A stretch of 64,000 nt of DNA from Sinorhizobium saheli. GTDB taxonomy: Bacteria > Pseudomonadota > Alphaproteobacteria > Rhizobiales > Rhizobiaceae. Each line of letters opens with the position of its first letter. Positions within the stretch are counted from its first letter, which is position 1. Both the position numbers and the translations under genes were made by a program. The notes under the pieces were generated by a model. It had not been told where the DNA came from. It ran no database searches and saw nothing but the letters and a program-made list of their open reading frames with translations. The DNA is taken from positions 434,001-498,000 of the forward strand of contig NZ_LNQB01000073.1 of assembly GCF_001651875.1 (NCBI RefSeq), given 5' to 3'. Positions 1 to 64,000 of the stretch are shown here, piece after piece.

Positions 1-166
1 ATTCGAACAGCGGCGTTTCCACCGGATCGAAGCCGTAGCGCTCATAGACCTCGCGAATCTTCCCGAGCATTTCGTCGACGGCGCGGATATCGGCGGCCGA
101 ACGGTCGACGAAACCGCGCGGCAGGCGCGCCTTGAGCTTCTGGGTCTTCTTCGGTTTGTCGTTCAT
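1..166 (-). CDS. hisS: Histidyl-tRNA synthetase, N-terminal fragment (cut by window edge)
   Basis: This is the first 55 codons of a class II aminoacyl-tRNA synthetase that charges tRNA-His in the cytoplasm. The reading frame begins [18 protein letters not shown] and continues through a stretch ending in [14 protein letters not shown]. That is the motif-1 entry helix typical of HisS, including the characteristic RLPRGF segment before it. The rest of the gene lies left of the window. An in-frame ATG three codons upstream (position 175) is an alternative start. Only the N-terminus is visible, so the catalytic motifs 2 and 3 cannot be checked. The identification rests on similarity to rhizobial HisS sequences as remembered. 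Confidence 0.85.
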
Positions 167-485
167 GGAAGGCATTTCCAGGCTTCAAGCTGCCGCATGA
201 TTCCTTGAATCGGAACCAATCAACATCATGCAGCGGTAAAAGTGATACAGCGACGCGGCCGGTTGGACCTGCGACGCTGCAGGGTCGGTGCCTTCCCTAC
301 CGGATCATGTCAAATGCGGCAAGGGCAGCCGCGACAAAGGGGATCGCCGCGGCGCAGAGTCGTCACGCCGCCGGCCCCGACATGCCTGCTTCGCGGGAAG
401 CGATCACAAATCTTTGATTGTGGATACGCCAATACACCCTTATAAGTTAGGGGGTCACGAGGGCTTCAACGGAGAATTTGGCACT
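167..485. other. Intergenic region between hisS and the PAS-like gene
   Basis: About 320 bases without a convincing gene. It separates the divergent hisS and PAS-like genes and must carry both promoters. It contains a diverged copy of the 75-bp repeat family near 194-262. Small reading frames here lack ribosome binding sites. A good Shine-Dalgarno sequence (GGAGAA) lies just before the ATG at 486. Confidence 0.6.
194..262. repeat. Diverged copy of the 75-bp intergenic repeat (family R2)
   Basis: The order of conserved blocks (GCATGATTCCTT, then CATGCAGC, then AAAGTGATACAGCGAC) parallels the better copy at 46768-46852. There the blocks read GCATGTCTCCTG, CATGCAGC and AAAGTGCTGCAGCGAC. Identity is partial, so this is an old copy. 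Family membership is inferred by eye. Confidence 0.45.
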
Positions 486-914
486 ATGCTGACTTTAATG
501 ACGCCTGGCGCGGGTACCATACAGCCCCTGAACCTGAGGTGCCACGAGGCCTGGACCCGCAGCCTCAAGGGGGCACGCTATCTGGTCGAGCCCTGGCGCT
601 GCGACATTGCCAGCGGCGCCTTCATCGTCGGCTCGCAGACATCCTCGCTTCTCGGTCTGCGGCACAATCCCTGCGGCGTCGTCGATCTGGTCAGGGCCTA
701 TGACCAGGGTGACCGGTCGACAATCCTCACGATCCTGGAACAGGCGACGGCAAGCCCATCCTCCTTCTGCTTCTCGACGACGGTACGAGGCTCGAAGGGA
801 CGCTCCTCGCCGCTTTACTGCATCGGCAAGTCGACGCTGAGCGACGAGGGAGCGGAAGGCTCGCTCGAGGGGGTGTTCGCGGTTCCCCGGGCAGCGCCGA
901 CGATGAGCGCGTGA
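486..914 (+). CDS. Small stand-alone PAS-like protein
   Basis: A 142-residue cytoplasmic protein with no signal peptide or membrane segment. Residues about 38-135 have a PAS-like pattern: W-x-C-D-I-x-S-G near residue 40, LLGL about ten residues later, a D-L-V-x-A-Y-D segment in the middle, and a final beta strand GVFAVPR. No output domain is attached, so it would have to act as a sensor partner or an adaptor. The ATG at 486 follows GGAGAA at a normal distance. Two longer upstream starts in the same frame lack a ribosome binding site. The PAS assignment is by pattern only and no function can be named. Confidence 0.6.
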   Translation: MLTLMTPGAGTIQPLNLRCHEAWTRSLKGARYLVEPWRCDIASGAFIVGSQTSSLLGLRHNPCGVVDLVRAYDQGDRSTILTILEQATASPSSFCFSTTVRGSKGRSSPLYCIGKSTLSDEGAEGSLEGVFAVPRAAPTMSA

Positions 915-992
915 CGATCCTCACCTTTCCGCTCGCGCACTTGTCATTCGCGGGCCCTTCTCATTCGTGACCGATCACCCTATCTTGCCCCC

Positions 993-1367
993 ATGCTGCG
1001 TTGCCTCGCGATCGTTCTTCTCTTCCTGTCGGCACCTTTGAGCGGCGGGCTCGCCACCGCCGCGCAGGTTCACGACGCAGCCGCAGCGAGCATCGGCGAG
1101 CATCGCCAGGCCGCGATGACGGCCCACCATCGCCACGCTCCCGAAAGACCGAGCCTTTCCTGCGAGCAAGCGGAGCACTGCAAGCACCCTGCGACGGCCG
1201 TCCACCCGTTTCTCTGTTCGGCCTGCGTGGCGATCGGCGCGACGCCGGTGGGGCTGACGGGCGCTGGAAGCGTCTCGGAGCGGCTTCTGCCGGGCCCGCA
1301 GCACGCGCTTCAGACGCTGCGTCTGAGGCCGCGGTCGCCGCCTCCCAAACCGCCCTTCTCCATCTGA
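993..1367 (+). CDS. Small exported His/Cys-rich protein, possibly metal-binding
   Basis: A 124-residue protein with a clear signal peptide (residues 1-23, hydrophobic LAIVLLFLSAPL, then ATAAQ). The mature part contains HHRH near residue 46, a C-x5-C-x-H pattern, and then C-x2-C in FLCSAC. The C-terminus is Pro/Arg-rich. The pattern resembles small periplasmic proteins of copper-handling loci, and the next gene downstream encodes a DUF305/CopM-type protein 143 bases away on the same strand. A joint role in periplasmic copper or silver handling is therefore plausible but not demonstrated. No strong ribosome binding site precedes the ATG, so the start is uncertain. Confidence 0.55.
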   Translation: MLRCLAIVLLFLSAPLSGGLATAAQVHDAAAASIGEHRQAAMTAHHRHAPERPSLSCEQAEHCKHPATAVHPFLCSACVAIGATPVGLTGAGSVSERLLPGPQHALQTLRLRPRSPPPKPPFSI

Positions 1368-1509
1368 CGACGCATGTCCGGTCGGATAGCGAGCAACAGG
1401 CCGCTCCCTCGAGGGAGGCCCCGGCCTTGGCGCCCGCGGTCCGCAGCCGGACATTCCCTGGCGCGGACAAGGCTCCGCGCCACCAGGACAACGATGGAAA
1501 GGAAATATC

Positions 1510-1890
1510 ATGTCCCTGAAAGGCTTCACGGCCGCCCTGCTGCTGGCCGCCTTCGCCGCTGCCCCGGCGCTGGCGCAGGAAAGCGGTCACGAGAATATGG
1601 ATCACGGTTCCATGGAGATGGCGGCGGGCGACGCATCGCCGTCGAGCAAGGCCTTCGCCGAGGCAAACGCGAAGATGCACAAAGACATGGACATCGTCTT
1701 CAGCGGCAACGCCGACGTCGATTTCGTGCGCGGCATGATCGCCCACCACCAGGGGGCGATCGACATGGCAAAGGTCGAGCTTCAATACGGCAAGGACGAA
1801 GCGATCCGGAAGCTCGCCGCAGACATCATCAAGGCCCAGGAGGGCGAGATCAAGGTGATGAAGGAATGGCTTGCCGAGAACGGCGGCTAG
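1510..1890 (+). CDS. DUF305 (CopM-type) periplasmic metal-binding protein
   Basis: A 126-residue exported protein. The signal peptide covers residues 1-22, ending at ALA before QESGHENMDHG. The mature N-terminus is Met/His-rich (HENMDHGSMEM), as in copper-binding proteins. The rest is a DUF305 domain with the diagnostic M-I-A-H-H-Q-G-A-I-D-M-A motif at about residues 77-88 and a C-terminal helix KVMKEWLAENGG. CopM-type DUF305 proteins bind copper in the periplasm and reduce copper toxicity. GGAAAGGA precedes the ATG. The TAG stop falls inside a dispersed repeat (1888-1993), so the repeat probably inserted at the gene end. Confidence 0.82.
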   Translation: MSLKGFTAALLLAAFAAAPALAQESGHENMDHGSMEMAAGDASPSSKAFAEANAKMHKDMDIVFSGNADVDFVRGMIAHHQGAIDMAKVELQYGKDEAIRKLAADIIKAQEGEIKVMKEWLAENGG

Positions 1891-1993
1891 AGCTGGATGC
1901 GCTCACATTTCGTTCGCGCCACCGCTCTATCCGTTTGTTCTTGCCGCATTCGTGCGACGTCAGGTGATCCCACCTGACTGCAAAATGCTTTAG
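1888..1993. repeat. 105-bp dispersed intergenic repeat, copy 1 (family R1)
   Basis: Begins TAGAGCTGGATGCGCTCAC and ends GCAAAATGCTTTAG, with an internal dyad TCAGGTG-ATCC-CACCTGA near the right end. Closely similar copies lie at 38649-38754, 39976-40080 and 62773-62876, with a shortened one at 6214-6276. It overlaps the stop codon of the DUF305 gene. It belongs to the class of short palindromic intergenic elements known from rhizobia. Confidence 0.85.
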
Positions 1994-2005
1994 CTCAATC
2001 GAGAA

Positions 2006-2037
2006 GCGCCCTCCCCGCTCGATCACGGGGAGGGCGC
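2006..2037. terminator. Strong hairpin, probable shared terminator
   Basis: Perfect 12-bp arms GCGCCCTCCCCG (2006-2017) and its complement (2026-2037) enclose an 8-base loop. It lies between the convergent DUF305 and tag genes and can terminate either transcript. There is no long T tract. Confidence 0.6.
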
Positions 2038-2066
2038 ACGAGTTCTCCTGCATCCGCTGCGGGGGC

Positions 2067-2705
2067 TTATCGCGCCTTCGGCCTTGCGAATTGCCGCCGC
2101 ATCTCCTCAATGGCCGGGCGGCAGAAGCAGCCTTCGAGGTGATCGTTGACGAGGCCCATGGCCTGCATGAAAGCGTAGACGGTGGTCGGCCCGACGAAGG
2201 TCCAGCCGCGCTTCTTCAGGTCCTTGGAAATCCTGGTCGACGTCGGCGTGGTCGGATTGGCGATCAGCGTCTCGTGGTCCAGCACCTTCGGACGCTCGCT
2301 GCCATCCGGCTCATGCGACCAGAAATAAGCGGCCAACGAACCGAATTCGGACCGCAGTTCCCTCGCCCGCCGCGCATTGTTGATGGTCGAGACGATCTTG
2401 CCGCGATGGCGGACGATGCCGGGATCGGCGAGGCAGCGCTCGATGTCGGCTTCGCCGAATTCGGCAACCGCCTCGAAGTCGAAGCCGGCGAAGGCGGCAC
2501 GGAACGCCTCGCGCTTCCTGAGGATCGTCAGCCAGGACAGGCCGGATTGAAATCCCTCCAGGCAGATCTTCTCGAACAGCCGATGGTCGTCCACCACCGG
2601 CCGGCCCCATTCCTCGTCGTGATAGCGGCGGTAATCCTCGAGATTGCCGTGCCAGGCGCAACGGTCAAGTCCGTCGCTTCCGGTAATCAGGCCCTTTGCT
2701 GCCAT
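2067..2705 (-). CDS. tag: DNA-3-methyladenine glycosylase I
   Basis: A 212-residue cytoplasmic base-excision repair enzyme that removes 3-methyladenine from alkylated DNA. The sequence shows the family signature near the N-terminus (C-A-W-H-G, then YHDEEWGRPV at about residues 28-37), with the catalytic-region glutamates. The helix-hairpin-helix region (LSWLTILRKREAFR) follows, then KDLKKRGWTFVGPTTVYAFMQA. The C-terminal CFCRP, together with the N-terminal Cys and His, forms the zinc site typical of Tag. Length matches the family. It is convergent with the DUF305 gene and divergent from the first L,D-transpeptidase. Confidence 0.93.
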   Translation of the reverse strand: MAAKGLITGSDGLDRCAWHGNLEDYRRYHDEEWGRPVVDDHRLFEKICLEGFQSGLSWLTILRKREAFRAAFAGFDFEAVAEFGEADIERCLADPGIVRHRGKIVSTINNARRARELRSEFGSLAAYFWSHEPDGSERPKVLDHETLIANPTTPTSTRISKDLKKRGWTFVGPTTVYAFMQAMGLVNDHLEGCFCRPAIEEMRRQFARPKAR

Positions 2706-3010
2706 GCTTCGCCTCTCCTGATCGTTTCCTTTTTGTTCTCTTTACCATTTGCAAACCAGGTTCATAAAGGGCCGAATAACCCTACCCAAAGCTTTCTTGG
2801 ATCCACTGCCTTTTATCGAAGCGCCGTTTACCTTTCGGTGGCGGACGGATGCGAGCATCGCGCCCATTGCTGGAGCGGGGAAAGGACAGCGCATGCGGTT
2901 CTCCCCCCCGCATCCCCTTGCAAATATTGGAATTGAGCGTGGCGCCGGCCCGAGAAGGTCATTCGGTCGCGGCGCCGTTGAAGATTTCGGGGTAGTAACG
3001 AGTCCATCCG
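2706..3010. other. Divergent promoter region tag / L,D-transpeptidase
   Basis: About 305 bases with no convincing gene, separating two divergently transcribed genes. The first 60 bases are AT-richer than the surroundings. No convincing operator or EcfG-type site is visible. Confidence 0.5.
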
Positions 3011-3778
3011 ATGATGAAAAAATCTCTTTTTCTTGCCACATGCTTCCTCTCGATGATCTCCGGCGGCACGGCCGGTGCGCAGGATCGGTATCAGAATCGT
3101 CCGCCGGTCATCGTCAGCCCGGACTTGACCGCACCCTGGGTGACGCAGCTGACCGGCGAACGCGTCCGCCCGGCCGTCTACCGGCCGCAGGCCCCGGCAG
3201 CCACCCGAAAACAAATCGATCGGCGCGCCGCCGAGCGGCGCCAGATCAGGCGCCGCCCGGACACGGGCGTCGTGCAACCTGCGTCGATCGCGCGCCGGCA
3301 GAAGCCGGTCAAGCAAGGCCTCGACCCGCAATTCCTGCCCCAGATGGTGGCCTATGAGACGGCGGAGAAGCCCGGCACGATCGTGATCGACACCAATCAG
3401 CGCTTCCTCTACCTCGTCACCGGCGAGGGGCAGGCCCGGCGCTACGGCGTCGGCGTCGGCAAGCCCGGATTCGAATGGGCGGGCGAGCACAGGATCACCC
3501 GCAAGGCCGAGTGGCCAGACTGGACGCCGCCCGAGGAAATGATCGCCCGCGAGGCGGCCAGGGGCCACTACCTGCCGGCCCGCATGGAGGGCGGCCCGGA
3601 AAATCCGCTCGGCGCCCGGGCGATGTATCTCGGTTCCACGCTCTACCGCATCCACGGAACCAATGCGCCTTGGACGATCGGCTATGGCGTTTCCTCCGGC
3701 TGCATCCGCATGCGCAACGAGGACGTCGTCGATCTCTATGAGAGGGTCAAGGTCGGCACCAAGGTTATCGTCCTTTAG
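3011..3778 (+). CDS. L,D-transpeptidase (YkuD domain), exported
   Basis: A 255-residue periplasmic enzyme. The signal peptide is residues 1-24 (KKSLFLATCFLSMISGGTAGAQ). An Arg/Gln-rich linker (about 30-105) is followed by a YkuD domain from about residue 118 (PGTIVIDTNQRFLYLV) to the end. The catalytic motif H-G-T-N-x-P-W-T-I-G-x9-G-C-I-R-M has the active-site Cys near residue 231. YkuD enzymes form 3-3 peptidoglycan cross-links or attach proteins to peptidoglycan; such cross-links are abundant in Rhizobiaceae. A paralogue lies 192 bases downstream on the same strand. The paralogues share the domain but not the linker, so their partners may differ. The ribosome binding site is weak, and the start could be the second ATG. 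Confidence 0.88.
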   Translation: MMKKSLFLATCFLSMISGGTAGAQDRYQNRPPVIVSPDLTAPWVTQLTGERVRPAVYRPQAPAATRKQIDRRAAERRQIRRRPDTGVVQPASIARRQKPVKQGLDPQFLPQMVAYETAEKPGTIVIDTNQRFLYLVTGEGQARRYGVGVGKPGFEWAGEHRITRKAEWPDWTPPEEMIAREAARGHYLPARMEGGPENPLGARAMYLGSTLYRIHGTNAPWTIGYGVSSGCIRMRNEDVVDLYERVKVGTKVIVL

Positions 3779-3970
3779 CGCGAGGCGGAGAATAGAATAT
3801 TTCCTCCGCATACTGGCCTTTTCTGTCAGCCAAGCGTGGTTTTGAAGCAACAGCCGCTACCTGAGATACAAGATCCGCCGTTGTCCCTGGTCTATGGGAG
3901 ATACCGCGGGCTTGCTCTTGCGTGTAGATAGCATAGCGTCCCCGCGATGAGGGTTTAGAGGGAATCGTAA

Positions 3971-4666
3971 ATGAAGTTACATGCCACCAGGCTGGCCGCG
4001 CTCACCGTCGCGACCGCTGCTTTTCTTGCTGCCGCAAATGCGTCGGCCTTCACCGCGGCCGATCCCGTCGGGTCTAGCGTCAAGCGCTCGGACGTGGTGC
4101 TGGCCGCCAGTCAGAAGAAGCCGCCGCAGAAATATTGGCGCACCAAGGTGCGTTTCCGCACCGACGAGGCGCCCGGCACCATCATCGTCGATACGAACAA
4201 CAAGTACCTCTACTACATCGACGGACCGAACCGCGCCACGCGCTACGGCATCGGCGTCGGTCGCGAGGGCTTCGGCTGGTCGGGCGTCGTCAAGGTCGGC
4301 CGCAAGGCCGAATGGCCGGCATGGACGCCGCCGGCGGAGATGCGCGTGCGCGAGAAGGCAAAGGGCCGCATCCTGCCGATCACCCAGCCGGGCGGCATCG
4401 ACAATCCGCTCGGCGCCCGTGCGCTCTACCTCTACAAGGGCGGCCGCGACACGATCTTCCGCATCCATGGCACCAACCAGCCCTGGACGATCGGCCAGAA
4501 CATGTCGTCCGGCTGCATCCGCATGATGAACGAGGATGTCGAGCACCTCTACGAGCGGGCCGACATCGGCACCAAGGTCATCGTCATCGGCCCCGGCAGC
4601 AAGCCCGGCGACACCTATTTCGACGACCGCGGCATCGACATCTTCCGCCAGATTTTCGGCGGCTGA
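3971..4666 (+). CDS. L,D-transpeptidase (YkuD domain), second paralogue
   Basis: A 231-residue exported enzyme. The signal peptide is residues 1-26 (ending AANASA). The YkuD domain runs from about 60 to 205, with PGTIIVDTNNKYLYYI and the catalytic block H-G-T-N-Q-P-W-T-I-G, then SSGCIRM, whose Cys is the nucleophile. After the domain comes a 25-residue tail ending in DIFRQIFGG that the upstream paralogue lacks. RBS GAGGGAATC precedes the ATG. The 192-base gap suggests it has its own promoter. It probably makes 3-3 cross-links in peptidoglycan; which of the two paralogues does this cannot be told from sequence. Confidence 0.9.
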   Translation: MKLHATRLAALTVATAAFLAAANASAFTAADPVGSSVKRSDVVLAASQKKPPQKYWRTKVRFRTDEAPGTIIVDTNNKYLYYIDGPNRATRYGIGVGREGFGWSGVVKVGRKAEWPAWTPPAEMRVREKAKGRILPITQPGGIDNPLGARALYLYKGGRDTIFRIHGTNQPWTIGQNMSSGCIRMMNEDVEHLYERADIGTKVIVIGPGSKPGDTYFDDRGIDIFRQIFGG

Positions 4667-4699
4667 CGGACTGCCCCTTACCAATTGCTCCTTAACGCT

Positions 4700-4727
4700 C
4701 TCCCCGCATGCGGCCGCATGCGGGGAG
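4700..4727. repeat. 28-bp perfect palindrome (short intergenic palindromic repeat)
   Basis: CTCCCCGCATGCGG is followed directly by its exact complement. The right flank (AGAAGGTGGCCGGGCAGGC) resembles the flank of the hairpin at 18436-18463 (AGAAGGTGCCGGCAGGC), so both belong to one REP-like family. It lies between the convergent ldt and glcF genes and may also act as a terminator. Confidence 0.65.
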
Positions 4728-4772
4728 AAGGTGGCCGGGCAGGCCGGATCGGGCAGACGCGAGCAGTAAGCT

Positions 4773-6071
4773 TCACAACGCCGTTGGCCTCGGCCCGCCA
4801 TAGGCCCAGTCGAGCAGTTCGACCGTGTGCAGGATCGGGATCGTCGTCCCGCTCGCAATCTGCGTGATGCAGCCGATATTGCCGGTGGCGATGACGTTCG
4901 GCTTCGTCGCCTCGATGTTTTTCACCTTGCGGGCCTTGAGCTTCGCCGAGATCTCCGGCTGCAGGATATTGTAGGTGCCGGCCGAACCGCAGCAGAGATG
5001 GCCCTCCGCCGGATCGCGGACCGTGAACCCGGCCCGCTTCAGGAGTTGCTTCGGTATGTTGGTGATTTTCTGCCCGTGCTGCATCGAGCAGGCGGAATGA
5101 TAGGCAACCGTCATGCCGCGGGCCCGCTGCTCGGGCAAGCCCAGTTCGGCGAGATATTCGGTGATGTCCTTGGCCAGCACCGAAACCTTCGCTGCCTTCT
5201 CGGCATAGGCGGGGTCGAGCCGCAGCATGTGGCCGTAATCCTTGATCGTCGTGCCGCAGCCCGAGGCGGTGATGACGATCGCATCGAGGCCGTCCTCCTC
5301 CGCCACCTTCAGCCAGACGTCGACATTGCGGCGGGCGGCCTTCAGCGCCTCTTCCTCGCGCCCCATGTGGTGGACGAGCGCGCCGCAGCACCCCTCGCCC
5401 GCCGAGACGACGACCTCGATCCCCTGGCCGGTCAGCAGCCGGATCGTCGCCTCGTTGATCTCCGGCTTCAGCACCGGCTGCGCACAGCCGGTCAGCAGCG
5501 CGACGCGACCGCGCGGCACGCCCCCCTTTGCCGCGTAAACGGCCGGTTTCGCCGCGCCCGACGCCGTCGGCAGCGCCCGCGGCGCGAGATCGAGCATGAC
5601 GCCGAAGGTCTTCAGGAACGGAATTCGCTTCAACAGGTCCGCGAACGGCCGCGCGACATCGGCAGCCCTGAGCGCGAGGCGGAAGCGCGACGGATAGGGC
5701 AGCGTCGCCGCGATGACGGCGCGGGCAAGGCGATCCTTGAACGGCCGCTTATAGGTCTTCTCGATGTGCACGCGGGCATGGTCGACCAGATGCATGTAGT
5801 CAACGCCCGAGGGACAGGTGGTCATGCAGGAAAGGCAGGAAAGACAGCGGTCGATATGGGCCACGGTCTCGGCATCGGCCGCGCGCCCGTTCTCGAGCAT
5901 GTCCTTGATCAGATAGATCCGCCCGCGCGGACTGTCTAGCTCGTCGCCGAGGACCACATAGGTCGGACAGGTGGCCGTGCAGAAGCCGCAATGCACACAT
6001 TTGCGCAGGATCTTTTCGGATTCGGCGACGTGCGGATCGGCGAGCTGCTCGGGGGAGAAATTGGTCTGCAA
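4773..6071 (-). CDS. glcF: Glycolate oxidase iron-sulfur subunit
   Basis: A 432-residue subunit of the membrane-associated glycolate oxidase that turns glycolate into glyoxylate. Two ferredoxin-type [4Fe-4S] motifs lie near the N-terminus (C-V-H-C-G-F-C-T-A-T-C-P, about residues 26-37, and C-L-S-C-L-S-C-M-T-T-C-P, about 77-88). Two Cys-rich CCG domains follow (GEGCCGALVHHMG and GHLCCGSAGTY), as in heterodisulfide-reductase-like subunits that pass electrons to quinone. The start is a TTG at 6071 with GGAG seven bases upstream; no ATG fits better. It is the last gene of the glc cluster, separated from glcE by a small membrane protein gene and two repeats. Confidence 0.93.
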   Translation of the reverse strand: MQTNFSPEQLADPHVAESEKILRKCVHCGFCTATCPTYVVLGDELDSPRGRIYLIKDMLENGRAADAETVAHIDRCLSCLSCMTTCPSGVDYMHLVDHARVHIEKTYKRPFKDRLARAVIAATLPYPSRFRLALRAADVARPFADLLKRIPFLKTFGVMLDLAPRALPTASGAAKPAVYAAKGGVPRGRVALLTGCAQPVLKPEINEATIRLLTGQGIEVVVSAGEGCCGALVHHMGREEEALKAARRNVDVWLKVAEEDGLDAIVITASGCGTTIKDYGHMLRLDPAYAEKAAKVSVLAKDITEYLAELGLPEQRARGMTVAYHSACSMQHGQKITNIPKQLLKRAGFTVRDPAEGHLCCGSAGTYNILQPEISAKLKARKVKNIEATKPNVIATGNIGCITQIASGTTIPILHTVELLDWAYGGPRPTAL

Positions 6072-6113
6072 CCGGATACTCCAATATCGGGCCTGCAGCG
6101 CCGCGCGTCCTAT

Positions 6114-6188
6114 CCGACGCGCAAAGGCCGCTGTGGCACTTTGAATTGCTGCATGTCCTTGTCCTTGGATCGGCTAGGATTTAAGGAC
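6114..6188. repeat. 75-bp intergenic repeat, copy 2 (family R2)
   Basis: Contains GCAAAGGCCGCTGTGGCAC, TTTGAATTGCTGCATGTCC and GATTTAAGGAC. The same blocks occur reversed at 46768-46852, and diverged at 194-262 and 15838-15915. It lies just upstream of glcF, between it and another repeat. Confidence 0.75.
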
Positions 6189-6213
6189 GAAGACTGCAGT
6201 AGACCTACAGTTT

Positions 6214-6276
6214 GGAGCGGGATGCGCTCACATGCGTTCGCGCCACCGCTCTTTCTCTCTGTTTTTGCCGCATTTC
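6214..6276. repeat. Truncated copy of the 105-bp repeat (family R1)
   Basis: Matches the left 60 bases of the other R1 copies (GGAGCGGGATGCGCTCACAT onward to GTTTTTGCCGCATTT), then stops abruptly. The half with the TCAGGTG dyad is missing. It abuts the 3' end of the small membrane protein gene. Confidence 0.8.
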
Positions 6277-6284
6277 CGTTTCCT

Positions 6285-6665
6285 CTACACCCACCAGCTT
6301 TCCGGATCGGTGATCGGCTCCTCGCGGGCGGCCTTCTGGAGCCCGACGACGCAGCGCACGACGATCCACACGGCCGTGGCGATGAAGCCGAGCACGCCGA
6401 TGAGCAGCATCGTCAAGATCGCCGAGATGATGGCGAAAAGCAGGGCGATCCAGAAGGTGCGGATCGCCCATATGTAATGCGTCCGCGCCCAACCTTCCGC
6501 CTTGTCCCGGTTGAGATAGGCAAGCACGATGCCGACGAGCACGGTGATGCCGAAGGCGAAGGCGACCAGATAGAGGAGGTAGATGATCTGGATATTGACC
6601 TTACCCGGCTCCAACCAGCGATCGGTCTCACGGGAAGGCGGCGTCTGCGAACCTGGATCGGTCAT
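6285..6665 (-). CDS. Small three-helix membrane protein in the glc cluster (DUF4870/TM2-like)
   Basis: A 126-residue inner-membrane protein. A soluble N-terminus of about 22 residues is followed by hydrophobic segments at about 25-48 (IIYLLYLVAFAFGITVLVGI), 66-90 (IWAIRTFWIALLFAIISAIL) and 91-110 (MLLIGVLGFIATAVWIVV). The R-D-K-A-E-G-W-x-R-x-H loop between helices 1 and 2 is typical of DUF4870-like proteins. It sits between glcE (76 bases upstream) and glcF on the same strand, so it is probably co-transcribed. Whether it helps to dock glycolate oxidase is unknown. The chosen ATG gives MTDPGSQ. Confidence 0.75.
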   Translation of the reverse strand: MTDPGSQTPPSRETDRWLEPGKVNIQIIYLLYLVAFAFGITVLVGIVLAYLNRDKAEGWARTHYIWAIRTFWIALLFAIISAILTMLLIGVLGFIATAVWIVVRCVVGLQKAAREEPITDPESWWV

Positions 6666-6741
6666 CGGGTTCTCCCTTGGCACGTCGGACGAGCGGCGGT
6701 CGACGAAGGTGGCATGCGCGTATCGACAAGCGACCGCCCGG

Positions 6742-7953
6742 TCAGGCGAACGGCGCCATCCGCCCCGGATTGAAGATCCGCGACGGATCGAATTGCGCGC
6801 GGATGCGCTCCGACAATTGTGCCACAGCGGGGGCCTGCGGTTCAAAGGCCGGGATCCGGCGGCGCGCTTCCTCGCCGGCGCGCACAAGTGTGGCGTGGCC
6901 GCCGCCGAGCGCGCCGACATAGCGGCGAAGGAGCTCGGCCTCGGGCTCGGCCTCCATGCGCAGCCAGACGAGACCGCCCTGCCAGTCATAGAAGGCGTCG
7001 ACGCCGGTTTGCAGCCGCAGCGCGGCAACGAGCTGATGGCCCGAGGAAGGGGCGACCGACACCCGCCACAGCGGCCGCGGGGTGCCGTCGGCATAGGGTT
7101 TGACGTCGCGGATCTGCGCCCAGAGCGCCTTGGTCTCAGCCGCGTCGAGCCGCGAAACCGGCCCGAAGCGCGACAGCGAAACGCCGAGCTTTTCGGCGCG
7201 CATGGCGACGGAAGCCGAAAGTCCCTCGAGCCGCAGCACGGTCGCGGCACCCTCGGGCAAGGTGCCTTCGACGAAGCGGCCGCGCACGCTTTCCGGCAGG
7301 TGCGCCGCCCCCGAGACCTCCACCGGCTGCGCCATCGCCTCGGCCATGGCGGCGGCGGCCTCCGCATCGTTGAGGCCGGAGACGACGATGGTTGCGGCCG
7401 CCGGCGGCAGCGGCAGAACCTTGAAAGTTACCTCGGTCAGGATTCCGAGCGTGCCGTATGACCCCGCCATCAGCTTGACTAGATCGAGCCCCGTGACGTT
7501 CTTCATCACCCGGCCGCCGGCCTTGATCAACTCGCCGCGGCCATTGACGAAACGCACCCCGAGCAGGCTGTCGCGCGCGGCCCCGGCGACATAACGGCGC
7601 GGACCGGAGACATTGGCGGCAAACACGCCGCCGATCGTCGGCTCGCCGGACGTCGCCAGGACCGGCCGATGGTCCATCGGCTCGAAGGAGAGCATCTGGC
7701 CCTTCGCGTCGAGCGCCGCCTCGATCTCGGAAAGCGGCGTGCCGGCGAGTGCGCTCATGGTCATTTCGGCCGGATTGTAGGTGACGATGCCGGCAAGGCG
7801 CCGCGTCGACAGTGTCCGGTCCGCCCGCACCGGATTGCCGAGGCCGGAGCGCGTGCCGCCGCCGACGACCGCAAGCGTGACGCGTTCGGCCGCCGCCGAG
7901 CGAACGACCGAGGCGATGCCCTCCTCGCTGGCCGGTTCGAAATGGACGATCAT
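6742..7953 (-). CDS. glcE: Glycolate oxidase FAD-binding subunit
   Basis: A 403-residue subunit of glycolate oxidase. It has an FAD-binding PCMH fold with the pyrophosphate loop VVGGGTRSGLGNP near residue 28, then P-T-I-G-G-V-F-A-A-N and LDLVKLMAGSYGTLGILTEVTF. The C-terminus ends in the oxidase-family motif F-D-P-S-R-I-F-N-P-G-R. It is shorter than glcD and lacks its large catalytic C-domain, as expected for GlcE. The ATG at 7953 overlaps the glcD stop codon (ATGA), indicating translational coupling. The same frame stays open across glcD, but that extension is only a shadow. Confidence 0.93.
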   Translation of the reverse strand: MIVHFEPASEEGIASVVRSAAAERVTLAVVGGGTRSGLGNPVRADRTLSTRRLAGIVTYNPAEMTMSALAGTPLSEIEAALDAKGQMLSFEPMDHRPVLATSGEPTIGGVFAANVSGPRRYVAGAARDSLLGVRFVNGRGELIKAGGRVMKNVTGLDLVKLMAGSYGTLGILTEVTFKVLPLPPAAATIVVSGLNDAEAAAAMAEAMAQPVEVSGAAHLPESVRGRFVEGTLPEGAATVLRLEGLSASVAMRAEKLGVSLSRFGPVSRLDAAETKALWAQIRDVKPYADGTPRPLWRVSVAPSSGHQLVAALRLQTGVDAFYDWQGGLVWLRMEAEPEAELLRRYVGALGGGHATLVRAGEEARRRIPAFEPQAPAVAQLSERIRAQFDPSRIFNPGRMAPFA

Positions 7954-9389
7954 GCGGCCGGCCGCCCTTCGAGCGGGAAGACCTTCGAGGGGTTCATGAT
8001 CCAGTCGGGATCGAAGGCCGCGCGCGCCGCCATCTGCTGGTCGAGATCGGCTCTGCTGTATTGATGCAGCATCAGGTCGCGCTTCTCGATGCCCACGCCA
8101 TGCTCGCCCGTTAGGCACCCCCCGGCATCGACACAGAGCTTGAGGATGTCGTTGCCGGCGGCTTCGGCCCGGGCCGCATCCTCCGAGTCGTTGATGTTGT
8201 AGAGGATCAGCGGGTGCATGTTGCCGTCGCCGGCATGGAAGACGTTGGCGACGCGAAGGCCGTAGCCCGCGACGATCTCGCCGGTCCGCCGCAACACATG
8301 GGAAAGCTGGCTGAGCGGCACGGTTCCGTCCATGCAGATGTAATCGGCGACGCGGCCGGTTGCGCCGAAGGCGGATTTCCGCCCCTTCCAGATCAGCGCC
8401 GCCTCCAGTGCCGACTGCGACTCCTTGATCGTGGCGACGCCATGGCGGCGGGCGATCTCGATGATGCCCTCGAGCATCGCATCCATTTCCGGCTCGGAAC
8501 CCTCGACCTCGACGATCAGCAGCGCCTCGACGTCGAGCGGATAGCCGGCATGGGCAAAGGCTTCGCAGATCTCGATCGCCGGCTTGTCCATGAATTCGAT
8601 CGCGACGGGGATGATGCCCGACCCGATGATATCCGCCACGCAGGAGCCCGCCGCCTCCGACGAGGCGAAGCCGAAGAGGACGGGGCGCGCGCCCTCGGGC
8701 TTGGCAATCAGCCGGACGGTCGCCTCCGTGACGATGCCGAGCTGGCCTTCCGAGCCGCAGACGAGGCCGAGCAGGTCGTAGCCGGGAGCATCGAGCGCCT
8801 TGCCGCCGAGTTCGATGACGGTGCCGTCGAAGAGCACCATCCTGACGCCGAGCAGGTTGTTGGTCGTCACCCCGTATTTCAGGCAATGGGCGCCGCCGGA
8901 ATTCATGCCGATATTGCCGCCGATGGTGCAGGCGAGCTGCGAGCTCGGGTCGGGGGCGTAGAAGAAGCCGTCGGCGCCCACGGCCTCGGAAATGTTGAGA
9001 TTGGTGACGCCCGCCTGGACCGTCGCCGTCCGGTTGAAGAGGTCGATATCGAGAATGCGCGACATTTTGGAAAGGCCGATGACGACGGCATCCTCCTGGG
9101 GAATGGCGCCGCCGGAAAGCGACGTGCCGGCGCCGCGCGGCACGACGGGAACGCCGTAGCGGCTGCAATATTTGAGCACCGCCGCCACCTGCTCCGTGGT
9201 CTCGGGAAGCGCGACGGCGAGCGGCATGCGGCGATAGGCGAGGAACGCATCCGTCTCGAACGGCTTCAGCCCGCGCTCCTCGCTGATGAGACAGCCTTCG
9301 GGCAGCAGATCGGCAAGATCGGCGATGATTTCCCGCCGACGGTCGAGGACGGCCTGCCTGGGCTTCAGAAAGCCGATCGTCTCCGGCAT
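7950..9389 (-). CDS. glcD: Glycolate oxidase catalytic FAD subunit
   Basis: A 479-residue flavoprotein that oxidises glycolate (and related 2-hydroxy acids). Its PCMH-type FAD domain contains V-P-R-G-A-G-T-S-L-S-G-G-A-I-P at about residues 67-81 and T-I-G-G-N-I-G-M-N-S-G-G-A-H. The FAD-oxidase C domain shows HAGDGNMHPLI and CLTGEHGVGIEKR, whose His residues bind the substrate region, and ends in MNPSKVFP. The ATG at 9389 is preceded by GGAGGA at a five-base spacing. It is the first gene of glcD-glcE-(membrane protein)-glcF and is divergent from a LysR regulator. Confidence 0.94.
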   Translation of the reverse strand: MPETIGFLKPRQAVLDRRREIIADLADLLPEGCLISEERGLKPFETDAFLAYRRMPLAVALPETTEQVAAVLKYCSRYGVPVVPRGAGTSLSGGAIPQEDAVVIGLSKMSRILDIDLFNRTATVQAGVTNLNISEAVGADGFFYAPDPSSQLACTIGGNIGMNSGGAHCLKYGVTTNNLLGVRMVLFDGTVIELGGKALDAPGYDLLGLVCGSEGQLGIVTEATVRLIAKPEGARPVLFGFASSEAAGSCVADIIGSGIIPVAIEFMDKPAIEICEAFAHAGYPLDVEALLIVEVEGSEPEMDAMLEGIIEIARRHGVATIKESQSALEAALIWKGRKSAFGATGRVADYICMDGTVPLSQLSHVLRRTGEIVAGYGLRVANVFHAGDGNMHPLILYNINDSEDAARAEAAGNDILKLCVDAGGCLTGEHGVGIEKRDLMLHQYSRADLDQQMAARAAFDPDWIMNPSKVFPLEGRPAA

Positions 9390-9414
9390 GAGTTCCTCCA
9401 ACCTGATGCATCCG

Positions 9415-9435
9415 GTGGTATTTTTTGTTTACCAC
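9415..9435. promoter_or_regulatory. Inverted repeat in the glcD/lysR divergent promoter region
   Basis: GTGGTA and TACCAC (perfect 6-bp arms) flank a nine-base T-rich spacer, 25 bases upstream of the glcD start. It is a candidate operator for the divergent LysR protein or for the nearby GntR-type regulator. Binding is inference only. Confidence 0.4.
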
Positions 9436-9497
9436 TCGAAAGGTGACGCGGCAAATGCTAATGATCCTTTCGCTTTTGGAAACAATGGTCAAGATTG

Positions 9498-10394
9498 ATG
9501 ACGAATCTCGGCGATCTCGAAATCTTCGCGCGGGTCGTAGCGGCCGGCAGCATGTCGGCGGCCGGCCGCACGCTCGGCTTTTCCGCAGCCGTGATTTCCA
9601 AGCGGATCAAGCGGCTCGAGGACAGGCTCGGCACGAGGCTCCTGCAGCGCACGACGCGGCAGATCTCGCTGACGGAGGCCGGGCAGGGCTTCTATGATCG
9701 CGTCCTCGGCATTCTCGCCGGCATCGAGGAGGCGGAGGCCTATGCATCGGGGCGCTCGTCGCAGGCGCAAGGGACGCTGCGCATTTCGGCCCCGACGTCC
9801 TTCGGCCGCATGCACATCGCACCGCATCTGACCGGCTTCATGAAGGATCACCCGGACCTCAAGCTCCACATCGTCCTCACCGACGATTTCACCGATATCG
9901 TCGCCGAAGGCTTCGACCTTGCCGTCCGCATCGGCGAACTGACCGATTCGAGCCTCGTCGCCCGCAAGCTGGCGCCGGTCCGCCGTCTGCTCTGCGCGGC
10001 GCCGAGCTACATTGCCCGCTACGGCATGCCGAGAGAGATCGGCGATCTCTCCGGCCACATCTGCCTGCCGGCACACAACAACGACAACTGGAAACTGGAA
10101 GGCCCCGAAGGCAGCCTCTCCTACCGGCCGGAGGGGCCGCTCGTCACCAACTCGTCGGAGATCATCCGCGAAGCGGTGATCGCCGGCGCCGGCATCGCGC
10201 TTCGCTCCACCTGGGACGTCGGCGCGGAATTGCGGGACGGACGCCTGGTGCAGGTGCTGCCGCAATGGGAGGGCTCACGCAACCTGACGCTTTCGGCGGT
10301 CTATCCGAGCCGGCAGTTCCTGCCGGCCAAGGTGCGGCTCTTCATCGACTATCTCGCCGCGCTCTACGGTCCCGTTCCCTATTGGGAGCAGTAA
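9498..10394 (+). CDS. LysR-family transcriptional regulator, divergent from glcD
   Basis: A 298-residue regulator. The N-terminal winged helix-turn-helix is at about residues 3-60 (LEIFARVVAAGSMSAAGRTL, then KRIKRLEDRLGTRLLQRTTR). An effector-binding domain follows from about 90 (GTLRISAPTSFGRMHIAP). It resembles the subgroup of LysR proteins in which the effector domain begins with this I-S-A-P-x-S-F-G pattern. It is divergent from the glc operon and so probably controls it, with glycolate or a related acid as a possible effector. A TTG one codon earlier is possible; the ATG at 9498 was chosen. Confidence 0.88.
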   Translation: MTNLGDLEIFARVVAAGSMSAAGRTLGFSAAVISKRIKRLEDRLGTRLLQRTTRQISLTEAGQGFYDRVLGILAGIEEAEAYASGRSSQAQGTLRISAPTSFGRMHIAPHLTGFMKDHPDLKLHIVLTDDFTDIVAEGFDLAVRIGELTDSSLVARKLAPVRRLLCAAPSYIARYGMPREIGDLSGHICLPAHNNDNWKLEGPEGSLSYRPEGPLVTNSSEIIREAVIAGAGIALRSTWDVGAELRDGRLVQVLPQWEGSRNLTLSAVYPSRQFLPAKVRLFIDYLAALYGPVPYWEQ

Positions 10395-10413
10395 AGATCG
10401 TGCAGTCAGGCGG

Positions 10414-11688
10414 CTATTTGTGGGCGCCTTCCTCGTGATGGCGGCGAATGCGCCGCACCACGAGCCAGACGCTGACGACCGCGAAGGGTACGGCAAGGCC
10501 GGTCAGCACGCCGGGATCGATCGGGAGCTCGTGGCTGACGGCCTTGGCGAGATAGCCGAGGAGCCCGACGACGTAATAGGAAATCGCCGCCACGGAGAGG
10601 CCCTCGACGGTCTGCTGCAGGCGCAACTGCAGCTTCGCGCGGCGATCCATCGAGTTCAGCAGCGCGCCGTTCTGCCGCTCGAGCTCGACGTCGATCCAGC
10701 TTCTGAGAAGCGCCGTGGCGCGCGCGAGCTTGCGCGACAGGTTCGCCTGCCGCTCCTCGACCGACTGGCAGGTGCGCATGGCAGGCGCCAGCCGGCGTTC
10801 GAGGAAGGTGCCGATGGTTTCGTAGCCGGGCACGGGCGTTTCGGCGAGCGTGCGGATGCGCTCCTGGACGATGTCGTGGTAGGCGCGGCTGGCGCCGAAG
10901 CGATAGAGGCTCAGGGCTGCCCCGGCCTCGACGTCGGCGGCAAGCCGGGTGATTTCGGCAAGCATCTCGTCGGCCTCGTCGCGCACGTTTTCCTTCATCC
11001 GCTGCGTCACCGCGGTGAGGCCGTCCTCGGTGCGGCGGATTTCCGGCGACAGGGATCGCGCCAGCGGCAGGCCCAAAAGGGCGAGCGTGCGGTAGGTCTC
11101 GATGTCGAGAAGGCGCTGCACCAGGGCGCCGGTGCCGGCCTCGGTCATGCCGCGGTCGATGACGAGGATCTGGGTGAGCCCGTCGCCGTTCTGGCGAAAA
11201 TCGGTGAGCAGCACCGCCTGGCCGTTCTTGGTTTCGCTGTAGCAGAGGCTCGTCGGGTCGAAGGCCTCGATCGCCTCGCGCGTCTCCGGCGTATCGGGGC
11301 GGATCTCGAGCCGGATGCCGGAGATCAGCGACCCCGGCGGCGAAAACCCGTCGCCGAAGGGATGGATGGGCACCTCGCCGCCGAAGCGTTCCGGCGCCGG
11401 CGCGTCCCAGAAATAGGTGGAGAATTCCGTGTGCCGTTCCCAGCGCAGCGTCCCCTGCCCCCAGGGCAAGGCATGATGGTTGGCATCGCGGCCCGGCGGC
11501 GCAACCCCACGCGAACGCGACAGTTCGGAGAGCACCGCATGATCGACGGCCGAGCCGCCCTCGGTCATGAAGGCCAGCTGAAAGATGACACGCGGCGTCG
11601 TCACCAGGGCGTAGGGCCGCGCGTGAACCTCGCCGAGCGCCTGGGAGCGCAAGGTTGCCGCCGGAAATGCGAAATTCCCTTTTGCCAT
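10414..11688 (-). CDS. DUF3422 family membrane-anchored protein
   Basis: A 424-residue protein of a conserved proteobacterial family of unknown function. The first 340 residues are soluble; near the N-terminus is a conserved segment LGEVHARPYALV. Two hydrophobic segments lie near the C-terminus (about 356-375, AAISYYVVGLLGYLAKAV, and 388-408, VLTGLAVPFAVVSVWLVV), followed by a basic tail RRIRRHHEEG. A helical, Arg-rich stretch before the membrane part is likely to form a coiled coil. The topology resembles CorA-like or tail-anchored proteins. It is convergent with the LysR gene (19-base gap). No specific role can be assigned. Confidence 0.8.
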   Translation of the reverse strand: MAKGNFAFPAATLRSQALGEVHARPYALVTTPRVIFQLAFMTEGGSAVDHAVLSELSRSRGVAPPGRDANHHALPWGQGTLRWERHTEFSTYFWDAPAPERFGGEVPIHPFGDGFSPPGSLISGIRLEIRPDTPETREAIEAFDPTSLCYSETKNGQAVLLTDFRQNGDGLTQILVIDRGMTEAGTGALVQRLLDIETYRTLALLGLPLARSLSPEIRRTEDGLTAVTQRMKENVRDEADEMLAEITRLAADVEAGAALSLYRFGASRAYHDIVQERIRTLAETPVPGYETIGTFLERRLAPAMRTCQSVEERQANLSRKLARATALLRSWIDVELERQNGALLNSMDRRAKLQLRLQQTVEGLSVAAISYYVVGLLGYLAKAVSHELPIDPGVLTGLAVPFAVVSVWLVVRRIRRHHEEGAHK

Positions 11689-11790
11689 GAAGCGTTTCGT
11701 CCCCCTCGCGCGTTCATCACCGCCTTCTTATCAACGAGTCGAGCCAAATGAACAGGACGCATTGACGCAGTTTGACTTTTGTCAGCATGG

Positions 11791-11839
11791 CCGGCAAGTG
11801 GACAATCGATTTGACCACTTGCCGGAGACTGCTAGATTG
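11791..11839 (+). promoter_or_regulatory. Predicted promoter with overlapping palindrome upstream of the GntR gene
   Basis: Perfect 11-bp arms CCGGCAAGTGG (11791-11801) and CCACTTGCCGG (11815-11825) enclose 13 bases. A TTGACC -35 (11811-11816) lies inside the palindrome, and TAGATT (11834-11839) is a -10 at 17-base spacing. The gene start is 60 bases further on. The layout suggests autorepression by the GntR protein. Confidence 0.5.
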
Positions 11840-11898
11840 CCGCCTGAGCGGCAAGGACGATTTGCGAAGGCGACTTCCGGTCCGCGAGGAGACAGGCC

Positions 11899-12690
11899 GT
11901 GACGGAAGACCAGACAGACCTCTATGCGCGTATCAGCCACAGCCGGACGGCGGACGAGGTCGTGCAGCAGATCGAGCTCCTGATCCTGGAGGGGGTGTTG
12001 CGCGACGGCGACCGCCTGCCGGCCGAGCGGGAGCTGTCGAAACGGTTCGACGTCTCACGCCCGATCCTGCGCGAAGCGCTCAAGGAATTGGAAGCGCGCG
12101 GCCTGGTCGAGAGCCGGCACGGCGGCGGCACCTTCGTCGCCGACGTGGTCGGACGGATCTTCTCGAAGCCGTTGATCGACCTGATCGGACGCCACCACAA
12201 GGCGACGCAGGACTATCTCGAATACCGGCGCGAACTCGAAGGCCTGACGGCGGAGCTCGCAGCGACGCGCGCCACCGACTTCGACCGCGATATCCTCACC
12301 CGCGTCATCGAACGCATGCGCGCCGCCCACGAGAGCGGCGACTTCGACGCGGAGCTCGAAGCCGACGTCGAGCTGCACAATGCAATCGGGGAAAGCGCGC
12401 ACAACATCATCCTCCTGCACACGCTTCGCGCCTGCTATCGGCTGCTGACGCAGGGCATCTTCTTTCACCGCAGTTCGGTCTTCCGCGCTCCCGGCGCGCG
12501 CGACCAGCTTCTCGCCCAGCACGAGGCGATCTACGCCGCCATCATGGCCGGCGACCCGAGGGCGGCGAAGGCCGCGGCGCAAAGCCATATCGACTTCGTC
12601 GCCGCCGCCGCGCGCGAAGCGGAGCGGAGCGGCGAATGGGCCCGCATCGCCCGCCTCCGGCTGCAGCAGCGCGATCGCGCCGGCGCCTGA
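11899..12690 (+). CDS. GntR-family regulator, FadR/FCD subfamily
   Basis: A 263-residue repressor-type regulator. The GntR winged helix spans about residues 15-85, with the signature L-P-A-E-R-E-L-S-K-R-F-x-V-S-R-P-I-L-R-E-A-L-K followed by L-E-A-R-G-L-V. The helical FCD ligand domain (about 100-245) retains the D-x3-H near residue 155 and further His residues (FHRSS, QHEAI, AAQSHIDFV) that bind a metal and a carboxylic-acid ligand in FadR-type proteins. Such proteins often sense lactate, glycolate or pyruvate; the glc operon is 2.5 kb away. The start is GTG with GAGGAG seven bases upstream. The palindrome over the predicted promoter suggests autoregulation. Confidence 0.88.
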   Translation: MTEDQTDLYARISHSRTADEVVQQIELLILEGVLRDGDRLPAERELSKRFDVSRPILREALKELEARGLVESRHGGGTFVADVVGRIFSKPLIDLIGRHHKATQDYLEYRRELEGLTAELAATRATDFDRDILTRVIERMRAAHESGDFDAELEADVELHNAIGESAHNIILLHTLRACYRLLTQGIFFHRSSVFRAPGARDQLLAQHEAIYAAIMAGDPRAAKAAAQSHIDFVAAAAREAERSGEWARIARLRLQQRDRAGA

Positions 12691-12905
12691 TCCCTCCCGC
12701 AATAGCGGTTCCGTGACCGGGAACCCCGTTTCCTGGCATGCCGCCCATCGACGCATTACATCTGGTCACGAGCGGAACCGCCGCGGAACCCACAGGGCGC
12801 TCGGCGGTTATCCGCGCACGGAAATCATTTACACGCAGGGCAGGCAAGCCATACATTTAGCAATGGCTGATTCCCGCTGATTCGAGATGAGGAGTGTTGG
12901 TCCCG

Positions 12906-13403
12906 TTGAATATCCTGCACCGGATAGCCTCTGACGTGCACCTGATGCTGCGCCGCCCGGCGCGCATGCAGTATGCCGCGCTGTGCTACCGCGTCGGCAA
13001 GAAGGCGGCACCCGAAATCCTGTTGATCACCAGCCGCGATACCGGCCGTTGGGTCATCCCGAAGGGATGGCCGATGCAGGGGAAGAGCGCGTACGAAGTC
13101 GCCGAGCGCGAGGCCTACGAGGAGGCCGGCGTCAAGGGCAGGACACAGAAGGCCTCGATCGGCTCCTATGTCTATCGCAAGCGCATGGACCATGGCGTGG
13201 CGATCTCGTGCAAGGTGCAGGTCCATGCGCTCGAAGTCGAGGATTTCTGCAAGAATTTCCCCGAGAAGGGCACGAGGCGGCTCGAATGGGTCGACTACCG
13301 GGAAGCGGCAAAGCGCGTTGCCGAGCCTTCGCTGAAAGAGCTGATCCTCGGCTTCGGCAAGCGAATGAGCCCTCCGCCTGAGCCGCGGACGGCAAACGGC
13401 TGA
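12906..13403 (+). CDS. NUDIX hydrolase (diphosphoinositol-phosphohydrolase-like subgroup)
   Basis: About 165 residues. The domain starts with MQYAALCYRVGKK and has the segment TGRWVIPKGWP immediately before the Nudix box. The box itself reads G-W-P-M-Q-G-K-S-A-Y-E-V-A-E-R-E-A-Y-E-E-A-G-V, so the metal-binding R-E-x2-E-E-x-G part is intact, but the usual first Glu (G-x5-E) is Lys. The same K is seen, as I remember, in other rhizobial members of this group. The substrate is unknown (a nucleotide or inositol pyrophosphate). The start is uncertain: TTG at 12906 with AGGAG upstream is used, and GTG at 12894 or TTG at 12897 would add three or four residues. Confidence 0.82.
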   Translation: MNILHRIASDVHLMLRRPARMQYAALCYRVGKKAAPEILLITSRDTGRWVIPKGWPMQGKSAYEVAEREAYEEAGVKGRTQKASIGSYVYRKRMDHGVAISCKVQVHALEVEDFCKNFPEKGTRRLEWVDYREAAKRVAEPSLKELILGFGKRMSPPPEPRTANG

Positions 13404-13552
13404 CGGCTCCGGCCGCGTCGATGCCCGCCAGGCCTGGAAAGATTTCCGCCGGCACCGTCCCTTTCCCCTTCCTTGAATTTCGCTTGAACGCCCCGGCCCG
13501 TGCGGCTACTGGCGACCTGACAACAGAGAAAGACCGGTGGGGAGAACGATTG

Positions 13553-15058
13553 GTGGCCAAGCCGCGCCCGCGCCTCGAAAAGCTGACGCTCGACAAGGAT
13601 CTCGACAAGGTCAGCCTTGCCGAGGAGGCGTCGCACCATGTGATGCGCCGATTGGCGGCTCCAGGCCTGGCGGCCCTCTTCCTCCTCCTCAGCATGGGCT
13701 TTGCCGCGACCTATTTCACCGGTGCGTCCGGCGGCGCCGTCGTTGTCGTCGCGGCGGCAGTCGCGGCCTACATGGCGATGAACATCGGTGCCAACGACGT
13801 GACGAACAACGTCGGCGCGGCGGTCGGCGCAAAGGCCATGTCCATGGCAACGGCACTGGCGATCGCCGCCATATTCGAGATCGCGGGTGCGCTGATCGCC
13901 GGGCGCAGGGTGACGCTTACCATCGAGGCCGGCATCATCCACGGGACGCAGGTCATGCGTGCCGACGAACTGGTCTGGGTGATGATGGCGGCGCTGCTTT
14001 CGTCAGCGATCTGGATCAACGTCGCCACTTTTGCGCGTGCGCCGGTGTCGACCACGCATTCGGTCATCGGCGGCATCGTGGGCGCCGGCGTGGCCGCGGC
14101 CGGGCTCGGCAGCGTCAAATGGTGGGCGATCGCGGGGATCACGGCGAGCTGGTCCGTTTCGCCACTGCTCGGCGGCGCCCTCGCCGCCCTGTTTCTGGCA
14201 TTTCTGAAGGAATTCGTCACCTACCAGGACGACAAGATTGCGGCGGCGCGGCGCTGGATGCCGATCGCACTCGGCGTGATGGCCGGCGCCTTCACCGCCT
14301 ACGTCGCCGTTTTCGCCCTCGTGCACCTCGCCGTGATCTCGCTTGCGGCCGGCCTGTCGATCGGCGTCGCCACCGGCACCGCCTGCTATATGCTCTCCAA
14401 GCCATGGATCCGTCGCCATTCGGAAGGGCTCGACAATCGCAACCAGTCGCTGCGCAAGCTGTTCCGGGTGCCGCTCATCTTCGCCGCCGCGCTCCTCTCC
14501 TTCGCGCACGGCGCCAACGACGTGTCGAATGCCATCGGCCCCCTGGTGGCGATCGTCTCGGCTGTCGATGGCGCGGTATCGACGGCGCGGTCGGAGGCGC
14601 CGTTCTGGGTGCTGCTCATCGGCGCGCTCGGCATCTCGCTTGGCCTCACCCTTTACGGCCCGCTGCTGATCCGCGTCGTCGGCGAGGAGATCACCCGGCT
14701 CAATCCCATGCGGGCCTTCTGCGTGGCGCTGGCGACCGCGGTCACGGTGCTGATCGCCTCGGCGCTCGGGCTGCCGATCAGTTCCACCCACACAGCGGTC
14801 GGCGGCGTATTCGGCGTCGGTTTCTTCCGCGAATGGTACACGCGCCGCTCGACCCGGCGGGTCGATTATGTCCGGCGCAAGACCGGCCAGGCCGATTTCA
14901 TGGAGAAGGTGGAAACGAATTTCGCCGAGGTGCGCCGCCGCCGGCTCGTGCGCCGGTCCTATTTCCTGACGATCGTCGCTGCCTGGGTGATCACGGTGCC
15001 CGCGTCGGCGCTGCTCTCGGCGATCGTCTATCTCCTGCTTTCCAGTCTGTTTCTGTAG
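13553..15058 (+). CDS. PiT-family inorganic phosphate transporter
   Basis: A 501-residue inner-membrane permease of the PiT (PHO-4) family, which co-transports phosphate (as metal-phosphate) with protons or sodium. The two family signatures are present as inverted halves: G-A-N-D-V-T-N-N-V-G near residue 83 and G-A-N-D-V-S-N-A-I-G near residue 321. About ten hydrophobic segments and a large basic central loop (residues about 220-300) are visible. Its soluble N-terminus of about 40 residues is longer than that of typical Pit proteins. The start was placed at GTG 13553 (or the adjacent TTG) because GGGGAGAA precedes it. The next gene, rsmE, starts 12 bases after the stop. Confidence 0.9.
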   Translation: MAKPRPRLEKLTLDKDLDKVSLAEEASHHVMRRLAAPGLAALFLLLSMGFAATYFTGASGGAVVVVAAAVAAYMAMNIGANDVTNNVGAAVGAKAMSMATALAIAAIFEIAGALIAGRRVTLTIEAGIIHGTQVMRADELVWVMMAALLSSAIWINVATFARAPVSTTHSVIGGIVGAGVAAAGLGSVKWWAIAGITASWSVSPLLGGALAALFLAFLKEFVTYQDDKIAAARRWMPIALGVMAGAFTAYVAVFALVHLAVISLAAGLSIGVATGTACYMLSKPWIRRHSEGLDNRNQSLRKLFRVPLIFAAALLSFAHGANDVSNAIGPLVAIVSAVDGAVSTARSEAPFWVLLIGALGISLGLTLYGPLLIRVVGEEITRLNPMRAFCVALATAVTVLIASALGLPISSTHTAVGGVFGVGFFREWYTRRSTRRVDYVRRKTGQADFMEKVETNFAEVRRRRLVRRSYFLTIVAAWVITVPASALLSAIVYLLLSSLFL

Positions 15059-15070
15059 AGGTGGTCCATA

Positions 15071-15808
15071 ATGCGCGCCAACTTCCGCATGCAGCGCCTG
15101 TTCATCGAGAGTCCGCTTCACGCCGGCGCCAGGCACGAGACCACGCGAGAGCAGTTCAACTACCTCGTCAATGTGCTCCGATTCGACGAGGGATCGGCGC
15201 TTCTCGTGTTCAACGGCCGGGATGGCGAGTGGCGCGCGGAGTTCACCATGCCCTCGCGCAAGCAGGCGGTTCTCGTCGCCACCGAACAGACCCGCCCCCA
15301 GCCGGAGCCTTCGGACCTCGTCTACCTGTTCGCGCCGCTCAAGGCCGGCCGGCTCGACTATCTCGTGCAGAAGGCCGTCGAGATGGGGGCGGGCGTGCTG
15401 CAGCCGGTGATGACGCAGCATGTGCAGGGCAAGCTCGGCAATCTCGAGCGCGTGCGCGCCAATGTCATCGAGGCAGCCGAGCAATGCGGCGTACTCGGCA
15501 TTCCGGCCGTCGAGCCGCCGCGCAAGCTCGAGGAGCTCGTGACGACCTGGCCGCGCGACCGGCGCATCATCTTCTGCGACGAGGGCAATGAAGGCCAGAA
15601 TCCGTTGCCGATCCTCAAGGGGATCACGGAACGCCGCCTGGCCCTGCTGATCGGTCCGGAGGGCGGCTTCTCGGAGGCCGAGCGGACGCTTCTCAGAAGC
15701 CTCGATTTCGTGACGGCAATTCCGCTCGGCCCGCGCATCCTGCGCGCCGACACGGCGGCGGTCGCCGCCATGGCGGTCATCCAGGCTGCGGTCGGCGACT
15801 GGCGATAG
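15071..15808 (+). CDS. rsmE: 16S rRNA (uracil-1498-N3)-methyltransferase
   Basis: A 245-residue SPOUT-class methyltransferase that methylates U1498 in the decoding region of 16S rRNA. A PUA-like N-terminal domain (about 1-75, with [11 protein letters not shown] and [16 protein letters not shown]) precedes the knotted SAM-binding domain. There the sequence shows [13 protein letters not shown] at about 196-208 and [12 protein letters not shown] at about 221-232. Length is normal. It lies 12 bases downstream of the phosphate transporter, so both are probably one transcript. Confidence 0.93.
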
Positions 15809-15837
15809 CCCCTGCCCGACGGCGCCGCTCGTGTCGT

Positions 15838-15915
15838 CAGATGCGCCGAAGGTCGCTGTAGCGGTTTGAATTCCTGCGTGATTTAGTCCGCAAGCCGGTT
15901 GCGATATAAGGGACC
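15838..15915. repeat. Diverged copy of the 75-bp repeat (family R2)
   Basis: CAGATGCGCCGAAGGTCGC, TGTAGCGGTTTGAATTCCTG and GATATAAGGGA line up in order with CAGACGCGCAAAGGTCGC, GCAGCACTTTGAATTGCTG and GATTTAAGGAC of the copy at 46768-46852. It is the only recognisable content of the rsmE-gshA intergenic region. Confidence 0.5.
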
Positions 15916-16056
15916 GGGCAGCGGCACGCCGACACGGAGTTTTTTTGACGCCACCTTGAAAGAAATTGACTTGCACCGCACTTGAATCCGGTCCAAGCAC
16001 CCTCCATCCACTCCTGCTGACCGCCGGGAGCCGTCCAGACAAAAGAAGACGAATAC

Positions 16057-17430
16057 ATGGCCCGAGACACCACCGACCAGACGCCGGTTACCTCCGTTGC
16101 CGACCTGACCGCCTATCTGGCATCAGGCTCGAAGCCGAAGGAGAAGTTCCGGATCGGCACCGAGCACGAGAAATTCGCCTTCTTCAGGGCAGACAACAGC
16201 CCCGTGCCCTATTTCGGCGACGCCAGCATCCAGGCGCTCCTGAACGGCATGGCCGAAAGGAACGGCTGGGAGGCGATCGTCGACGAGGGCAACATCATCG
16301 GGCTTGCCGACCACGACGGCAACGGCGCGATCTCGCTGGAGCCCGGCGGACAGTTCGAGCTTTCCGGCGCCGCACTCGAGAACCTGCATCAGACTTGCAA
16401 GGAATCCAACCAGCACCTCGCCGTCCTTCGCGAGATCGCCGAGCCGCTCGGCATCCGCTTCCTCGGCATCGGCGGCAGCCCGAAATGGACCTTCGAAGAG
16501 ACGCCGCGCATGCCGAAGTCGCGTTACGCGATCATGACGCGCTACATGCCGAAGGTCGGCTCCAAGGGCCTCGACATGATGTACCGCACCTGCACGATCC
16601 AGGTGAACCTCGACTTCTCCTCCGAGGAGGACATGCTGCGCAAGATGCAGGTGTCGATGAAGCTGCAGCCGCTCGCGACCGCGCTCTTCGCAAGTTCCCC
16701 CTTCACCGACGGCAGGCCGAACGGGCTGCTTTCGTGGCGCGGGGATATCTGGCGCGACACCGACAACAATCGCGCCGGGCTGTTGCCGGCCGCCTTCAAG
16801 CCGGATTTCGGCTTTGCCGACTACGTCGAATGGGCGCTCGACGTGCCGATGTATTTCGTCGTGCGCGACGGCCATTATCACGACTGTACCCATGTCACCT
16901 TCCGCCAGTTCATGAACGGGGCGCTGAAGGGTGAGATCGCCGAGTGGCAACCGAACATGGGCGACTGGACCAACCACCTTTCGACCCTCTTCCCCGACGT
17001 TCGTCTCAAGCGCTTCCTCGAGATGCGCGGCGCCGACGGCGGTCCGTGGCGGCGGATCTGTGCGCTCCCGGCCTTCTGGGTCGGGCTGCTTTATGACGAC
17101 GAGGCGCTTTCGGCGGCCGAAGACCTGACCCGCGACTGGAGCTATGAGGAGATTCTGGCCCTGAGGAACGCCGTCCCGGCGCAGGCGCTCAACGCCACGT
17201 TCAGGGCGAAATCGCTCTTCGACGTCGCGCGCGAGGTTGTTGCGATTTCACGCGACGGGCTGAAGCGCCGCAACCGCCTAAACGGCGACGGCATCGACGA
17301 AAGCCAGTTCCTGGCGCCGCTCGACGAAGTGCTGGCGAAGCGGGCGACGCTCGCCGAGGACATGCTCGCGCTCTACCACGGCCGCTGGAACAAGTCGGTC
17401 GAACCGGTCTTTGCCGAATACCAGTACTGA
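16057..17430 (+). CDS. gshA: Glutamate-cysteine ligase (plant/alphaproteobacterial type)
   Basis: A 457-residue ligase that makes gamma-glutamylcysteine, the first step of glutathione synthesis. It belongs to the GCS2 family seen in alphaproteobacteria and plant plastids. The N-terminal ATP/Glu site shows R-I-G-T-E-H-E-K-F-A-F-F near residue 30 and S-L-E-P-G-G-Q-F-E-L-S-G near residue 92. A middle segment R-Y-x-I-M-x-R-Y-M and C-T-I-Q-V-N-L-D-F-S follow, with G-L-L-S-W-R-G-D-I-W-R-D-T-D-N-N-R further on. Length matches the family. It is monocistronic, with the next gene 125 bases away and no visible regulatory motif upstream. Confidence 0.94.
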   Translation: MARDTTDQTPVTSVADLTAYLASGSKPKEKFRIGTEHEKFAFFRADNSPVPYFGDASIQALLNGMAERNGWEAIVDEGNIIGLADHDGNGAISLEPGGQFELSGAALENLHQTCKESNQHLAVLREIAEPLGIRFLGIGGSPKWTFEETPRMPKSRYAIMTRYMPKVGSKGLDMMYRTCTIQVNLDFSSEEDMLRKMQVSMKLQPLATALFASSPFTDGRPNGLLSWRGDIWRDTDNNRAGLLPAAFKPDFGFADYVEWALDVPMYFVVRDGHYHDCTHVTFRQFMNGALKGEIAEWQPNMGDWTNHLSTLFPDVRLKRFLEMRGADGGPWRRICALPAFWVGLLYDDEALSAAEDLTRDWSYEEILALRNAVPAQALNATFRAKSLFDVAREVVAISRDGLKRRNRLNGDGIDESQFLAPLDEVLAKRATLAEDMLALYHGRWNKSVEPVFAEYQY

Positions 17431-17555
17431 GCAGGCGGGAGGGAAGGCACGCCTTTCCTCGATCCGCTGCTGCCGGCGACGCATAAAAGCGGTTTCCAGC
17501 CTCCGGATTCGCATTATAGTGCAACGACATGGTCGTTCGCCGGGAAGGAAGGGCA

Positions 17556-18374
17556 ATGGCACCGCTTTTTGACATGTTCGCACAGGCGCAGAACGGCCAT
17601 GCCATCGAACTGATGGCGAAACAGTTCGGCCTCGCCCAGGAGCAGATGGCGAAGGCGGCGGCGGCGCTGATGCCGGCCTTCTCCACCGGCTTCAAGCGCA
17701 ACACCGCCGACCCTTATGATTTCGGCGCGCTGCTGACGGCGCTCTCGACGGGAAACTACGCTAAGTACTTCGAGGATATGAGCCAGGCGTTCACGCCCCA
17801 GGGCGTCGCGGACGGCAACGGCGTTCTCGGTCAGCTTTTCGGCTCGAAGGAGATGTCGCGCGCGATCGCGGCGCAGGCGGCGCAGATGACCGGGATCGGC
17901 CAGGAGATCTACAAGCAGATGCTGCCGGTGATGGCGAGCACGCTCATGGGCGGCCTCTTCAAGGAGACCGCGGAGCGGGCCGGCGACGCGCTCGCCAACA
18001 ATCCGTTCATGGTGCTGATGCAGCAGTGGATGGAGGCGACAGGCCTCGCCAGGAAGCCGGCACCGCCGCCGAACCCCTTCGACAATCCCTTCACCCAGGC
18101 CATGCAGGGCTTCTTCGGCGCAGCCAAGGCACAGGAGAAGCCGAAGGCGCCCGATCTTTTTGCCGACAATCCGTTTTTCAAGGCATTCCAGGACATGACG
18201 CGAACCGGCACCGGGACGCCCGAGAAGTCGCCCGAGCAAAACCCGGGCTTCGCGCAGTTCTCGCAGGTGATGAACACCATGTTCGACACCGGCCTGGAGA
18301 TGCAGAAGGAATACCAGAAGAACATCGACGCCCTGTTCGAGAGCTACAGGAAGGATTCCGGCGGCAAGGCTTGA
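17556..18374 (+). CDS. DUF937-like protein of unknown function
   Basis: A 272-residue soluble protein with no signal peptide. The N-terminal 45 residues (G-H-A-I-E-L-M-A-K-Q-F-G-L, then AALMPAFSTGFKRN) fit the start of a DUF937 domain. The rest is low in Cys/Trp and rich in Phe, Met and Gln, with repeated short motifs such as N-P-F-x-N-P-F and D-N-P-F-F-K-A-F between residues 155 and 215. The ending is helical (MQKEYQKNIDALFESYRK). The repeated N-P-F motifs suggest protein-protein contacts. The ATG at 17556 has GGAAGG upstream. Function unknown. Confidence 0.65.
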   Translation: MAPLFDMFAQAQNGHAIELMAKQFGLAQEQMAKAAAALMPAFSTGFKRNTADPYDFGALLTALSTGNYAKYFEDMSQAFTPQGVADGNGVLGQLFGSKEMSRAIAAQAAQMTGIGQEIYKQMLPVMASTLMGGLFKETAERAGDALANNPFMVLMQQWMEATGLARKPAPPPNPFDNPFTQAMQGFFGAAKAQEKPKAPDLFADNPFFKAFQDMTRTGTGTPEKSPEQNPGFAQFSQVMNTMFDTGLEMQKEYQKNIDALFESYRKDSGGKA

Positions 18375-18435
18375 GGCTGGCGGAAGGCCGCAGATTTGCA
18401 GCGATTTGCAAGGGACGAAGACGCCGCCGCGAGCC

Positions 18436-18463
18436 CCTTCTCCCCGTCAAAACGGGGAGAAGG
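18436..18463. repeat. Hairpin of the REP-like palindrome family
   Basis: CCTTCTCCCCGT and its complement (12-bp arms) flank a CAAA loop. The right flank matches that of the palindrome at 4700-4727. It lies downstream of the DUF937 gene and may also act as a terminator. Confidence 0.65.
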
Positions 18464-18502
18464 TGCCGGCAGGCGGATGAGGGGCGCACCCCTCCTCCGT
18501 CG

Positions 18503-18541
18503 CATAAAAAAGCCCGGTACATGTCTTGGCATGTACCGGGC
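18503..18541 (-). terminator. Rho-independent terminator (reads leftward)
   Basis: Perfect 12-bp stem GCCCGGTACATG (18512-18523) with its complement (18530-18541) and a six-base loop. On the minus strand the stem is followed by six Ts. It is the likely end of the DUF1127 transcript. Confidence 0.85.
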
Positions 18542-18616
18542 AAGCGGCAGGGTCTATTGGCTCATACCCTGCGGGGAACTCTTCGGTGCGTCTTCATCAC
18601 CGTAATTCGAAATTTC

Positions 18617-18663
18617 GCGGCATGACCCGCGCAAAGGCGACAAGCTTTCGCGGATCATGCCGC
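18617..18663 (-). other. Long imperfect hairpin in the 3' region of the DUF1127 gene
   Basis: GCGGCATGACCCGCG and CGCGGATCATGCCGC (14 of 15 pairs) enclose 17 bases. It lies between the DUF1127 stop codon and the terminator at 18503-18541, on the same transcript. It could be a structured 3' UTR or a 3'-UTR-derived small RNA. Confidence 0.4.
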
Positions 18664-18703
18664 AATGGCGCATCCGAGGCGGCGGGATGCGCCACGGGGA
18701 CTT

Positions 18704-19000
18704 TCAGTCGTGGCGAACGCCCCGGTAAAAGAGGGTCGCCCGATTGCGCGAGGCGCGCGTCAGATAGCTGCCCGGATTGTCGAAGAAGGCCGAAGTCAAC
18801 GCCTCGTGCAGGTCTTCGCGTTTCAGCCCCATGTCGAGCAACTGACGGTCGTCGAGATCTTGCAGACGGGCGATCTGGCTGCGGTTTCGGTAGAGGTGCC
18901 AGACCGCCGTCAGCACGCCGACGACGCCAGCCGTGCGGGACGCAAGCGACGGCTTGCAGGCAACGGGGTCGAGATCGAGGGCGTGGGGGGTCGTGCGCAT
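18704..19000 (-). CDS. DUF1127 (YjiS-like) small protein
   Basis: A 98-residue protein with a C-terminal DUF1127 core (about residues 38-75: W-H-L-Y-R-N-R, then I-A-R-L-Q-D-L-D-D-R-Q-L-L-D-M-G-L). DUF1127 proteins are small Arg-rich proteins that are abundant in rhizobia. Some family members in alphaproteobacteria bind RNA and affect small-RNA turnover and stress adaptation. The ATG at 19000 was chosen because AGAAGGAG lies seven bases upstream. The transcript ends with two hairpins (18617-18663 and 18503-18541). It is divergent from a LysR-type regulator. Confidence 0.8.
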   Translation of the reverse strand: MRTTPHALDLDPVACKPSLASRTAGVVGVLTAVWHLYRNRSQIARLQDLDDRQLLDMGLKREDLHEALTSAFFDNPGSYLTRASRNRATLFYRGVRHD

Positions 19001-19117
19001 GACGGAACTCCTTCTCTCAGGCACGAAGAGACCTTTCCCCTGCGGGGAGGTCTACGCAGGGGCAGGCGGCAACGATTTGGTTGGATCGGCGTGGGAGGGC
19101 GCCGGGGGATTGACGTA

Positions 19118-19141
19118 ATTTGCGACTTATCAATCGCAAAT
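19118..19141. promoter_or_regulatory. Inverted repeat between the DUF1127 and LysR genes
   Basis: ATTTGCGA and TCGCAAAT (perfect 8-bp arms) flank eight bases, 53 bases upstream of the LysR start. Spacing and AT-richness fit a LysR-type recognition site. It is a candidate autoregulatory site that could also control the DUF1127 gene. Confidence 0.45.
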
Positions 19142-19193
19142 CCTTATTGATCAGTCCAACGAATGTTTTTAATGATATTCATCAAACAATCTT

Positions 19194-20159
19194 ATGGGTA
19201 TTCCGGCCATGTCCGCACCGCTCGATATTGATCAGTTGCAAACTTTCGTCGCCATTGCAGACACGGGCAGCTTCACCAAGGCCGCCGATCGCGTTTTCAA
19301 GACCCAGTCCGCCGTTTCGATGCAGATGCGCCGCCTGGAGGAACGCATCGGCAAGGCGCTGTTCATGAAGGACGGCCGCGGCAACCGGCTGACGGTCGAG
19401 GGCGACAGGCTCCTGAATTTCGCCCGGCGGATGATCCGTCTCAACAACGAGGCAATCGCATCCTTCGACGACAATCGCCTCGAAGGCACGCTCAGGATCG
19501 GCACGCCGGACGACTATGCCGACCGCTACATGCCCGAGATCATCGTTCGGTTCGCCAAGACGCATCCGAACGTCGAGCTCTACATCGTCTGCGAACCCTC
19601 GGCCGATCTTGCCGAGAAGATGGCGAAGGGCGATCTCGACATTGCCCTGGTGACCCACAATCCGCGGGCGCGGGCCTCGGACGTCGTGCGCACCGAGCCG
19701 CTCTGCTGGGTCGCCTCGATCAACCACCCGCTGCCGGAAAATGCACCGATCCCGCTTGCCGTCGGCCGCCGCGACTGCCTGTGGCGCCAGGCGGCCTGCG
19801 CCGCCCTCGATGCGACGGGACGGGAGTACCAGATCCTGTTCACGAGCTGGTCCTCGACGGTCGTCGCCGCCGCGGTGCTCGCCGGCATGGCGGTATCGGT
19901 TCTGCCGGAGTCGGCGCTGCGCCCCGGCATGAAGGTGCTGACGCTGGCGGACGGTTTCCCGGCGCTGGCCCCGGTCCAGATCGGCATCATGAAGCGACCC
20001 GGGCTTTCGCCGTCGCTGTCGAACGCCATCACCAATCACATCACCGCCTGCCTCGACAACATCACGCCGATCGCCGTCAACGACGATCTCGACGGCGATA
20101 TCAAGGGCTATCCGCGTTATCCGCGCCTGCGCCAGAGCCACATGCTGCCGGGCTGGTGA
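19194..20159 (+). CDS. LysR-family transcriptional regulator
   Basis: A 321-residue regulator (316 if the second ATG at 19209 is used; neither has a clear ribosome binding site). The N-terminal winged helix (about 9-70) contains L-Q-T-F-V-A-I-A-D-T-G-S-F-T-K-A-A and the recognition part TQSAVSMQMRRLEERIGKAL. The effector domain begins at GTLRIGTPDDYADRYMPEII. Two Cys residues, C-E-P-S and C-A-A-L-D, could be redox-active but this is speculative. The C-terminal 40 residues extend past the usual end. The target is unknown; the divergent DUF1127 gene and the inverted repeat between them make self and neighbour control likely. Confidence 0.87.
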   Translation: MGIPAMSAPLDIDQLQTFVAIADTGSFTKAADRVFKTQSAVSMQMRRLEERIGKALFMKDGRGNRLTVEGDRLLNFARRMIRLNNEAIASFDDNRLEGTLRIGTPDDYADRYMPEIIVRFAKTHPNVELYIVCEPSADLAEKMAKGDLDIALVTHNPRARASDVVRTEPLCWVASINHPLPENAPIPLAVGRRDCLWRQAACAALDATGREYQILFTSWSSTVVAAAVLAGMAVSVLPESALRPGMKVLTLADGFPALAPVQIGIMKRPGLSPSLSNAITNHITACLDNITPIAVNDDLDGDIKGYPRYPRLRQSHMLPGW

Positions 20160-20173
20160 GCGGGTCAAGACGC

Positions 20174-20204
20174 GAAGGCCGCGCCCGGACGAGGCGCGGC
20201 CTTC
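20174..20204 (+). terminator. Hairpin terminator after the LysR gene
   Basis: GAAGGCCGCGCC (20174-20185) and its exact complement (20193-20204) flank a seven-base loop, followed by ATCTTT. It sits between the convergent LysR and dienelactone hydrolase genes. Confidence 0.75.
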
Positions 20205-20235
20205 ATCTTTCGTGCGGGCGGTTCCCGGCGGCGTT

Positions 20236-21111
20236 TCAGCCAAGCTTCGCCTTCAAAAACTCGACCGTCCGCTGCCAGGCAAGATCGGCCGCCTCCTTGT
20301 TGTAGCGGGCTGCCGAGGTGTCGTTGTTGAAGGCATGGTTGACGCCGTCATAGACGTGGATCGTGGCGTCCTTGCCGTTCTCCGTCAGCGCCTTGCGATA
20401 GGCGTCGATGCCGGCATTGATGCGCTCGTCGAGCCCGGCATAGTGCAGGAGCAGCGCCGCCTTGATCTTCGACACGTCCTCGGCCTTCGGCTGGGCGCCG
20501 TAATAGGCGACGGCGGCCTTGAGATCGGGAGCGTTCACCGCAAGCCGATTGACGAGGCCACCGCCCCAGCAAAAGCCGATCGCGCCGACGCTGCCGGTGC
20601 TGTCCGCATGCCCCTTCAGGAAGGCCACGGTGTCGACCGCATCTTCGGTGGTCTCGGCCTGATCGAGCGCGCCGATCATCTCCCGCGCCTTGTCCTCGTC
20701 CTCCGGCGTCCCGCCGCTCGGCGACAGGAAATCGGGCGCAAGCGCCAGGAAACCCTCGACCGCAACCCGGCGCGCCACATCCCTGATGTGCGGATTGAGG
20801 CCGCGATTCTCATGAATGACGATCACCGCCGGGAGCTTGCCCGACATGTTGGCGGGCCGGACCAGATAGCCCTTCATCTCTCCATCGGCGCCCGGGTAGG
20901 TGATGTCCTCGCCCTTGATCCGCTCGTCCGTCGCGGCGATCATTTCCGCCTTGGCGCTGTTGGCGGCGAGCAGCGGCGCGATTGCCGCCGCGGCCGCCGC
21001 GGAACCGGCGAGCGCCGTGAGGCTTTCCATGAAGCGGCGGCGATCGAGAGTGAGGTGGGTGTATTCGTCATATGCATCGATCATCGCCTGGGTGATGACA
21101 GGCTTCTCCAT
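20236..21111 (-). CDS. Dienelactone hydrolase family protein with Tat-like leader
   Basis: A 291-residue alpha/beta hydrolase. The N-terminus has D-R-R-R-F-M-E-S-L-T-A-L-A-G at about residues 22-35, followed by an Ala-rich hydrophobic stretch ending ANSAKAE. This looks like a twin-arginine signal although the preceding region is long. The hydrolase domain has H-E-N-R-G-L-N-P-H-I near residue 97, a nucleophile elbow G-F-C-W-G-G-G (Cys near residue 182), an Asp in Y-A-G-L-D-E-R and a His in G-V-N-H-A-F. This is the Cys-Asp-His triad of dienelactone hydrolases. The substrate in this subgroup is unknown. The ATG at 21111 has AAGGAGG upstream. Confidence 0.87.
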   Translation of the reverse strand: MEKPVITQAMIDAYDEYTHLTLDRRRFMESLTALAGSAAAAAAIAPLLAANSAKAEMIAATDERIKGEDITYPGADGEMKGYLVRPANMSGKLPAVIVIHENRGLNPHIRDVARRVAVEGFLALAPDFLSPSGGTPEDEDKAREMIGALDQAETTEDAVDTVAFLKGHADSTGSVGAIGFCWGGGLVNRLAVNAPDLKAAVAYYGAQPKAEDVSKIKAALLLHYAGLDERINAGIDAYRKALTENGKDATIHVYDGVNHAFNNDTSAARYNKEAADLAWQRTVEFLKAKLG

Positions 21112-21159
21112 GACGGCCTCCTTGGCAATTGTTCCGCTCGGCGGCCCGGCAACGGCAAA

Positions 21160-21190
21160 CCGCCCGTTGACAAGATAGGTCAACGGGCGG
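21160..21190 (-). other. Hairpin between guaB and the dienelactone hydrolase gene
   Basis: CCGCCCGTTGAC and its exact complement flank a seven-base loop. It lies 49 bases before the hydrolase start on the minus strand. It may terminate guaB or structure the hydrolase leader. Only a short T run follows. Confidence 0.45.
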
Positions 21191-21374
21191 CCCCTGGCGT
21201 ACAAAACTGCGTTACTGCCGGTTGAACTCAACCATTGAGATCGAGGACGATTGGACTGCCGCACGCGCGTAGGTCGGCCCGGCCCAGCCGATGCCATCGG
21301 CGTCTGTCGCGTCAGATCATCAGAAGCCCTGATCGGGACGCATCCGGCGCCCCGCAGGGGGACACAAAGGTGTA

Positions 21375-23180
<1,806 letters not shown>

Positions 23181-24611
23181 ATGCCCGAAGGCCCCGCTCC
23201 CATGAACCGCATCGTCCCGCTGATTCTCGCCGTCGCCTTGTTCATGGAGCAGATGGATTCGACCGTCATCTCGACGTCGCTGCCGGCGATCGCGCACGAC
23301 ATCGGCGTCGGGCCGATCACGCTGAAGCTGGCGCTGACCTCCTACATGGTGGCGCTGGCGATCTTCATTCCCTTGAGCGGCTGGATGGCGGACCGCTTCG
23401 GCGCCAAGCGCATCTTCCGGGCGGCGATCCTCGTCTTCGTCGCCGGCTCCGTGCTCTGCGCCTTGTCGGGCAGCCTCGTCGCCTTCGTCCTCTCGCGCTT
23501 CCTGCAGGGCATGGGCGGCGCGATGATGACGCCGGTCGCGCGCCTGGTACTGGTGCGGAGCGCACCCCGCAGCGAGCTCGTCTCCGCCATGGCGCTGCTC
23601 ACGATCCCGGCGCTGGTCGGCCCGCTGGCGGGCCCGCCGCTCGGCGGCTTCATCACCACCTATTTCTCCTGGCACTGGATCTTCCTCATCAACGTGCCGG
23701 TCGGCGTCGTCGGCTATGTCCTCTCCGGCATCCATCTCCCCGAGATGGAGCGGCGAAATCCGCCGCCCGTCGACATTCTCGGTTTCCTGCTCGGCGGCAT
23801 CGCCGCCGCCGGCGTCGTCTTCGGCCTATCGGTCATCAGCCTGCCGGCCTTGCCGCCGGCCGTCGGGCTCGCTTCCGTCTCGGCCGGCATCGTCGCCTCG
23901 CTTCTCTACGTCTTCCACGCCCGCCGGCATCCGGCTCCGGTGCTCGACCTCAGCCTGTTTCGCGACGGCGCTTTCCGCGCGGCCTCGATCGGCGGCACCA
24001 TCTTCCGTATTTCCGTCGGCGCCGTGCCCTTCCTGATGCCGCTGATGCTGCAGGTCGGCTTCGGCCTCAACCCGTTCGAGTCGGGCCTCATCACCTTCAT
24101 CGGCGCGGTCGGCGCCATCACCACCAAATTCCTCGCCCGTCGCGTGCTCGCCTTCGCCGGTTTCCGCACGACGCTGATCGTCGCAGCCGTCATCGCCGCC
24201 GTCATGACCTTCGCCAACAGCTTCTTCACGCCTGCGACGCCCTATCTGGTGATGCTCCTCATCCTGCTCGTCGCCGGCTTTGCCCGCTCCTTCTTCTTCA
24301 CCAGCGTCAACGCGCTCTCCTTCGCCGATATCGCGGATGCGGATGCCTCGAAGGCGACGTCGATGAGCGCCGTCCTGCAGCAGATCAGCCTTGCGCTGGG
24401 GGTCGCCGTCGCCGGCGCCATCCTCGAAATCGAGACGACGGTGAGCGGCGGACCGCTCACCGTCCGCGATTTCCACGTCGCCTTCATGCTGATCGCCATC
24501 GCCAACCTGCTCGCGGCGATCCCCTTCCTCACCATGGCGAAGAATGCCGGCGCCTCCGTCTCGGGGCACCGGCTGCCGATACCGGCAGCCGAGACGACGG
24601 CGGGCAAGTAG
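23181..24611 (+). CDS. MFS drug efflux transporter, DHA2 (14-TM) family
   Basis: A 476-residue inner-membrane transporter of the EmrB/QacA type that exports toxic compounds with proton import. It has about 14 hydrophobic segments. Motif D (L-F-M-E-Q-M-D-S-T-V-I-S-T-S-L-P-A-I) in helix 1 is the DHA2 hallmark. Motif A (G-W-M-A-D-R-F-G-A-K-R) follows helix 2, and motif C (G-P-L-A-G-P-P-L-G-G) lies in helix 5. No adaptor (EmrA) gene is adjacent. An alternative ATG seven codons later (23202) also fits. It is divergent from guaB. The substrate cannot be inferred. Confidence 0.9.
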   Translation: MPEGPAPMNRIVPLILAVALFMEQMDSTVISTSLPAIAHDIGVGPITLKLALTSYMVALAIFIPLSGWMADRFGAKRIFRAAILVFVAGSVLCALSGSLVAFVLSRFLQGMGGAMMTPVARLVLVRSAPRSELVSAMALLTIPALVGPLAGPPLGGFITTYFSWHWIFLINVPVGVVGYVLSGIHLPEMERRNPPPVDILGFLLGGIAAAGVVFGLSVISLPALPPAVGLASVSAGIVASLLYVFHARRHPAPVLDLSLFRDGAFRAASIGGTIFRISVGAVPFLMPLMLQVGFGLNPFESGLITFIGAVGAITTKFLARRVLAFAGFRTTLIVAAVIAAVMTFANSFFTPATPYLVMLLILLVAGFARSFFFTSVNALSFADIADADASKATSMSAVLQQISLALGVAVAGAILEIETTVSGGPLTVRDFHVAFMLIAIANLLAAIPFLTMAKNAGASVSGHRLPIPAAETTAGK

Positions 24612-24638
24612 AGCCGAACAAGAGGAGATGCCGGCGAG

Positions 24639-25022
24639 CTATTCCGGCCGTTCGCAGACCGCCGAGAGCTTGTTGCCGTCCGGGTCGCGGACATAGGCGG
24701 CGTAGAAATTCGGGTGGAAGGGCCTGAGGCCCGGCGCGCCCTCGTCCGTTCCCCCGCCCGCCAGTGCCGCCGCATGGAACGCGTCGACGGCGGCCCTCGT
24801 CTCCGCCGTGAGCGCAATCGAGGTGCCGTTGCCGAAGGTTGCCGGTTCGCGGTTGAACGGTTTCGTCACCCAGAAGCGGCAACGCACGTCGAGATCGCCG
24901 CCATAGCCGATTTCAGTGTCATCCTGGCGCTGCCGCCGGAAGCCCAGAGTCGCGAGAACGGGATCATAGAAGGCGCCGGCGCGCTCGAGATCGTTGGTGC
25001 CGACCGTCACGTAAAGCAGCAT
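24639..25022 (-). CDS. VOC (glyoxalase/bleomycin-resistance) family protein
   Basis: A 127-residue single-domain protein with the VOC fold. It starts MLLYVTVGTNDLERAGAFYD and ends with the typical A-A-Y-V-R-D-P-D-G-N-K-L-S-A-V-C. The first conserved His of glyoxalase I is replaced by the V-T-V-G-T pattern, which is common in this subgroup of uncharacterised VOC proteins. The gene starts three bases after the rlmE stop on the same strand, so it is co-transcribed with ppx and rlmE. The substrate is unknown. A similar protein is encoded at 38250-38624. Confidence 0.8.
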   Translation of the reverse strand: MLLYVTVGTNDLERAGAFYDPVLATLGFRRQRQDDTEIGYGGDLDVRCRFWVTKPFNREPATFGNGTSIALTAETRAAVDAFHAAALAGGGTDEGAPGLRPFHPNFYAAYVRDPDGNKLSAVCERPE

Positions 25023-25025
25023 GGT

Positions 25026-25763
25026 CTATTCCGTCGCGGCGTCTTCCGCCGCCTCCTCGCCCTCGACCGCACGCCGCCCCTTGAAGCCCTTGGCGAGCAG
25101 GAACATCTCGACCGATTCGGCGCGGGAGGAGGCGGGCTTCACATGCACGACCTGGCGGAAATTCTGCTTCAGCATGTTCAGGAGGTCGCGCTCGGTGCCG
25201 CCCTGGAAGGTCTTCGCCAGGAAATGTCCGCCCTCGGCGAGCACGTCGACGGCGAAATACGCGGCCACCTCGCAGAGATGCATGGTGCGCAGGTGGTCCG
25301 TCTGGCGATGGCCGGTGGTCGGCGCCGCCATGTCGGACAAGACGAGATCCGGCTCGCCGCCGATCCCTTCCTTGAGCCTTTCCGGCGCTTCCGGATCGAG
25401 GAAATCCAGCTGCAGGAAATTGACCCCCGGGATCGGGTCCATCTCGAGAAAGTCGATCGCCGCCACGCGCGGATCGGCATCGGTCGACTTCGTCACCTTG
25501 GCGGCGATCTGCGACCAGCTTCCGGGGGCCGCTCCGAGATCGATGATGCGCCTGGCGCCCGAAAGGATCTTGTGCTTCTCGTCGATCTCCAGAAGCTTGA
25601 AGGCCGCCCGGGCGCGATAGCCCTCGAGCTGCGCGCGCTGCACGTAGGGATCGTTGATGTGGCGCTCGAGCCAGCGGCGCGACGATGCCTTGAGCTTGCC
25701 CTTCTTCACCTTCTGGCCGAGCTTGCGGCCGGTGCGGTTGCCGCCGATCGGGGATTTCGTCAT
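25026..25763 (-). CDS. rlmE: 23S rRNA (uridine-2552-2'-O)-methyltransferase
   Basis: A 245-residue RrmJ/FtsJ-type methyltransferase acting on U2552 in the ribosomal A-site. The basic N-terminus ([20 protein letters not shown]) binds RNA. SAM motif I is [13 protein letters not shown], near residue 82. The K-D-K-E catalytic set can be traced as [20 protein letters not shown] and the later Glu near H-V-K-P-A-S-S-R. A 20-residue acidic tail is unusual but harmless. The ATG overlaps the ppx stop codon (ATGA), so the two are translationally coupled. Confidence 0.93.
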
Positions 25764-27352
25764 GCCTTGTTTCCTTCGTGCGGCTTCGGCCGCTCCTCGC
25801 CCGCCGGCGGCGGAGCAAAGCCGCGCTGGAAGCGGCGCGGACGCCCACGCCGCCAGGCCCCGTCATCGGCCATCATGTCGGTGAGCAGCCCTTCGCGCAG
25901 CCCCCGGTCGGCGACGCGCATGCGCGCCGAAGGCCAGCGGCGACGGATCGCCTCGAGGATGGCGCAGCCGGCGAGCACGAGATCGGCGCGGTCCGGCCCG
26001 ATGCAGGGATTGGCGGCCCGGGCGGCGAAATCCCATGAGAGGAGCCGCGCCTGCATGGCCGAGACCTCTTCGTCGGTGAGCCACAACCCATCCACCCGGC
26101 GGCGGTCGTAGCGCGGCAGGTCGAGATGGACGCCGGCAAGCGTCGTCACGGTTCCCGAGGTGCCGATCAGATGGAAGCCGCTGCCCGAAACGCCGCTGGC
26201 GAGCGCCTCGACGGAGGGACCGTCGAAACGCTCGAGCATACCTTCGACCTCGCGCACCATCCTCTCGAAACTCTCCGGCGTCACATGCTCGCCGCCGTGG
26301 CGTTCCGAAAGCGTGACGACGCCAACCGGCAGCGACGTCCAATGGGTGATGTGGTTGGCAAGCCGGCTCGAGCGGTTCTCGCCGATGCGGATGACCGCAA
26401 TCTCCGACGAGCCGCCGCCGATATCGAAGAGCACGACGGACTTCGTATCGCGGTCGACGAGCGAGGAGCAGCCGGAAACCGCAAGCCGCGCCTCGGTCTC
26501 GCGGTCGATGATTTCGAGTACGAGGCCGGTCTCCTCCGCCACGCGCTTCAAGAACGCCTCGCCATTGGCGGCCGCGCGCGCCGCCTCGGTCGCGATCAGC
26601 CGGCGACGGCGGATCGAGCGGGCGTTGAGCTTGGCGGCGCAGACCTTCAGCGCCTCGACCGACCGCTCCATGGCATCGTCCGAAAGCCGGCCGCTGGCAC
26701 CGAGCCCCTCGCCCAGCCTGACGATGCGCGAGAAGGCGTCGACGACGCGGAACTGGCCGGGCCGGGTCGGCTGCGCGACGAGCAGGCGGCAATTGTTGGT
26801 GCCGAGGTCGAGCGCCGCATAGAGCGGCGCCGGCGGCTCGCTCGGCGCCAGATGGGGGGCACTGACCTTGTCGGACCGCGTCGGTTGCAGCGACTGCGGC
26901 GCTGCGGCGGCATCGCCGCTGCGCGCCCGCGACGCGTCGCTCGCGCGCTCGACGGAAAGCGGCCTGCCCGCCGGCGCCAGCGGCCGCCCCTGCAGGCCGC
27001 GCCGATGACGGGCCTTCTTGCTGCGCTTGTGGCCCTTCTTGTCGGAGATCGTCGTATCGGGATGCGCCGCGCCCTGGCCGGAAGCACCGGCCGCGGCCTG
27101 GCCCTCGGGCCTTGCGGATTTCGAGCGCCGGCGCCGTTTGCGCTTGCGCGCCGGCTCCGCCTCATCCAATGCTGCGGGACGCCCTGCTTCTCCGGGAAGC
27201 CCGGATCGGCTGGCAATTGCAGACGGCAAGCCCGACGGCTTGCGCCGTCTCCGCTTGCCCTTGCCGCCGCGCGGTGCCTTGCGCGCCTCGCCGCGACCTG
27301 CTGCCGACGCCCCGGATTCAGACGGCTTTTCGCCGTGATCGGGGTCTTTCAC
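25760..27352 (-). CDS. ppx: Ppx/GppA-family exopolyphosphatase with long basic N-terminal extension
   Basis: About 530 residues. The actin-like Ppx/GppA phosphatase domain begins near residue 195 ([16 protein letters not shown]) and includes F-D-I-G-G-G-S-S-E and [12 protein letters not shown]. It hydrolyses polyphosphate and/or pppGpp. The first about 190 residues are low-complexity and very basic ([39 protein letters not shown]), which is unusual and could bind nucleic acid or polyphosphate. The start is uncertain: GTG at 27352 is used, and the frame stays open upstream to 27607. It overlaps rlmE by four bases. Confidence 0.82.
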
Positions 27353-27670
27353 GTGTCTCAACCATGGCGCCGCGCTAGCCTTCCGGCCGCTCAAGGCGCT
27401 CTCTCGATTTTGCGTTGGCGCGACTGTACCAGCGCCACCCCTTTTCGCCAAACCTTTTTTGAGACGACGCGGAAAGCCCGCGGCCGGATCGAACGCCCCC
27501 TTTCGAACGGGAGCGCCGAACCGCGCCTTCCGGCCCGCCGCGGCGGCCGCAAAGGAGATGCGTTGACCACGACCCCGCCGCATTTTTTTGCCAAAAGGTA
27601 TTTGCATCCGCCGTTCTTTTGTTTATAAGCCCGCCACACCGACGCGGCGGCACACTCCGCCAGCAGGCCT
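27353..27670. other. Region between ppx and tRNA-Gln
   Basis: About 318 bases. If ppx starts at GTG 27352, this holds its promoter and the tRNA promoter. The ppx frame remains open to 27607, so part of it could be coding. No other gene is visible. Confidence 0.4.
27602..27629 (+). promoter_or_regulatory. Predicted tRNA-Gln promoter
   Basis: TTGCAT (27602-27607), a 16-base spacer and TATAAG (27624-27629) lie 41 bases before the mature tRNA. Both boxes are close to the sigma-70 consensus. Confidence 0.6.
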
Positions 27671-27744
27671 TGGGGAATAGGTTAACGGTAGACCAGCGGA
27701 CTCTGACTCCGTTAGTCCTGGTTCGAATCCAGGTTCCCCAGCCA
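27671..27744 (+). tRNA. tRNA-Gln (anticodon CTG)
   Basis: A 74-base tRNA with encoded CCA. The acceptor stem is TGGGGAA paired with TTCCCCA; the discriminator is G and then CCA. The anticodon stem GCGGA/TCCGT encloses the loop CTCTGAC, giving anticodon CTG, which reads CAG. The T-arm has GGTTCGAATCC. It marks the left edge of a region that looks accessory; no second copy of its 3' end (att site) was found in the window. Confidence 0.95.
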
Positions 27745-27814
27745 CTTTCCTCCTTATCGTAACCTCGATGCGCGACACCGTGCAGGACGGGATCGATCTC
27801 TGGGTGACGATCGC

Positions 27815-27913
27815 CTCGGCGAGCCGCGGGTCGCGATCGTTTCGGCGGTGGAGACGGTCATCGCCAAGATCCCATCCACCATCGACGCGGCGGCGCTGGC
27901 CAGGGGCTGCGGC
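27815..27913 (+). pseudogene. Remnant of phosphate acetyltransferase (pta)
   Basis: A 33-codon fragment reads L-G-E-P-R-V-A-I-V-S-A-V-E-T-V-I-A-K-I-P-S-T-I-D-A-A-A-L-A. This matches the conserved A-x-L-S-A-V-E-T-V-x-x-x-I-P-S-T-x-D-A-A-A-L block near the C-terminus of bifunctional or short phosphate acetyl/butyryltransferases. It has no start codon and no further homologous sequence on either side, and the frame runs into a deletion. It is directly followed by an acetate kinase remnant in the usual pta-ackA order. Confidence 0.7.
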
Positions 27914-27924
27914 GTTGCGACTTT

Positions 27925-28110
27925 CACGGGCTTTCCTTCGAATTCGCCGCCGAGCGCCTTGTCGAGATCGCGCCCGAAGAGGCGTTCGGCAAGGTCATCG
28001 TCTCGCATCTTGGAAGCGCCGTCGGTGTGCGCGCTGCGCGACGGCCTCAGCGTCGAGAGCATCAGGGGCTTCACGGCACTCGACGGAAAGCTGGTGCCGA
28101 ACCGAAAGCA
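27925..28110 (+). pseudogene. Remnant of acetate kinase (ackA), frameshifted
   Basis: Codons from 27925 read H-G-L-S-F-E-F-A-A-E-R-L and then K-V-I-V-S-H-L-G-S. After a frameshift near 28020 the next frame continues V-C-A-L-R-D-G-L-S-V-E-S-I-R-G-F-T-A-L-D-G-K. These are consecutive conserved blocks of acetate kinase (HG.S, HLG, A.R.G.S.V, G.T.L.G). Both ends are missing. Together with the pta fragment it is a decayed acetate-overflow or fermentation operon next to tRNA-Gln. Confidence 0.75.
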
Positions 28111-28136
28111 GCACTTGACCGGCGCATATGAACTAG

Positions 28137-28150
28137 GTAGATCGGTCTAC
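28137..28150. promoter_or_regulatory. Palindrome, probable TetR operator
   Basis: GTAGA-TCGG-TCTAC, 23 bases before the TetR start codon. Its size and position are typical of autorepressor sites of the TetR family. Confidence 0.5.
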
Positions 28151-28172
28151 ACATCATCGGGGACGACACGCC

Positions 28173-28772
28173 ATGACCGAGAAAACGCCTGCCAGGGAAC
28201 GGCTCCTCAGGGCGGCAGCGGAATTGTTCTACCGGGACGGGGTTGGAGCGACGGGGATCGATGCGATCACCGCGCATGCCGGCGTCGCGAAGATGAGCCT
28301 GTACAACAACTTCGCGTCCAAGGCCGAGCTCGTCAGCGCCTATCTGGAGGGGCGCCGTGCGGAGTGGCTGGAACACTACCGGGAGCGGCTGAAGCAGGCG
28401 ACGACGCCGCGGGAGCGCGTTCTGGCGGTCTTCGATTCCTACGTCGATCATGCGGAACGCGCCTACGAGTGGGGCTTCCGCGGATGCGGCCTGCTCAACG
28501 CCGCCGCCGAACTCCCCGTCGGCGAGCCGGGCCGGGCTACCGTGGCGCTGCAGAAGGACGAGGTGGAGCAGTTCTTCCGGCAGCACCTGCAGGAAATCCA
28601 GCCGGAAGGCGGCCCATTGATCGATGAAATAGCGGCGCATCTGTCCTTCCTGCTCGAAGGGGCGATGTCGCGGGCGGGCCTCGACGGACATGACGCCCGG
28701 CTGAAGACGGCGCGCCGGATCGCCATCTCGATCATGGATCAGCTAACGAGCCGCCAGGACCCGGAAGCCTGA
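28173..28772 (+). CDS. TetR/AcrR-family repressor
   Basis: A 199-residue regulator. The helix-turn-helix at about residues 8-55 shows R-L-L-R-A-A-A-E-L-F-Y-R-D-G, G-I-D-A-I-T-A-H-A-G-V-A-K-M-S-L-Y-N-N-F-A-S-K-A-E-L. The C-terminal ligand domain includes W-G-F-R-G-C-G-L-L-N-A-A-A-E, typical of the TetR_C_33-like group. The next gene, a DMT exporter, starts five bases after the stop, so the two form one operon. The repressor probably controls the exporter through the palindrome at 28137. The inducer is unknown. Confidence 0.88.
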   Translation: MTEKTPARERLLRAAAELFYRDGVGATGIDAITAHAGVAKMSLYNNFASKAELVSAYLEGRRAEWLEHYRERLKQATTPRERVLAVFDSYVDHAERAYEWGFRGCGLLNAAAELPVGEPGRATVALQKDEVEQFFRQHLQEIQPEGGPLIDEIAAHLSFLLEGAMSRAGLDGHDARLKTARRIAISIMDQLTSRQDPEA

Positions 28773-28776
28773 TCTC

Positions 28777-29700
28777 ATGACGGACATTGCGACGCCGTCC
28801 TGTCGCCGCACGAACCGAGTATGGCCGGTTTTCGTCCTGGTCCTGCTCGAGGCGGCACTGGTGATTTCCTGGAGCGCCGGCTTCGTCGGCGTCCGGTTTG
28901 CGATCGATCACGCCCCGATCTTCCTGATCCTGCTATGGCGCAGCCTGGCCTCGGGATTGATCCTGCTCCCCTTTGCGCTCGCCATCGGGCCGCCAATCCT
29001 CTGGAGAGACGCCGTCTCGCAGATGATGTTCGGCGCGCTCGCCATGTCCGGCTACCTCGCGGGCTTCGCCTCGGCGATCTCGTTCGGCGTTCCGACGGGC
29101 CTCGTCGCCCTGATCACGGACATGCTGCCGCTCGCGGTCGCGTTCCTGTCCTGGCCGATCCTCGGACAGGCTCTGACCCTGCGCCAGTGGACCGGCTCGG
29201 TCATCGGGCTGGCGGGTGTCCTGATCGCATCCGGTTGGTCCCTTGACATGGGCGACGTGCCGCTCTGGGCCTATGGCCTGCCCGTGCTCGGCACGCTGTC
29301 CCTGGCGCTTGCAACGCTTCTGCAGAAACGCAGCCCGACAAGCACCATGCCGGTTTACCAGAGCCTCTGCATCCAATGCCTGTCGGCGGCCGCGATCTTC
29401 GCCCTCTTCGCCTGGCACGAAGGAGGCGTCCTGCCCGTCCTCGATGCCGGCTTCATCGGCGGCATTCTCTGGCTCGTCTTCGTTGCGACCTTCGCGGCCT
29501 GGAGCCTCTATTACCTCGCGCTGAGGAAATCCTCCCCGGCCCGTGTCACGGCAGTCCTCTATCTCAGCCCGCCCGTGACGATGATCTGGGCCTGGGTGAT
29601 GTTCGGCGAACCCTTGTCCTGGGGAATAGCCGCGGGATTGGCCGTTTCCCTTTTCGGGATCATCATCGTCGCAAGCCCGCAGAAGAAAGCTCACGTGTAA
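28777..29700 (+). CDS. DMT-superfamily (EamA) exporter
   Basis: A 307-residue inner-membrane protein with ten predicted helices arranged as two EamA repeats. The first begins around residue 15 (VFVLVLLEAALVISWSAGFV) and the second around residue 160 (PLWAYGLPVLGTLSLALATLL). The family exports amino acids, purines and other metabolites. The typical P-V at the start of the last helices and W-x-x-x-G-E-P are present. It follows the TetR gene by five bases and is presumably controlled by it. The substrate is unknown. Confidence 0.87.
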   Translation: MTDIATPSCRRTNRVWPVFVLVLLEAALVISWSAGFVGVRFAIDHAPIFLILLWRSLASGLILLPFALAIGPPILWRDAVSQMMFGALAMSGYLAGFASAISFGVPTGLVALITDMLPLAVAFLSWPILGQALTLRQWTGSVIGLAGVLIASGWSLDMGDVPLWAYGLPVLGTLSLALATLLQKRSPTSTMPVYQSLCIQCLSAAAIFALFAWHEGGVLPVLDAGFIGGILWLVFVATFAAWSLYYLALRKSSPARVTAVLYLSPPVTMIWAWVMFGEPLSWGIAAGLAVSLFGIIIVASPQKKAHV

Positions 29701-29878
29701 CGTCGCGCAAGGCTGCCGCCGGCTCGAGCGATCGGCCGACGGTCCGGTCGCGATCGGCGCCGGACCAATCGGGATCCGGATCAAGATCGCGCTCGACACC
29801 CGTTTGCTCCGTGAGCATTCTGCGACAGGCCCGGACAGGGAATCACGCACAAAAAGTCGAGCTCTACCCGGAGGAAAC

Positions 29879-30772
29879 ATGCTGACCTTGCGCCAGATAG
29901 AAGTGATCCGCGCCATCATGGTCACCGGCACGATTGCCGGCGCGGCCAAGCTGCTGGGGGTTGCGGCACCGGGCGTCAGCCGGCTGATGAAATATACGGA
30001 GGACAGTCTTCGCATCCGGCTCTTCAATCGCAGCCATGGGCGATATGTGCCCACGCCGGAAGCACGACACATCTTCGGGTTGCTCGACAATGTCTACCGG
30101 CAGGTCGAAGATCTGCAATACGCGGTCCAGCGGCTGGAAAGGGGGGCGGGGCTCGAACTGAGCGTCGGCTCCGTTCCCAGCATCGCCAACGTGATGGTGC
30201 CGCGGGCGATTGCAAAGCTTCGGCAGCAATATCCGGAGCTCTATGTCGACATCAACATCCTGAAGATAGAGGAGGCGATCGACTATCTGCTCGTGGGCCG
30301 GGGCGAGGTCGTGGCGATCAGTTCATATCTCGAGCACTCGATCATCCATTTCGAACCCTTGTCGACCGGACGGCTGCTTTGCATCGTTCCGGAAAACAGC
30401 CCGCTTTCCGAGAAGGATACGATCGCGCCGGCCGAGATTGTCCGCCACACCCTGATCGGCATCGATCCGAACGATCCCTACGGACGGGTGATGACCGAAA
30501 TCTTCCGCCGCGAAAATCTGTCTTTCGACATGCGGATAAAGGCGCGCTTCGGCACCACCGTCTGCGCCCTGGTCGGGGCTGATCTCGGCATCGCCATCAT
30601 CGACGAGTTCACCGTAGCCGACGGCCGGGTGCCGGGGATCAAGTGCCTCGAGATCGAGGCCGACACGACATTTTCGACCTATGTCGCCTACCGCCGCGAC
30701 GTGCCGCTGTCGATCTTTTCGGAGCGTTTTGTCGAAACCTTGCGGAGCGAAATGAACCGGGCAAAAAGATAA
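29879..30772 (+). CDS. LysR-family regulator of the shikimate/quinate operon (inferred)
   Basis: A 297-residue regulator. The winged helix (about 1-60) reads MLTLRQIEVIRAIMVTGTIA and then KLLGVAAPGVSRLMKYTEDS. The effector domain starts around 90 with LSVGSVPSIANVMVPRAIAK. The ATG is preceded by GAGGA. It is followed, 119 bases later and on the same strand, by the ABC transporter/shikimate operon. Being the only regulator next to that operon, it is the likely regulator, with quinate, shikimate or a derived acid as a possible co-inducer. That function is inference from context. Confidence 0.87.
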   Translation: MLTLRQIEVIRAIMVTGTIAGAAKLLGVAAPGVSRLMKYTEDSLRIRLFNRSHGRYVPTPEARHIFGLLDNVYRQVEDLQYAVQRLERGAGLELSVGSVPSIANVMVPRAIAKLRQQYPELYVDINILKIEEAIDYLLVGRGEVVAISSYLEHSIIHFEPLSTGRLLCIVPENSPLSEKDTIAPAEIVRHTLIGIDPNDPYGRVMTEIFRRENLSFDMRIKARFGTTVCALVGADLGIAIIDEFTVADGRVPGIKCLEIEADTTFSTYVAYRRDVPLSIFSERFVETLRSEMNRAKR

Positions 30773-30777
30773 CATGA

Positions 30778-30833
30778 CGTTACGGAGTCCGCATAAATTG
30801 GTATTTGCCGTTACGTTACAGATCGGACACTAT
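30778..30833 (+). promoter_or_regulatory. Candidate promoter/operator of the ABC-shikimate operon
   Basis: Three CGTTAC repeats (30778-30783, 30809-30814, 30814-30819) lie in the 119-base gap after the LysR gene. TTGCCG (30805-30810) with CACTAT (30828-30833) at 17-base spacing is a possible promoter. Confidence is low because the -10 match is poor. Confidence 0.35.
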
Positions 30834-30891
30834 GCCGCAATCGGGGTCCGGGAGGTGTGCCGCTCCGATCGAATGAAATGAGGAGGAGAAC

Positions 30892-32031
30892 ATGAAAAGC
30901 AAAACCATTGCGCCGCTTGCAATTGCGTTGGCGCTGTCGGCCGGTCTGCCGAACGCGTCCTGGGCCGACACTCTCAAGATCGCCGACGTGATCGAGCTTT
31001 CGGGCGCGGGCGCAACTGTCGGCGCCAACTGGCGCGACGCGCTGAAGCTCGCCTTCGAGGAGATCAACGCTGCAGGCGGCATTCTCGGCCAACAGGTCGA
31101 AGTGACGGATTACGACACGCAGACCGACCCGACGACATCGCGCGCCATGGTGCAGAAGGCGATCGACGACGGCGCCTACGTGATCATGGGACCGATCTAT
31201 TCCGGTTCCGTCAAGGTCAACATGATGGTCGCCCAGCAGAACGGCATACCGCAGCTCACCGGTGCCGAAGCTCCGTTCATCACCGACATGGGCAACCCCT
31301 ACATCTTCCGCACCTCCTTCGGCGCGCAGCAGTCCATGCCCAAGCTCGTCAAGTATCTCGCCGAGGACCTGAAGGTGAAGTCGGTCGCGGTCGCCTGGGT
31401 GAATGATGATTTCGGCAAGGGCGGCCGGGATTCCTTCGTCGGCGAGCTGGAAAGGCGCAACATCGCCGTCAACGCCGACGTCTCCAGCGAAGTCGGCCAG
31501 GCGGATTTCGCCGCCGATGTGATCAAGCTCAAGTCGAGCAATGCCGATGCGGTCTTCGCCTATCTCCATGAAGAGGAAAGCGCGCGGTTCCTGAAGGAAA
31601 TGCGCAAGCAGGGCGTGACGCAGCCGATCTTCGGTGAGACGACCTTGATGAACCAGAAGGTGGTCGACCTCGCCGGCGACGCCGTCAACGGCGTGCGCGG
31701 GCATGTCGGTCTCAGCGCGAACGCGCCGATCCCCGGGATCCAGGAGTTCGCCAAGAAGTTCGAGGCGAAGTACAATTACAAGCCCGACCACAATGCCATC
31801 AAGGCCTATATGGGCGCCTACGTCGTGAAGTATGTCATGACCAAGAACGGCACGGCCGATCCCCAGGCCTTTGCCGACACATTGCACGGGCTGACGATCA
31901 CGCCCGCCGACGAACCCGGCATCCTGATGGAGACCAGCTGGGACGACAAGGGCGAAGTCAACCGCGACAGCTTTCTCGTCGAGGTAAAGGACGGCCAGCA
32001 GACCGTCGTCTCCACACTTCCGAAACTCTGA
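30892..32031 (+). CDS. ABC transporter substrate-binding protein (LivK-type)
   Basis: A 379-residue periplasmic binding protein of the branched-chain-amino-acid (type I, Peripla_BP_6) family. The signal peptide is residues 1-24 (IAPLAIALALSAGLPNASWAD). The mature protein starts L-K-I-A-D-V-I-E-L-S-G-A-G-A-T-V-G and has W-R-D-A-L-K-L-A-F-E-E-I-N-A-A-G-G-I, which lines the ligand pocket. The family binds amino acids but also aromatic acids and other carboxylates. It heads a seven-gene operon with shikimate-pathway enzymes, so quinate or shikimate is the probable ligand. GAGGAGGAG precedes the ATG, a strong ribosome binding site that fits high expression. Confidence 0.88.
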   Translation: MKSKTIAPLAIALALSAGLPNASWADTLKIADVIELSGAGATVGANWRDALKLAFEEINAAGGILGQQVEVTDYDTQTDPTTSRAMVQKAIDDGAYVIMGPIYSGSVKVNMMVAQQNGIPQLTGAEAPFITDMGNPYIFRTSFGAQQSMPKLVKYLAEDLKVKSVAVAWVNDDFGKGGRDSFVGELERRNIAVNADVSSEVGQADFAADVIKLKSSNADAVFAYLHEEESARFLKEMRKQGVTQPIFGETTLMNQKVVDLAGDAVNGVRGHVGLSANAPIPGIQEFAKKFEAKYNYKPDHNAIKAYMGAYVVKYVMTKNGTADPQAFADTLHGLTITPADEPGILMETSWDDKGEVNRDSFLVEVKDGQQTVVSTLPKL

Positions 32032-32085
32032 GCGGGAGGCGGTCCGGCCCCCATGCCGGACCTTCCCTTCCTTGGGACATTTTCG

Positions 32086-32964
32086 ATGAATACGTTCTTC
32101 CAGTTGTTCGTCTCCGGACTGGCAACAGGGTCGATCTATGCGCTCGCGGCGATCGGCTTCACCCTTCTCTGGCAGGCGTCGCAGACGATCAATTTCGCCC
32201 AGGGCGAGTTCATCATGCTGCCCGCCTTCTTCGTTCTCGCCGGGACGCAGTTTCTCGGCCTGAGCTTCCCCGTCGCCATGGCGATCGCGCTCGTCCTCTC
32301 GGTCCTGCTTCTCGGCCTGGGCTTCAAGCGCGTCATCATCGATCCGCTGCTGCCGCACGGCGTGCTGCCGATCGTCATCGCCACCATCGCGCTCGGCATC
32401 CTGGCCAAGGAAAGCGTCAAGCAATTCTACACCGCCGAGGCGCAGCCGTTCCCGGCCCTCTTCTCGGACCGGACGCTCAACATCCTCGGCGCCGCCATTT
32501 CGGTGCAGGACATCGCCGTTCTCCTGATCGCGCTCGGCGCGGTGGCGCTGCTGCAATTGTTCCTGAACGGGACGAAGATCGGCCGCTGCATGCAGGCGAC
32601 GGCGCAGAACCCGCAGGTCGCCGAAATCCTCGGCGTTCCGGTCCGCCGGATGATCCTCTTCACCTTCCTGATCAATGCGGCGCTCGCCTTCCTCGCCTCG
32701 GTCCTGATCTCGCCGATCTATCTGGCGAAGTTCTCGAACGGCGAAACGCTCGGCCTGATCGCCTTCATCGCGGCGATCGTCGGGGGCTTCAACCAGATCC
32801 GCGGCGCGCTGGCCGGCGGCCTGCTGATCGGCGTCGTCGACAATCTGGCGGCGGCCTACATCTCCGCCTCCTACCGATCCGCCGTGCCGTTGATCCTTCT
32901 CATCATCATCATTCTCGTGCGGCCGCAGGGCCTGCTCGGAAAGGCGGAAGGACGCACCGTATGA
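32086..32964 (+). CDS. ABC transporter permease (LivH-type)
   Basis: A 292-residue inner-membrane permease with eight to nine hydrophobic segments. The conserved start of LivH proteins (LFVSGLATGSIYALAAIGFTLL, with W-Q-A-S-Q-T-I-N-F-A-Q-G-E-F) is present. The coupling helix region L-G-V-P-V-R-R-M follows near 195. The ATG at 32086 is used because the longer frame start at 32053 is less well supported. It overlaps the next permease gene by four bases. It forms a heterodimer with the LivM-type protein. Confidence 0.88.
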   Translation: MNTFFQLFVSGLATGSIYALAAIGFTLLWQASQTINFAQGEFIMLPAFFVLAGTQFLGLSFPVAMAIALVLSVLLLGLGFKRVIIDPLLPHGVLPIVIATIALGILAKESVKQFYTAEAQPFPALFSDRTLNILGAAISVQDIAVLLIALGAVALLQLFLNGTKIGRCMQATAQNPQVAEILGVPVRRMILFTFLINAALAFLASVLISPIYLAKFSNGETLGLIAFIAAIVGGFNQIRGALAGGLLIGVVDNLAAAYISASYRSAVPLILLIIIILVRPQGLLGKAEGRTV

Positions 32965-33932
32965 GCACCCGCACCTCTTTCTCCCTGGTCGCCGGCCTGG
33001 CGATCCTGATCCTCCTGCCCTTCACGCAGTCCAATTACGGCGTGTTCGTGCTGTCTTCCTGGATGGTCTATTCGATAGCAGCGATGGGCCTGAACCTGAC
33101 GCTCGGCTATGCCGGCCAGGTCTCGCTGGCGCAGGCATCCTTCATGGGCATCGGCGCCTACACGACCGCTCTGATGACGATGGCCGGCATTCCGTGGCCG
33201 CTCGCGATGCTTGCGGCGATGGTCCTCTGCTTCGTCATCGGGCTTCTGCTCGGCTACCCCGCCTTGCGCGTCCAGCACCACTTCCTCGCCTTCGTCACGC
33301 TCGCCTTCAACGCCCTCGTCGTGCTCGTCCTGCGCAACGAGGAATGGCTGACCGGCGGCACCTACGGCGTCGTCGGCATCCCGCGGCCGGAAATCCTCGG
33401 ACTGCCGACGCAGAAACCGCTCGCCTTCTATTTCTTCGTCCTTGCGCTGTTCATGCTGACGGCGGCTGCACTCTACGGGATCATCCGCTCCCCCTGGGGC
33501 CGGGCCTTCAGGGCGCTCCGGGAAAATCCGATCCGCGCCAACAGCCTCGGCGTCGACATCCGCAAGACGACGCTTCTCGCCTTCGCCATCGGCTCGGCCT
33601 GTGGCGGCCTTGCCGGCGGCCTCGTGGCGCAGCTCACGCAGTTCATCGATCCGAATTCCTTCGGCCTGACCATCTCGCTGAAGGTCCTGCTGATGGTGAT
33701 CGTCGGCGGCGCGGGCTTCTTCTTCGGCCCGATCCTCGGCGCGCTGCTGATCGTGCTCGCGCCGGAATTCCTGCGCTTCACCGAGGGCTATTACCTCATG
33801 CTCTACGCCGCACTCGTCATCGTTCTGATGGTCTTCTGCCCGAGCGGCCTGCTCGGCCTCGTCGAGCGTGCCCGCACGGCGCTGAAGCTCCGGCAGAACC
33901 CCAATGCCACGACCTGGGAGGCAGGACGATGA
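32961..33932 (+). CDS. ABC transporter permease (LivM-type)
   Basis: A 323-residue inner-membrane permease, partner of the LivH-type protein. It contains M-G-L-N-L-T-L-G-Y-A-G-Q-V-S-L-A-Q-A, G-I-G-A-Y-T near residue 55 and the coupling segment N-P-I-R-A-N-S-L-G-V-D near residue 190, all typical of LivM. About nine helices are predicted. Both gene ends overlap neighbours by four bases (ATGA), showing translational coupling with the LivH and LivG genes. Confidence 0.88.
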   Translation: MSTRTSFSLVAGLAILILLPFTQSNYGVFVLSSWMVYSIAAMGLNLTLGYAGQVSLAQASFMGIGAYTTALMTMAGIPWPLAMLAAMVLCFVIGLLLGYPALRVQHHFLAFVTLAFNALVVLVLRNEEWLTGGTYGVVGIPRPEILGLPTQKPLAFYFFVLALFMLTAAALYGIIRSPWGRAFRALRENPIRANSLGVDIRKTTLLAFAIGSACGGLAGGLVAQLTQFIDPNSFGLTISLKVLLMVIVGGAGFFFGPILGALLIVLAPEFLRFTEGYYLMLYAALVIVLMVFCPSGLLGLVERARTALKLRQNPNATTWEAGR

Positions 33933-34672
33933 ATCCGGTTCTTTCCGTACGCAACGTCAGCAAATCCTTCGGAGGATTGAGAGCGGTCGACGACGTCTCG
34001 TTCGACGTCCACCAGGCCGAAATCCTCGGACTGATCGGGCCGAACGGCAGCGGCAAGTCCACGCTCTTCAACTGCGTCCTCGGGCAATTGCCGGCTTCGG
34101 CAGGCACCGTGCTGGTGGACGGCAAGGATGTCGCCGGCAAACGCCCCTGCGACCTCAACAAGCTCGGCGTCGGCCGCACCTTCCAGATGCTCCAGGTCTT
34201 CCCGGAGATGACGGTGCTCGACAACATCATCCTCGCCGGCCAGGAGCACAAGGGCACGATGCTGTCGCGCCTGTTCGGCAAGCCGGATGCGGGCCTCACC
34301 GAAGAGGCGCTGCGGATGATCGACTTCTTCCGGCTCGGGCACCAGACGCACGAAAAGGCCGGCTCGCTCTCCTACGGCCAGCAGAAGCTGCTCGACGCAG
34401 CCATGGCCTTCATGGCCGGGCCGAAGCTGGTGATGCTCGACGAGCCCGCCGGCGGCGTCAACCTGACCATGCTTGCCGACCTCAAGGAGCGGCTGAGGGC
34501 CTTCAACCAGGAACGCGGCGCCACCTTCGTCGTCATCGAGCACAACATGGAGTTCGTGATGTCGCTGTGCACGCGCATCATCGTTCTCGCGAACGGCAGG
34601 ATCATCGCGGAGGGCGACCCGGAAACGGTGCGCAACGATCCGACCGTCATCGAAGCCTATCTCGGAGGTTGA
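33929..34672 (+). CDS. ABC transporter ATP-binding protein (LivG-type)
   Basis: A 247-residue cytoplasmic ATPase. Walker A is G-P-N-G-S-G-K-S-T near residue 38. The signature motif is L-S-Y-G-Q-Q-K near 150, Walker B is L-V-M-L-D-E-P-A near 168, and the switch His is in V-V-I-E-H-N-M-E. L-S-Y-G-Q-Q-K in place of L-S-G-G-Q-Q is typical of the LivG branch. The frame starts with ATG inside the LivM stop. It probably energises uptake with LivF. Confidence 0.9.
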   Translation: MNPVLSVRNVSKSFGGLRAVDDVSFDVHQAEILGLIGPNGSGKSTLFNCVLGQLPASAGTVLVDGKDVAGKRPCDLNKLGVGRTFQMLQVFPEMTVLDNIILAGQEHKGTMLSRLFGKPDAGLTEEALRMIDFFRLGHQTHEKAGSLSYGQQKLLDAAMAFMAGPKLVMLDEPAGGVNLTMLADLKERLRAFNQERGATFVVIEHNMEFVMSLCTRIIVLANGRIIAEGDPETVRNDPTVIEAYLGG

Positions 34673-34675
34673 GCC

Positions 34676-35395
34676 ATGCTGGAACTCAAGCAGGTCTATG
34701 GCGGCTATGGCAAAATGACGATCCTGAACGGCACCTCCTTCAAGATCGACAAGGGCACGATCACCACCGTGATCGGCCCCAACGGCGCGGGCAAGTCGAC
34801 TGTCTTCAAGGCGATCTTCGGGCTTTTGAAGATCCGCTCGGGCAACGTGCTCCTGAACGGCGAGGACGTGACTTCCCTGCCGCCGGCAAAGATGCTCGCC
34901 AAGGGCGTCACCTACGTGCCGCAGGGGCGCAATCTCTTTCCGATGCTGTCGGTGCGTCACAATCTCGAGATCGGCGGCATCTCCTCCAATGACCAGTCGC
35001 GGATCGCCAGGCGCATCGACGAGGTGATGGAGCAGTTTCCGATCCTCAAGGACAAGGCGAAGGAACAGGCGATCACGCTTTCGGGCGGGCAGCAGAAACA
35101 GCTCGAGATCGCCCGCGCACTGCTGCTCGATCCGTCGCTGATCCTCATCGACGAGCCGTCGATCGGTCTTTCGCCGCAGATGATCAACGAGACCTTCCGC
35201 ACGCTGATCCGGCTGCGCGACGAGGGCGTGACCATCCTGATGGTCGAGCAGAATGCCAAGGCGGCGCTTGCCATGTCCGACTACGGCCTCGTCCTCGAAC
35301 AGGGCCGGAGCCGCATGTACGACAGGGCCGACAAGCTGCTCGCCGATCCGCGCGTCGGCCAGCTCTTCCTCGGCGCCCATCTCGAGGAGGCGTGA
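34676..35395 (+). CDS. ABC transporter ATP-binding protein (LivF-type)
   Basis: A 239-residue ATPase. Walker A is G-P-N-G-A-G-K-S-T, near residue 36, the signature is L-S-G-G-Q-Q-K-Q-L-E, and Walker B is L-I-L-I-D-E-P-S-I-G-L-S-P, followed by the switch His-less V-E-Q-N-A-K-A-A-L typical of LivF. The gene starts three bases after LivG and its stop is immediately followed by the dehydrogenase ATG. It completes the five-part LivKHMGF-type transporter. Confidence 0.9.
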   Translation: MLELKQVYGGYGKMTILNGTSFKIDKGTITTVIGPNGAGKSTVFKAIFGLLKIRSGNVLLNGEDVTSLPPAKMLAKGVTYVPQGRNLFPMLSVRHNLEIGGISSNDQSRIARRIDEVMEQFPILKDKAKEQAITLSGGQQKQLEIARALLLDPSLILIDEPSIGLSPQMINETFRTLIRLRDEGVTILMVEQNAKAALAMSDYGLVLEQGRSRMYDRADKLLADPRVGQLFLGAHLEEA

Positions 35396-36253
35396 ATGCA
35401 GCCCGTTCCGGAGATCACCGGAAGAACCGTCTTCATCCCGCTCATCGGTCACCCGGTCGAGCAGGTGAAGTCGCCGGGGCCGGTGAATGCGTGGTTTTCC
35501 GAAAACCACGCGGAGGCCGTGCTCCTCCCGGTGGACATCCTCCCCGAGAAGGTGTCGGCTTTTCTCGACGCAATCCGCGGAACGCCCAATTGCGCGGGCG
35601 TTTCGGTGACGATGCCGCACAAGCAGGCGGCCTTTGCCAGTGTGGACGAACTGACGGACCGGGCCCGGAGGGCCGAGGCCGTCAACATCATCCGCAGAAG
35701 GCCGGACGGCACCCTCCTTGGCGACATGGCCGACGGCGACGCGATGGTCACGGCGCTGGCGAAGAACGGGGTGAGCGTCCGCGGCAAGTGCGCGCTGGTC
35801 GTCGGCGCCGGCGGCGCGGGTACGGCCATCATCCATGCGCTTGCCGAGGCGGGTGCGGCAACCATCGTCGTCATCGAACGCGATCCGGCGAAGTCGGCCC
35901 GCCTCATCGGACAGCTCAGCGACGCCTACCCGCTGCTTCAGGCCTACGACTTTCTGCCGGAAGGCGTCGAAGTCGGCATCGCCATCAATGCCTCGCCGGC
36001 GGGGATGGATCCCGCCGACCCCCACCCTTTTCCGCTGGAACGTCTGATGCACGCGGAAATCATTGCCGACGCCGTGACCAAGCCGGCGGTGACGCCGTGG
36101 CTCGAGGAAGCCCGGCGCCGCGGCATCGCCATCCAGGCGGGTGCCGAAATGACGCTCGCGCAGCTGCCGGCACAGATCGCCTTCTGGGGGCTCGACAGGG
36201 CTGGCGGGGAGGCCGGCGCGGAGGCCGACAGGGACGAAGGGAAACGGGAATGA
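35396..36253 (+). CDS. Shikimate/quinate dehydrogenase family protein (AroE-like)
   Basis: A 285-residue dinucleotide-dependent dehydrogenase. The N-terminal substrate domain contains I-G-H-P-V-E-Q-V-K-S-P and V-S-V-T-M-P-H-K, with the catalytic Lys near residue 71. The Rossmann domain starts with V-V-G-A-G-G-A-G-T-A-I. The usual Asn-Thr-Asp signature is changed to G-D-M-A-D-G-D, which marks the AroE-like catabolic clade rather than the biosynthetic enzyme. With the following dehydratase it would convert quinate/shikimate to 3-dehydroquinate/3-dehydroshikimate. The start codon directly follows the LivF stop. Cofactor specificity (NAD or NADP) cannot be read reliably. Confidence 0.85.
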   Translation: MQPVPEITGRTVFIPLIGHPVEQVKSPGPVNAWFSENHAEAVLLPVDILPEKVSAFLDAIRGTPNCAGVSVTMPHKQAAFASVDELTDRARRAEAVNIIRRRPDGTLLGDMADGDAMVTALAKNGVSVRGKCALVVGAGGAGTAIIHALAEAGAATIVVIERDPAKSARLIGQLSDAYPLLQAYDFLPEGVEVGIAINASPAGMDPADPHPFPLERLMHAEIIADAVTKPAVTPWLEEARRRGIAIQAGAEMTLAQLPAQIAFWGLDRAGGEAGAEADRDEGKRE

Positions 36254-38148
36254 AGACATCGATCGCAACGGTCTCGATCAGCGGCGAGTTGCCGGACAAG
36301 CTTGCCGCGATCGCCGCCGCCGGCTTCGACGGCGTCGAAATCTTCGAGAACGATTTTCTCGCCTTCGACGGCAGCCCGGCGGATGTCGGACGGATGGTGC
36401 GCGACCATGGTCTCGAGATCACGCTCTTCCAGCCGTTCCGCGATTTCGAGGGCATGCCGGAGCCGCACCGCTCCCGCACTTTCGATCGGGCCGAGCGCAA
36501 GTTCGACGTCATGCAGCAGCTCGGCACCGAACTCCTGCTCGTCTGCTCCAACGTCTCGCCGATCTCGCTCGGCGGCATCGATCGTGCGGCGGCCGATTTC
36601 CATGAGCTCGGCGCGCGCGCCGCCCGGCGCGGGTTGAAGGTCGGCTTCGAGGCGCTCGCCTGGGGCCGGCACATCAATGACCATCGCGATGCCTGGGAGA
36701 TCGTCCGCCGCGCCGGGCACCCGAACATCGGGCTCATCCTCGACAGCTTCCACACGCTGTCGCGCAAGATAGAAGTGAACTCGATCCGCTCCATCCCGAA
36801 GGAAAAGATCTTCATCGTCCAGCTCGCCGATGCGCCGTTGATCGACATGGATCTGCTCTACTGGAGTCGGCATTTCCGCAACATGCCCGGCGAGGGCGAC
36901 CTGCCGGTCACGGAATTCACCCGCGCCATCGCCGAGACCGGCTATGACGGCTATTTCTCGCTGGAGATCTTCAACGACCAGTTCCGCGGCGGCGCCGCCA
37001 AGCCGATCGCCGCGGACGGGCATCGTTCGCTGATCTATCTCGGCGACCAGGTTCGGCGGCACCCGCATGCCGGCTCGCTCAGCGTCAAGCCGATGCCGGA
37101 GCGCGCTCCGGTCCAGCGCGTCGGCTTCGTCGAATTCGCGGCTGCGGACGAAGACGCCGCGGCGCTCACCGCCATCCTGAAGACGCTCGGCTTCCGCAAG
37201 ACGGCCACGCACCGCTCGAAACAGGTCGACCTCTACCAGCAAGGCGATATCCGCATCCTGGTGAATACCGACGAAAACGGTTTCGCCAGTTCCTCCTATG
37301 CCGTCCACGGCAGTTCCGCCTATGCGCTTGCCCTCGTGGTCGACGACGCCCGGCAAGCCATGGAGCGGGCGCTGGCGCTCGATGCCGAGCCGTTCATCCA
37401 ACCGGTCGCGAAGGGCGAGGTCGAGCTGCCGGCGATCCGCGGCGTCGGCGGCGGGCTTCTTTATTTGCTCGACGACAAGAGCGATCTCGGCCGTATCTGG
37501 GAGATCGATTTCGAGCCGTCCGGGGACGAGGGCGATGGGGTGGAAGAGGCCGGGCTCCGCTCCGTCGACCACGTCGCCCAGACGGTCGCCTACGAGGAAA
37601 TGCCGACCTGGCTCTTGTTCTACACCTCGATCTTCGCGGCGGAGAAGACGCCGATGGTCGATATCATCGATCCCGCCGGGGTGGTCCGCAGTCAGGTGGT
37701 CGAGAATGCCGCCGGCACCTTGCGCCTGACGCTCAACGGCGCCGAAAACCGGCGGACGCTCGCCGGCCACTTCATCGCCGAGACCTTCGGCTCCGGCGTC
37801 CAGCATCTCGCCTTCGGTACCGACGACATCTTCGCGACAGCCGCCGCGCTGCGCCGGAACGGCTTCCACCCACTGCACATCTCTCCGAATTACTATGATG
37901 ACGTCGAGGCGCGCTTCGGACTCGACCCGGAGATGACGGAACGGCTGAGAGCCGAGAACATCCTCTACGACCGAGATGAGCACGGAGAGTTTTTCCAGCT
38001 CTACAGCCCGACCTATGGCGAGGGCTTCTTCTTCGAGATCGTGGAGCGCCGCCAGTATTGCGGTTACGGTGCCGCCAACGCCATATTCCGCATCGCCGCT
38101 CTCAGGAAGCACCTGCGGCCGGAGGGGCTCCCCAAGATAACCGGCTGA
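36250..38148 (+). CDS. 3-dehydroshikimate dehydratase fused to HPPD-like domain (QsuB type)
   Basis: A 632-residue two-domain protein. Residues 1-270 form a xylose-isomerase-type barrel that converts 3-dehydroshikimate to protocatechuate. Metal ligands are recognisable in G-F-E-A-L, L-I-L-D-S-F-H, F-I-V-Q-L-A-D and F-S-L-E-I-F-N-D. Residues about 290-610 resemble 4-hydroxyphenylpyruvate dioxygenase, with two VOC modules. The iron triad appears intact as V-D-H-V, V-Q-H-L-A-F and F-F-F-E-I-V-E-R, so this part may be active. The ATG overlaps the dehydrogenase stop by four bases. It ends the operon, which produces protocatechuate for the beta-ketoadipate pathway (not in this window). Confidence 0.88.
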   Translation: MKTSIATVSISGELPDKLAAIAAAGFDGVEIFENDFLAFDGSPADVGRMVRDHGLEITLFQPFRDFEGMPEPHRSRTFDRAERKFDVMQQLGTELLLVCSNVSPISLGGIDRAAADFHELGARAARRGLKVGFEALAWGRHINDHRDAWEIVRRAGHPNIGLILDSFHTLSRKIEVNSIRSIPKEKIFIVQLADAPLIDMDLLYWSRHFRNMPGEGDLPVTEFTRAIAETGYDGYFSLEIFNDQFRGGAAKPIAADGHRSLIYLGDQVRRHPHAGSLSVKPMPERAPVQRVGFVEFAAADEDAAALTAILKTLGFRKTATHRSKQVDLYQQGDIRILVNTDENGFASSSYAVHGSSAYALALVVDDARQAMERALALDAEPFIQPVAKGEVELPAIRGVGGGLLYLLDDKSDLGRIWEIDFEPSGDEGDGVEEAGLRSVDHVAQTVAYEEMPTWLLFYTSIFAAEKTPMVDIIDPAGVVRSQVVENAAGTLRLTLNGAENRRTLAGHFIAETFGSGVQHLAFGTDDIFATAAALRRNGFHPLHISPNYYDDVEARFGLDPEMTERLRAENILYDRDEHGEFFQLYSPTYGEGFFFEIVERRQYCGYGAANAIFRIAALRKHLRPEGLPKITG

Positions 38149-38249
38149 GCGGCGGGCGGCAGCCCGTGAACTGCTGTATGCTTCGACAGCTCGACGGGGC
38201 AGGCTCCGGCAGCCTCTCCGTCAGGCAGGCGCACATTTCAGGAGAACTC

Positions 38250-38624
38250 ATGTTCGACCACGTCAAATTCGGAGTGAGCGACTATGCAGCGAGCAAAGCG
38301 TTCTTCCTCAAGGCACTCGAACCTCTCGGCGTAGCGGTTGTCGCGGAAGGGTCGCCGGCTTACGGCATCGAGCTCAGCCCAAAGGGCAAGGCTTCATTGT
38401 GCCTCTACCAAACCGATGAGAAGCCGGCGCATCTTCACCTGGCGTTCACGGCCGAAAATCGCCGGCAGGTCGAAGCCTTCTATCGCGCCGCCCTGGAGGC
38501 GGGCGGCAAGGACAATGGTGCGCCCGGTCTGCGGCCGCACTACCACGCCAACTACTATGCGGCCTTCGTCATTGGCCCGGACGGGCACAATATCGAGACG
38601 GTTTGCCACGAACCCGAGGCCTGA
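38250..38624 (+). CDS. VOC family protein
   Basis: A 124-residue single-domain VOC protein. It begins MFDHVKFGVSDYAASKAFF, where the His of F-D-H-V is a usual metal ligand, and ends G-P-D-G-H-N-I-E-T-V-C-H. H-L-H-L-A-F and a C-terminal Glu complete a possible metal site, so it could be an active lyase or dioxygenase. GGAGAA precedes the ATG. It lies 101 bases downstream of the dehydratase and may be the last gene of that transcript, but a link to shikimate metabolism is not proven. Confidence 0.8.
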   Translation: MFDHVKFGVSDYAASKAFFLKALEPLGVAVVAEGSPAYGIELSPKGKASLCLYQTDEKPAHLHLAFTAENRRQVEAFYRAALEAGGKDNGAPGLRPHYHANYYAAFVIGPDGHNIETVCHEPEA

Positions 38625-38648
38625 CACTTCCTTCCACGAACGTTTGCA

Positions 38649-38754
38649 TTGGAGCGGGATGCGCTCACATGCGTTCGCGCAGCCGCACTATCTTTTTGTT
38701 TTTGCCGCATTTGTGCGACGTCAGGTGATTCCACCTGACTGCAAAATACTCTAG
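38649..38754. repeat. 105-bp dispersed repeat, copy (family R1)
   Basis: Orientation as at 1888: GGAGCGGGATGCGCTCAC at the left, dyad TCAGGTG-ATTC-CACCTGA and GCAAAATACTCTAG at the right. The CTA at 38751-38753 is the stop codon (TAG) of the leftward haloacid dehalogenase gene, so the repeat supplies that stop codon. Confidence 0.88.
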
Positions 38755-39479
38755 TCCTGCTGCCCCAGCTCTTGCCGATGCGCCTTGACGAGGTCCGCCA
38801 TGCTGTTGAAGCGAAAGTCGTATCGGGGCATCTCCCCCGGATGCATGGTGGCGCCGAAACCCTGCTGATCGTGGCGGCGGTAAATCCAGCAGGACGCCAG
38901 ACCATGCCTGTTGGCCGGGCCATGGTCATGGAACATGCTTTCGGCCGTATGCAGGATTTCATGCTTTTGGATGCCGAGCGTTTCGAGCTTGTTGAGCATG
39001 TACTCGAAATTGCGATCGGACGGCTTGTAGGAACCGCAATCCTCCGCCGTGTAGATGGCGTCGAAATCGACCTCCAGCCGCTCGTTGCTGCCCGCGAAGC
39101 TCTCGTTGTCGACGTTCGACAGGATCACCAGCTTGAAGTGCTTCTTCAGATACTGAAGCGCTTCGGCCGAGTCGCTGAAGGCCGGCCAATCCTTGACGCT
39201 GCGGCCGTAGGCGACGCACTCGGCCCAGGTGACGGTCACGCCCCACTCTTCAGCCAGCCGCTTGTAGACGATCGGCAGCAGATCCCGGTAGTTCTTCGCG
39301 GGCGTCTGCAGTTGCTGAGAGGATTCGTGGCGGGCATGTGCCTCGAGAATTTCGTTGCGGCTGAGCTCCCTGCCGACTTTCCTGGTTAGCGGCTTCAATC
39401 CTTCGACCATGCCGGATTCCCAGTCGATGAGGGTACCGTAGCAATCGAATGTCAGTGCTTTGAAGTCGGTCAGTTTCAT
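38751..39479 (-). CDS. Haloacid dehalogenase type II (HAD superfamily)
   Basis: A 242-residue cytoplasmic hydrolase. The HAD nucleophile motif is F-D-C-Y-G-T-L-I-D-W near the N-terminus (Asp near residue 11). Motif II is V-I-L-S-N-V-D near residue 117, and the Lys/Asp region is Y-K-P-S-D-R-N-F. The W after L-I-D and the S-N-V-D motif match the L-2-haloacid dehalogenase group, but in related proteins the substrate is a phosphate ester, so the substrate is open. AAGGAGACAAGGA precedes the ATG. The stop codon lies in the neighbouring R1 repeat. Confidence 0.85.
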   Translation of the reverse strand: MKLTDFKALTFDCYGTLIDWESGMVEGLKPLTRKVGRELSRNEILEAHARHESSQQLQTPAKNYRDLLPIVYKRLAEEWGVTVTWAECVAYGRSVKDWPAFSDSAEALQYLKKHFKLVILSNVDNESFAGSNERLEVDFDAIYTAEDCGSYKPSDRNFEYMLNKLETLGIQKHEILHTAESMFHDHGPANRHGLASCWIYRRHDQQGFGATMHPGEMPRYDFRFNSMADLVKAHRQELGQQD

Positions 39480-39975
39480 TCCTTGTCTCCTTGGTCTTGG
39501 ACACCGATCGGGGCGCCGGCACGGCCTTCCAGGTGGATGTACAAGGCGGCGGCCGTTGCCAGATCGCTCCTGATCAATCATGCCGCCGGGAGCCGGTTGA
39601 GGTCTGTCGATGCCGCCGGATTGTGCCCTTGCGCCTGGGCATAGTCGCGGGGAAAGGCGACGAAAAACAGCAATTTATCTCTAACTACACCCTTATTGCA
39701 GCATAAAATGTCGAACACCAAAAAACGGTCTTCGGTCACGCCCGTAGCGAATATCCATGCTACTTGGCCTTATGGACGCGATTTCCATGGGGAATGCCAA
39801 AATCTAAAGGACGAACGTCTACTCCGCTTGCTGCAGGGTAGAGCGGCATGCAGACCGGAAGTGGCGAGGTTTGCCAGAGCTCATGAACAAAGCGGGCCCA
39901 TGCTTTCGGCACGGGCCGGCCAGTCCGCAAATCGGCCTGAAAATAACTAGGTCATTGTAGCTGATGGGTAGGATT
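39480..39975. other. Intergenic region without recognisable gene
   Basis: About 500 bases with lower GC (especially 39660-39800) upstream of the dehalogenase gene. A reading frame at 39696-39950 lacks a ribosome binding site and a credible protein composition. No tRNA, terminator or promoter motif could be identified. It lies next to an R1 repeat, so it may be remnant DNA. Confidence 0.4.
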
Positions 39976-40080
39976 CTAGAGCATTTTGCAGTCAGGTGGA
40001 ATCACCTGACGTCGCACAAATGCGGCAAAAACAAACAGATAGGGCGGTGGCGCGAACGCATGTGAGCGCATCCCGCTCTA
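39976..40080. repeat. 105-bp dispersed repeat, inverted copy (family R1)
   Basis: Reverse orientation to the copy at 38649: CTAGAGCATTTTGCAG at the left, dyad TCAGGTG-GAAT-CACCTGA, GCATCCCGCTCTA at the right. It forms an inverted pair with the copy 1.2 kb upstream, enclosing the dehalogenase gene. No transposase gene is present between them. Confidence 0.88.
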
Positions 40081-40305
40081 GGGGCCGGAGACGCCAGGCC
40101 ATTGACCTAAGTCCCAGGCGGCGACGCTAAAGGTCCTAGGACCGTTGCGCGCCGTTCCCATTGGCGCATATTGCTGCGAGCGCTTGCCGGCGGCATCCTC
40201 GTCTGCCGCCTCAAGCGCCCTGAAGGTCCCAGGGCCAACGCGATTGTCCCTTCAAACCGCTCTGGGGCCTTCCTGTCCCGGCTTCCGCCTGTCGGCCATC
40301 TGGGT

Positions 40306-40938
40306 TCATCTTGGCCGGCGCACCGCTCTCACCTTGCCGCTATTGCCGCCGCCACAGAAGAACTCATCGCCGCCGTCGGATTCAAGCCCGGAAACCCCCA
40401 CTCCGGCCGGCATCGTCAGCATCTCCAGCACCTCTCCCGTTGCCGGATCGAGGCGCCGCACCTCGCTCTCGTCGCCTTCCCAGGTGCCGTGCCAGAGCTC
40501 GCCGTCGACCCAGGTGACGCCGGTCACCATGCGGTTGGATTCGATGGTGCGGAGGATTTTTCCGGTATGAGGATCGATCTGATGGATCTTGCGTGCCCCA
40601 TGCTGCCCCACCCAAAGCGAGCCTTCGGCCCAGGCGAGCCCGGAATCGCCTCCGCTGCCTGGCGCCGGGATCGTGGCGACCACGCGGCCGCTCTCGGGAT
40701 CGACCTTCTGGATGCGGTCCTCGGCGATCTGGAACAGATGGCGGCCGTCGAAAGCCGTTCCGGCATGCGCGGCGACATCGATCGAGCGCAGCACTTCGCC
40801 GCTCTCCGGATCAAGAGCGCTCAGCTTGTCCCCGCCTGCAAACCAGACCTGCCTGCCGTCGAAGGTCACCCCACCCACGTGGTCGGTGCCGGGAAAGGGT
40901 CCGTACTCGCGGAGAATTTCCGCTTGAGATCGTTTCAT
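40306..40938 (-). CDS. Beta-propeller protein (glutaminyl-cyclotransferase/YncE-like)
   Basis: A 210-residue protein made of repeated WD/PQQ-like blades: D-G-R-Q-V-W-F-A-G-G, L-D-P-E-S-G-E-V-L, D-G-R-H-L-F, E-G-S-L-W-V-G-Q-H-G, I-D-P-H-T-G-K-I-L and W-V-D-G-E-L-W-H-G-T-W. The repeats resemble the glutaminyl-peptide cyclotransferase and Vgb families of beta-propellers. There is no signal peptide, so it is likely cytoplasmic. It lies 32 bases after the TPR-HTH regulator gene on the same strand. It may be the regulated partner or an uncharacterised enzyme. Function unknown. Confidence 0.7.
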   Translation of the reverse strand: MKRSQAEILREYGPFPGTDHVGGVTFDGRQVWFAGGDKLSALDPESGEVLRSIDVAAHAGTAFDGRHLFQIAEDRIQKVDPESGRVVATIPAPGSGGDSGLAWAEGSLWVGQHGARKIHQIDPHTGKILRTIESNRMVTGVTWVDGELWHGTWEGDESEVRRLDPATGEVLEMLTMPAGVGVSGLESDGGDEFFCGGGNSGKVRAVRRPR

Positions 40939-40970
40939 GCTCTCGTCCTCATTGGTGGTAAGCCGTCATC

Positions 40971-42194
40971 CTAATTGGTCGGCAGCGGACCCGGGAGTAA
41001 CAAGCTCGTCGGGAATCCCGGCACCGGCGGGGTCATCCAGCGGCGGGCTCGCCCGCGACCGAAGGCCTGCACCTTGCCTGCCTGAGCGAGTTGCTCCAGT
41101 GCCCGCTGCACGGTGCGGGGGCTTGCTCCGAGCGCGATCGCCAGGGCCGAACTCGACCAGGATTCGCCGTCGGCGAGGAAAGCGAGCACGGCCGCGTGCT
41201 GCTCCTCGACGGGCGGCGCCAGCACCACGACGCTGCCGGCGCGCCGCGGCGCGAGTGCAAAGCCTCGCTTCGTCGCCTTTATATCCGCCAGCGCGTGGAG
41301 CTCGCCGCGAAGCCGGCCAATTTCGACACGCAGGCGGGCGCGATGCGATTCATCGGCGTGCTTCGCCCGAAAGGCGCGCGCGAGAAGGGTGCTTCTCGGA
41401 ACATCGCCTGGCCAGGCTTCGGCCAGCGCGCGCAGAAGGGCGAACAGGACGGGGCGCGTCGCGAGCGGGATCGCATGTCTCTCGTCCCGCAGGACATTGC
41501 GGCACGCGTCGACGACCAGCGCACCGGAGCCCATCAGCGCTTCGACCTCCTCCAGGAGCAGGGGACGCTCCTCTCCGCCCGCGATCAGCCGCGCCGCCGG
41601 TGTCTCAAGCACCAGCGATGCGCTCTCCACCTCGGCGGCGAGCGCGGGGATGGCTGCTTCGCGCGAAGCTTGCTCGGCCCGCGTGAACGCGGCCCGCGCC
41701 GCCTTCGTCTTCAGCCGCCGAATGGCAATCCCCGCGACCGCCAGCTCACGGGCTGCCCTTAAGGCGGGCGGGAGGGGCATCGTGGGGTCGGCGTCGGCGA
41801 GCAAGCGTTCGGCCTCGTCGAGGCGGCCGATCAGGAGCAGCCGCCGGACCTCGAGGTTCAGCGCATGCGCCGCATTGGCGCGGTCGCCATGCGCTTCAAG
41901 CGTCGCCCGCGCCGCGTGCAGTGCTTTGGCCGGCCAGGAGAGATCGCGGGAAACCAGCGCGATCTCGGCCTCGGCCGCGACGCACCTTGCGCGGGCCATC
42001 GCCTCTTTCTGGCCGAAAGCGCGCGCCGCGCTCCTGAGAAGTGCCTTTGCCCGGACGAAGTCACCGAGCTGCGCCATCGCTATGCCTCGAAGTGCGAGCG
42101 CCGGCGCGTCGTCACGCAGCGCAACCCGCTTCAATGCGCCGAGGGGATCGCCCCCCGCCAGTGCACGCGCCGCAGCGGTGATCATCGAGTCCAT
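40971..42194 (-). CDS. TPR-like regulator with C-terminal HTH
   Basis: A 407-residue protein. Residues about 5-190 are alpha-helical and Ala/Leu/Arg-rich, with repeated A-x-A-L-x-A-A-R-A patterns that resemble TPR or SARP-like repeats. The region from 200 to 320 has LLEEVEALMGSGALVVDACR and R-V-E-I-G-R-L-R. The C-terminal part (about 350-395) has an HTH: S-A-L-A-I-A-L-G-A-S-P-R-T-V-Q-R-A-L-E-Q-L. The winged basic tail R-G-R-A-R-R-W follows. It is divergent from the DUF899 gene with a 120-base gap, so it may regulate it. A second ATG at 42185 is possible. Confidence 0.7.
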   Translation of the reverse strand: MDSMITAAARALAGGDPLGALKRVALRDDAPALALRGIAMAQLGDFVRAKALLRSAARAFGQKEAMARARCVAAEAEIALVSRDLSWPAKALHAARATLEAHGDRANAAHALNLEVRRLLLIGRLDEAERLLADADPTMPLPPALRAARELAVAGIAIRRLKTKAARAAFTRAEQASREAAIPALAAEVESASLVLETPAARLIAGGEERPLLLEEVEALMGSGALVVDACRNVLRDERHAIPLATRPVLFALLRALAEAWPGDVPRSTLLARAFRAKHADESHRARLRVEIGRLRGELHALADIKATKRGFALAPRRAGSVVVLAPPVEEQHAAVLAFLADGESWSSSALAIALGASPRTVQRALEQLAQAGKVQAFGRGRARRWMTPPVPGFPTSLLLPGPLPTN

Positions 42195-42314
42195 CGGAAT
42201 CCCGTCACACTTGTAACTCCCGGCATCACCGCACCTCGCCCTACTCTGTTCACGACCGGCAAGCGACCTGTCGCGCCGGAATGCTACGACGACAGACAGC
42301 CAAGGAGAAGATTG

Positions 42315-43112
42315 ATGACTGCACATGCAACGGGAACACGCGAAGAATGGCTGGCGGCGCGGCTCGATCTGCTCAAGGCGGAGAAGGAGCTGACGCGGAT
42401 GAGCGACGCGCTTGCGCGGCGACGCCAAGAACTGCCCTGGGTCAGGATCGACAAGGAATACCGCTTCGAAACCGATGCGGGGAGCGCCTCGCTCAAGGAC
42501 CTCTTCCGCGGGCGCTCGCAGCTTCTCGTCTACCACTTCATGTTCGGGCCCGACTATACCGCCGGCTGCCCGTCCTGCTCTTCGATCGCCGACGGCTTCA
42601 ACGGCATCGTCGTCCATCTCGAGAACCACGACGTCGCCTTTTCCGCAGTATCGCGTGCGCCGCTCGCAAAGCTGCAGGGGTTCAGGGAGCGGATGGGATG
42701 GAGTTTTCCCTGGGCATCCTCGAACGACGGCGACTTCAACCGTGATTTCAGCGTCTGGTTCACGGCGGACGAGCAGCGGGAGGGCGGCATCGAGTATAAT
42801 TATCGCCGCGAGCCGCCGGCGCCGGAGCCGCTCGCCGGCAAGACCGTGCAGGAATGGCAGCTAAAGGGCAGCGAAGGACCGGTCGCGCAGATCGCCGCCA
42901 TGACGGGGACCGATATCGCCACCTATACCCGCGACAGACCGGGCGTCAGCGCCTTCGCGCTCGACGACGGCATCGTCTATCACACCTACTCGACCTATGC
43001 CCGCGGCCTCGACGGTCTCTGGGGCATGTACCAATGGCTCGACCGGGCGCCGCTCGGGCGCAACGAGAGCGGTGTCTGGTGGCGCCACCATGACCGGTAC
43101 GACCGGGGTTGA
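42315..43112 (+). CDS. DUF899 (thioredoxin-like) family protein
   Basis: A 265-residue protein of the DUF899 family, which has a thioredoxin-like fold. The family start R-E-E-W-L-A-A-R-L-D-L-L-K-A-E-K-E-L-T-R is intact, followed by L-P-W-V-R-I and the Cys pair motif T-A-G-C-P-S-C-S-S-I at about residues 88-97. A His-Trp-rich C-terminus (W-W-R-H-H-D-R-Y) is typical. The C-P-S-C motif resembles a redox motif. The ATG follows AAGGAGAAG. The next small gene overlaps its end. A peroxidase-like or detoxification role is guessed for the family but not established. Confidence 0.87.
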   Translation: MTAHATGTREEWLAARLDLLKAEKELTRMSDALARRRQELPWVRIDKEYRFETDAGSASLKDLFRGRSQLLVYHFMFGPDYTAGCPSCSSIADGFNGIVVHLENHDVAFSAVSRAPLAKLQGFRERMGWSFPWASSNDGDFNRDFSVWFTADEQREGGIEYNYRREPPAPEPLAGKTVQEWQLKGSEGPVAQIAAMTGTDIATYTRDRPGVSAFALDDGIVYHTYSTYARGLDGLWGMYQWLDRAPLGRNESGVWWRHHDRYDRG

Positions 43113-43449
43113 CGTTGCGATGGCACCGCGGTCAGCGCCCCGTAACGGAATGCCGCCTGCGGTCGAAGGACCGACCGCAGGCAGTGCGAAGGCGCAAGGG
43201 ATGGCCGGCTGGCTCTCCCTCGCCGCCACGCCGGCCTGCATCGTCATGGCGGTGATGACGGTCGTCACCGGAGGCGCGACGATGGTCTGCTCCTCCCTGC
43301 AGGAACCGTCACCGCTCAACGAAATGGCGACGATGTACCTGCTGATGGCGGCTTTTCATTCCCCACCCTGGCTGAGGCTCGTCGCCAACCGTAGAAACCG
43401 CGCCGGCATGCACGCCCGCGTCACTTCGCCGAATAGAACTGCAGGGTAA
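43090..43449 (+). CDS. Small two-helix membrane protein paired with DUF899
   Basis: A 119-residue protein starting inside the last codons of the DUF899 gene (ATG at 43090, 23-base overlap). Two hydrophobic segments are visible (about 42-63, GWLSLAATPACIVMAVMTVV, and about 76-98, MATMYLLMAAFHSPPWLRLV), with a C-S-S loop between. The same small protein type follows DUF899-like genes in other proteobacteria as I recall, which supports it being real. The 3' end overlaps, by 29 bases, the end of the convergent exported-protein gene. Function unknown. Confidence 0.65.
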   Translation: MTGTTGVDVAMAPRSAPRNGMPPAVEGPTAGSAKAQGMAGWLSLAATPACIVMAVMTVVTGGATMVCSSLQEPSPLNEMATMYLLMAAFHSPPWLRLVANRRNRAGMHARVTSPNRTAG

Positions 43450-43786
43450 ACACCGTTCCTGCGATCTCGTCGGCCAGTTCCTTCGAGAATTCCAGCGGCC
43501 CGCAGTTCTCCAGAGCCGCCGTTGCGGCGGCCACGAAGGCCTTCCGTTCATCCGCCCCGCCGGTGACGCGGCTCGCCGTCGGCTGGGGCGGACCCATCAA
43601 GGTGCCGTTGCCGCGGAAGGCGAATTTGAGTGTGACGAAGGAATCCCTGACGCCGGCCGGCGGCGTCCAGCACTTGCTGAGCGCGTCGCTCAGTTCCTCA
43701 ACGCTCCGCAAGGGTTCCGCGCGCAGCGGTGCGGCTGCGGCAACAAGAAACGTGCCGGCGGCAGCCAGCCCGATGAAGGTTTTCAT
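43421..43786 (-). CDS. Small exported protein with TonB-C-like pattern
   Basis: A 121-residue protein with a signal peptide (residues 1-23, LAAAGTFLVAAAAPLRAEP). The mature domain has C-W-T-P-P-x-G near residue 40, V-T-L-K-F-A-F-R-G-N-G-T-L-M-G-P-P and C-G-P-L-E-F near residue 95. The two Cys residues could form a disulfide. The pattern of beta strands recalls the TonB C-terminal/TolA-like fold used by periplasmic adaptor proteins, but this is weak. The ATG at 43786 was chosen because it begins the signal peptide. Its 3' end overlaps the opposite gene. Confidence 0.7.
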   Translation of the reverse strand: MKTFIGLAAAGTFLVAAAAPLRAEPLRSVEELSDALSKCWTPPAGVRDSFVTLKFAFRGNGTLMGPPQPTASRVTGGADERKAFVAAATAALENCGPLEFSKELADEIAGTVFTLQFYSAK

Positions 43787-43909
43787 TCTCGACCCAGCCC
43801 GTTCTCCCAAGAATTCCGCCCAAGAATGCGTGGCGCCGCCCCCGGAAGCAATCCGGTCGGCACCCTCGCCGCGGAAAAAACCGCAGTGCACCCTTCCGAG
43901 GAAGCCCTG

Positions 43910-45052
43910 TTAGAGCAGCCCCCGCTTTGCCAGATTGCGCATCAGCGCCGTCGTGCCGAAGGTCCAGGGCGGGCAGTCGGTCGACAGCCGCACGGTGTTG
44001 ACCAGGCTGCCGAGCCCCGGGCTCGAGATCGTCACTACGTCGCCGATCTTATGGGTGAAGCCCTGGCCCGGTTCGTCGCGATCCTCGACGGGGGCGAAAA
44101 GCGTGCCCATGAACAGCATCAGCCCGTCGGGATATTGGTGATGCGGGCCGATCGTCTGGGCGACGAGGTCGAGCGGGTCGCGGCTGATCTCGCGCATGGT
44201 GCTCGCGCCCTTCAGGCGAAAACCGTCCGGCCCTTCGATCATGAGATCGAGATCGGCCTGGCGCACGTTGTCGATCGAGTAGGTCTCGTCGAACAGGCGG
44301 ATGAAGGGGCCGATCGATGAGGAGGCGTTGTTGTCCTTGGCCTTGCCGAGCAGCAACGCCGAGCGTCCCTCGATGTCGCGCAGGTTGACGTCGTTGCCGA
44401 GCGTGGCACCCCTGGCGCGCCCGTCGGAGGCAACGGCCAGCACGATCTCCGGCTCCGGATTGTTCCAGCGGGAAATCGGATGAAGCCCGACGGCGGCGCC
44501 CCATCCGACGGAGGAGAGCGGCTGTCCCTTGGTGAAGACCTCGGCGTCGGGGCCGATGCCCACTTCGAGATATTGCGACCAGACGCCCTCCTCGATCAAC
44601 GCCGCCTTGACACGGGCGGCTTCGGGCGAGCCAGCGTTCAGGTTCCGGAGGGCCTCGCCGATGATCGCGGTCACCCGCCTGCGAATTCCTTCCGCCCGCG
44701 CGGCATCGCCGGCGGCGCGCTCCTCGATGACGCGCTCGATCATCGAGCGGGCGAAGGTGACGCCGCAGGCCTTGACCGCCTGCAGATCGCAAGGGGCGAG
44801 CAGATGGATTTCCTCCCTGCCCCGCGGCTCCGCCGACGCCATGACGACGGCGAGCGAAGCAAGCGCCTCGCCGCGGGCCGTGCGCGCATAGTCGACGGGA
44901 TCGTCGAGTTCGAGAAGATCGCGCATCGTCGGCACCTCGCGCGAGGTGATGTCGACCACCTGCCCTTTCCGGACGGTCACCAGGCTCGGGCCCTCCGCAT
45001 CCGGCCGCCATGCCCGTCCGACGAAGGTTCCGACGTCATAGGTCTCGCTCAT
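43910..45052 (-). CDS. Fumarylacetoacetate hydrolase (FAH) family protein
   Basis: A 380-residue FAH-fold enzyme. The C-terminal catalytic region contains L-G-N-D-V-N-L-R-D, E-P-E-I-V-L-A-V near 205 and K-D-N-N-A-S-S-S-I-G, which match the metal-binding Glu/Glu/Asp pattern of the family, although spacing differs from classical FAH. Members hydrolyse C-C bonds of acylpyruvates or decarboxylate, and several act in sugar-acid or aromatic degradation. The ATG at 45052 is preferred because AGAGGA lies eight bases upstream; ATG 45061 would overlap it. No partner enzymes are adjacent. Confidence 0.82.
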   Translation of the reverse strand: MSETYDVGTFVGRAWRPDAEGPSLVTVRKGQVVDITSREVPTMRDLLELDDPVDYARTARGEALASLAVVMASAEPRGREEIHLLAPCDLQAVKACGVTFARSMIERVIEERAAGDAARAEGIRRRVTAIIGEALRNLNAGSPEAARVKAALIEEGVWSQYLEVGIGPDAEVFTKGQPLSSVGWGAAVGLHPISRWNNPEPEIVLAVASDGRARGATLGNDVNLRDIEGRSALLLGKAKDNNASSSIGPFIRLFDETYSIDNVRQADLDLMIEGPDGFRLKGASTMREISRDPLDLVAQTIGPHHQYPDGLMLFMGTLFAPVEDRDEPGQGFTHKIGDVVTISSPGLGSLVNTVRLSTDCPPWTFGTTALMRNLAKRGLL

Positions 45053-45172
45053 TTCTGTCATCCTCTGCGCTGGCGGCGCGTCGGCCGCGTCCCGGATCGT
45101 TTTCGCAGTTAAGGCGGCCCGCTGTAAAGCACCTTGGCGCGTGAACGCGGGCTGCGCCGGAAGTCGTGCGCC

Positions 45173-45197
45173 GGAACCTTGAAAGATTTCGAGCGTT
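45173..45197 (+). promoter_or_regulatory. EcfG/RpoE2-type promoter
   Basis: GGAAC (45173-45177), 16 bases, CGTT (45194-45197). This matches the alphaproteobacterial general-stress consensus GGAAC-N16/17-CGTT exactly. It points at the small membrane protein gene at 45344. Confidence 0.65.
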
Positions 45198-45343
45198 TAA
45201 CTTTCGTCGCGGGTCAACCGGGCCGCGGCACGGCCACAGCTATACTTGCCCAGCACGGAACCCATTCTTAAGCTTTTGCTGAATTAGGGAGCCATACACA
45301 GGCGAGTGCATTCGGAACCGTGGCCGGAAAGGATGTGGATACA

Positions 45344-45679
45344 ATGAATCAGCAGGAACAAATCAAAGAACAACCACCGCTCGATCCCGTGACGGGTCAG
45401 CCGACCCCGCGGGAACCGGAAGCGCCGGCGCCGAGGACGAGCCGCAGCGGTTGGCCGTTGCTGATCATTCTTGTCGCCGCCGTGGTGCTTGCGCTGATCG
45501 CCTGGCTGCCGGCGGAACTCACAGGGGACGGGGAGAACGAGCCCGCCCCGGCTCCGTCCACGGCGACAACGCCGGCCGACGAACCGGCGCCGACCGATCA
45601 GGCAACGCCTCCGGCCGGAGGAGCGACACCGCCGGCACCGACCGCGCCCGCGCAGCCGCAGAGCCAGCCGGCGCAGTAG
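45344..45679 (+). CDS. Small single-pass membrane protein with Pro/Ala/Thr-rich tail
   Basis: A 111-residue protein. A short hydrophilic N-terminus with Gln/Glu/Pro (EQPPLDPVTGQPTPREPE) is followed by one transmembrane segment (about 37-58, LLIILVAAVVLALIAWL) and a low-complexity Pro/Ala/Thr/Gln tail that is likely periplasmic. An EcfG-type promoter lies 147 bases upstream, so it probably belongs to the general stress response. ATG at 45344 is used; GTG at 45320 is an alternative. No homologous family with known function comes to mind. Confidence 0.7.
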   Translation: MNQQEQIKEQPPLDPVTGQPTPREPEAPAPRTSRSGWPLLIILVAAVVLALIAWLPAELTGDGENEPAPAPSTATTPADEPAPTDQATPPAGGATPPAPTAPAQPQSQPAQ

Positions 45680-45689
45680 GCCTCCACGG

Positions 45690-45713
45690 CACCGCGTCCA
45701 ATCGGACGCGGTG
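45690..45713 (+). terminator. Hairpin after the small membrane protein gene
   Basis: CACCGCGTCC and its exact complement flank AATC, 10 bases after the stop codon. There is no T tract. Confidence 0.6.
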
Positions 45714-45833
45714 AAGCACTTCGTGCTGCTGCATGATGAATGGTTTCGATTGAAGCAATCCTGCGGCGGGAGGGGAGGTCCGCCTCACCCCCTCCGTGGC
45801 TGAAAAGGCATTTCCGACCGGGGGGCACCATTC

Positions 45834-46391
45834 ATGAACGAGATCGTTGCCGACATTCTTGTTGCCACGCATACGCCTTACACGGTGATCTTCGCGCGGT
45901 TCTGCGGCGCCATCCTGCTTGGCGCGCTGATCGGCATCGAGCGGGAGAAACGGCAGCGCCCCGCCGGCCTCAGGACCCACATTCTCGTCTGCCTGGCGTC
46001 GGCGATCTTTGCCGTTATCGCGATCGAAAGCGTGCACAAGGTCAGCCTTTCCGGCCCCGAGGTGCGCATCGACCCGATCCGGGTGGTGGAGGCGGTGACG
46101 GCGGGGGTAGCCTTTCTCGCTGCCGGCATGATCGTGTTTTCCAGGGGCGAGGTCAAAGGCTTGACGACCGGCGCCGGAATGTGGCTGGCCGGCGCCGTCG
46201 GGCTCTCGATTGGCTTCGGCTTCTGGCCGATCGCCATCTTCGCCACGCTCGCGAGCCTCGCCGTCCTCTTCATCCTTGGACGGCTGGAGGTAGCGCTGCT
46301 GTGGAAGAGCCCGGAAGGCTCCCACCAGGAAGAAGCGCTGAAGCGGAGGGAGGACAATTCCGCGCGGCGGGGCGAGGCGAAGCAGGGATAG
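45834..46391 (+). CDS. MgtC/SapB family membrane protein
   Basis: A 185-residue inner-membrane protein of the MgtC/SapB family. It carries the family signature R-F-C-G-A-I-L-L-G-A-L-I-G-I-E-R-E and R-P-A-G-L-R-T-H near the N-terminus (about 20-55). Further hydrophobic segments follow (VEAVTAGVAFLAAGMIVF, G-A-G-M-W-L-A-G-A-V-G). The C-terminal soluble tail is short and lacks the ACT-like domain of true MgtC. The family supports growth in low magnesium or acid stress, sometimes by affecting the F-ATPase. The gene stands alone. Confidence 0.85.
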   Translation: MNEIVADILVATHTPYTVIFARFCGAILLGALIGIEREKRQRPAGLRTHILVCLASAIFAVIAIESVHKVSLSGPEVRIDPIRVVEAVTAGVAFLAAGMIVFSRGEVKGLTTGAGMWLAGAVGLSIGFGFWPIAIFATLASLAVLFILGRLEVALLWKSPEGSHQEEALKRREDNSARRGEAKQG

Positions 46392-46401
46392 CGGATCTCG
46401 A

Positions 46402-46647
46402 CTACGGGTTGGCCGGAGCCGACCCATCAGGGCGGGCTTGCGGACGGGGAGCGGCCTTGGAGGCCGGGGCGTGATGGCGAAGACCATGCAGGGCTGCGAT
46501 CGCCCGGATGGCAGAGTCAGCCGTCGCAAAGCGCCGGCCGTCCAAGGACCAGACGCTGTATTTGACGGCAATGAAGCGCAGTTGCCCGTTATCGGGGACC
46601 AGCGCGCCAACGGCCTCGCCGGCAAACTCTACCGCCTGTTTCCGCAT
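46402..46647 (-). CDS. Small conserved hypothetical protein with EcfG-type promoter
   Basis: An 81-residue soluble protein. The core MRKQAVEFAGEAVGALVPDN continues with L-R-F-I-A-V-K-Y-S-V-W-S-L-D-G-R-R-F and A-D-S-A-I-R-A-I; small rhizobial proteins with this pattern exist as I recall. The C-terminus is Pro/Ala-rich. The ATG at 46647 has GGAGGAG 11 bases upstream. An EcfG-type promoter is 70 bases upstream of the start (46718-46742). It is convergent with the MgtC gene. Function unknown. Confidence 0.6.
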   Translation of the reverse strand: MRKQAVEFAGEAVGALVPDNGQLRFIAVKYSVWSLDGRRFATADSAIRAIAALHGLRHHAPASKAAPRPQARPDGSAPANP

Positions 46648-46717
46648 TGAACTTGAAACTCCTCCCGTCGCCGGGCAAAAGCCCAGCGGGCCGAACCTCG
46701 ACATCAGCCGCCAGAAG

Positions 46718-46742
46718 AACGCGCCAACCGCCGTCGGGTTCC
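46718..46742 (-). promoter_or_regulatory. EcfG/RpoE2-type promoter
   Basis: On the minus strand GGAAC (46742-46738), 16 bases, CGTT (46721-46718). Consensus match is exact. The start of the 81-residue gene is 71 bases downstream. Confidence 0.65.
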
Positions 46743-46767
46743 GGCGGACGCGAAAAAAGCGTCACCC

Positions 46768-46852
46768 TACTGCATGTCTCCTGACCTCGATTTAAGGACA
46801 AGGACATGCAGCAATTCAAAGTGCTGCAGCGACCTTTGCGCGTCTGATGAGA
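46768..46852. repeat. 75-bp intergenic repeat, copy 3 (family R2)
   Basis: ACTGCATGTCTCC, GATTTAAGGACAAGGACATG and GCAGCAATTCAAAGTGC, then TGCAGCGACCTTTGCGCG. It is the reverse of the copy at 6114-6188. It lies upstream of the 81-residue gene promoter and downstream of dadA. Confidence 0.75.
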
Positions 46853-46880
46853 CCCGGTGCTGTGGGCGGGCGCTTTTGCG

Positions 46881-48134
46881 TCAGGCGAGGAAGCGCTCCG
46901 GGCGATAAGCGGCGATGTCGATCACCGTCTTCTCGCCGGTCATCGCCTCGGCGAGCGCGCGGCCGGTGACGGGGCCGAGGGTCATGCCGTGATGCGCATG
47001 GCCGAAGGCGAACCAGAGCCCCTCATGGCGGGACGCCTTGCCGATGATCGGCATCATGTCGGGCGTGCAGGGCCGCGCGCCCATCCACGGCTCCTCGTCG
47101 CGGCGTTCGGCGAGCGGGAAGAACTCGCGCGCGACGCGCTCCGCCCGGGCCAATTGCACCGGCGTCTTCGGCGCGTCGCGGAGCGCGAATTCGGCTCCCG
47201 TGGTCAGGCGGATGCCGCGCAGCATCGGCGCCAGGAAGTAACCCATCTCGGCATCGAGCACCCAGTTGTTGAGCTGGGCGCCGTCCCTGGCGCCGTAATG
47301 CATGTGATAGCCGCGCTTGACCGCGAGCGGGAAATGGTAGCCGAGCTTGCGCGTCACCGTGTCGGCCCAGGGGCCGAGGGCAACGACGACCTCGCGGGCT
47401 TCGAGCGGCCCTTCCGGCGTCGCGACGCGCCAGCCGGCGCCTTCCAATATATGCTCCAGCGTTGCCGCATCGCCGGAAACGAGCCGGCCGCCAAGCGACT
47501 CGAAATAGGCGAGATAGGCCTTGTTGAGACTATGCGGATCGCGGATCGACCACGGATCGTTCCAGCGCAGGCCACCGGCGAGCTCCACCTGGATGAACGG
47601 TTCGATCGTCTTCAACTCGCTCGCCGAAAGCTTCTGGTGACCGACGCCGAAGCCGGCCGAGAGCTTTTCCGCGTCCCGGTAGGCCGCATCGCGCTCCTTC
47701 TCGGTGCGGAACACCTTCATCCAGCCTTCCTTGCGGATGAGGTCGCCGGCGCCGGAAGCCGCGATCAGGTCCGCGTGCTCGGCGATCGAGTGCTCGATCA
47801 GCGGCGCGTAGAGATGCGCGATCCGCTGGTGCTGGGTGAAGCCGGAATGCCACCAGTAGCGCGCCAGGAACGGCACCAGTCCCGGCAACGCCCGGAAGTG
47901 ATAGCTGGCATCGATCGTGTTGTTCAGCGCATAGCGGAAGAGCGCGCCGAAATCATGCGGGAAGCCGTAGGGGAAGACGCCCTCGCGCTGGATCAGGCCG
48001 GCATTGCCGTACGACGTTTCCTCGCCGGCGCCGCGCCGGTCGAGAAGGACCACCGCCTTGCCGCGCCGCGCCAGGTGGATGGCGGAGGAAATGCCGACGA
48101 TGCCGGCGCCGAGAACCACTACATCCGTCTTCAT
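46881..48134 (-). CDS. FAD-dependent D-amino acid dehydrogenase-type oxidoreductase
   Basis: A 417-residue flavoprotein of the DadA/DAO family. The N-terminal dinucleotide fold V-V-V-L-G-A-G-I-V-G-I-S-S-A is followed by V-V-L-L-D-R-R-G-A-G-E-E-T-S-Y-G-N-A-G-L, typical of DadA. The C-terminus contains G-A-R-P-C-T-P-D-M-M-P-I-I-G and G-H-A-H-H-G-M-T-L-G, where FAD and substrate bind. It likely deaminates a D-amino acid and passes electrons to the respiratory chain. The substrate is not assignable. Start is the ATG that begins MKTDVVVLG. It is divergent or unlinked to the stress-type DUF1328 gene upstream. Confidence 0.87.
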   Translation of the reverse strand: MKTDVVVLGAGIVGISSAIHLARRGKAVVLLDRRGAGEETSYGNAGLIQREGVFPYGFPHDFGALFRYALNNTIDASYHFRALPGLVPFLARYWWHSGFTQHQRIAHLYAPLIEHSIAEHADLIAASGAGDLIRKEGWMKVFRTEKERDAAYRDAEKLSAGFGVGHQKLSASELKTIEPFIQVELAGGLRWNDPWSIRDPHSLNKAYLAYFESLGGRLVSGDAATLEHILEGAGWRVATPEGPLEAREVVVALGPWADTVTRKLGYHFPLAVKRGYHMHYGARDGAQLNNWVLDAEMGYFLAPMLRGIRLTTGAEFALRDAPKTPVQLARAERVAREFFPLAERRDEEPWMGARPCTPDMMPIIGKASRHEGLWFAFGHAHHGMTLGPVTGRALAEAMTGEKTVIDIAAYRPERFLA

Positions 48135-48244
48135 GTGCGACGCTCCCTATGTCCGCTGGATGATTTGTTAAACCGGAAGCGGATTAAGAAACCATGCAAT
48201 CGCCACAGGCGGCCGACAAGAGGCGCCCGGCCCGGCGCCGCAAG

Positions 48245-48278
48245 CAAAAACGAGGGCGGAGCCCGGGCTCCACCCTCG
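48245..48278 (-). terminator. Rho-independent terminator of the DUF1328 gene
   Basis: A self-complementary stem around GGAGCCCGGGCTCC with flanking CGAGGG/CCCTCG, followed on the minus strand by TTTTTGC. It is 45 bases downstream of the stop codon. Confidence 0.75.
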
Positions 48279-48323
48279 CGGTCATGTCAATATGTTGCCC
48301 GCCCGCTCGGGACGAGCGATGCG

Positions 48324-48488
48324 TCACGTTCGGCGGATGAAGCCGGCGACGAGCGAAATCACCAGGAGTATCAGGAATATGAAGAACAGGACCTGCGCGA
48401 TCTGCGCCGAAGCGCCGGCAATTCCGCCGAAGCCGAGAATGCCGGCAATGACGGCGACGACCAAAAATAGGAGAGCGTAGTAGAGCAT
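48324..48488 (-). CDS. DUF1328 small membrane protein
   Basis: A 54-residue protein with two hydrophobic helices: [24 protein letters not shown], then a short A-S-A-Q-I-A-Q turn and [18 protein letters not shown], ending R-R-T. This is the complete DUF1328 (YtjA) pattern. AAGGAG precedes the ATG at eight bases. It has its own EcfG-type promoter (48522-48547) and terminator (48245-48278), so it is monocistronic and probably stress-induced. DUF1328 genes are common in stress regulons of rhizobia; the molecular role is unknown. Confidence 0.88.
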
Positions 48489-48521
48489 CTGTCAACTCCT
48501 TGCCTCATTTGCTGAAATCCA

Positions 48522-48547
48522 AACGTGAGGCAAGGCGCCTTTGTTCC
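48522..48547 (-). promoter_or_regulatory. EcfG/RpoE2-type promoter of the DUF1328 gene
   Basis: On the minus strand GGAAC (48547-48543), 17 bases, CGTT (48525-48522), 34 bases before the start codon. Confidence 0.7.
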
Positions 48548-48669
48548 GGCGCGACGATCTGCCGTGGCGCGAGCGGAGATCGGGCCGGCCGTCGCCGCAA
48601 CTTGGAAACCATTGATTAACCAAAGAAACCGTGAGCCGAGGACCGGGGGCACCGCAAGCAGGGCGGGCA

Positions 48670-48694
48670 GGAACCTTCGACAGGTCTCGGCGTT
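48670..48694 (+). promoter_or_regulatory. EcfG/RpoE2-type promoter
   Basis: GGAAC (48670-48674), 16 bases, CGTT (48691-48694), pointing right. The 64-residue small gene begins 63 bases later. Confidence 0.65.
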
Positions 48695-48757
48695 GTTCGA
48701 ATAGTTGGCGTAGTCCCGGGCGTTGTCCTGGTAGTAGCAGAGCTTCTTGGGAAAGAA

Positions 48758-48952
48758 ATGAAGATTCCCTCGCGACATATATGGAAGACCGTGAACGAGA
48801 TCAGCCGGCAGAGGGCCGGTCTCCGCAGTCAGAACCTGCATATCGGCAGAACCATACGGGATCTTCAGAGCCACACGGAACAGAAAGCCAATAAGAGGCT
48901 GGACGCTCTCCTCGAGAATCTGGAGCGGGCCGAACGCAACGCGGGCAAGTAG
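48758..48952 (+). CDS. Small hypothetical protein behind an EcfG-type promoter
   Basis: A 64-residue basic, helical protein (MKIPSRHIWKTVNEISRQRA to ALLENLERAERNAGK). There are no Cys residues or membrane segments; the C-terminal half could form an amphipathic helix or coiled coil. The ribosome binding site is weak (GGGAAAGAA directly before ATG). Support for it being a gene is the exact EcfG-type promoter 63 bases upstream and its position in a run of similar small stress genes. The reading frame could still be chance. Confidence 0.45.
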   Translation: MKIPSRHIWKTVNEISRQRAGLRSQNLHIGRTIRDLQSHTEQKANKRLDALLENLERAERNAGK

Positions 48953-49082
48953 GCGACGCCGCCGGTGCGGAGTGCCGGGGACAGTTTTCAGGTAAGCCCG
49001 GCGGGCTCGCGCCACGCGCTTCGTTCCCTATCCGCAGGCCGGATCGATGGCAACAATCATGCGCAAGCCCGGCGGCCCGCGC

Positions 49083-49107
49083 GGAACAAAAGGCGCCAGT
49101 CGGCGTT
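49083..49107 (+). promoter_or_regulatory. EcfG/RpoE2-type promoter
   Basis: GGAAC (49083-49087), 16 bases, CGTT (49104-49107), pointing to the glycine-zipper lipoprotein gene 121 bases downstream. Confidence 0.6.
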
Positions 49108-49228
49108 CTGGCGACAATAACAAGCGCCGAAGGGCGGCATGCGTCTGCCGTTTTCCAGTCGCTCTCAGGTGGCGGCGATCGGACGGCATCACCCGCGGTT
49201 CGTAACCAAGCTCGGATAGGAACTTATC

Positions 49229-49477
49229 ATGAAAAAGATACTTATCGTCGCTAGCCTCATTCTTCCCCTGGCAGCCTGCACGGCAACGGAAAGGGGTGCG
49301 GGGATCGGCGCCGCTTCGGGCGCAATTATAGGTGGTGCCGCGAGCGGCAACGTCCGCGGAGCCGCGGTCGGCGCCGCTGTCGGTGGTGTCGCGGGCGCCC
49401 TTATCGGCCGCGCCAGCGAGCCCGGTTATTGTGTCTACCGCGATCAGTACGGACGCCGCTACACCGCCCGTTGCTGA
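49229..49477 (+). CDS. Small glycine-zipper lipoprotein
   Basis: An 82-residue protein with a lipoprotein signal (MKKILIVASLILPLAACTA; lipobox L-A-A-C, modified Cys near residue 17). A glycine-zipper segment follows (GAGIGAASGAIIGGAASG and AAVGAAVGGVAGALIG, residues 24-62), as in OmpA-like/YMGG-type proteins. The C-terminus has Y-R-D-Q-Y-G-R-R-Y-T-A-R-C. It is likely anchored in the outer membrane. An EcfG-type promoter is 121 bases upstream. It is convergent with nepR. Related zipper lipoproteins respond to envelope or osmotic stress in several bacteria. Confidence 0.85.
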   Translation: MKKILIVASLILPLAACTATERGAGIGAASGAIIGGAASGNVRGAAVGAAVGGVAGALIGRASEPGYCVYRDQYGRRYTARC

Positions 49478-49637
49478 TAGCCTCGCGCCAGATATCTTGG
49501 CTGTGGGACGCGATATCGTTCACGCCGCGTCCCGCGAGCCGGCTCACCCAAGCGCGCCGGCGGGCGATCACTTCGTTCGCACGCCAGCCAGCACACTACA
49601 GCGCCGCACGAGTTCTATTTAAGGGATATGCATGAGG

Positions 49638-49826
49638 TCAATCGCGTGAGCGTTCCCGCTCCGCCTCATCGAGCCGCCGCAGCAGGTCCACGAAATGCTG
49701 CGGCACGGGCTCGTTCTCGACGGCCTGATACAGTGCCTTCAACTGCGAACCAATTTGCGTGTCGGGCTCCGTCTTTCCGGCGGATGCGTTGCGCCGCCCC
49801 TTCTGCCCACCTGAGAATTCGTTCAT
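49638..49826 (-). CDS. nepR: NepR-type anti-sigma factor
   Basis: A 62-residue protein with the NepR core: I-G-S-Q-L-K-A-L-Y-Q-A-V-E-N-E-P-V-P-Q-H-F and D-L-L-R-R-L-D-E-A. These are two short helices linked by the P-V-P turn that hold the EcfG sigma factor. NepR binds EcfG until stress-phosphorylated PhyR releases it. Here it is divergent from phyR with 179 bases between starts, but no ecfG gene is adjacent, as in the S. meliloti RsiA2/RsiB2 pair as I remember it (the RsiA1 locus has rpoE2 next to it). No EcfG-type site precedes nepR or phyR. Confidence 0.88.
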   Translation of the reverse strand: MNEFSGGQKGRRNASAGKTEPDTQIGSQLKALYQAVENEPVPQHFVDLLRRLDEAERERSRD

Positions 49827-50005
49827 GTTCCGCTTCCACGCGGCGAAGGTCCTGCTCCCCCGGTCCCGACCGCTTTCAAATCCGTTGCTGCCATCTGTTA
49901 ATCAAGTCTTTCCACAATCCGAAAGACGTGCTCAAAACTTTGACGTATTCTGCTACGCGCCCCCATCGGCACAAACCCTATGCACAATAGTTTAGGAAGG
50001 TCTAA

Positions 50006-50803
50006 ATGTCACTTTCCATGAGGATTGCGCCACATCTGCCCTATGTCCGGCGTTATGCCCGCGCCGTCACCGGCTCGCAAGCCGCCGGCGACGCCTATGT
50101 CGCTGCAATGCTGGAAGCTCTGATCGATGACATCGAGCTCTTTCCGGCGGCCTCCAACGATCGCATCGGCCTTTACAAGCTCTTCTGCTCGCTCTTCGAG
50201 AAGCTGAAGGTGGACCTTTCCCAGTTCACATCGCCCTTCGCCTGGGAACAGAGGGCCGCGGCCAACCTGTCGCTGATGGCACCGGCGGGACGACAGGCGT
50301 TCCTGCTCATCGCGCTCGAGGGTTTCTCGACCACTGAAGCCGCCGAAATCATGGGTGTCGACCAGAGCGCCCTCGCCGAGCTGGTCGCCGGCGCCTCCGA
50401 GGAGATTTCGCGCCAGGTGGCAACCGACGTGATGATCATCGAGGACGAGCCGCTGATCGCGATGGACATCGAGGACATGGTGACGAGCCTCGGGCACCGG
50501 GTCACCGGCATTGCCCGCACGCGCGCCGAGGCTCTCGATCTCTACCGCGAAACATCGCCGAAGATGGTGCTTGCCGATATCCAGCTCGCCGACGGCAGTT
50601 CCGGGATCGATGCGGTCAACGACATCCTGACGCAGGCGACCGTTCCGGTGATCTTCATCACCGCCTTTCCCGAACGGCTCCTGACAGGCAAGAAGCCGGA
50701 ACCGGCTTTCCTGGTGACCAAGCCCTTCAACCCGGAAACGGTGAAGGCACTCATCAGCCAGGCGCTGTTCTTCGACGAGCACGCGCATGCAGCAAGCCGA
50801 TAA
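50006..50803 (+). CDS. phyR: PhyR anti-anti-sigma response regulator
   Basis: A 265-residue regulator of the general stress response. Residues 1-130 are a sigma-factor-like domain (sigma2- and sigma4-like, with the HTH-like part F-S-T-T-E-A-A-E-I-M-G-V). Residues 142-258 form a receiver with D-E-P-L near the start, the phosphorylated Asp at about 191 (V-L-A-D-I-Q-L-A-D-G) and Lys in V-T-K-P-F. Phosphorylated PhyR binds NepR so EcfG is freed. The start ATG is the one giving MSLSMRIAPHLPY. A histidine kinase (PhyK-type) is not encoded nearby. The gene converges with the AI-2E gene, nine bases apart. Confidence 0.93.
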   Translation: MSLSMRIAPHLPYVRRYARAVTGSQAAGDAYVAAMLEALIDDIELFPAASNDRIGLYKLFCSLFEKLKVDLSQFTSPFAWEQRAAANLSLMAPAGRQAFLLIALEGFSTTEAAEIMGVDQSALAELVAGASEEISRQVATDVMIIEDEPLIAMDIEDMVTSLGHRVTGIARTRAEALDLYRETSPKMVLADIQLADGSSGIDAVNDILTQATVPVIFITAFPERLLTGKKPEPAFLVTKPFNPETVKALISQALFFDEHAHAASR

Positions 50804-50812
50804 GGCGTCATC

Positions 50813-51928
50813 TCAATCCGGCAACTGCGGCTCCGACGGCTCGCGGACCTGTTCGAAGATGGTCATCGCGATCAGCGACAGCGGCAGGGCGAGGATCGCC
50901 CCCACGGCGCCCCACATCCAGGTCCAGAACAGGATCGCGACGAAGATCAGGAACGGATTGATGGCGAAGCGGTGGCCGAGGACCGCCGGCACGAGCAGGT
51001 TCTCCATGGCGAGATGAACGAGGAAGAAGGCGGCCGCCGGTGCGAGCGCAGCGGCCATCGCATCATGGGTCATCAACCCGCCGACGATGAGCGACAGCGT
51101 CATGGCGGTGACGCCGAGATAGGGAATGAAGCTCGAGACGAAGGCGAAGAGCCCCCAGAGCGGCGCCATCGCCAACCCACCGACGAGCGCAATGACCGTG
51201 GTCACCGCACCGAGCGCGAGATAAATCAGGCTCGCGGTCGAGAAATAGCGGGCAAGGGCGTCCTCGAGGGCATTCATGACCCGGATCGCGCTCAAGCGGC
51301 CGTCGCGGCTCGGAAAAGCGAGCACGATCGTGGCGCGCAACTGGGCGCGCCCGAGCAGGAAAAGAATGAGCGATGCCAGGAAGATCAATGTCTGGATGAG
51401 GGCCGGCGTCAGGCTTGCCGCAACCGTCCCGATCAGCAGCCCCGCATTCTTGACGATCACGTCGCCGAAGGCGTCATCGCCGGCGCTGCGCGCGAGCGCC
51501 CTGTCCAGCCATTCGACGCGCTCGGCAAACGGCAGCAACCGTTGCATGACGTCCTCAGCCAATTGAGGCGCCCGGGCCGCAAGGTCGGTGATCGGACCGA
51601 GAAGCGCATTCACGAGGGACGATAAGCCGAGCACGAAGAACAGCGCCAGCAACAGGCCGCCGAACATCGGATGAAGCCCGAACCGCTCCAATTCATCGGC
51701 GGCCCTGCCGAGAACGATGCCGACGACGATCGCGAAGGCGACGGGCATCAGGATCGCTCCCATTGCGTAGACCGCGGCGGAGCTGGCAATCACGAACATC
51801 CCGATCGCGCTCCCGGCGACCAGAAGATCTATGCCGTCGCGCTTTCGGGCAGGCGCCGTCGACACCTCGACCAGGGCCCTTTCGGCGTCGCGCTTGCGGC
51901 CGGCCGTCACTCGTCTCACTGAATCCAT
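50813..51928 (-). CDS. AI-2E/PerM family transporter
   Basis: A 371-residue inner-membrane protein of the AI-2E (PerM/YdiK) family with seven to eight helices. Typical motifs are G-R-A-A-D-E-L-E-R-F, P-Y-L-G-V near residue 270 and G-F-A-F-V-S-S-F-I-P, which fit the family. The basic N-terminus of about 30 residues is cytoplasmic. Family members have been proposed as peptide or AI-2 exporters and sodium/proton antiporters, so the substrate is unknown. The ATG at 51928 is used because AGGTAGG lies upstream. Confidence 0.82.
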   Translation of the reverse strand: MDSVRRVTAGRKRDAERALVEVSTAPARKRDGIDLLVAGSAIGMFVIASSAAVYAMGAILMPVAFAIVVGIVLGRAADELERFGLHPMFGGLLLALFFVLGLSSLVNALLGPITDLAARAPQLAEDVMQRLLPFAERVEWLDRALARSAGDDAFGDVIVKNAGLLIGTVAASLTPALIQTLIFLASLILFLLGRAQLRATIVLAFPSRDGRLSAIRVMNALEDALARYFSTASLIYLALGAVTTVIALVGGLAMAPLWGLFAFVSSFIPYLGVTAMTLSLIVGGLMTHDAMAAALAPAAAFFLVHLAMENLLVPAVLGHRFAINPFLIFVAILFWTWMWGAVGAILALPLSLIAMTIFEQVREPSEPQLPD

Positions 51929-52033
51929 CGGCACCTACCTTTCGACCGATGTTTGCGAACGTCTTCGTCTCCGGGGAGCATTCGTCACGCCTGACCGCAG
52001 GCGGGCTTCTGCAGGCGGCGCCGGGCGGCTTGC

Positions 52034-52204
52034 TCAAGATTTCCCGGGCGGGAACACGTAGAGCGTGAGGGAAAGCAGCCCCAGGCCCAGAACGATCACC
52101 AGCAAGGTGTAAGCCAGGCCTTCCGCTGTCTCAGGAAAAAAGCCGAAGCCCACCACCACCCCCGCCAGCACCAACAAGCAAAGCCGAGGCAGCCAGTAGA
52201 GCAT
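52034..52204 (-). CDS. Small two-helix membrane protein with EcfG-type promoter
   Basis: A 56-residue protein, M-L-Y-W-L-P-R-L-C-L-L-V-L-A-G-V-V-V-G-F-G-F-F, then P-E-T-A-E-G and a second helix L-L-V-I-V-L-G-L-G-L-L-S-L-T-L-Y-V-F, ending P-P-G-K-S. GGAGG lies seven bases before the ATG. It has the same build as DUF1328 but a different sequence. The EcfG-type site is 34 bases upstream of the start (52238-52262). Function unknown; likely induced by general stress. Confidence 0.75.
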   Translation of the reverse strand: MLYWLPRLCLLVLAGVVVGFGFFPETAEGLAYTLLVIVLGLGLLSLTLYVFPPGKS

Positions 52205-52237
52205 GTGCCATCCTCCGCGTGCGGAAACGCAAGCATA

Positions 52238-52262
52238 AACGTTCCAACAAGGAATTCGTTCC
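52238..52262 (-). promoter_or_regulatory. EcfG/RpoE2-type promoter
   Basis: On the minus strand GGAAC (52262-52258), 16 bases, CGTT (52241-52238), 34 bases before the start of the 56-residue membrane protein gene. Confidence 0.7.
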
Positions 52263-52292
52263 TGCGCGGCAGGGCCTGCGGCAGACGGCGAA

Positions 52293-52320
52293 ACGCCGCC
52301 GGCCTGGCGGCCGGCGGCGT
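52293..52320 (-). terminator. Hairpin downstream of ridA
   Basis: ACGCCGCCGGCC and its exact complement flank TGGC, 45 bases after the ridA stop on the minus strand, followed by only a short T run. Confidence 0.55.
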
Positions 52321-52365
52321 GAACGGTGCAGAGGATTGCCCTGCATCTGAGATGGAGCGAAGGTC

Positions 52366-52710
52366 TCAGAGAGCCGCCGTGACGATGACTTCGACGAGAT
52401 ATTCCGGCGTTGCGAGCTTGGCCTCGCCGGTCGCGCGGGCCGGGGTGTGACCCTGCGGCACCCAGGCGTCCCAGACGGAGTTCATCTTGGCGAAATCGGC
52501 CATGTCGGCGAGCCAGACCGTAGCCGAGAGGATGCGCGTCTTGTCCGTGCCGGCGAGCGCGAGCAGGCGATCGACCTCGGCGAGCGCCTGCTTCGTCTGG
52601 GTGACGACGTCGTCGCCGGCCTTGCCGACCTGGCCGGCGAGATAAACCGTGTTGTTGTAGACCACGGCCTGGCTCATCCGCGGGCCGGTTTCAATGCGCT
52701 TGATTTCCAT
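52366..52710 (-). CDS. RidA family enamine/imine deaminase
   Basis: A 114-residue protein of the RidA (YjgF/YER057c/UK114) family, which hydrolyses reactive 2-aminoacrylate-type enamines. It starts M-E-I-K-R-I-E-T-G-P-R-M and has N-N-T-V-Y-L-A-G-Q-V and Q-T-K-Q-A-L-A-E-V-D-R-L-L. The conserved catalytic Arg near the C-terminus is in P-A-R-A-T. The usual C-terminal acidic Glu (V-E-V-I-V-T-A) is also present. The ATG at 52710 with AGGA eight bases upstream is used. The gene is in a different strand order from the neighbours. Confidence 0.88.
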   Translation of the reverse strand: MEIKRIETGPRMSQAVVYNNTVYLAGQVGKAGDDVVTQTKQALAEVDRLLALAGTDKTRILSATVWLADMADFAKMNSVWDAWVPQGHTPARATGEAKLATPEYLVEVIVTAAL

Positions 52711-52884
52711 AATCGTCATCCTGCTGTTTGGGCGAACAAGCCAGCCATAAGGGCTGCCGCCGCCAAGGCTCACATGGCGGCGGGCAACCTCTACACGACG
52801 GAGGCGAGAACGCCAATAAGCCGTGCTTGCGTTTCGCGGGGTTTGTGCCGGCCGGCGAGCGGGGCGGCACGCTTCCGGCGCGGC

Positions 52885-53712
52885 TCAGGCGGCGTTCTTC
52901 CTGGCAAGCCGGGCCTTGATGCTGGCGACGTCCGCCCTCGGCGTCGCCGCGAACAGCGTCTTCGTATAGCTGTGCTGCGGGTTGGAAAACACCGCGTCGC
53001 GGCTGCCGTACTCGACGGCTTCGCCGTAATACATCACCATCACGTCGTCGGCGATATAGCGAACGACCGAGAGGTCGTGACTGATGAAGACGTAGGTGAG
53101 CTTGAACTCGTCCTGAAGATCGGCGAGCAGGTTCAAGACCTGCGCCTGGACGGAAAGGTCCAGCGCGGAAACAGGCTCGTCCAGCACCAGCAGCTTGGGG
53201 TTCAGCATCAGCGCGCGGGCGATGGCGATGCGCTGGCGCTGACCGCCGGAGAACATGTGCGGGTAGCGGTTGTAGTGCTTCTCCTCGAGGCCGACCTTCT
53301 TCAGCATCGTCATCGCCCGGTCGCGGCGCTCGGCTGCCGGTATATCGGTGTTGATGACGAGCGGCTCGGCGAGGATGTCGCCGATCTTCTGGCGCGGGTT
53401 GAGCGAGCCATAAGGGTTCTGGAAGACGATCTGCACCTTGCGCCGCATCTCCGGCGTCAACCGCTCGCGGGCGATATCGACCGTCCGGCCGTCGATCAGC
53501 AGCTCCCCGGAGGTCGCCGGATCGATCAGCGTGATAATGCGGCCGAGGGTCGACTTGCCGCAGCCGCTCTCACCGACGATCGCAAGCGTCTTGCCCTCCT
53601 CGACGGTGAAGCTGACGCCCTTCAGCGCATGGACGGTGCGCGCCTTGCGGAACAGGTTGCCCGGAATGTGATAGTCGCGCACCAGGTTGCGGGCTTCGAG
53701 CACATGGGTCAT
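52885..53712 (-). CDS. dppF: Dipeptide ABC transporter ATP-binding protein DppF
   Basis: A 275-residue ATPase of the oligopeptide transporter family. Walker A is G-E-S-G-C-G-K-S-T near residue 48; the signature F-S-G-G-Q-R-Q-R and Walker B L-L-V-L-D-E-P-V follow. The early motif V-R-D-Y-H-I-P-G-N and F-Q-N-P-Y-G-S-L-N-P-R are typical of DppF. It overlaps dppD by four bases and is the last gene of dppABCDF. It forms a heterodimer with DppD to drive import of di- or tripeptides. Confidence 0.9.
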   Translation of the reverse strand: MTHVLEARNLVRDYHIPGNLFRKARTVHALKGVSFTVEEGKTLAIVGESGCGKSTLGRIITLIDPATSGELLIDGRTVDIARERLTPEMRRKVQIVFQNPYGSLNPRQKIGDILAEPLVINTDIPAAERRDRAMTMLKKVGLEEKHYNRYPHMFSGGQRQRIAIARALMLNPKLLVLDEPVSALDLSVQAQVLNLLADLQDEFKLTYVFISHDLSVVRYIADDVMVMYYGEAVEYGSRDAVFSNPQHSYTKTLFAATPRADVASIKARLARKNAA

Positions 53713-54563
53713 CGCGCGGCTCCCTCGAGCATCTGCTGGTCGTTGAAGAGTTCGGAGATCGTCGGCAGCCGGTCTCCCGTCGCGTTCTCCGGCAGCGCGG
53801 AAAGAAGCGCCCGCGTGTAGTTGCTCTTCGGCGATTCGAACAGCGACAGCACGTCCGCCTCCTCCACCTTGCGGCCCTTGTACTGCACGATGACGCGATC
53901 GGCCGTTTCGGCGACCACGCCCATGTTGTGGGTGATCATGATGAGACCCATGCGGTATTCCTGCTGCAGCTTCATCAGGAGGTCGAGGATCTGCTTCTGG
54001 ATCGTCACGTCCAGCGCCGTCGTCGGCTCATCGGCGATGAGCAGCTTCGGATTGCAGGCAAGCGCGATGGCGATCATCACGCGCTGGCACTGTCCGCCCG
54101 ACATCTGATGCGGAAAATGCCGGAGGCGCTCGGCCGGTTCCGGGATGCCGACCGCCTCGAAGAGCTCGATCGCGCGCTTGCGCCGCGCCGCCCGGTCGAG
54201 GCCCATGTGGATGCGCAGCACTTCCTCGATCTGGAAGCCGACGGTGAAGCAGGGGTTGAGGCTCGCGATCGGCTCCTGGAAGATCATGGCGATCTCCTTG
54301 CCGACGATCTTGCGGCGATCGGAAGGCGACATATTCAGGAGATCCCGCCCGTTGAAGGCGAGCTTGTCGGCAGTGACGGTCGCGGTCCAGGGCAGAAGCC
54401 CCATCGCCGCAAGCATGGACACGGACTTGCCCGAGCCCGATTCCCCGACGATCGCCAGGACTTCGCCCTCGTGGACCTTGAGCGACACGCCGTCGACCGC
54501 GCGGAAGGGGCCGGTTGCGGTCTGGAATTCGACGACGAGGTTTTCGACTTCGAGAAGCGCCAT
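53709..54563 (-). CDS. dppD: Dipeptide ABC transporter ATP-binding protein DppD
   Basis: A 284-residue ATPase. Walker A is G-E-S-G-S-G-K-S-V near residue 40, the signature M-S-G-G-Q-C-Q-R and Walker [13 protein letters not shown] follow. The C-terminal oligopeptide/dipeptide extension includes [10 protein letters not shown], a known OPN family feature. M-S-G-G-Q-C-Q-R has Cys where Gln/Met is usual. Downstream overlap with dppF is ATGA. Confidence 0.9.
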
Positions 54564-54564
54564 G

Positions 54565-55473
54565 TCAGGACCTCTTCAGCTTGGGGTCGAGCGCATCGCG
54601 CAGTCCGTCGCCCATGAGATTGATTGCCAGGACCGTCGCGAGGATGGCGAGGCCGGGGAGCGTGACGACCCACCAGGCGCGCAGGATGAATTCGCGCGCT
54701 TCCGCCAGCATCGTTCCCCATTCCGGGGCCGGCGGCTGCGCGCCCATGCCGAGGAAGCCGAGCGCTGCGGCGTCGAGGATGGCGCTCGAGAAGGACAGCG
54801 TCGCCTGAACGATGAGCGGCGCCATGCAGTTCGGCAGGATGGTCTTGAACATCAGCCTGAGGTGCCCTGCTCCGGCGACCTTGGCCGCCACGACATAGTC
54901 GCGGGTCTTCTCCGTCATCACCGCCGCCCGTGTCAGGCGAACGAAGTGCGGCTGATAGACCAGAGCGATCGCGATCATCGCATTGGTGAGGCCCGGGCCG
55001 AGTACCGCCACCAGCACGAGTGCCAGCAGCAGCGACGGGAAGGCCAGGATGATGTCCATGATCCGCATGATGAACGTGTCGACCCATCCGCGGAAATAGC
55101 CGGCAACGACGCCGACGAGGATGCCGCCGATGAGCGCCAGGGTCGTGACGATGACGCCGACGAACAGCGAAAAGCGCGCCCCGTAGATGAGGCGGGAGAG
55201 CATATCGCGGCCGACGGCGTCGGTTCCGAGAAGGAAGCCGGCACGGCCGCCCTCCTCCCAGAAAGGCGGAAGCAGGACGGCTTCGCGGAACTGGATGGTC
55301 GGGTCATGCGGCGCAACGAGCGGTGCGCAGATGGCCAGTGCGACCAGCAGCAGGAAGAAGGTAAGGCCAATGACGGCGCCACGGTTCTCCGAAAAATAGA
55401 ACCAGAACTCGGCGAGCTTCGCCCGGCGGGAGGGGTCCCTCGAAACGGGGCTTGTCGCGGTAACTTCAGTCAT
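54565..55473 (-). CDS. dppC: Dipeptide ABC transporter permease DppC
   Basis: A 302-residue inner-membrane permease. Six helices are predicted after a cytoplasmic N-terminus, with one first helix near residue 36 (VIGLTFFLLLVALAICAPLV). The DppC hallmarks are L-G-T-D-A-V-G-R-D-M-L-S-R-L-I-Y-G-A-R and the EAA-like loop Y-V-V-A-A-K-V-A-G-A-G near 205. It lies one base after dppD and 11 bases before the dppB stop. Confidence 0.9.
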   Translation of the reverse strand: MTEVTATSPVSRDPSRRAKLAEFWFYFSENRGAVIGLTFFLLLVALAICAPLVAPHDPTIQFREAVLLPPFWEEGGRAGFLLGTDAVGRDMLSRLIYGARFSLFVGVIVTTLALIGGILVGVVAGYFRGWVDTFIMRIMDIILAFPSLLLALVLVAVLGPGLTNAMIAIALVYQPHFVRLTRAAVMTEKTRDYVVAAKVAGAGHLRLMFKTILPNCMAPLIVQATLSFSSAILDAAALGFLGMGAQPPAPEWGTMLAEAREFILRAWWVVTLPGLAILATVLAINLMGDGLRDALDPKLKRS

Positions 55474-55484
55474 GTCGCCCCTCC

Positions 55485-56489
55485 TCAATGCCGGATGCGC
55501 GGGTTGAGCAGGCCGTAGAGCAGGTCCACGGCGAGGTTTACCAGCATGATGACGGCGGCGATGATCAGGAGCCCGCCCTGGATCACGGCGTAGTCGCGCC
55601 GGGAGACCGAGTCGACCATCCACTTGCCGATGCCCGGCCAGGAAAAGATCGTTTCGGTGAGGATCGCCCCGGCCAGCATGACGCCGACCTGCAGGCCGAT
55701 GGTGGTCACCACCGGGATCATGGCATTGCGCAATGCATGTATGCCGACCACGCGGAAGGTGGACAGGCCCTTGGCACGCGCGGTGCGCACATAGTCCTCC
55801 GACAGCACCTCGAGCATCGCCGAACGGGTCTGGCGCGCGATCACGGCGAGCGGAATCGTGCCGAGCACGATCGTCGGCAGGATCAGGTGACTGACGGCCG
55901 ACCGGAATGCGCCGTCCTGCCCCGACAAAAGGGAATCGATCAGCATGAAGCCTGTGACCGGCGGGAAGAAGAACATCAGCGAGATGCGCCCCGACACCGG
56001 CGTCCATTGCAGGATGCCCGACACGACGATGATCAGCAGCAGGCCCCACCAGAAGATCGGCATTGAGAAGCCGACGAGCGCGGTGCCCATGATGATCTGG
56101 TCGAAGATGGAGCCGCGCTTGATCGCCGCAACGACGCCCGCGGGGATGCCGACCACGACGGCGAAGATGATGGCGCAAAGCGAGAGTTCGACCGTTGCCG
56201 GGAACAGCTCCAGGAACTGATCGATCACCGGCCTCTTGGTCACGATCGACACACCGAAGTCGCCGCGCAGAACACCCCAGAGATAATCGAGATACTGCAC
56301 GACAACCGGCCGGTCGAAGCCCAGTTGATGAGAAATTTCGGCGTGCCGCTCGGGCGACATCACCCGTTCGCCGGAAAGCAGCGCCACGGGATCGCCGGGA
56401 AGCAGGCGGATGAAGGAGAAGGCGATGATCGAAACCCCGACGAAGGTCGGGATCAGCACCGCCAGGCGCCCCAGAAGAAATCGGAACAT
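55485..56489 (-). CDS. dppB: Dipeptide ABC transporter permease DppB
   Basis: A 334-residue inner-membrane permease with six helices. The start reads MFRFLLGRLAVLIPTFVGVS, the usual beginning of DppB. L-P-G-D-P-V-A-L-L and R-Q-T-R-S-A-M-L-E-V-L, followed by Y-V-R-T-A-R-A-K-G-L (the ATPase coupling loop), match the family. The longer frame upstream is not needed. A stem-loop separates it from dppA. Confidence 0.9.
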   Translation of the reverse strand: MFRFLLGRLAVLIPTFVGVSIIAFSFIRLLPGDPVALLSGERVMSPERHAEISHQLGFDRPVVVQYLDYLWGVLRGDFGVSIVTKRPVIDQFLELFPATVELSLCAIIFAVVVGIPAGVVAAIKRGSIFDQIIMGTALVGFSMPIFWWGLLLIIVVSGILQWTPVSGRISLMFFFPPVTGFMLIDSLLSGQDGAFRSAVSHLILPTIVLGTIPLAVIARQTRSAMLEVLSEDYVRTARAKGLSTFRVVGIHALRNAMIPVVTTIGLQVGVMLAGAILTETIFSWPGIGKWMVDSVSRRDYAVIQGGLLIIAAVIMLVNLAVDLLYGLLNPRIRH

Positions 56490-56550
56490 AGTCAAACCTC
56501 TTGCCCCGTGGCCGCTCGTTCGCTCAGGCGGCAGCACCGGCAATAAGGAA

Positions 56551-56582
56551 GAGGGGCGCTCGCCCATGGCAAACGCCCCCTT
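56551..56582 (-). other. Intercistronic stem-loop between dppA and dppB
   Basis: GAGGGGCGCTCGCC (56551-56564) pairs imperfectly with GGCAAACGCCCCCTT (56568-56582). Such structures often stabilise upstream mRNA so that the binding protein is made in excess over the permeases. Confidence 0.55.
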
Positions 56583-56599
56583 CGGGTCAGTCGATAAGA

Positions 56600-58195
56600 T
56601 TACTCTACAATGTCGACGCCGTCGAAAGCAAAGTCGCCGAGCGGGCTCTGGACGAAGCCTTCGACGTTCTTGCGCATCGGGACGATCGAGAGCGAGTGGT
56701 CGATGGTCGCCCAGGGCGCTTCCTTCTTGAAGACCACCTGAGCCTCCTGGTAGAGCTTGGTGCGCTCGGCGACGTCGGTCGCCTCCTTGGCCTTGGTCAC
56801 CAGGTCGTCGAAGTCCTTGTTGCACCACTGCGCGCGGTTGTTGCCGCCGACAGCGTCGCAGCCGAGCAGAGTGTCGAGGAAGTTGTCCGGGTCGCCATTG
56901 TCACCCGTCCAGCCGAGGATCACCGCGCCGTCGCGGTCCTTGGCCTTGGACTTCTCGAGATATTCCGCCCATTCATAGGAGACGATCTCGACCTTGACGC
57001 CGATCTTCGCGAAGTCCGCCTGGATCATTTCGGCGGCGCGACGCGCATTCAGCATGTAGGGCCGGGCGACCGGCATCGCCCAGACCTTCATGGAGAGGTC
57101 CTTGACGCCGGCATCCTCGAGCATCTTCTTGGCGACTTCCGGCTCGTAGGTGTCGTCTTCGACCTGCTCGTTATAGGACCACATCGTCGGCGGGATCGGG
57201 TTGATTGCCGGCTGCGCCTGCCCCTGGAAGACGGCGTCGACGATCGCCTGCTTGTTGATCGCCTTGTTCAGCGCCTTGCGGACTTCGACCTTGTCGAAGG
57301 GAGGCAGGGTCGTGTTGTAGGCGAGATAGGCGACGTTGAGGCCGGCCTGTTCCATGACCTTCAGGTTCGGATCCGCCTTCATCGACTCGACGTCGGCCGC
57401 GTTCGGATAGGGCATCAGGTGGCATTCGCCCGCCTGCAGCTTCTGGTAGCGGACGGCGGCGTCGGTGGTGATCGAGAAGACGAGATCGTCGATCTTCTGC
57501 TTTCCGCCCCAATAGTCCGGATGGGCCTTGTAGCGGATGACGGCGTCCTGCTGATAGCCGACGAAGGCGAAGGGGCCGGTGCCGAGCGGCATCTGGTTCA
57601 ACTGGTTCATCTTGCCTTCGGCCTGCAGCTTGTCGGCATATTCCTTCGACATGATCGAGGCGAAGGGCATGGCAAGGTTGGCGAGGAACGGCGCTTCCTT
57701 GCGCTTCAGCTTGATCTTGACCGTCATGTCGTCGACCTTCTCGATCGACTCGAGCACGTCAGGCAGACCCATGCCGGCGAAATATTCCCAGGACGTGCCG
57801 GTCACGTAGGTGTGCCACGGATTATCGGCCTTCCACTGACGCTCCAGGGAGAAGATCACGTCGTCGGCGTTCAGCTCGCGGGTCGGCGTGAAGAATTCGG
57901 TGGTCTGGAACTTGACGCCCGGGCGGAGCTTGAAGGTGTATTCGAGGCCGTCGTCGGAGATCGTCCAGCTTTCGGCGAGCCCCGGCTCGGTCTCGGTCGT
58001 GCCCTTCTTGAATTCGAGGAGGCGGTTGTAAACGGTATGAGCCGCAGCGTCGAACGTCGTGCCGGCCGTGTAGAGTCCGGGGTCGAAGCCCTCGGGCGAC
58101 CCTTCCGAGCAATAGACAAACGTCTTCGACCAGGCGGCGCCGGCCATCAGCGTGGCAAGCGCCGTCGCTGCAAACAGAGTTGTGAGCTTTTTCAT
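56600..58195 (-). CDS. dppA: Dipeptide-binding periplasmic protein DppA
   Basis: A 531-residue periplasmic substrate-binding protein (SBP_bac_5 family). The signal peptide is residues 1-23 (LTTLFAATALATLMAGAAWSK). The mature start K-T-F-V-Y-C-S-E-G-S-P-E-G-F-D-P matches DppA/heme-binding proteins of rhizobia and enterics. Further conserved parts are W-K-A-D-N-P-W-H, G-T-G-P-F-A-F-V-G-Y and W-C-N-K-D-F-D. It heads dppABCDF. The transporter likely takes up dipeptides, possibly also heme or ALA as in E. coli DppA. Confidence 0.91.
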   Translation of the reverse strand: MKKLTTLFAATALATLMAGAAWSKTFVYCSEGSPEGFDPGLYTAGTTFDAAAHTVYNRLLEFKKGTTETEPGLAESWTISDDGLEYTFKLRPGVKFQTTEFFTPTRELNADDVIFSLERQWKADNPWHTYVTGTSWEYFAGMGLPDVLESIEKVDDMTVKIKLKRKEAPFLANLAMPFASIMSKEYADKLQAEGKMNQLNQMPLGTGPFAFVGYQQDAVIRYKAHPDYWGGKQKIDDLVFSITTDAAVRYQKLQAGECHLMPYPNAADVESMKADPNLKVMEQAGLNVAYLAYNTTLPPFDKVEVRKALNKAINKQAIVDAVFQGQAQPAINPIPPTMWSYNEQVEDDTYEPEVAKKMLEDAGVKDLSMKVWAMPVARPYMLNARRAAEMIQADFAKIGVKVEIVSYEWAEYLEKSKAKDRDGAVILGWTGDNGDPDNFLDTLLGCDAVGGNNRAQWCNKDFDDLVTKAKEATDVAERTKLYQEAQVVFKKEAPWATIDHSLSIVPMRKNVEGFVQSPLGDFAFDGVDIVE

Positions 58196-58695
58196 GAGCT
58201 TGCTTCCCAGATTTGTTTTTTGTTCTCGTGTTGTGATGACGCGGGGTCAAATTTTCCCATCCGGTCAAGAATGGATGGAACGACATTTGGCGTCGCAATG
58301 CAATAAGTCGCTGCAGAATTTTGTCTATGCGAAAAATTCTTCCCCGGACGGCGTCGAACCGGCCGCTCCGCACCGGCACGCGAATCGCCGCGCCCCCGCC
58401 CGCGATTGCGGCTTTTTGCGCCGTCGATCGGACACGGCCGCAAGCGACGACCGGCGAGCCGGACGGCTGTCAGCGCACGGACGACCCCAAAAAAGTGTGT
58501 GATAAAGTCCCGCCGGCGATAGATTCTAATAGATTAGAGCGGTGCGGGCGGAAAACCGCACCCCTTTTCCTCGTCCTGCTCTCAGGCAACTGGCGGCGAT
58601 GACGACGAGGGGAGCGTGCGCTGCATCACACGGCGCTTCCGATTCAGACTTTCGCGCCGTCGACGCGAAGAGGCGGCTGCCCCGGAACGGCAGAC
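58196..58695. other. Intergenic region upstream of dppA
   Basis: About 500 bases between the leftward dppA and rirA genes. Close to dppA (58200-58330) it is AT-richer and should hold the dppA promoter, but no clear -35/-10 pair was found. A dyad TCTAAT-AG-ATTAGA lies at 58525-58538 and a small hairpin GGTGCGG/CCGCACC at 58541-58562. No gene is evident. Confidence 0.4.
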
Positions 58696-59160
58696 TCAGG
58701 CGGCGGAGGTCTGCGGACGGGGCGCTTCGTCGAGGCCCAGAAGAAAGTTGATCTGCGGACGGGCCTTGACCAGATCGTCGATCGTATAGCCCTGCAGGAC
58801 CTCGAAAAAGGCGTTGAGGGCCTTGCGCAGGGCGGCATTGAGGCCGCAGCTGTCGACCAGCGGACAGTCGATCTCGCCCGCCTCGAAGCATTCCGCCATC
58901 GCGAAACTGTCTTCGGTCACCTTCACGACGTCGAACAGGCTGATCTCGGATGCCGGACGCGGCAGCCGGACGCCGCCATTGCGGCCGCGCACGGTTTCGA
59001 CGAGCCCCGCCTTCGTCAGCGGCTGCAGGATCTTGAACAGGAACAGCTCGGAAACGCCATAGGCCTTGGCGATCTCAGGAATGCGGCTGAGCTTCTCGCC
59101 GTTCGCAGCGCAGTACATCAACATGCGAACTGCGTAGTTTGTTTGCTTCGTCAGACGCAT
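58696..59160 (-). CDS. rirA: Rhizobial iron regulator (Rrf2 family)
   Basis: A 154-residue Rrf2-type repressor. The winged helix is at about 1-60 (MRLTKQTNYAVRMLMYCAAN, then GLVETVRGRNGGVRLPRPAS). Three cysteines at exactly 91, 99 and 105 (A-E-C-F-E-A-G-E-I-D-C-P-L-V-D-S-C-G) bind the iron-sulfur cluster with which RirA senses iron. It represses iron-uptake genes when iron is sufficient. It is divergent from fbpA with 191 bases between, and the predicted rirA promoter is overlapped by a palindrome. Confidence 0.95.
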   Translation of the reverse strand: MRLTKQTNYAVRMLMYCAANGEKLSRIPEIAKAYGVSELFLFKILQPLTKAGLVETVRGRNGGVRLPRPASEISLFDVVKVTEDSFAMAECFEAGEIDCPLVDSCGLNAALRKALNAFFEVLQGYTIDDLVKARPQINFLLGLDEAPRPQTSAA

Positions 59161-59196
59161 ACTCGGCTCCGGAATTGGAAAAAAATCGTTCCCCCT

Positions 59197-59232
59197 CATA
59201 TAGGACGGTTCGTAGTTTGGAACAATTCCAAA
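59197..59232 (-). promoter_or_regulatory. Predicted rirA promoter with overlapping palindrome
   Basis: On the minus strand TTGTTC (-35, 59225-59220), 17 bases, TATATG (-10, 59202-59197). The 17-base dyad TTTGGAA-CAA-TTCCAAA (59216-59232) covers the -35. It could be bound by RirA (autoregulation) or by another iron regulator. It is not the published TGA-N9-TCA form, so the binder is open. Confidence 0.5.
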
Positions 59233-59351
59233 AACCTCAAAAATGTACCGGCAGCATCAACTTTATCGGTTTGGCGATTGACTGTCGCCCTCTCCGGGGC
59301 CAAAAAGATGACCGGCTTAGTAAGGTTATCAATCAAGAACGGAGAGAACCC

Positions 59352-60395
59352 ATGCATGCCTCGAAAGCGCTGATCGGCACCCTGTCGGTCGCGGCGGCCT
59401 TCCTCAGCTTGACGGCACCGGTGCGGGCCGACGGCGAGGTCAACATCTATTCCTATCGCCAGCCCGACCTCATAGAGCCGCTGCTTGACGCCTTTACCAA
59501 GGAAACCGGCATCAAGACCAACGTCCTCTTCCTCGACAAGGGCCTGGTCGAGCGCATCCAGGCGGAAGGCGCCAACTCTCCCGCCGACGTCATCCTGACC
59601 GTCGATATCAGCCGCCTCACCGAGGCGAAGGACGCCGGGGTGACGCAGCCGGTCGTCAACGAGACGATCAACAAGGACATCCCCGCCCATTTCCGCGATC
59701 CGGACGGCAACTGGTTCGGCCTGACGACGCGCGGCCGCGTCGTCTACGCCTCCAAGGAACGCATTGCGCAGAACGATATCACCTATGAGGAACTCGCCGA
59801 TCCGAAGTGGAAGGGCAAGATCTGCACCCGCGACGGACAGCACTCCTACAATATCGGCCTGTTCGCCTCGATGATCGCCCATCACGGCGAAGCCGAGACG
59901 GAAAAATGGCTGACGGGGCTCAGGGACAATCTCGCCAGGAAGCCCGACGGCGGCGACCGCGACCAGGCAAAGGCCATCTTTGCCGGCGAATGCGATCTTG
60001 CGCTCGGCAACAGCTACTATGTCGGCCTCATGCTGACCAACGACAAGGAACCCGAGCAGAAGGAATGGGCGTCCGCGATCAAGGTGCTGTTCCCGAACGC
60101 CAAGGATCGCGGCACGCATGTGAACATCTCCGGCATGGCGCTCGCGAAGAATGCGCCGAACAAGGAGAACGCGCTGAAGCTCATGGAATTCCTGTCCGAG
60201 GGCGAAGCACAGAAGATCTATGCGGAGCAGGTCTTCGAATACCCGGTCCTTGCCGGCGCCGAGCCTTCCGAGGTCGTCAAGTCCTTCGGGTCGATCAAGC
60301 CGGACACGCTGCCGCTTGCCGAGATCGCCGCAAACCGCAAGAAGGCCTCCGAGCTCGTCGACAAGGTCGGCTACAACGACGGTCCGCAGGATTGA
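59352..60395 (+). CDS. fbpA: Ferric iron ABC transporter substrate-binding protein
   Basis: A 347-residue periplasmic iron-binding protein of the FbpA/AfuA family. The signal peptide is residues 1-25 (ALIGTLSVAAAFLSLTAPVRAD). The mature start G-E-V-N-I-Y-S-Y-R and the adjacent-Tyr iron site L-G-N-S-Y-Y-V-G-L near residue 220 are family hallmarks. GGAGAG lies five bases before the ATG. No permease or ATPase genes follow (M48 protease next), so they must be elsewhere. Being divergent from rirA, it is probably iron-repressed. Confidence 0.9.
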   Translation: MHASKALIGTLSVAAAFLSLTAPVRADGEVNIYSYRQPDLIEPLLDAFTKETGIKTNVLFLDKGLVERIQAEGANSPADVILTVDISRLTEAKDAGVTQPVVNETINKDIPAHFRDPDGNWFGLTTRGRVVYASKERIAQNDITYEELADPKWKGKICTRDGQHSYNIGLFASMIAHHGEAETEKWLTGLRDNLARKPDGGDRDQAKAIFAGECDLALGNSYYVGLMLTNDKEPEQKEWASAIKVLFPNAKDRGTHVNISGMALAKNAPNKENALKLMEFLSEGEAQKIYAEQVFEYPVLAGAEPSEVVKSFGSIKPDTLPLAEIAANRKKASELVDKVGYNDGPQD

Positions 60396-60421
60396 TCGGG
60401 TGATCCGACAAAGGGTGCGAA

Positions 60422-60449
60422 ACAGCGGGCGAGAGCCCGCTGTTTTTAT
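60422..60449 (+). terminator. Rho-independent terminator of fbpA
   Basis: ACAGCGGGC and its complement flank GAGA, followed by TTTTTATTT, 26 bases after the stop codon. Confidence 0.88.
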
Positions 60450-60491
60450 TTCGGCGATCCGAAACGCAAGCGGCGCCCCGCCGCCACCGCC

Positions 60492-61553
60492 CTATCGGTT
60501 CTGCGTCCGAAGTTCGGCAATCCAATCCAGGATCGCCTGGCGCCGTTCCGGCGTTCCGGGGTGCGTGGAGAAGATGCTGGTTTCGGACTGGTCGTCGAGC
60601 TTCGTCTCCAGCAGCTCGAAGAAGCGGGCGATCGCGGCCGGGTCGAGCCCCGCCTTCATCATCAGCTCGACGGAATGCCTGTCCGCTTCGGCCTCGGCCG
60701 ATCGCGAATAGGAGAGCGACAGGAGACCGCCGCCCTGCACCAGCAGGTCCTCGGCTTCCGAGCCGATGTCGCCGGTGATGAGCATGATGAGCGCGGCGAC
60801 GCCGGCGGCGCGATAGACCTGCCTGAGGCTGTGCTGGTGCTCGACATGGCCGATTTCGTGCGCCAGCACGCCGACGATCATCTCGGTGTCCTCGCCTGCA
60901 AGCTCGACAAGTTCATCGGTGAGGATCAGCGTTCCGTCCGGAAGCGCGAAGGCGTTGGCGCCGACCGCACCACCTTCGCGGAAGTTGAGCGTATAGCCCG
61001 CCTCCCCGCCGTTGGACTGCGCCGCGATGCGATGGAACGCCTCGACGATCCGGTCGCGCCGCGCCTCGTCGAGCTTCGATTCACCGAGCACCGTCTGGTC
61101 CATCGTCTCGAGCGTGCTCGCCGACATGATGCGCGGGACGATCGGCGGCGTGACGGCGACGGCGACCTCGACCAGGGCCGGCAGGGCGAAGCGATAGATC
61201 ATCGCGCCGAGCAGGATCGCCGCGGCGACGAAGGCGACCAGCCGCGGGCGGAACCGCTCCAAGCCGTGGATGATCCCCTCGCGGGCCCTGCCCTTGCCGG
61301 CGAGGAACCGGTCGATCGCGTCGTTGTCGACGGTCTCGAACAGCGAGCCGTCGGGAAAGGTAATCCGGCGCGCTATGCGGCCGACCCGCGACGAGATCTC
61401 GACTGAGGCAAGGCTGCCACCCGCAAGCTCGGCGTCGGTTTCGCCGCGCACGACCAGCCGCCCGCCGATGTCGAGAAGGCTTGCGGGCAGCGAGCGGCTC
61501 GATCCCGGAGGGTGCCACTCGCCCGAGGCAATGGCGGGGCCGTCAGAAGCCAA
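60492..61553 (-). CDS. M48 family membrane metalloprotease
   Basis: About 353 residues. A transmembrane segment lies near residue 110 (LVAFVAAAILLGAMIYRFAL). The zinc protease motif H-E-I-G-H (V-L-A-H-E-I-G-H-V-E-H) is near residue 225, and the third ligand Glu is in the S-A-E-A-E-A-D-R-H segment. It thus belongs to M48, Ste24/HtpX-like proteases that act in membrane protein quality control. The start is uncertain: TTG at 61553, overlapping the DUF898 stop by 11 bases, fits best. It is co-transcribed with the DUF898 gene. Confidence 0.82.
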   Translation of the reverse strand: MASDGPAIASGEWHPPGSSRSLPASLLDIGGRLVVRGETDAELAGGSLASVEISSRVGRIARRITFPDGSLFETVDNDAIDRFLAGKGRAREGIIHGLERFRPRLVAFVAAAILLGAMIYRFALPALVEVAVAVTPPIVPRIMSASTLETMDQTVLGESKLDEARRDRIVEAFHRIAAQSNGGEAGYTLNFREGGAVGANAFALPDGTLILTDELVELAGEDTEMIVGVLAHEIGHVEHQHSLRQVYRAAGVAALIMLITGDIGSEAEDLLVQGGGLLSLSYSRSAEAEADRHSVELMMKAGLDPAAIARFFELLETKLDDQSETSIFSTHPGTPERRQAILDWIAELRTQNR

Positions 61554-62664
61554 AGTCGAAACCTTCAATATCCATGAACTCGGAGCCCACGGCCGAGCCT
61601 TCCGCGGCGATTGCCGAGAAGAGCTCGCCGACATTGCCGTCGAAACGTACCGCCGTATGCTCGTTGACGTAACGCGCCATCCGGACGGCCGCCCAGGGCC
61701 GCATCAGCCCGAGTGTAACAATGGTGACGAGGACGTTCGAGATGGCGATCCAGGTGTAGCCCAGGCGCGGCAGGTCGCTGAGCAGCCTGTGCCTGCCGTC
61801 GAAGGTGGTGGCGGACCAGGCGGCGTTGCGGACCCCCGCACGATAGACGAGCGCGGCGACGCCGAAGATCGTCAGGACCAGGACGTAGCCGAGCACGATC
61901 AGAACGGCCACCGACACCTGCATCCCGACCGCTTCGGCGAGATCGGGGCTCTCGAAGGCCGTGACGATAAGCGCGCTGTTGAGGGCGACGACCACTGCAA
62001 CGATCACGACGCCGAGCACGATGATCGCCGCCGAAAGTCCCCAGGTCCTGTAGATCGTTCCGACGGATGGATCGGTCGAGAACGCCTTCTGGCCATAGCG
62101 CAGGTTGTTGCCGATATAGCGGTAGGTCCAGCGGCTGGCGAGCGGCGCCAGAATGCCGAGGGTGAGTGCGGCAAGCACCGGCCCGACGATGAAGGCGAGG
62201 AAGGCGCCGCCGGCGCGGCCGACGAAGTCGAAACGGACGTTGCGGTAGCTCGTCACCCTTGCGCTGAAGCGCAAACCCCGGGCGATCAGCCAGGGCAGGA
62301 AGCAGACAAACAGCACGGCGAGCGCGATGCCGGCGGGCGGCACGAAGGTCAGCAGAAGGTTGTAGAGGATCAGATAGGCGAACACGATCAGGCGCCCGAT
62401 CAGGATCTGCCCGCCTTTCGCGTGATACTCGAAACCGCGGCCGAGAAGCACCGTGTTGCCGTAGAAATAGCGGTTGCGGCGGACCTTGGCCCAGGCGGAA
62501 TAAATGCCGAGCGTCAGGATCGTCAGCAGGATATTGACGAGCCAGATACCGAAATACTCGCTGGCGCTGCCGGTAAAGGAGAGACGCTGGAAATCGCCCT
62601 CGGCCGCACGTCCGAAACTGCCCTGCCCGACACCCTGCGCCGGCAACGGTTCAGCCAAAACCAT
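61543..62664 (-). CDS. DUF898 (YjgN-type) membrane protein
   Basis: A 373-residue inner-membrane protein of the DUF898 (YjgN) family with about eight hydrophobic helices. The family pattern L-G-I-Y-S-A-W-A-K-V-R-R-N-R-Y-F-Y-G-N-T near residue 62 and its repeat L-M-R-P-W-A-A-V-R-M-A-R-Y near 325 are intact; D-L-P-R-L-G-Y-T-W-I-A-I is present as well. RBS GAGGGGGAAG precedes the ATG. The gene precedes the M48 protease gene and overlaps it. The pairing of DUF898 and M48 proteins is seen in other proteobacteria. Function unknown. Confidence 0.85.
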   Translation of the reverse strand: MVLAEPLPAQGVGQGSFGRAAEGDFQRLSFTGSASEYFGIWLVNILLTILTLGIYSAWAKVRRNRYFYGNTVLLGRGFEYHAKGGQILIGRLIVFAYLILYNLLLTFVPPAGIALAVLFVCFLPWLIARGLRFSARVTSYRNVRFDFVGRAGGAFLAFIVGPVLAALTLGILAPLASRWTYRYIGNNLRYGQKAFSTDPSVGTIYRTWGLSAAIIVLGVVIVAVVVALNSALIVTAFESPDLAEAVGMQVSVAVLIVLGYVLVLTIFGVAALVYRAGVRNAAWSATTFDGRHRLLSDLPRLGYTWIAISNVLVTIVTLGLMRPWAAVRMARYVNEHTAVRFDGNVGELFSAIAAEGSAVGSEFMDIEGFDFGF

Positions 62665-62772
62665 GATCTTCCCCCTCAATCAAAGACCGCCGACCGCCTC
62701 CCCCGGGAGCATTCAGCGCGCCGAACTCGACCAATGCGCGAATCGCCGACCGTTGCACCGTCTACCCCGACG

Positions 62773-62876
62773 TTAGAGCATTTTGCAGTCAGGTGGAATC
62801 ACCTGACGTCGCATAAATGCGGCAAAAACAAACGGATAGAGCGGTGGCGCGAACGCATGTGAGTGCATCCCGCTCT
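62773..62876. repeat. 105-bp dispersed repeat, inverted copy (family R1)
   Basis: TTAGAGCATTTTGCAG at the left, dyad TCAGGTG-GAAT-CACCTGA, then GCATCCCGCTCT at the right. Nearly identical to the copy at 39976-40080, same orientation. Confidence 0.88.
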
Positions 62877-62902
62877 CGCCGTATCGCCGCCACCAATGCA
62901 AC

Positions 62903-62928
62903 AAAAAAGGGCCTCCGGAAGGAGGCCC
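62903..62928 (-). terminator. Rho-independent terminator of mmsA
   Basis: GGGCCTCC (62909-62916) and its complement (62921-62928) flank GGAA. On the minus strand the stem is followed by a run of six Ts. Confidence 0.9.
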
Positions 62929-62952
62929 AGCGGGGAGGATCCGTACGGTCCG

Positions 62953-64000
62953 TTACTTCATCGTCGGGATGGAGAACTCGGCACCGTCCTTGATGCCCGA
63001 AGGCCAACGCGACGTGATGGTCTTCGTCCGGGTCCAGAACTTGATCGAGTCCGGGCCGTGCTGGTTGAGATCGCCGAAGGACGAGGACTTCCAGCCGCCG
63101 AAGGAGTGGTAGGCGAGCGGAACCGGGATCGGAACGTTGACGCCGACCATGCCGATGTTGATGCGCGAGGCGAAGTCGCGCGCCGCATCGCCGTCACGGG
63201 TGTAGATCGCGACGCCGTTGCCGTATTCGTGCTTCATCGGCAGCGACAGCGCTTCCTCGTAGTTCCTGGCGCGGACCACCGACAGGACCGGTCCGAAGAT
63301 TTCCGTCTTGTAGATGTCCATGTCGGGGGTGACGTGGTCGAACAGGCAGCCGCCGATGAAATGGCCGTTCTCATAGCCTTGCAGCTTGAAGTCGCGGCCG
63401 TCGACGACGAGATTCGCACCCTGCTCGATACCGCTCTCGATCAGGCTCCGGATGCGCTGCTCGGCCTCCTTGGTGACGACCGGGCCCATGTCGGCCTTCT
63501 CGTCCGTATAGGGGCCGATGCGCAGGCTCTCGATCATCGGCGTGAGCTTGTCGACGAGGCGGTTCGCGGTTTCCTCGCCGACCGGGACGGCGACCGAGAT
63601 CGCCATGCAGCGCTCGCCGGCGGAGCCGTAGCCGGCGCCGATCAGCGCGTTGGCGGCCTGGTCGAGGTCGGCGTCGGGCATGATGATCATGTGGTTCTTG
63701 GCGCCACCGAAGCATTGCGCGCGCTTGCCGTTCATCGCCGCGGTACCATAGACGTAACGGGCGATCGGGGTCGAGCCGACGAAGGAGACGGCACCGATAT
63801 CCGGATGCGTCAGGATCGCGTCGACCGCGCCCTTGTCGCCGTTGACGACGTTGAGGATACCGGCCGGAAGCCCGGCTTCGATCATCAGTTCGGCAAGGCG
63901 GATCGGCACGGACGGATCGCGCTCGGACGGCTTCAGGATGAAGGCGTTGCCGCAGGCGATCGCCGGCGCGAACATCCACATCGGGATCATGGCCGGGAAG
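62953..64000 (-). CDS. mmsA: Methylmalonate-semialdehyde dehydrogenase, C-terminal part (cut by window edge)
   Basis: The last about 348 residues of an NAD-dependent, CoA-acylating aldehyde dehydrogenase (IolA/MmsA) that converts methylmalonate or malonate semialdehyde to propionyl- or acetyl-CoA in valine and myo-inositol catabolism. The catalytic motif S-A-G-E-R-C-M-A-I-S holds the nucleophile Cys. N-A-F-I-L-K-P-S-E-R-D-P-S, near the left part of this fragment, and G-G-W-K-S-S-S-F-G-D near the C-terminus are typical. The N-terminal part lies to the right of the window. The terminator is 25 bases downstream. Confidence 0.93.
   Translation of the reverse strand, partial: FPAMIPMWMFAPAIACGNAFILKPSERDPSVPIRLAELMIEAGLPAGILNVVNGDKGAVDAILTHPDIGAVSFVGSTPIARYVYGTAAMNGKRAQCFGGAKNHMIIMPDADLDQAANALIGAGYGSAGERCMAISVAVPVGEETANRLVDKLTPMIESLRIGPYTDEKADMGPVVTKEAEQRIRSLIESGIEQGANLVVDGRDFKLQGYENGHFIGGCLFDHVTPDMDIYKTEIFGPVLSVVRARNYEEALSLPMKHEYGNGVAIYTRDGDAARDFASRINIGMVGVNVPIPVPLAYHSFGGWKSSSFGDLNQHGPDSIKFWTRTKTITSRWPSGIKDGAEFSIPTMK

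Follow-up and report, generated by a model that had tools for sequence, protein, structure and literature searches.

A probable general stress response island around an ecfG-less NepR/PhyR pair in Sinorhizobium saheli

Background

In the partner switch of the general stress response (GSR), NepR holds the sigma factor EcfG, phosphorylated PhyR removes NepR, and the freed EcfG transcribes its regulon. The canonical phyR / nepR-ecfG locus of Alphaproteobacteria has a cluster of EcfG-type promoters, and of likely targets, around PhyR. Sinorhizobium meliloti, where EcfG is called RpoE2, has a second NepR/PhyR pair away from ecfG, RsiA2/RsiB2 (SMc04884/SMc00794). According to passages in two papers, rsiA2 is not RpoE2-dependent (PMC3616915, PMC4814048); passages in the latter also state that RsiA1 and RsiA2 both bind RpoE2 and both RsiB proteins, and in 2016 called the contribution of the second pair unknown (PMC4814048). 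Two small NepR-like proteins with EcfG-type promoters and genes near PhyR, NepR2 of Sphingomonas melonis Fr1 and MexAM1_META2p0735 of Methylobacterium extorquens, are described in parts of the literature as EcfG-controlled PhyR antagonists, and replacement of NepR Y36 or NepR2 F35 by Ala is said there to have weakened both proteins (PMC6599016, PMC4814048). In the literature searched, key subscription papers excepted, no description was found of an island around RsiA2/RsiB2, or of the protein called p64 below.

The DNA analysed here, the window, is a 64,000-nt stretch of Sinorhizobium saheli (GCF_001651875.1, NZ_LNQB01000073.1:434,001-498,000, forward strand). Like the canonical locus it has EcfG-type promoters and likely targets around PhyR; unlike it, the window has no ecfG, and its nepR and phyR are without an EcfG site. 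It is syntenic with a locus of S. meliloti (L035), which has the same gene order and sites at p111, the DUF1328 gene, p64, the glycine-zipper gene and p56; RsiA2/RsiB2 of S. meliloti differs from the window only in the extent to which it has been described.

Results

An earlier note on this sequence had listed six GGAAC-N16/17-CGTT sites and no others in the 64 kb. An exact-match scan of the 64,000 bases gave the same six coordinates and no more, all within 45173-52262. Each site has its GGAAC and CGTT boxes 16-17 bases apart and lies between genes, pointing at a small gene downstream, as the note had described; with ATG starts its target sizes of 111, 81, 54, 64, 82 and 56 residues are correct. 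The features are as follows.

45173..45197, + strand: EcfG-type site 1, spacer 16; p111 ATG 146 bases downstream
45344..45679, + strand: p111, with a single predicted membrane segment (judged by eye) and a tail rich in Pro, Ala and Thr; dN/dS 0.15
45834..46391, + strand: MgtC-family gene, Pfam MgtC E 7.5e-34; 154 bases after p111, same strand
46402..46647, - strand: p81, small conserved protein; dN/dS 0.27
46718..46742, - strand: EcfG-type site 2, spacer 16; p81 ATG 70 bases downstream
48324..48488, - strand: DUF1328 membrane protein, 54 residues, Pfam E 2e-15; dN/dS 0.06
48522..48547, - strand: EcfG-type site 3, spacer 17; DUF1328 ATG 33 bases downstream
48670..48694, + strand: EcfG-type site 4, spacer 16; p64 ATG 63 bases downstream
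48758..48952, + strand: p64, putative cryptic NepR homologue by profile similarity; dN/dS 0.17
49083..49107, + strand: EcfG-type site 5, spacer 16; glycine-zipper gene ATG 121 bases downstream
49229..49477, + strand: glycine-zipper lipoprotein, 82 residues, Pfam Gly-zipper_Omp E 5e-9; dN/dS 0.10
49638..49826, - strand: NepR2 (RsiA2 type), anti-sigma factor, Pfam NepR E 1.9e-15; no EcfG site
50006..50803, + strand: PhyR2 (RsiB2 type), response regulator acting as anti-anti-sigma factor, NCBIfam PhyR E 8.9e-116, Pfam Response_reg and PhyR_sigma2 (E 4.4e-25); no EcfG site
50813..51934, - strand: AI-2E-family transporter gene, Pfam E 2.1e-36; 99 bases after p56, same strand
52034..52204, - strand: p56, small and hydrophobic, with two membrane segments judged by eye; dN/dS 0.17
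52238..52262, - strand: EcfG-type site 6, spacer 16; p56 ATG 33 bases downstream

All six small ORFs look like genuine genes, as judged from dN/dS values of 0.06-0.27 among Sinorhizobium/Ensifer orthologues. No convincing match to Pfam or NCBIfam was found for p111, p81, p64 or p56, and no Rfam RNA reached the gathering score in 43000-54000. SMc00796 of S. meliloti is a DUF1328 protein (PMC6637203), and p111 possibly corresponds to SMc00800, judging from gene order; RpoE2 data for either were not found in the literature searched by locus tag. The only papers useful for the island's S. meliloti locus tags were PMC6637203 and PMC10127613.

With only nine fixed bases, the motif might be thought to have landed six times in the window's intergenic stretches by chance, and over the whole genome (5.99 Mb) its count of 126 exact matches is close to that of the control, the reversed motif, with 119. 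The bare motif is thus not in genome-wide excess, and an isolated match outside the cluster is usually fortuitous. Grouping is another matter: none of 100 dinucleotide-preserving shuffles of the window reached six sites (mean 0.84, largest 4), and 126 sites placed randomly on one 5.99 Mb line reached six per 7.1 kb in 2 of 20,000 trials. The note had proposed a genome-wide search, with equal density across the genome as the outcome that would count against it; the density is not equal, the next densest 7.1 kb holding three sites. Together with the restriction of the excess to spacers 16 and 17, and with conservation at orthologous places although the surrounding bases vary, this makes a chance origin extremely improbable, and it was rejected. 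The six-site cluster is not due to chance.

The boxes of the six sites are kept in relatives while flanking bases vary. Counting exact sites before Sinorhizobium/Ensifer and Rhizobium/Pararhizobium orthologues, respectively, site 1 (p111) is found in 24/24 and 13/13, site 4 (p64) in 27/27 and 20/20 (ie 47/47 counted), and site 6 (p56) in 23/23 and 22/22. Three clades could be counted for site 3 (DUF1328; 27/27, 20/21 and 12/14) and site 5 (glycine-zipper gene; 26/27, 22/22 and 12/13). The weakest of the six is 46742(-), site 2, exact before 17 of 20 Rhizobium/Pararhizobium orthologues of p81 and 1 of 17 from Sinorhizobium/Ensifer; in the other 16 the second box is TGTT, not CGTT. The distance from site 4 to the p64 ATG is 27-31 bases in Sinorhizobium/Ensifer relatives, compared to 63 in the window. 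The AI-2E-family transporter gene has a site no more than 450 bp upstream in all 26 Sinorhizobium/Ensifer orthologues and in 13 of 23 from Rhizobium/Pararhizobium. Neighbouring genes gave no exact sites (RidA 0/59, FAA-like 0/21, MgtC 0/15). The orthologue count left out 16 of 80 loci (five in Hoeflea, L091, and ten with ecfG about 3.5 kb away); in 15 of these 16 other-layout loci an exact site precedes phyR by no more than 120 bases, lying approximately 70 bases upstream.

The description of the NepR/PhyR pair as an orphan was borne out. The genome contains ecfG, two nepR and two phyR genes; ecfG lies on contig C59, where the other nepR and phyR and two EcfG sites accompany it. We take the sigma-like gene beside that nepR as the genome's EcfG from a PF22029 match and its locus, with no ECF15 model. 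The window has a NepR and a full-length PhyR without ecfG, with the canonical locus elsewhere in the genome, as for RsiA2/RsiB2. No exact EcfG site was found at the pair in the window, nor before any of 58 nepR and 64 phyR orthologues in the orphan-type loci counted, which places nepR outside EcfG control as far as sequence can tell. EcfG control of the pair through a degenerate site was rejected, since a one-mismatch scan over 49827-50005 with spacers 16-18 returned nothing; the best matches upstream of NepR2/PhyR2 orthologues carry one to three mismatches. On overexpression of rpoE2 in S. meliloti, one study reports a raised signal at the 5' end region of rsiB2 (SMc00794) (PMC3616915), and this is hard to reconcile with a pair lying entirely beyond the regulon.

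Discussion

The sites are conserved in orthologous positions, spacers 16 and 17 are sharply preferred at PhyR genes, and the genome has no second cluster of this kind. On these grounds we read the region, with high confidence, as a conserved Rhizobiaceae GSR island, ie EcfG promoters and small targets with an RsiA2/RsiB2-type pair in the middle. On the same grounds the earlier note's proposal of a stress island is supported, with the qualifications that the pair is of RsiA2/RsiB2 type and lacks an exact EcfG site, that ecfG lies elsewhere, and that such grouping recurs in other genomes. Points against the island reading are the bare motif count of 126 versus 119, the TGTT box before p81 in all but one of 17 Sinorhizobium/Ensifer orthologues, the phyR site in 15 of 16 other-layout loci, the lack of a Pfam NepR match and the Gln of window p64, and the raised rsiB2 signal reported in PMC3616915.

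We infer that EcfG, freed by the partner switch, would transcribe the island together with the remaining regulon, reading the six promoters into p111, p81, the DUF1328 gene, p64, the glycine-zipper lipoprotein gene and p56. The products are small and mostly of membrane or envelope type, and may act in the envelope. The MgtC-family and AI-2E-family transporter genes would perhaps be co-expressed by possible read-through from sites 1 and 6, respectively. NepR2/PhyR2, having no EcfG site, probably keeps a level that does not depend on stress and may provide a second brake and release that are always in place, and p64, a putative diverged NepR under an EcfG promoter, is most likely a stress-induced feedback part.

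The assignment of p64, a 64-residue target invisible to Pfam, as a remote NepR homologue rests on profile comparison. Its profile aligns with the two-helix core of NepR (hhalign probability 96.7, E 4.6e-10), and its score is 42.1, whereas the highest among 200 column shuffles is 22.2 and the reversed profile is also far lower. A p64 HMM run against 30,943 ORFs found, at E<0.05, NepR in 95 of 95 matches outside p64 itself. That p64 is instead a structural stress protein whose two helices came to resemble NepR by convergence we consider unlikely, though it deserves some weight: window p64 has no Pfam NepR match (at a limit of E 1 such a match is seen in 9 of 34 family members, the best being 0.012), the AlphaFold model (helices 5-40 and 46-63, mean pLDDT 66.7, pTM 0.31) is too weak to use, and the best two PDB chains, although both NepR, are weak singly (E 0.19 and 0.26). 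At the position of NepR Y36 / NepR2 F35 the window protein has Gln. Among 53 p64-type ORFs this position is Tyr in 28, which favours homology, Phe in one, and Gln, Glu or His in 20, all from the Sinorhizobium clade, window included, which favours a structural protein; four were not read. The Ensifer adhaerens orthologue retains Tyr. Like Sphingomonas NepR2 and MexAM1_META2p0735, p64 is small and NepR-like, with an EcfG-type promoter and a gene near PhyR, but it forms a separate family, and in the window has Gln for the aromatic residue. All 53 p64-type ORFs, among 181 loci, lie in islands with no ecfG in the stretch available around each. Loss of the PhyR-contact Tyr under purifying selection suggests that Sinorhizobium-clade p64 may have changed partner, the new one perhaps being EcfG itself, an extra EcfG-like sigma factor, or PhyR2 alone.

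Promoter grouping is not peculiar to the S. saheli genome and occurs around PhyR loci across Alphaproteobacteria. The 79 PhyR loci of 78 other genomes gave 320 motifs where about 24 would be expected; only spacers 16 (244) and 17 (76) were in excess, the others giving 3-21. No published account of EcfG-target clustering was found in the literature searched, supplementary tables excepted, and no priority is claimed. The grouping could be mere ancestry, an old GSR locus whose ecfG is now elsewhere and whose targets stayed behind, their nearness being functionless; to this we give even chances. Of 78 PhyR loci in other genomes, 35 include a DUF1328 gene, and in 34 of these 35 ecfG lies no more than 3 kb away. 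In the seven Rhizobiaceae genomes with two PhyR loci, both the DUF1328 gene and the glycine-zipper gene are at the ecfG-less locus in 7/7. In addition, 29 of 31 orphan PhyRs group with Hoeflea and one other ecfG-retaining PhyR (SH-aLRT 88), in a quick tree with 17 starred and 29 open of 74 inner branches; with so many open forks the tree gives only a suggestion of such ancestry. Against a common inheritance, targets vary by clade (p111, p81, p64 and p56 here; elsewhere DUF883, HWE kinase and CsbD among others), suggesting repeated entry of genes into the PhyR neighbourhood. EcfG regulons may grow by recruiting targets near their own anti-anti-sigma gene.

A wider proposal, to which we give slightly less than an even prospect, is that two-locus Rhizobiaceae possess an overlooked extra NepR, p64, which would be EcfG-induced beside a constitutive pair and so form a delayed brake, its partner maybe changed in Sinorhizobium, with targets recruited near PhyR.

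The island connects the second NepR/PhyR pair with small targets that form a fixed set, and p64 is a candidate feedback protein missed by the Pfam and NCBIfam libraries; through both, the role of the second pair becomes testable in S. meliloti. Promoter enrichment around PhyR offers a simple predictor of core GSR targets, such as DUF1328, DUF883, CsbD and HWE kinases among others, in many alphaproteobacteria.

EcfG-type sites in the window and genome

The 64-kb window contains six matches to GGAAC-N16/17-CGTT, all within 45173-52262, and downstream of each is a small gene, of 111, 81, 54, 64, 82 or 56 residues, exactly as the earlier note had listed. None of 100 shuffles of the window produced six or more sites (mean 0.84). 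Across the whole genome (5,991,337 bases in 102 contigs), 75 sites have spacer 16 and 51 have spacer 17. This total of 126, against 119 for the reversed motif, means that the bare motif is in no genome-wide excess, and lone matches elsewhere have little meaning. The genome-wide search proposed in that note did show the island to be enriched, since the densest other 7.1-kb stretch holds three sites, and when 126 sites were placed uniformly 20,000 times, 2 placements put six within 7.1 kb. Its reading of the region as a general stress response island is upheld.

The regulators within the island, both identified by profile matches, are:
49638-49826, minus strand, NepR
50006-50803, plus strand, PhyR

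The PhyR is nearest to Sinorhizobium/Ensifer loci (86% identity). A second nepR and phyR lie together with ecfG on contig C59, in a locus containing two divergent EcfG sites. The arrangement is that of RsiA1/RsiB1/RpoE2 plus RsiA2/RsiB2 in S. meliloti, where RpoE2 and both RsiB are reported to be bound by both RsiA (PMC4814048) and rsiA2 to be outside RpoE2 regulation (PMC4814048; PMC3616915, by 5' RACE). However, rpoE2 overexpression raised the signal from the 5' region of SMc00794 (rsiB2), though not from its coding region (PMC3616915). Three additional sigma-like genes (PF22029) are on C102, C54 and C68. Two exact EcfG sites lie no more than 4 kb from the one at C54:20365 (region C54:16461-20520), perhaps a sigma cascade.

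Clustering around PhyR across Alphaproteobacteria

Loci around PhyR, each at most 20 kb long, were taken from class and order samples, PF22233 matches being picked for strong score and genus spread. One of the 80 loci is the canonical (ecfG-containing) locus of this genome; the other 79 represent 78 genomes and 64 genera, and contain 244 motifs at spacer 16, 76 at spacer 17 and 3-21 at any other spacer from 8 to 27. Genome-wide, the 78 genomes (343.9 Mb) have 5,612 sites versus 6,297 reversed-motif matches, while their loci have 320 sites where about 24 are expected from the rate in the genome remainder, a 13-fold excess. In all 80 loci there are 323 sites versus 20 reversed matches; 130 are at most 1 kb from the PhyR centre and most others within 8 kb. 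Beyond 1 kb the excess is still about 9-fold. A recount of 78 loci, leaving out one with a short PhyR match (L181), gave no site in five and one site in six. Recurrent genes starting at most 250 bp downstream of a site were surveyed in 87 loci with 365 sites, single-linkage clusters being named from a representative only.

Genes downstream of a site, loci of 87
PhyR, 57
NepR, 48
DUF1328, 25
DUF883, 22
HWE kinase, 21
CsbD, 17
PRC-barrel, 14
Crp-like (assigned by reading the sequence), 11
Ferritin-like, 6

Conservation of the island sites

Sites were counted in 64 of another 80 loci, those of the PhyR comparison with the window (27 from Sinorhizobium/Ensifer, 23 from Rhizobium/Pararhizobium and relatives, 14 from Shinella and relatives). 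Only orthologues detected by blastp at E 1e-3 and preceded by 440 bp or more of sequence were used.

Exact sites before island genes (Sinorhizobium/Ensifer; Rhizobium/Pararhizobium; Shinella group where counted)
p111 (111 residues): 24/24; 13/13
p81: 1/17, other 16 TGTT; 17/20
DUF1328 (54 residues): 27/27; 20/21; 12/14
p64: 27/27; 20/20
Glycine-zipper gene (82 residues): 26/27; 22/22; 12/13
p56: 23/23; 22/22

The reversed motif gave 0-3 per orthologue set. When up to eight relatives are aligned with the window, both boxes are conspicuously conserved, and dN/dS of the six small genes is 0.06-0.27. In these 64 loci no exact site was found upstream of the orphan pair (NepR2 0/58, PhyR2 0/64) or of the neighbours RidA (0/59), FAA-like (0/21) and MgtC (0/15). 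Ten of 50 DAO-gene orthologues have a site, 330-411 bp upstream, which may belong to other genes. The AI-2E-family gene has a site within 450 bp in 26/26 Sinorhizobium/Ensifer and 13/23 Rhizobium/Pararhizobium; the corresponding site in the window is the one before p56, and the two genes may therefore be co-transcribed. The 16 uncounted loci have other layouts, with an exact site at most 120 bases before phyR in 15.

At 48695-48757 the window has about 33 bases more than its relatives between site and p64 ATG (63 versus 27-31). In the interval that separates site 5 (49083-49107) from the glycine-zipper gene (49108-49228 in the window), loci L031, L035 (S. meliloti) and L042 share a block with GGAG, resembling a ribosome site, and ATG, possibly a small ORF or leader, which is absent from the window and L037. 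By gene order, 48324-49477 corresponds to the S. meliloti SMc00795-SMc00796 region. Weak binding of Clr, the cAMP/cGMP receptor, to a site upstream of SMc00795 is described in PMC10127613, and Clr may act on the island as a second input.

p64 as a putative cryptic NepR

Rhizobium p64 orthologues carry NLHIGxTLRDLY...LLxxLDAAE, reminiscent of NepR. Alignment of 34 p64 with 28 NepR sequences by hhalign gave probability 96.7, E 4.6e-10 and 21% identity over 58 columns; a rerun scored 42.1, compared with at most 22.2 for 200 column shuffles and 15.1 reversed. When the 30,943 ORFs from 181 loci were searched, a p64 HMM matched 53 p64-type ORFs (two proteins are identical, probably one genome counted twice). 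Its 95 other matches at E<0.05 were all NepR by an HMM built from 28 NepRs of the same loci, and at E<5 NepR made up 155 of 166. The top two sequences in a PDB search were both NepR, 5uxx_B (E 0.19) and 4qic_B (E 0.26). Pfam NepR matched 9/34 p64 members weakly and the window p64 not at all, and the AlphaFold model was of poor quality. On these sequence comparisons p64 is a putative cryptic NepR. Within the stretches examined ecfG is present in 0/53 p64 loci and in 101/181 loci overall.

Precedents are NepR2 of S. melonis and META2p0735 of M. extorquens, described in PMC6599016 and PMC4814048 as EcfG-controlled NepR-like proteins which bind PhyR and damp the response; there, alanine substitution weakens S. 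melonis NepR (L32 or Y36) and NepR2 (L31 or F35). However, at the Y36/F35 place, located by our own mapping from the profile alignment, the 53 p64 have Tyr in 28, Phe in one, Glu in nine, His in seven and Gln in four, with four unread by the pattern. The 20 non-aromatic cases, all of the Sinorhizobium clade and including the window, count against a plain copy of the role of these precedents. Elsewhere in Alphaproteobacteria, PhyR loci L121, L170 and L184 have two or three NepR-like ORFs, some directly after an EcfG site.

Proposed ancestry and mechanism

Two PhyR matches were found in 7 of 61 Rhizobiaceae genomes searched (G000, this genome, and G475, G436, G442, G444, G484 and G486). In all seven, the locus without ecfG is the one that carries DUF1328 and the glycine-zipper gene, and both are missing from the examined stretch of the ecfG locus. 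Of 78 class and order loci, 35 contain DUF1328, and 34 of these have ecfG no more than 3 kb away. Ten loci (L092-L109; Ciceribacter, Rhizobium, Allorhizobium, other Rhizobiales) have nepR-phyR about 3.5 kb from a nepR-ecfG pair, with DUF1328 between them. In a quick tree built from 79 PhyR rows, 29 of 31 orphan PhyRs group with five Hoeflea PhyRs and one other (SH-aLRT 88), all six of which have ecfG. These findings, of which the tree is weak, suggest that the orphan island occupies the older place, with ecfG now acting from another locus. The branch to PhyR1 of G444, G484 and G486 (L235, L238, L240) is very long (1.71), suggesting fast evolution of this copy but not of the orphan one.

The system is of a known kind. 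To judge by our literature searches, what is new is the quantification across the class, the association of the target island with the locus lacking ecfG, and the putative cryptic NepR. In the established partner switch, EcfG is freed when phosphorylated PhyR sequesters NepR. The orphan pair would provide a standing second brake and its release, at constant level, surrounded by envelope-type proteins probably driven by EcfG, and p64 would act as an induced feedback.
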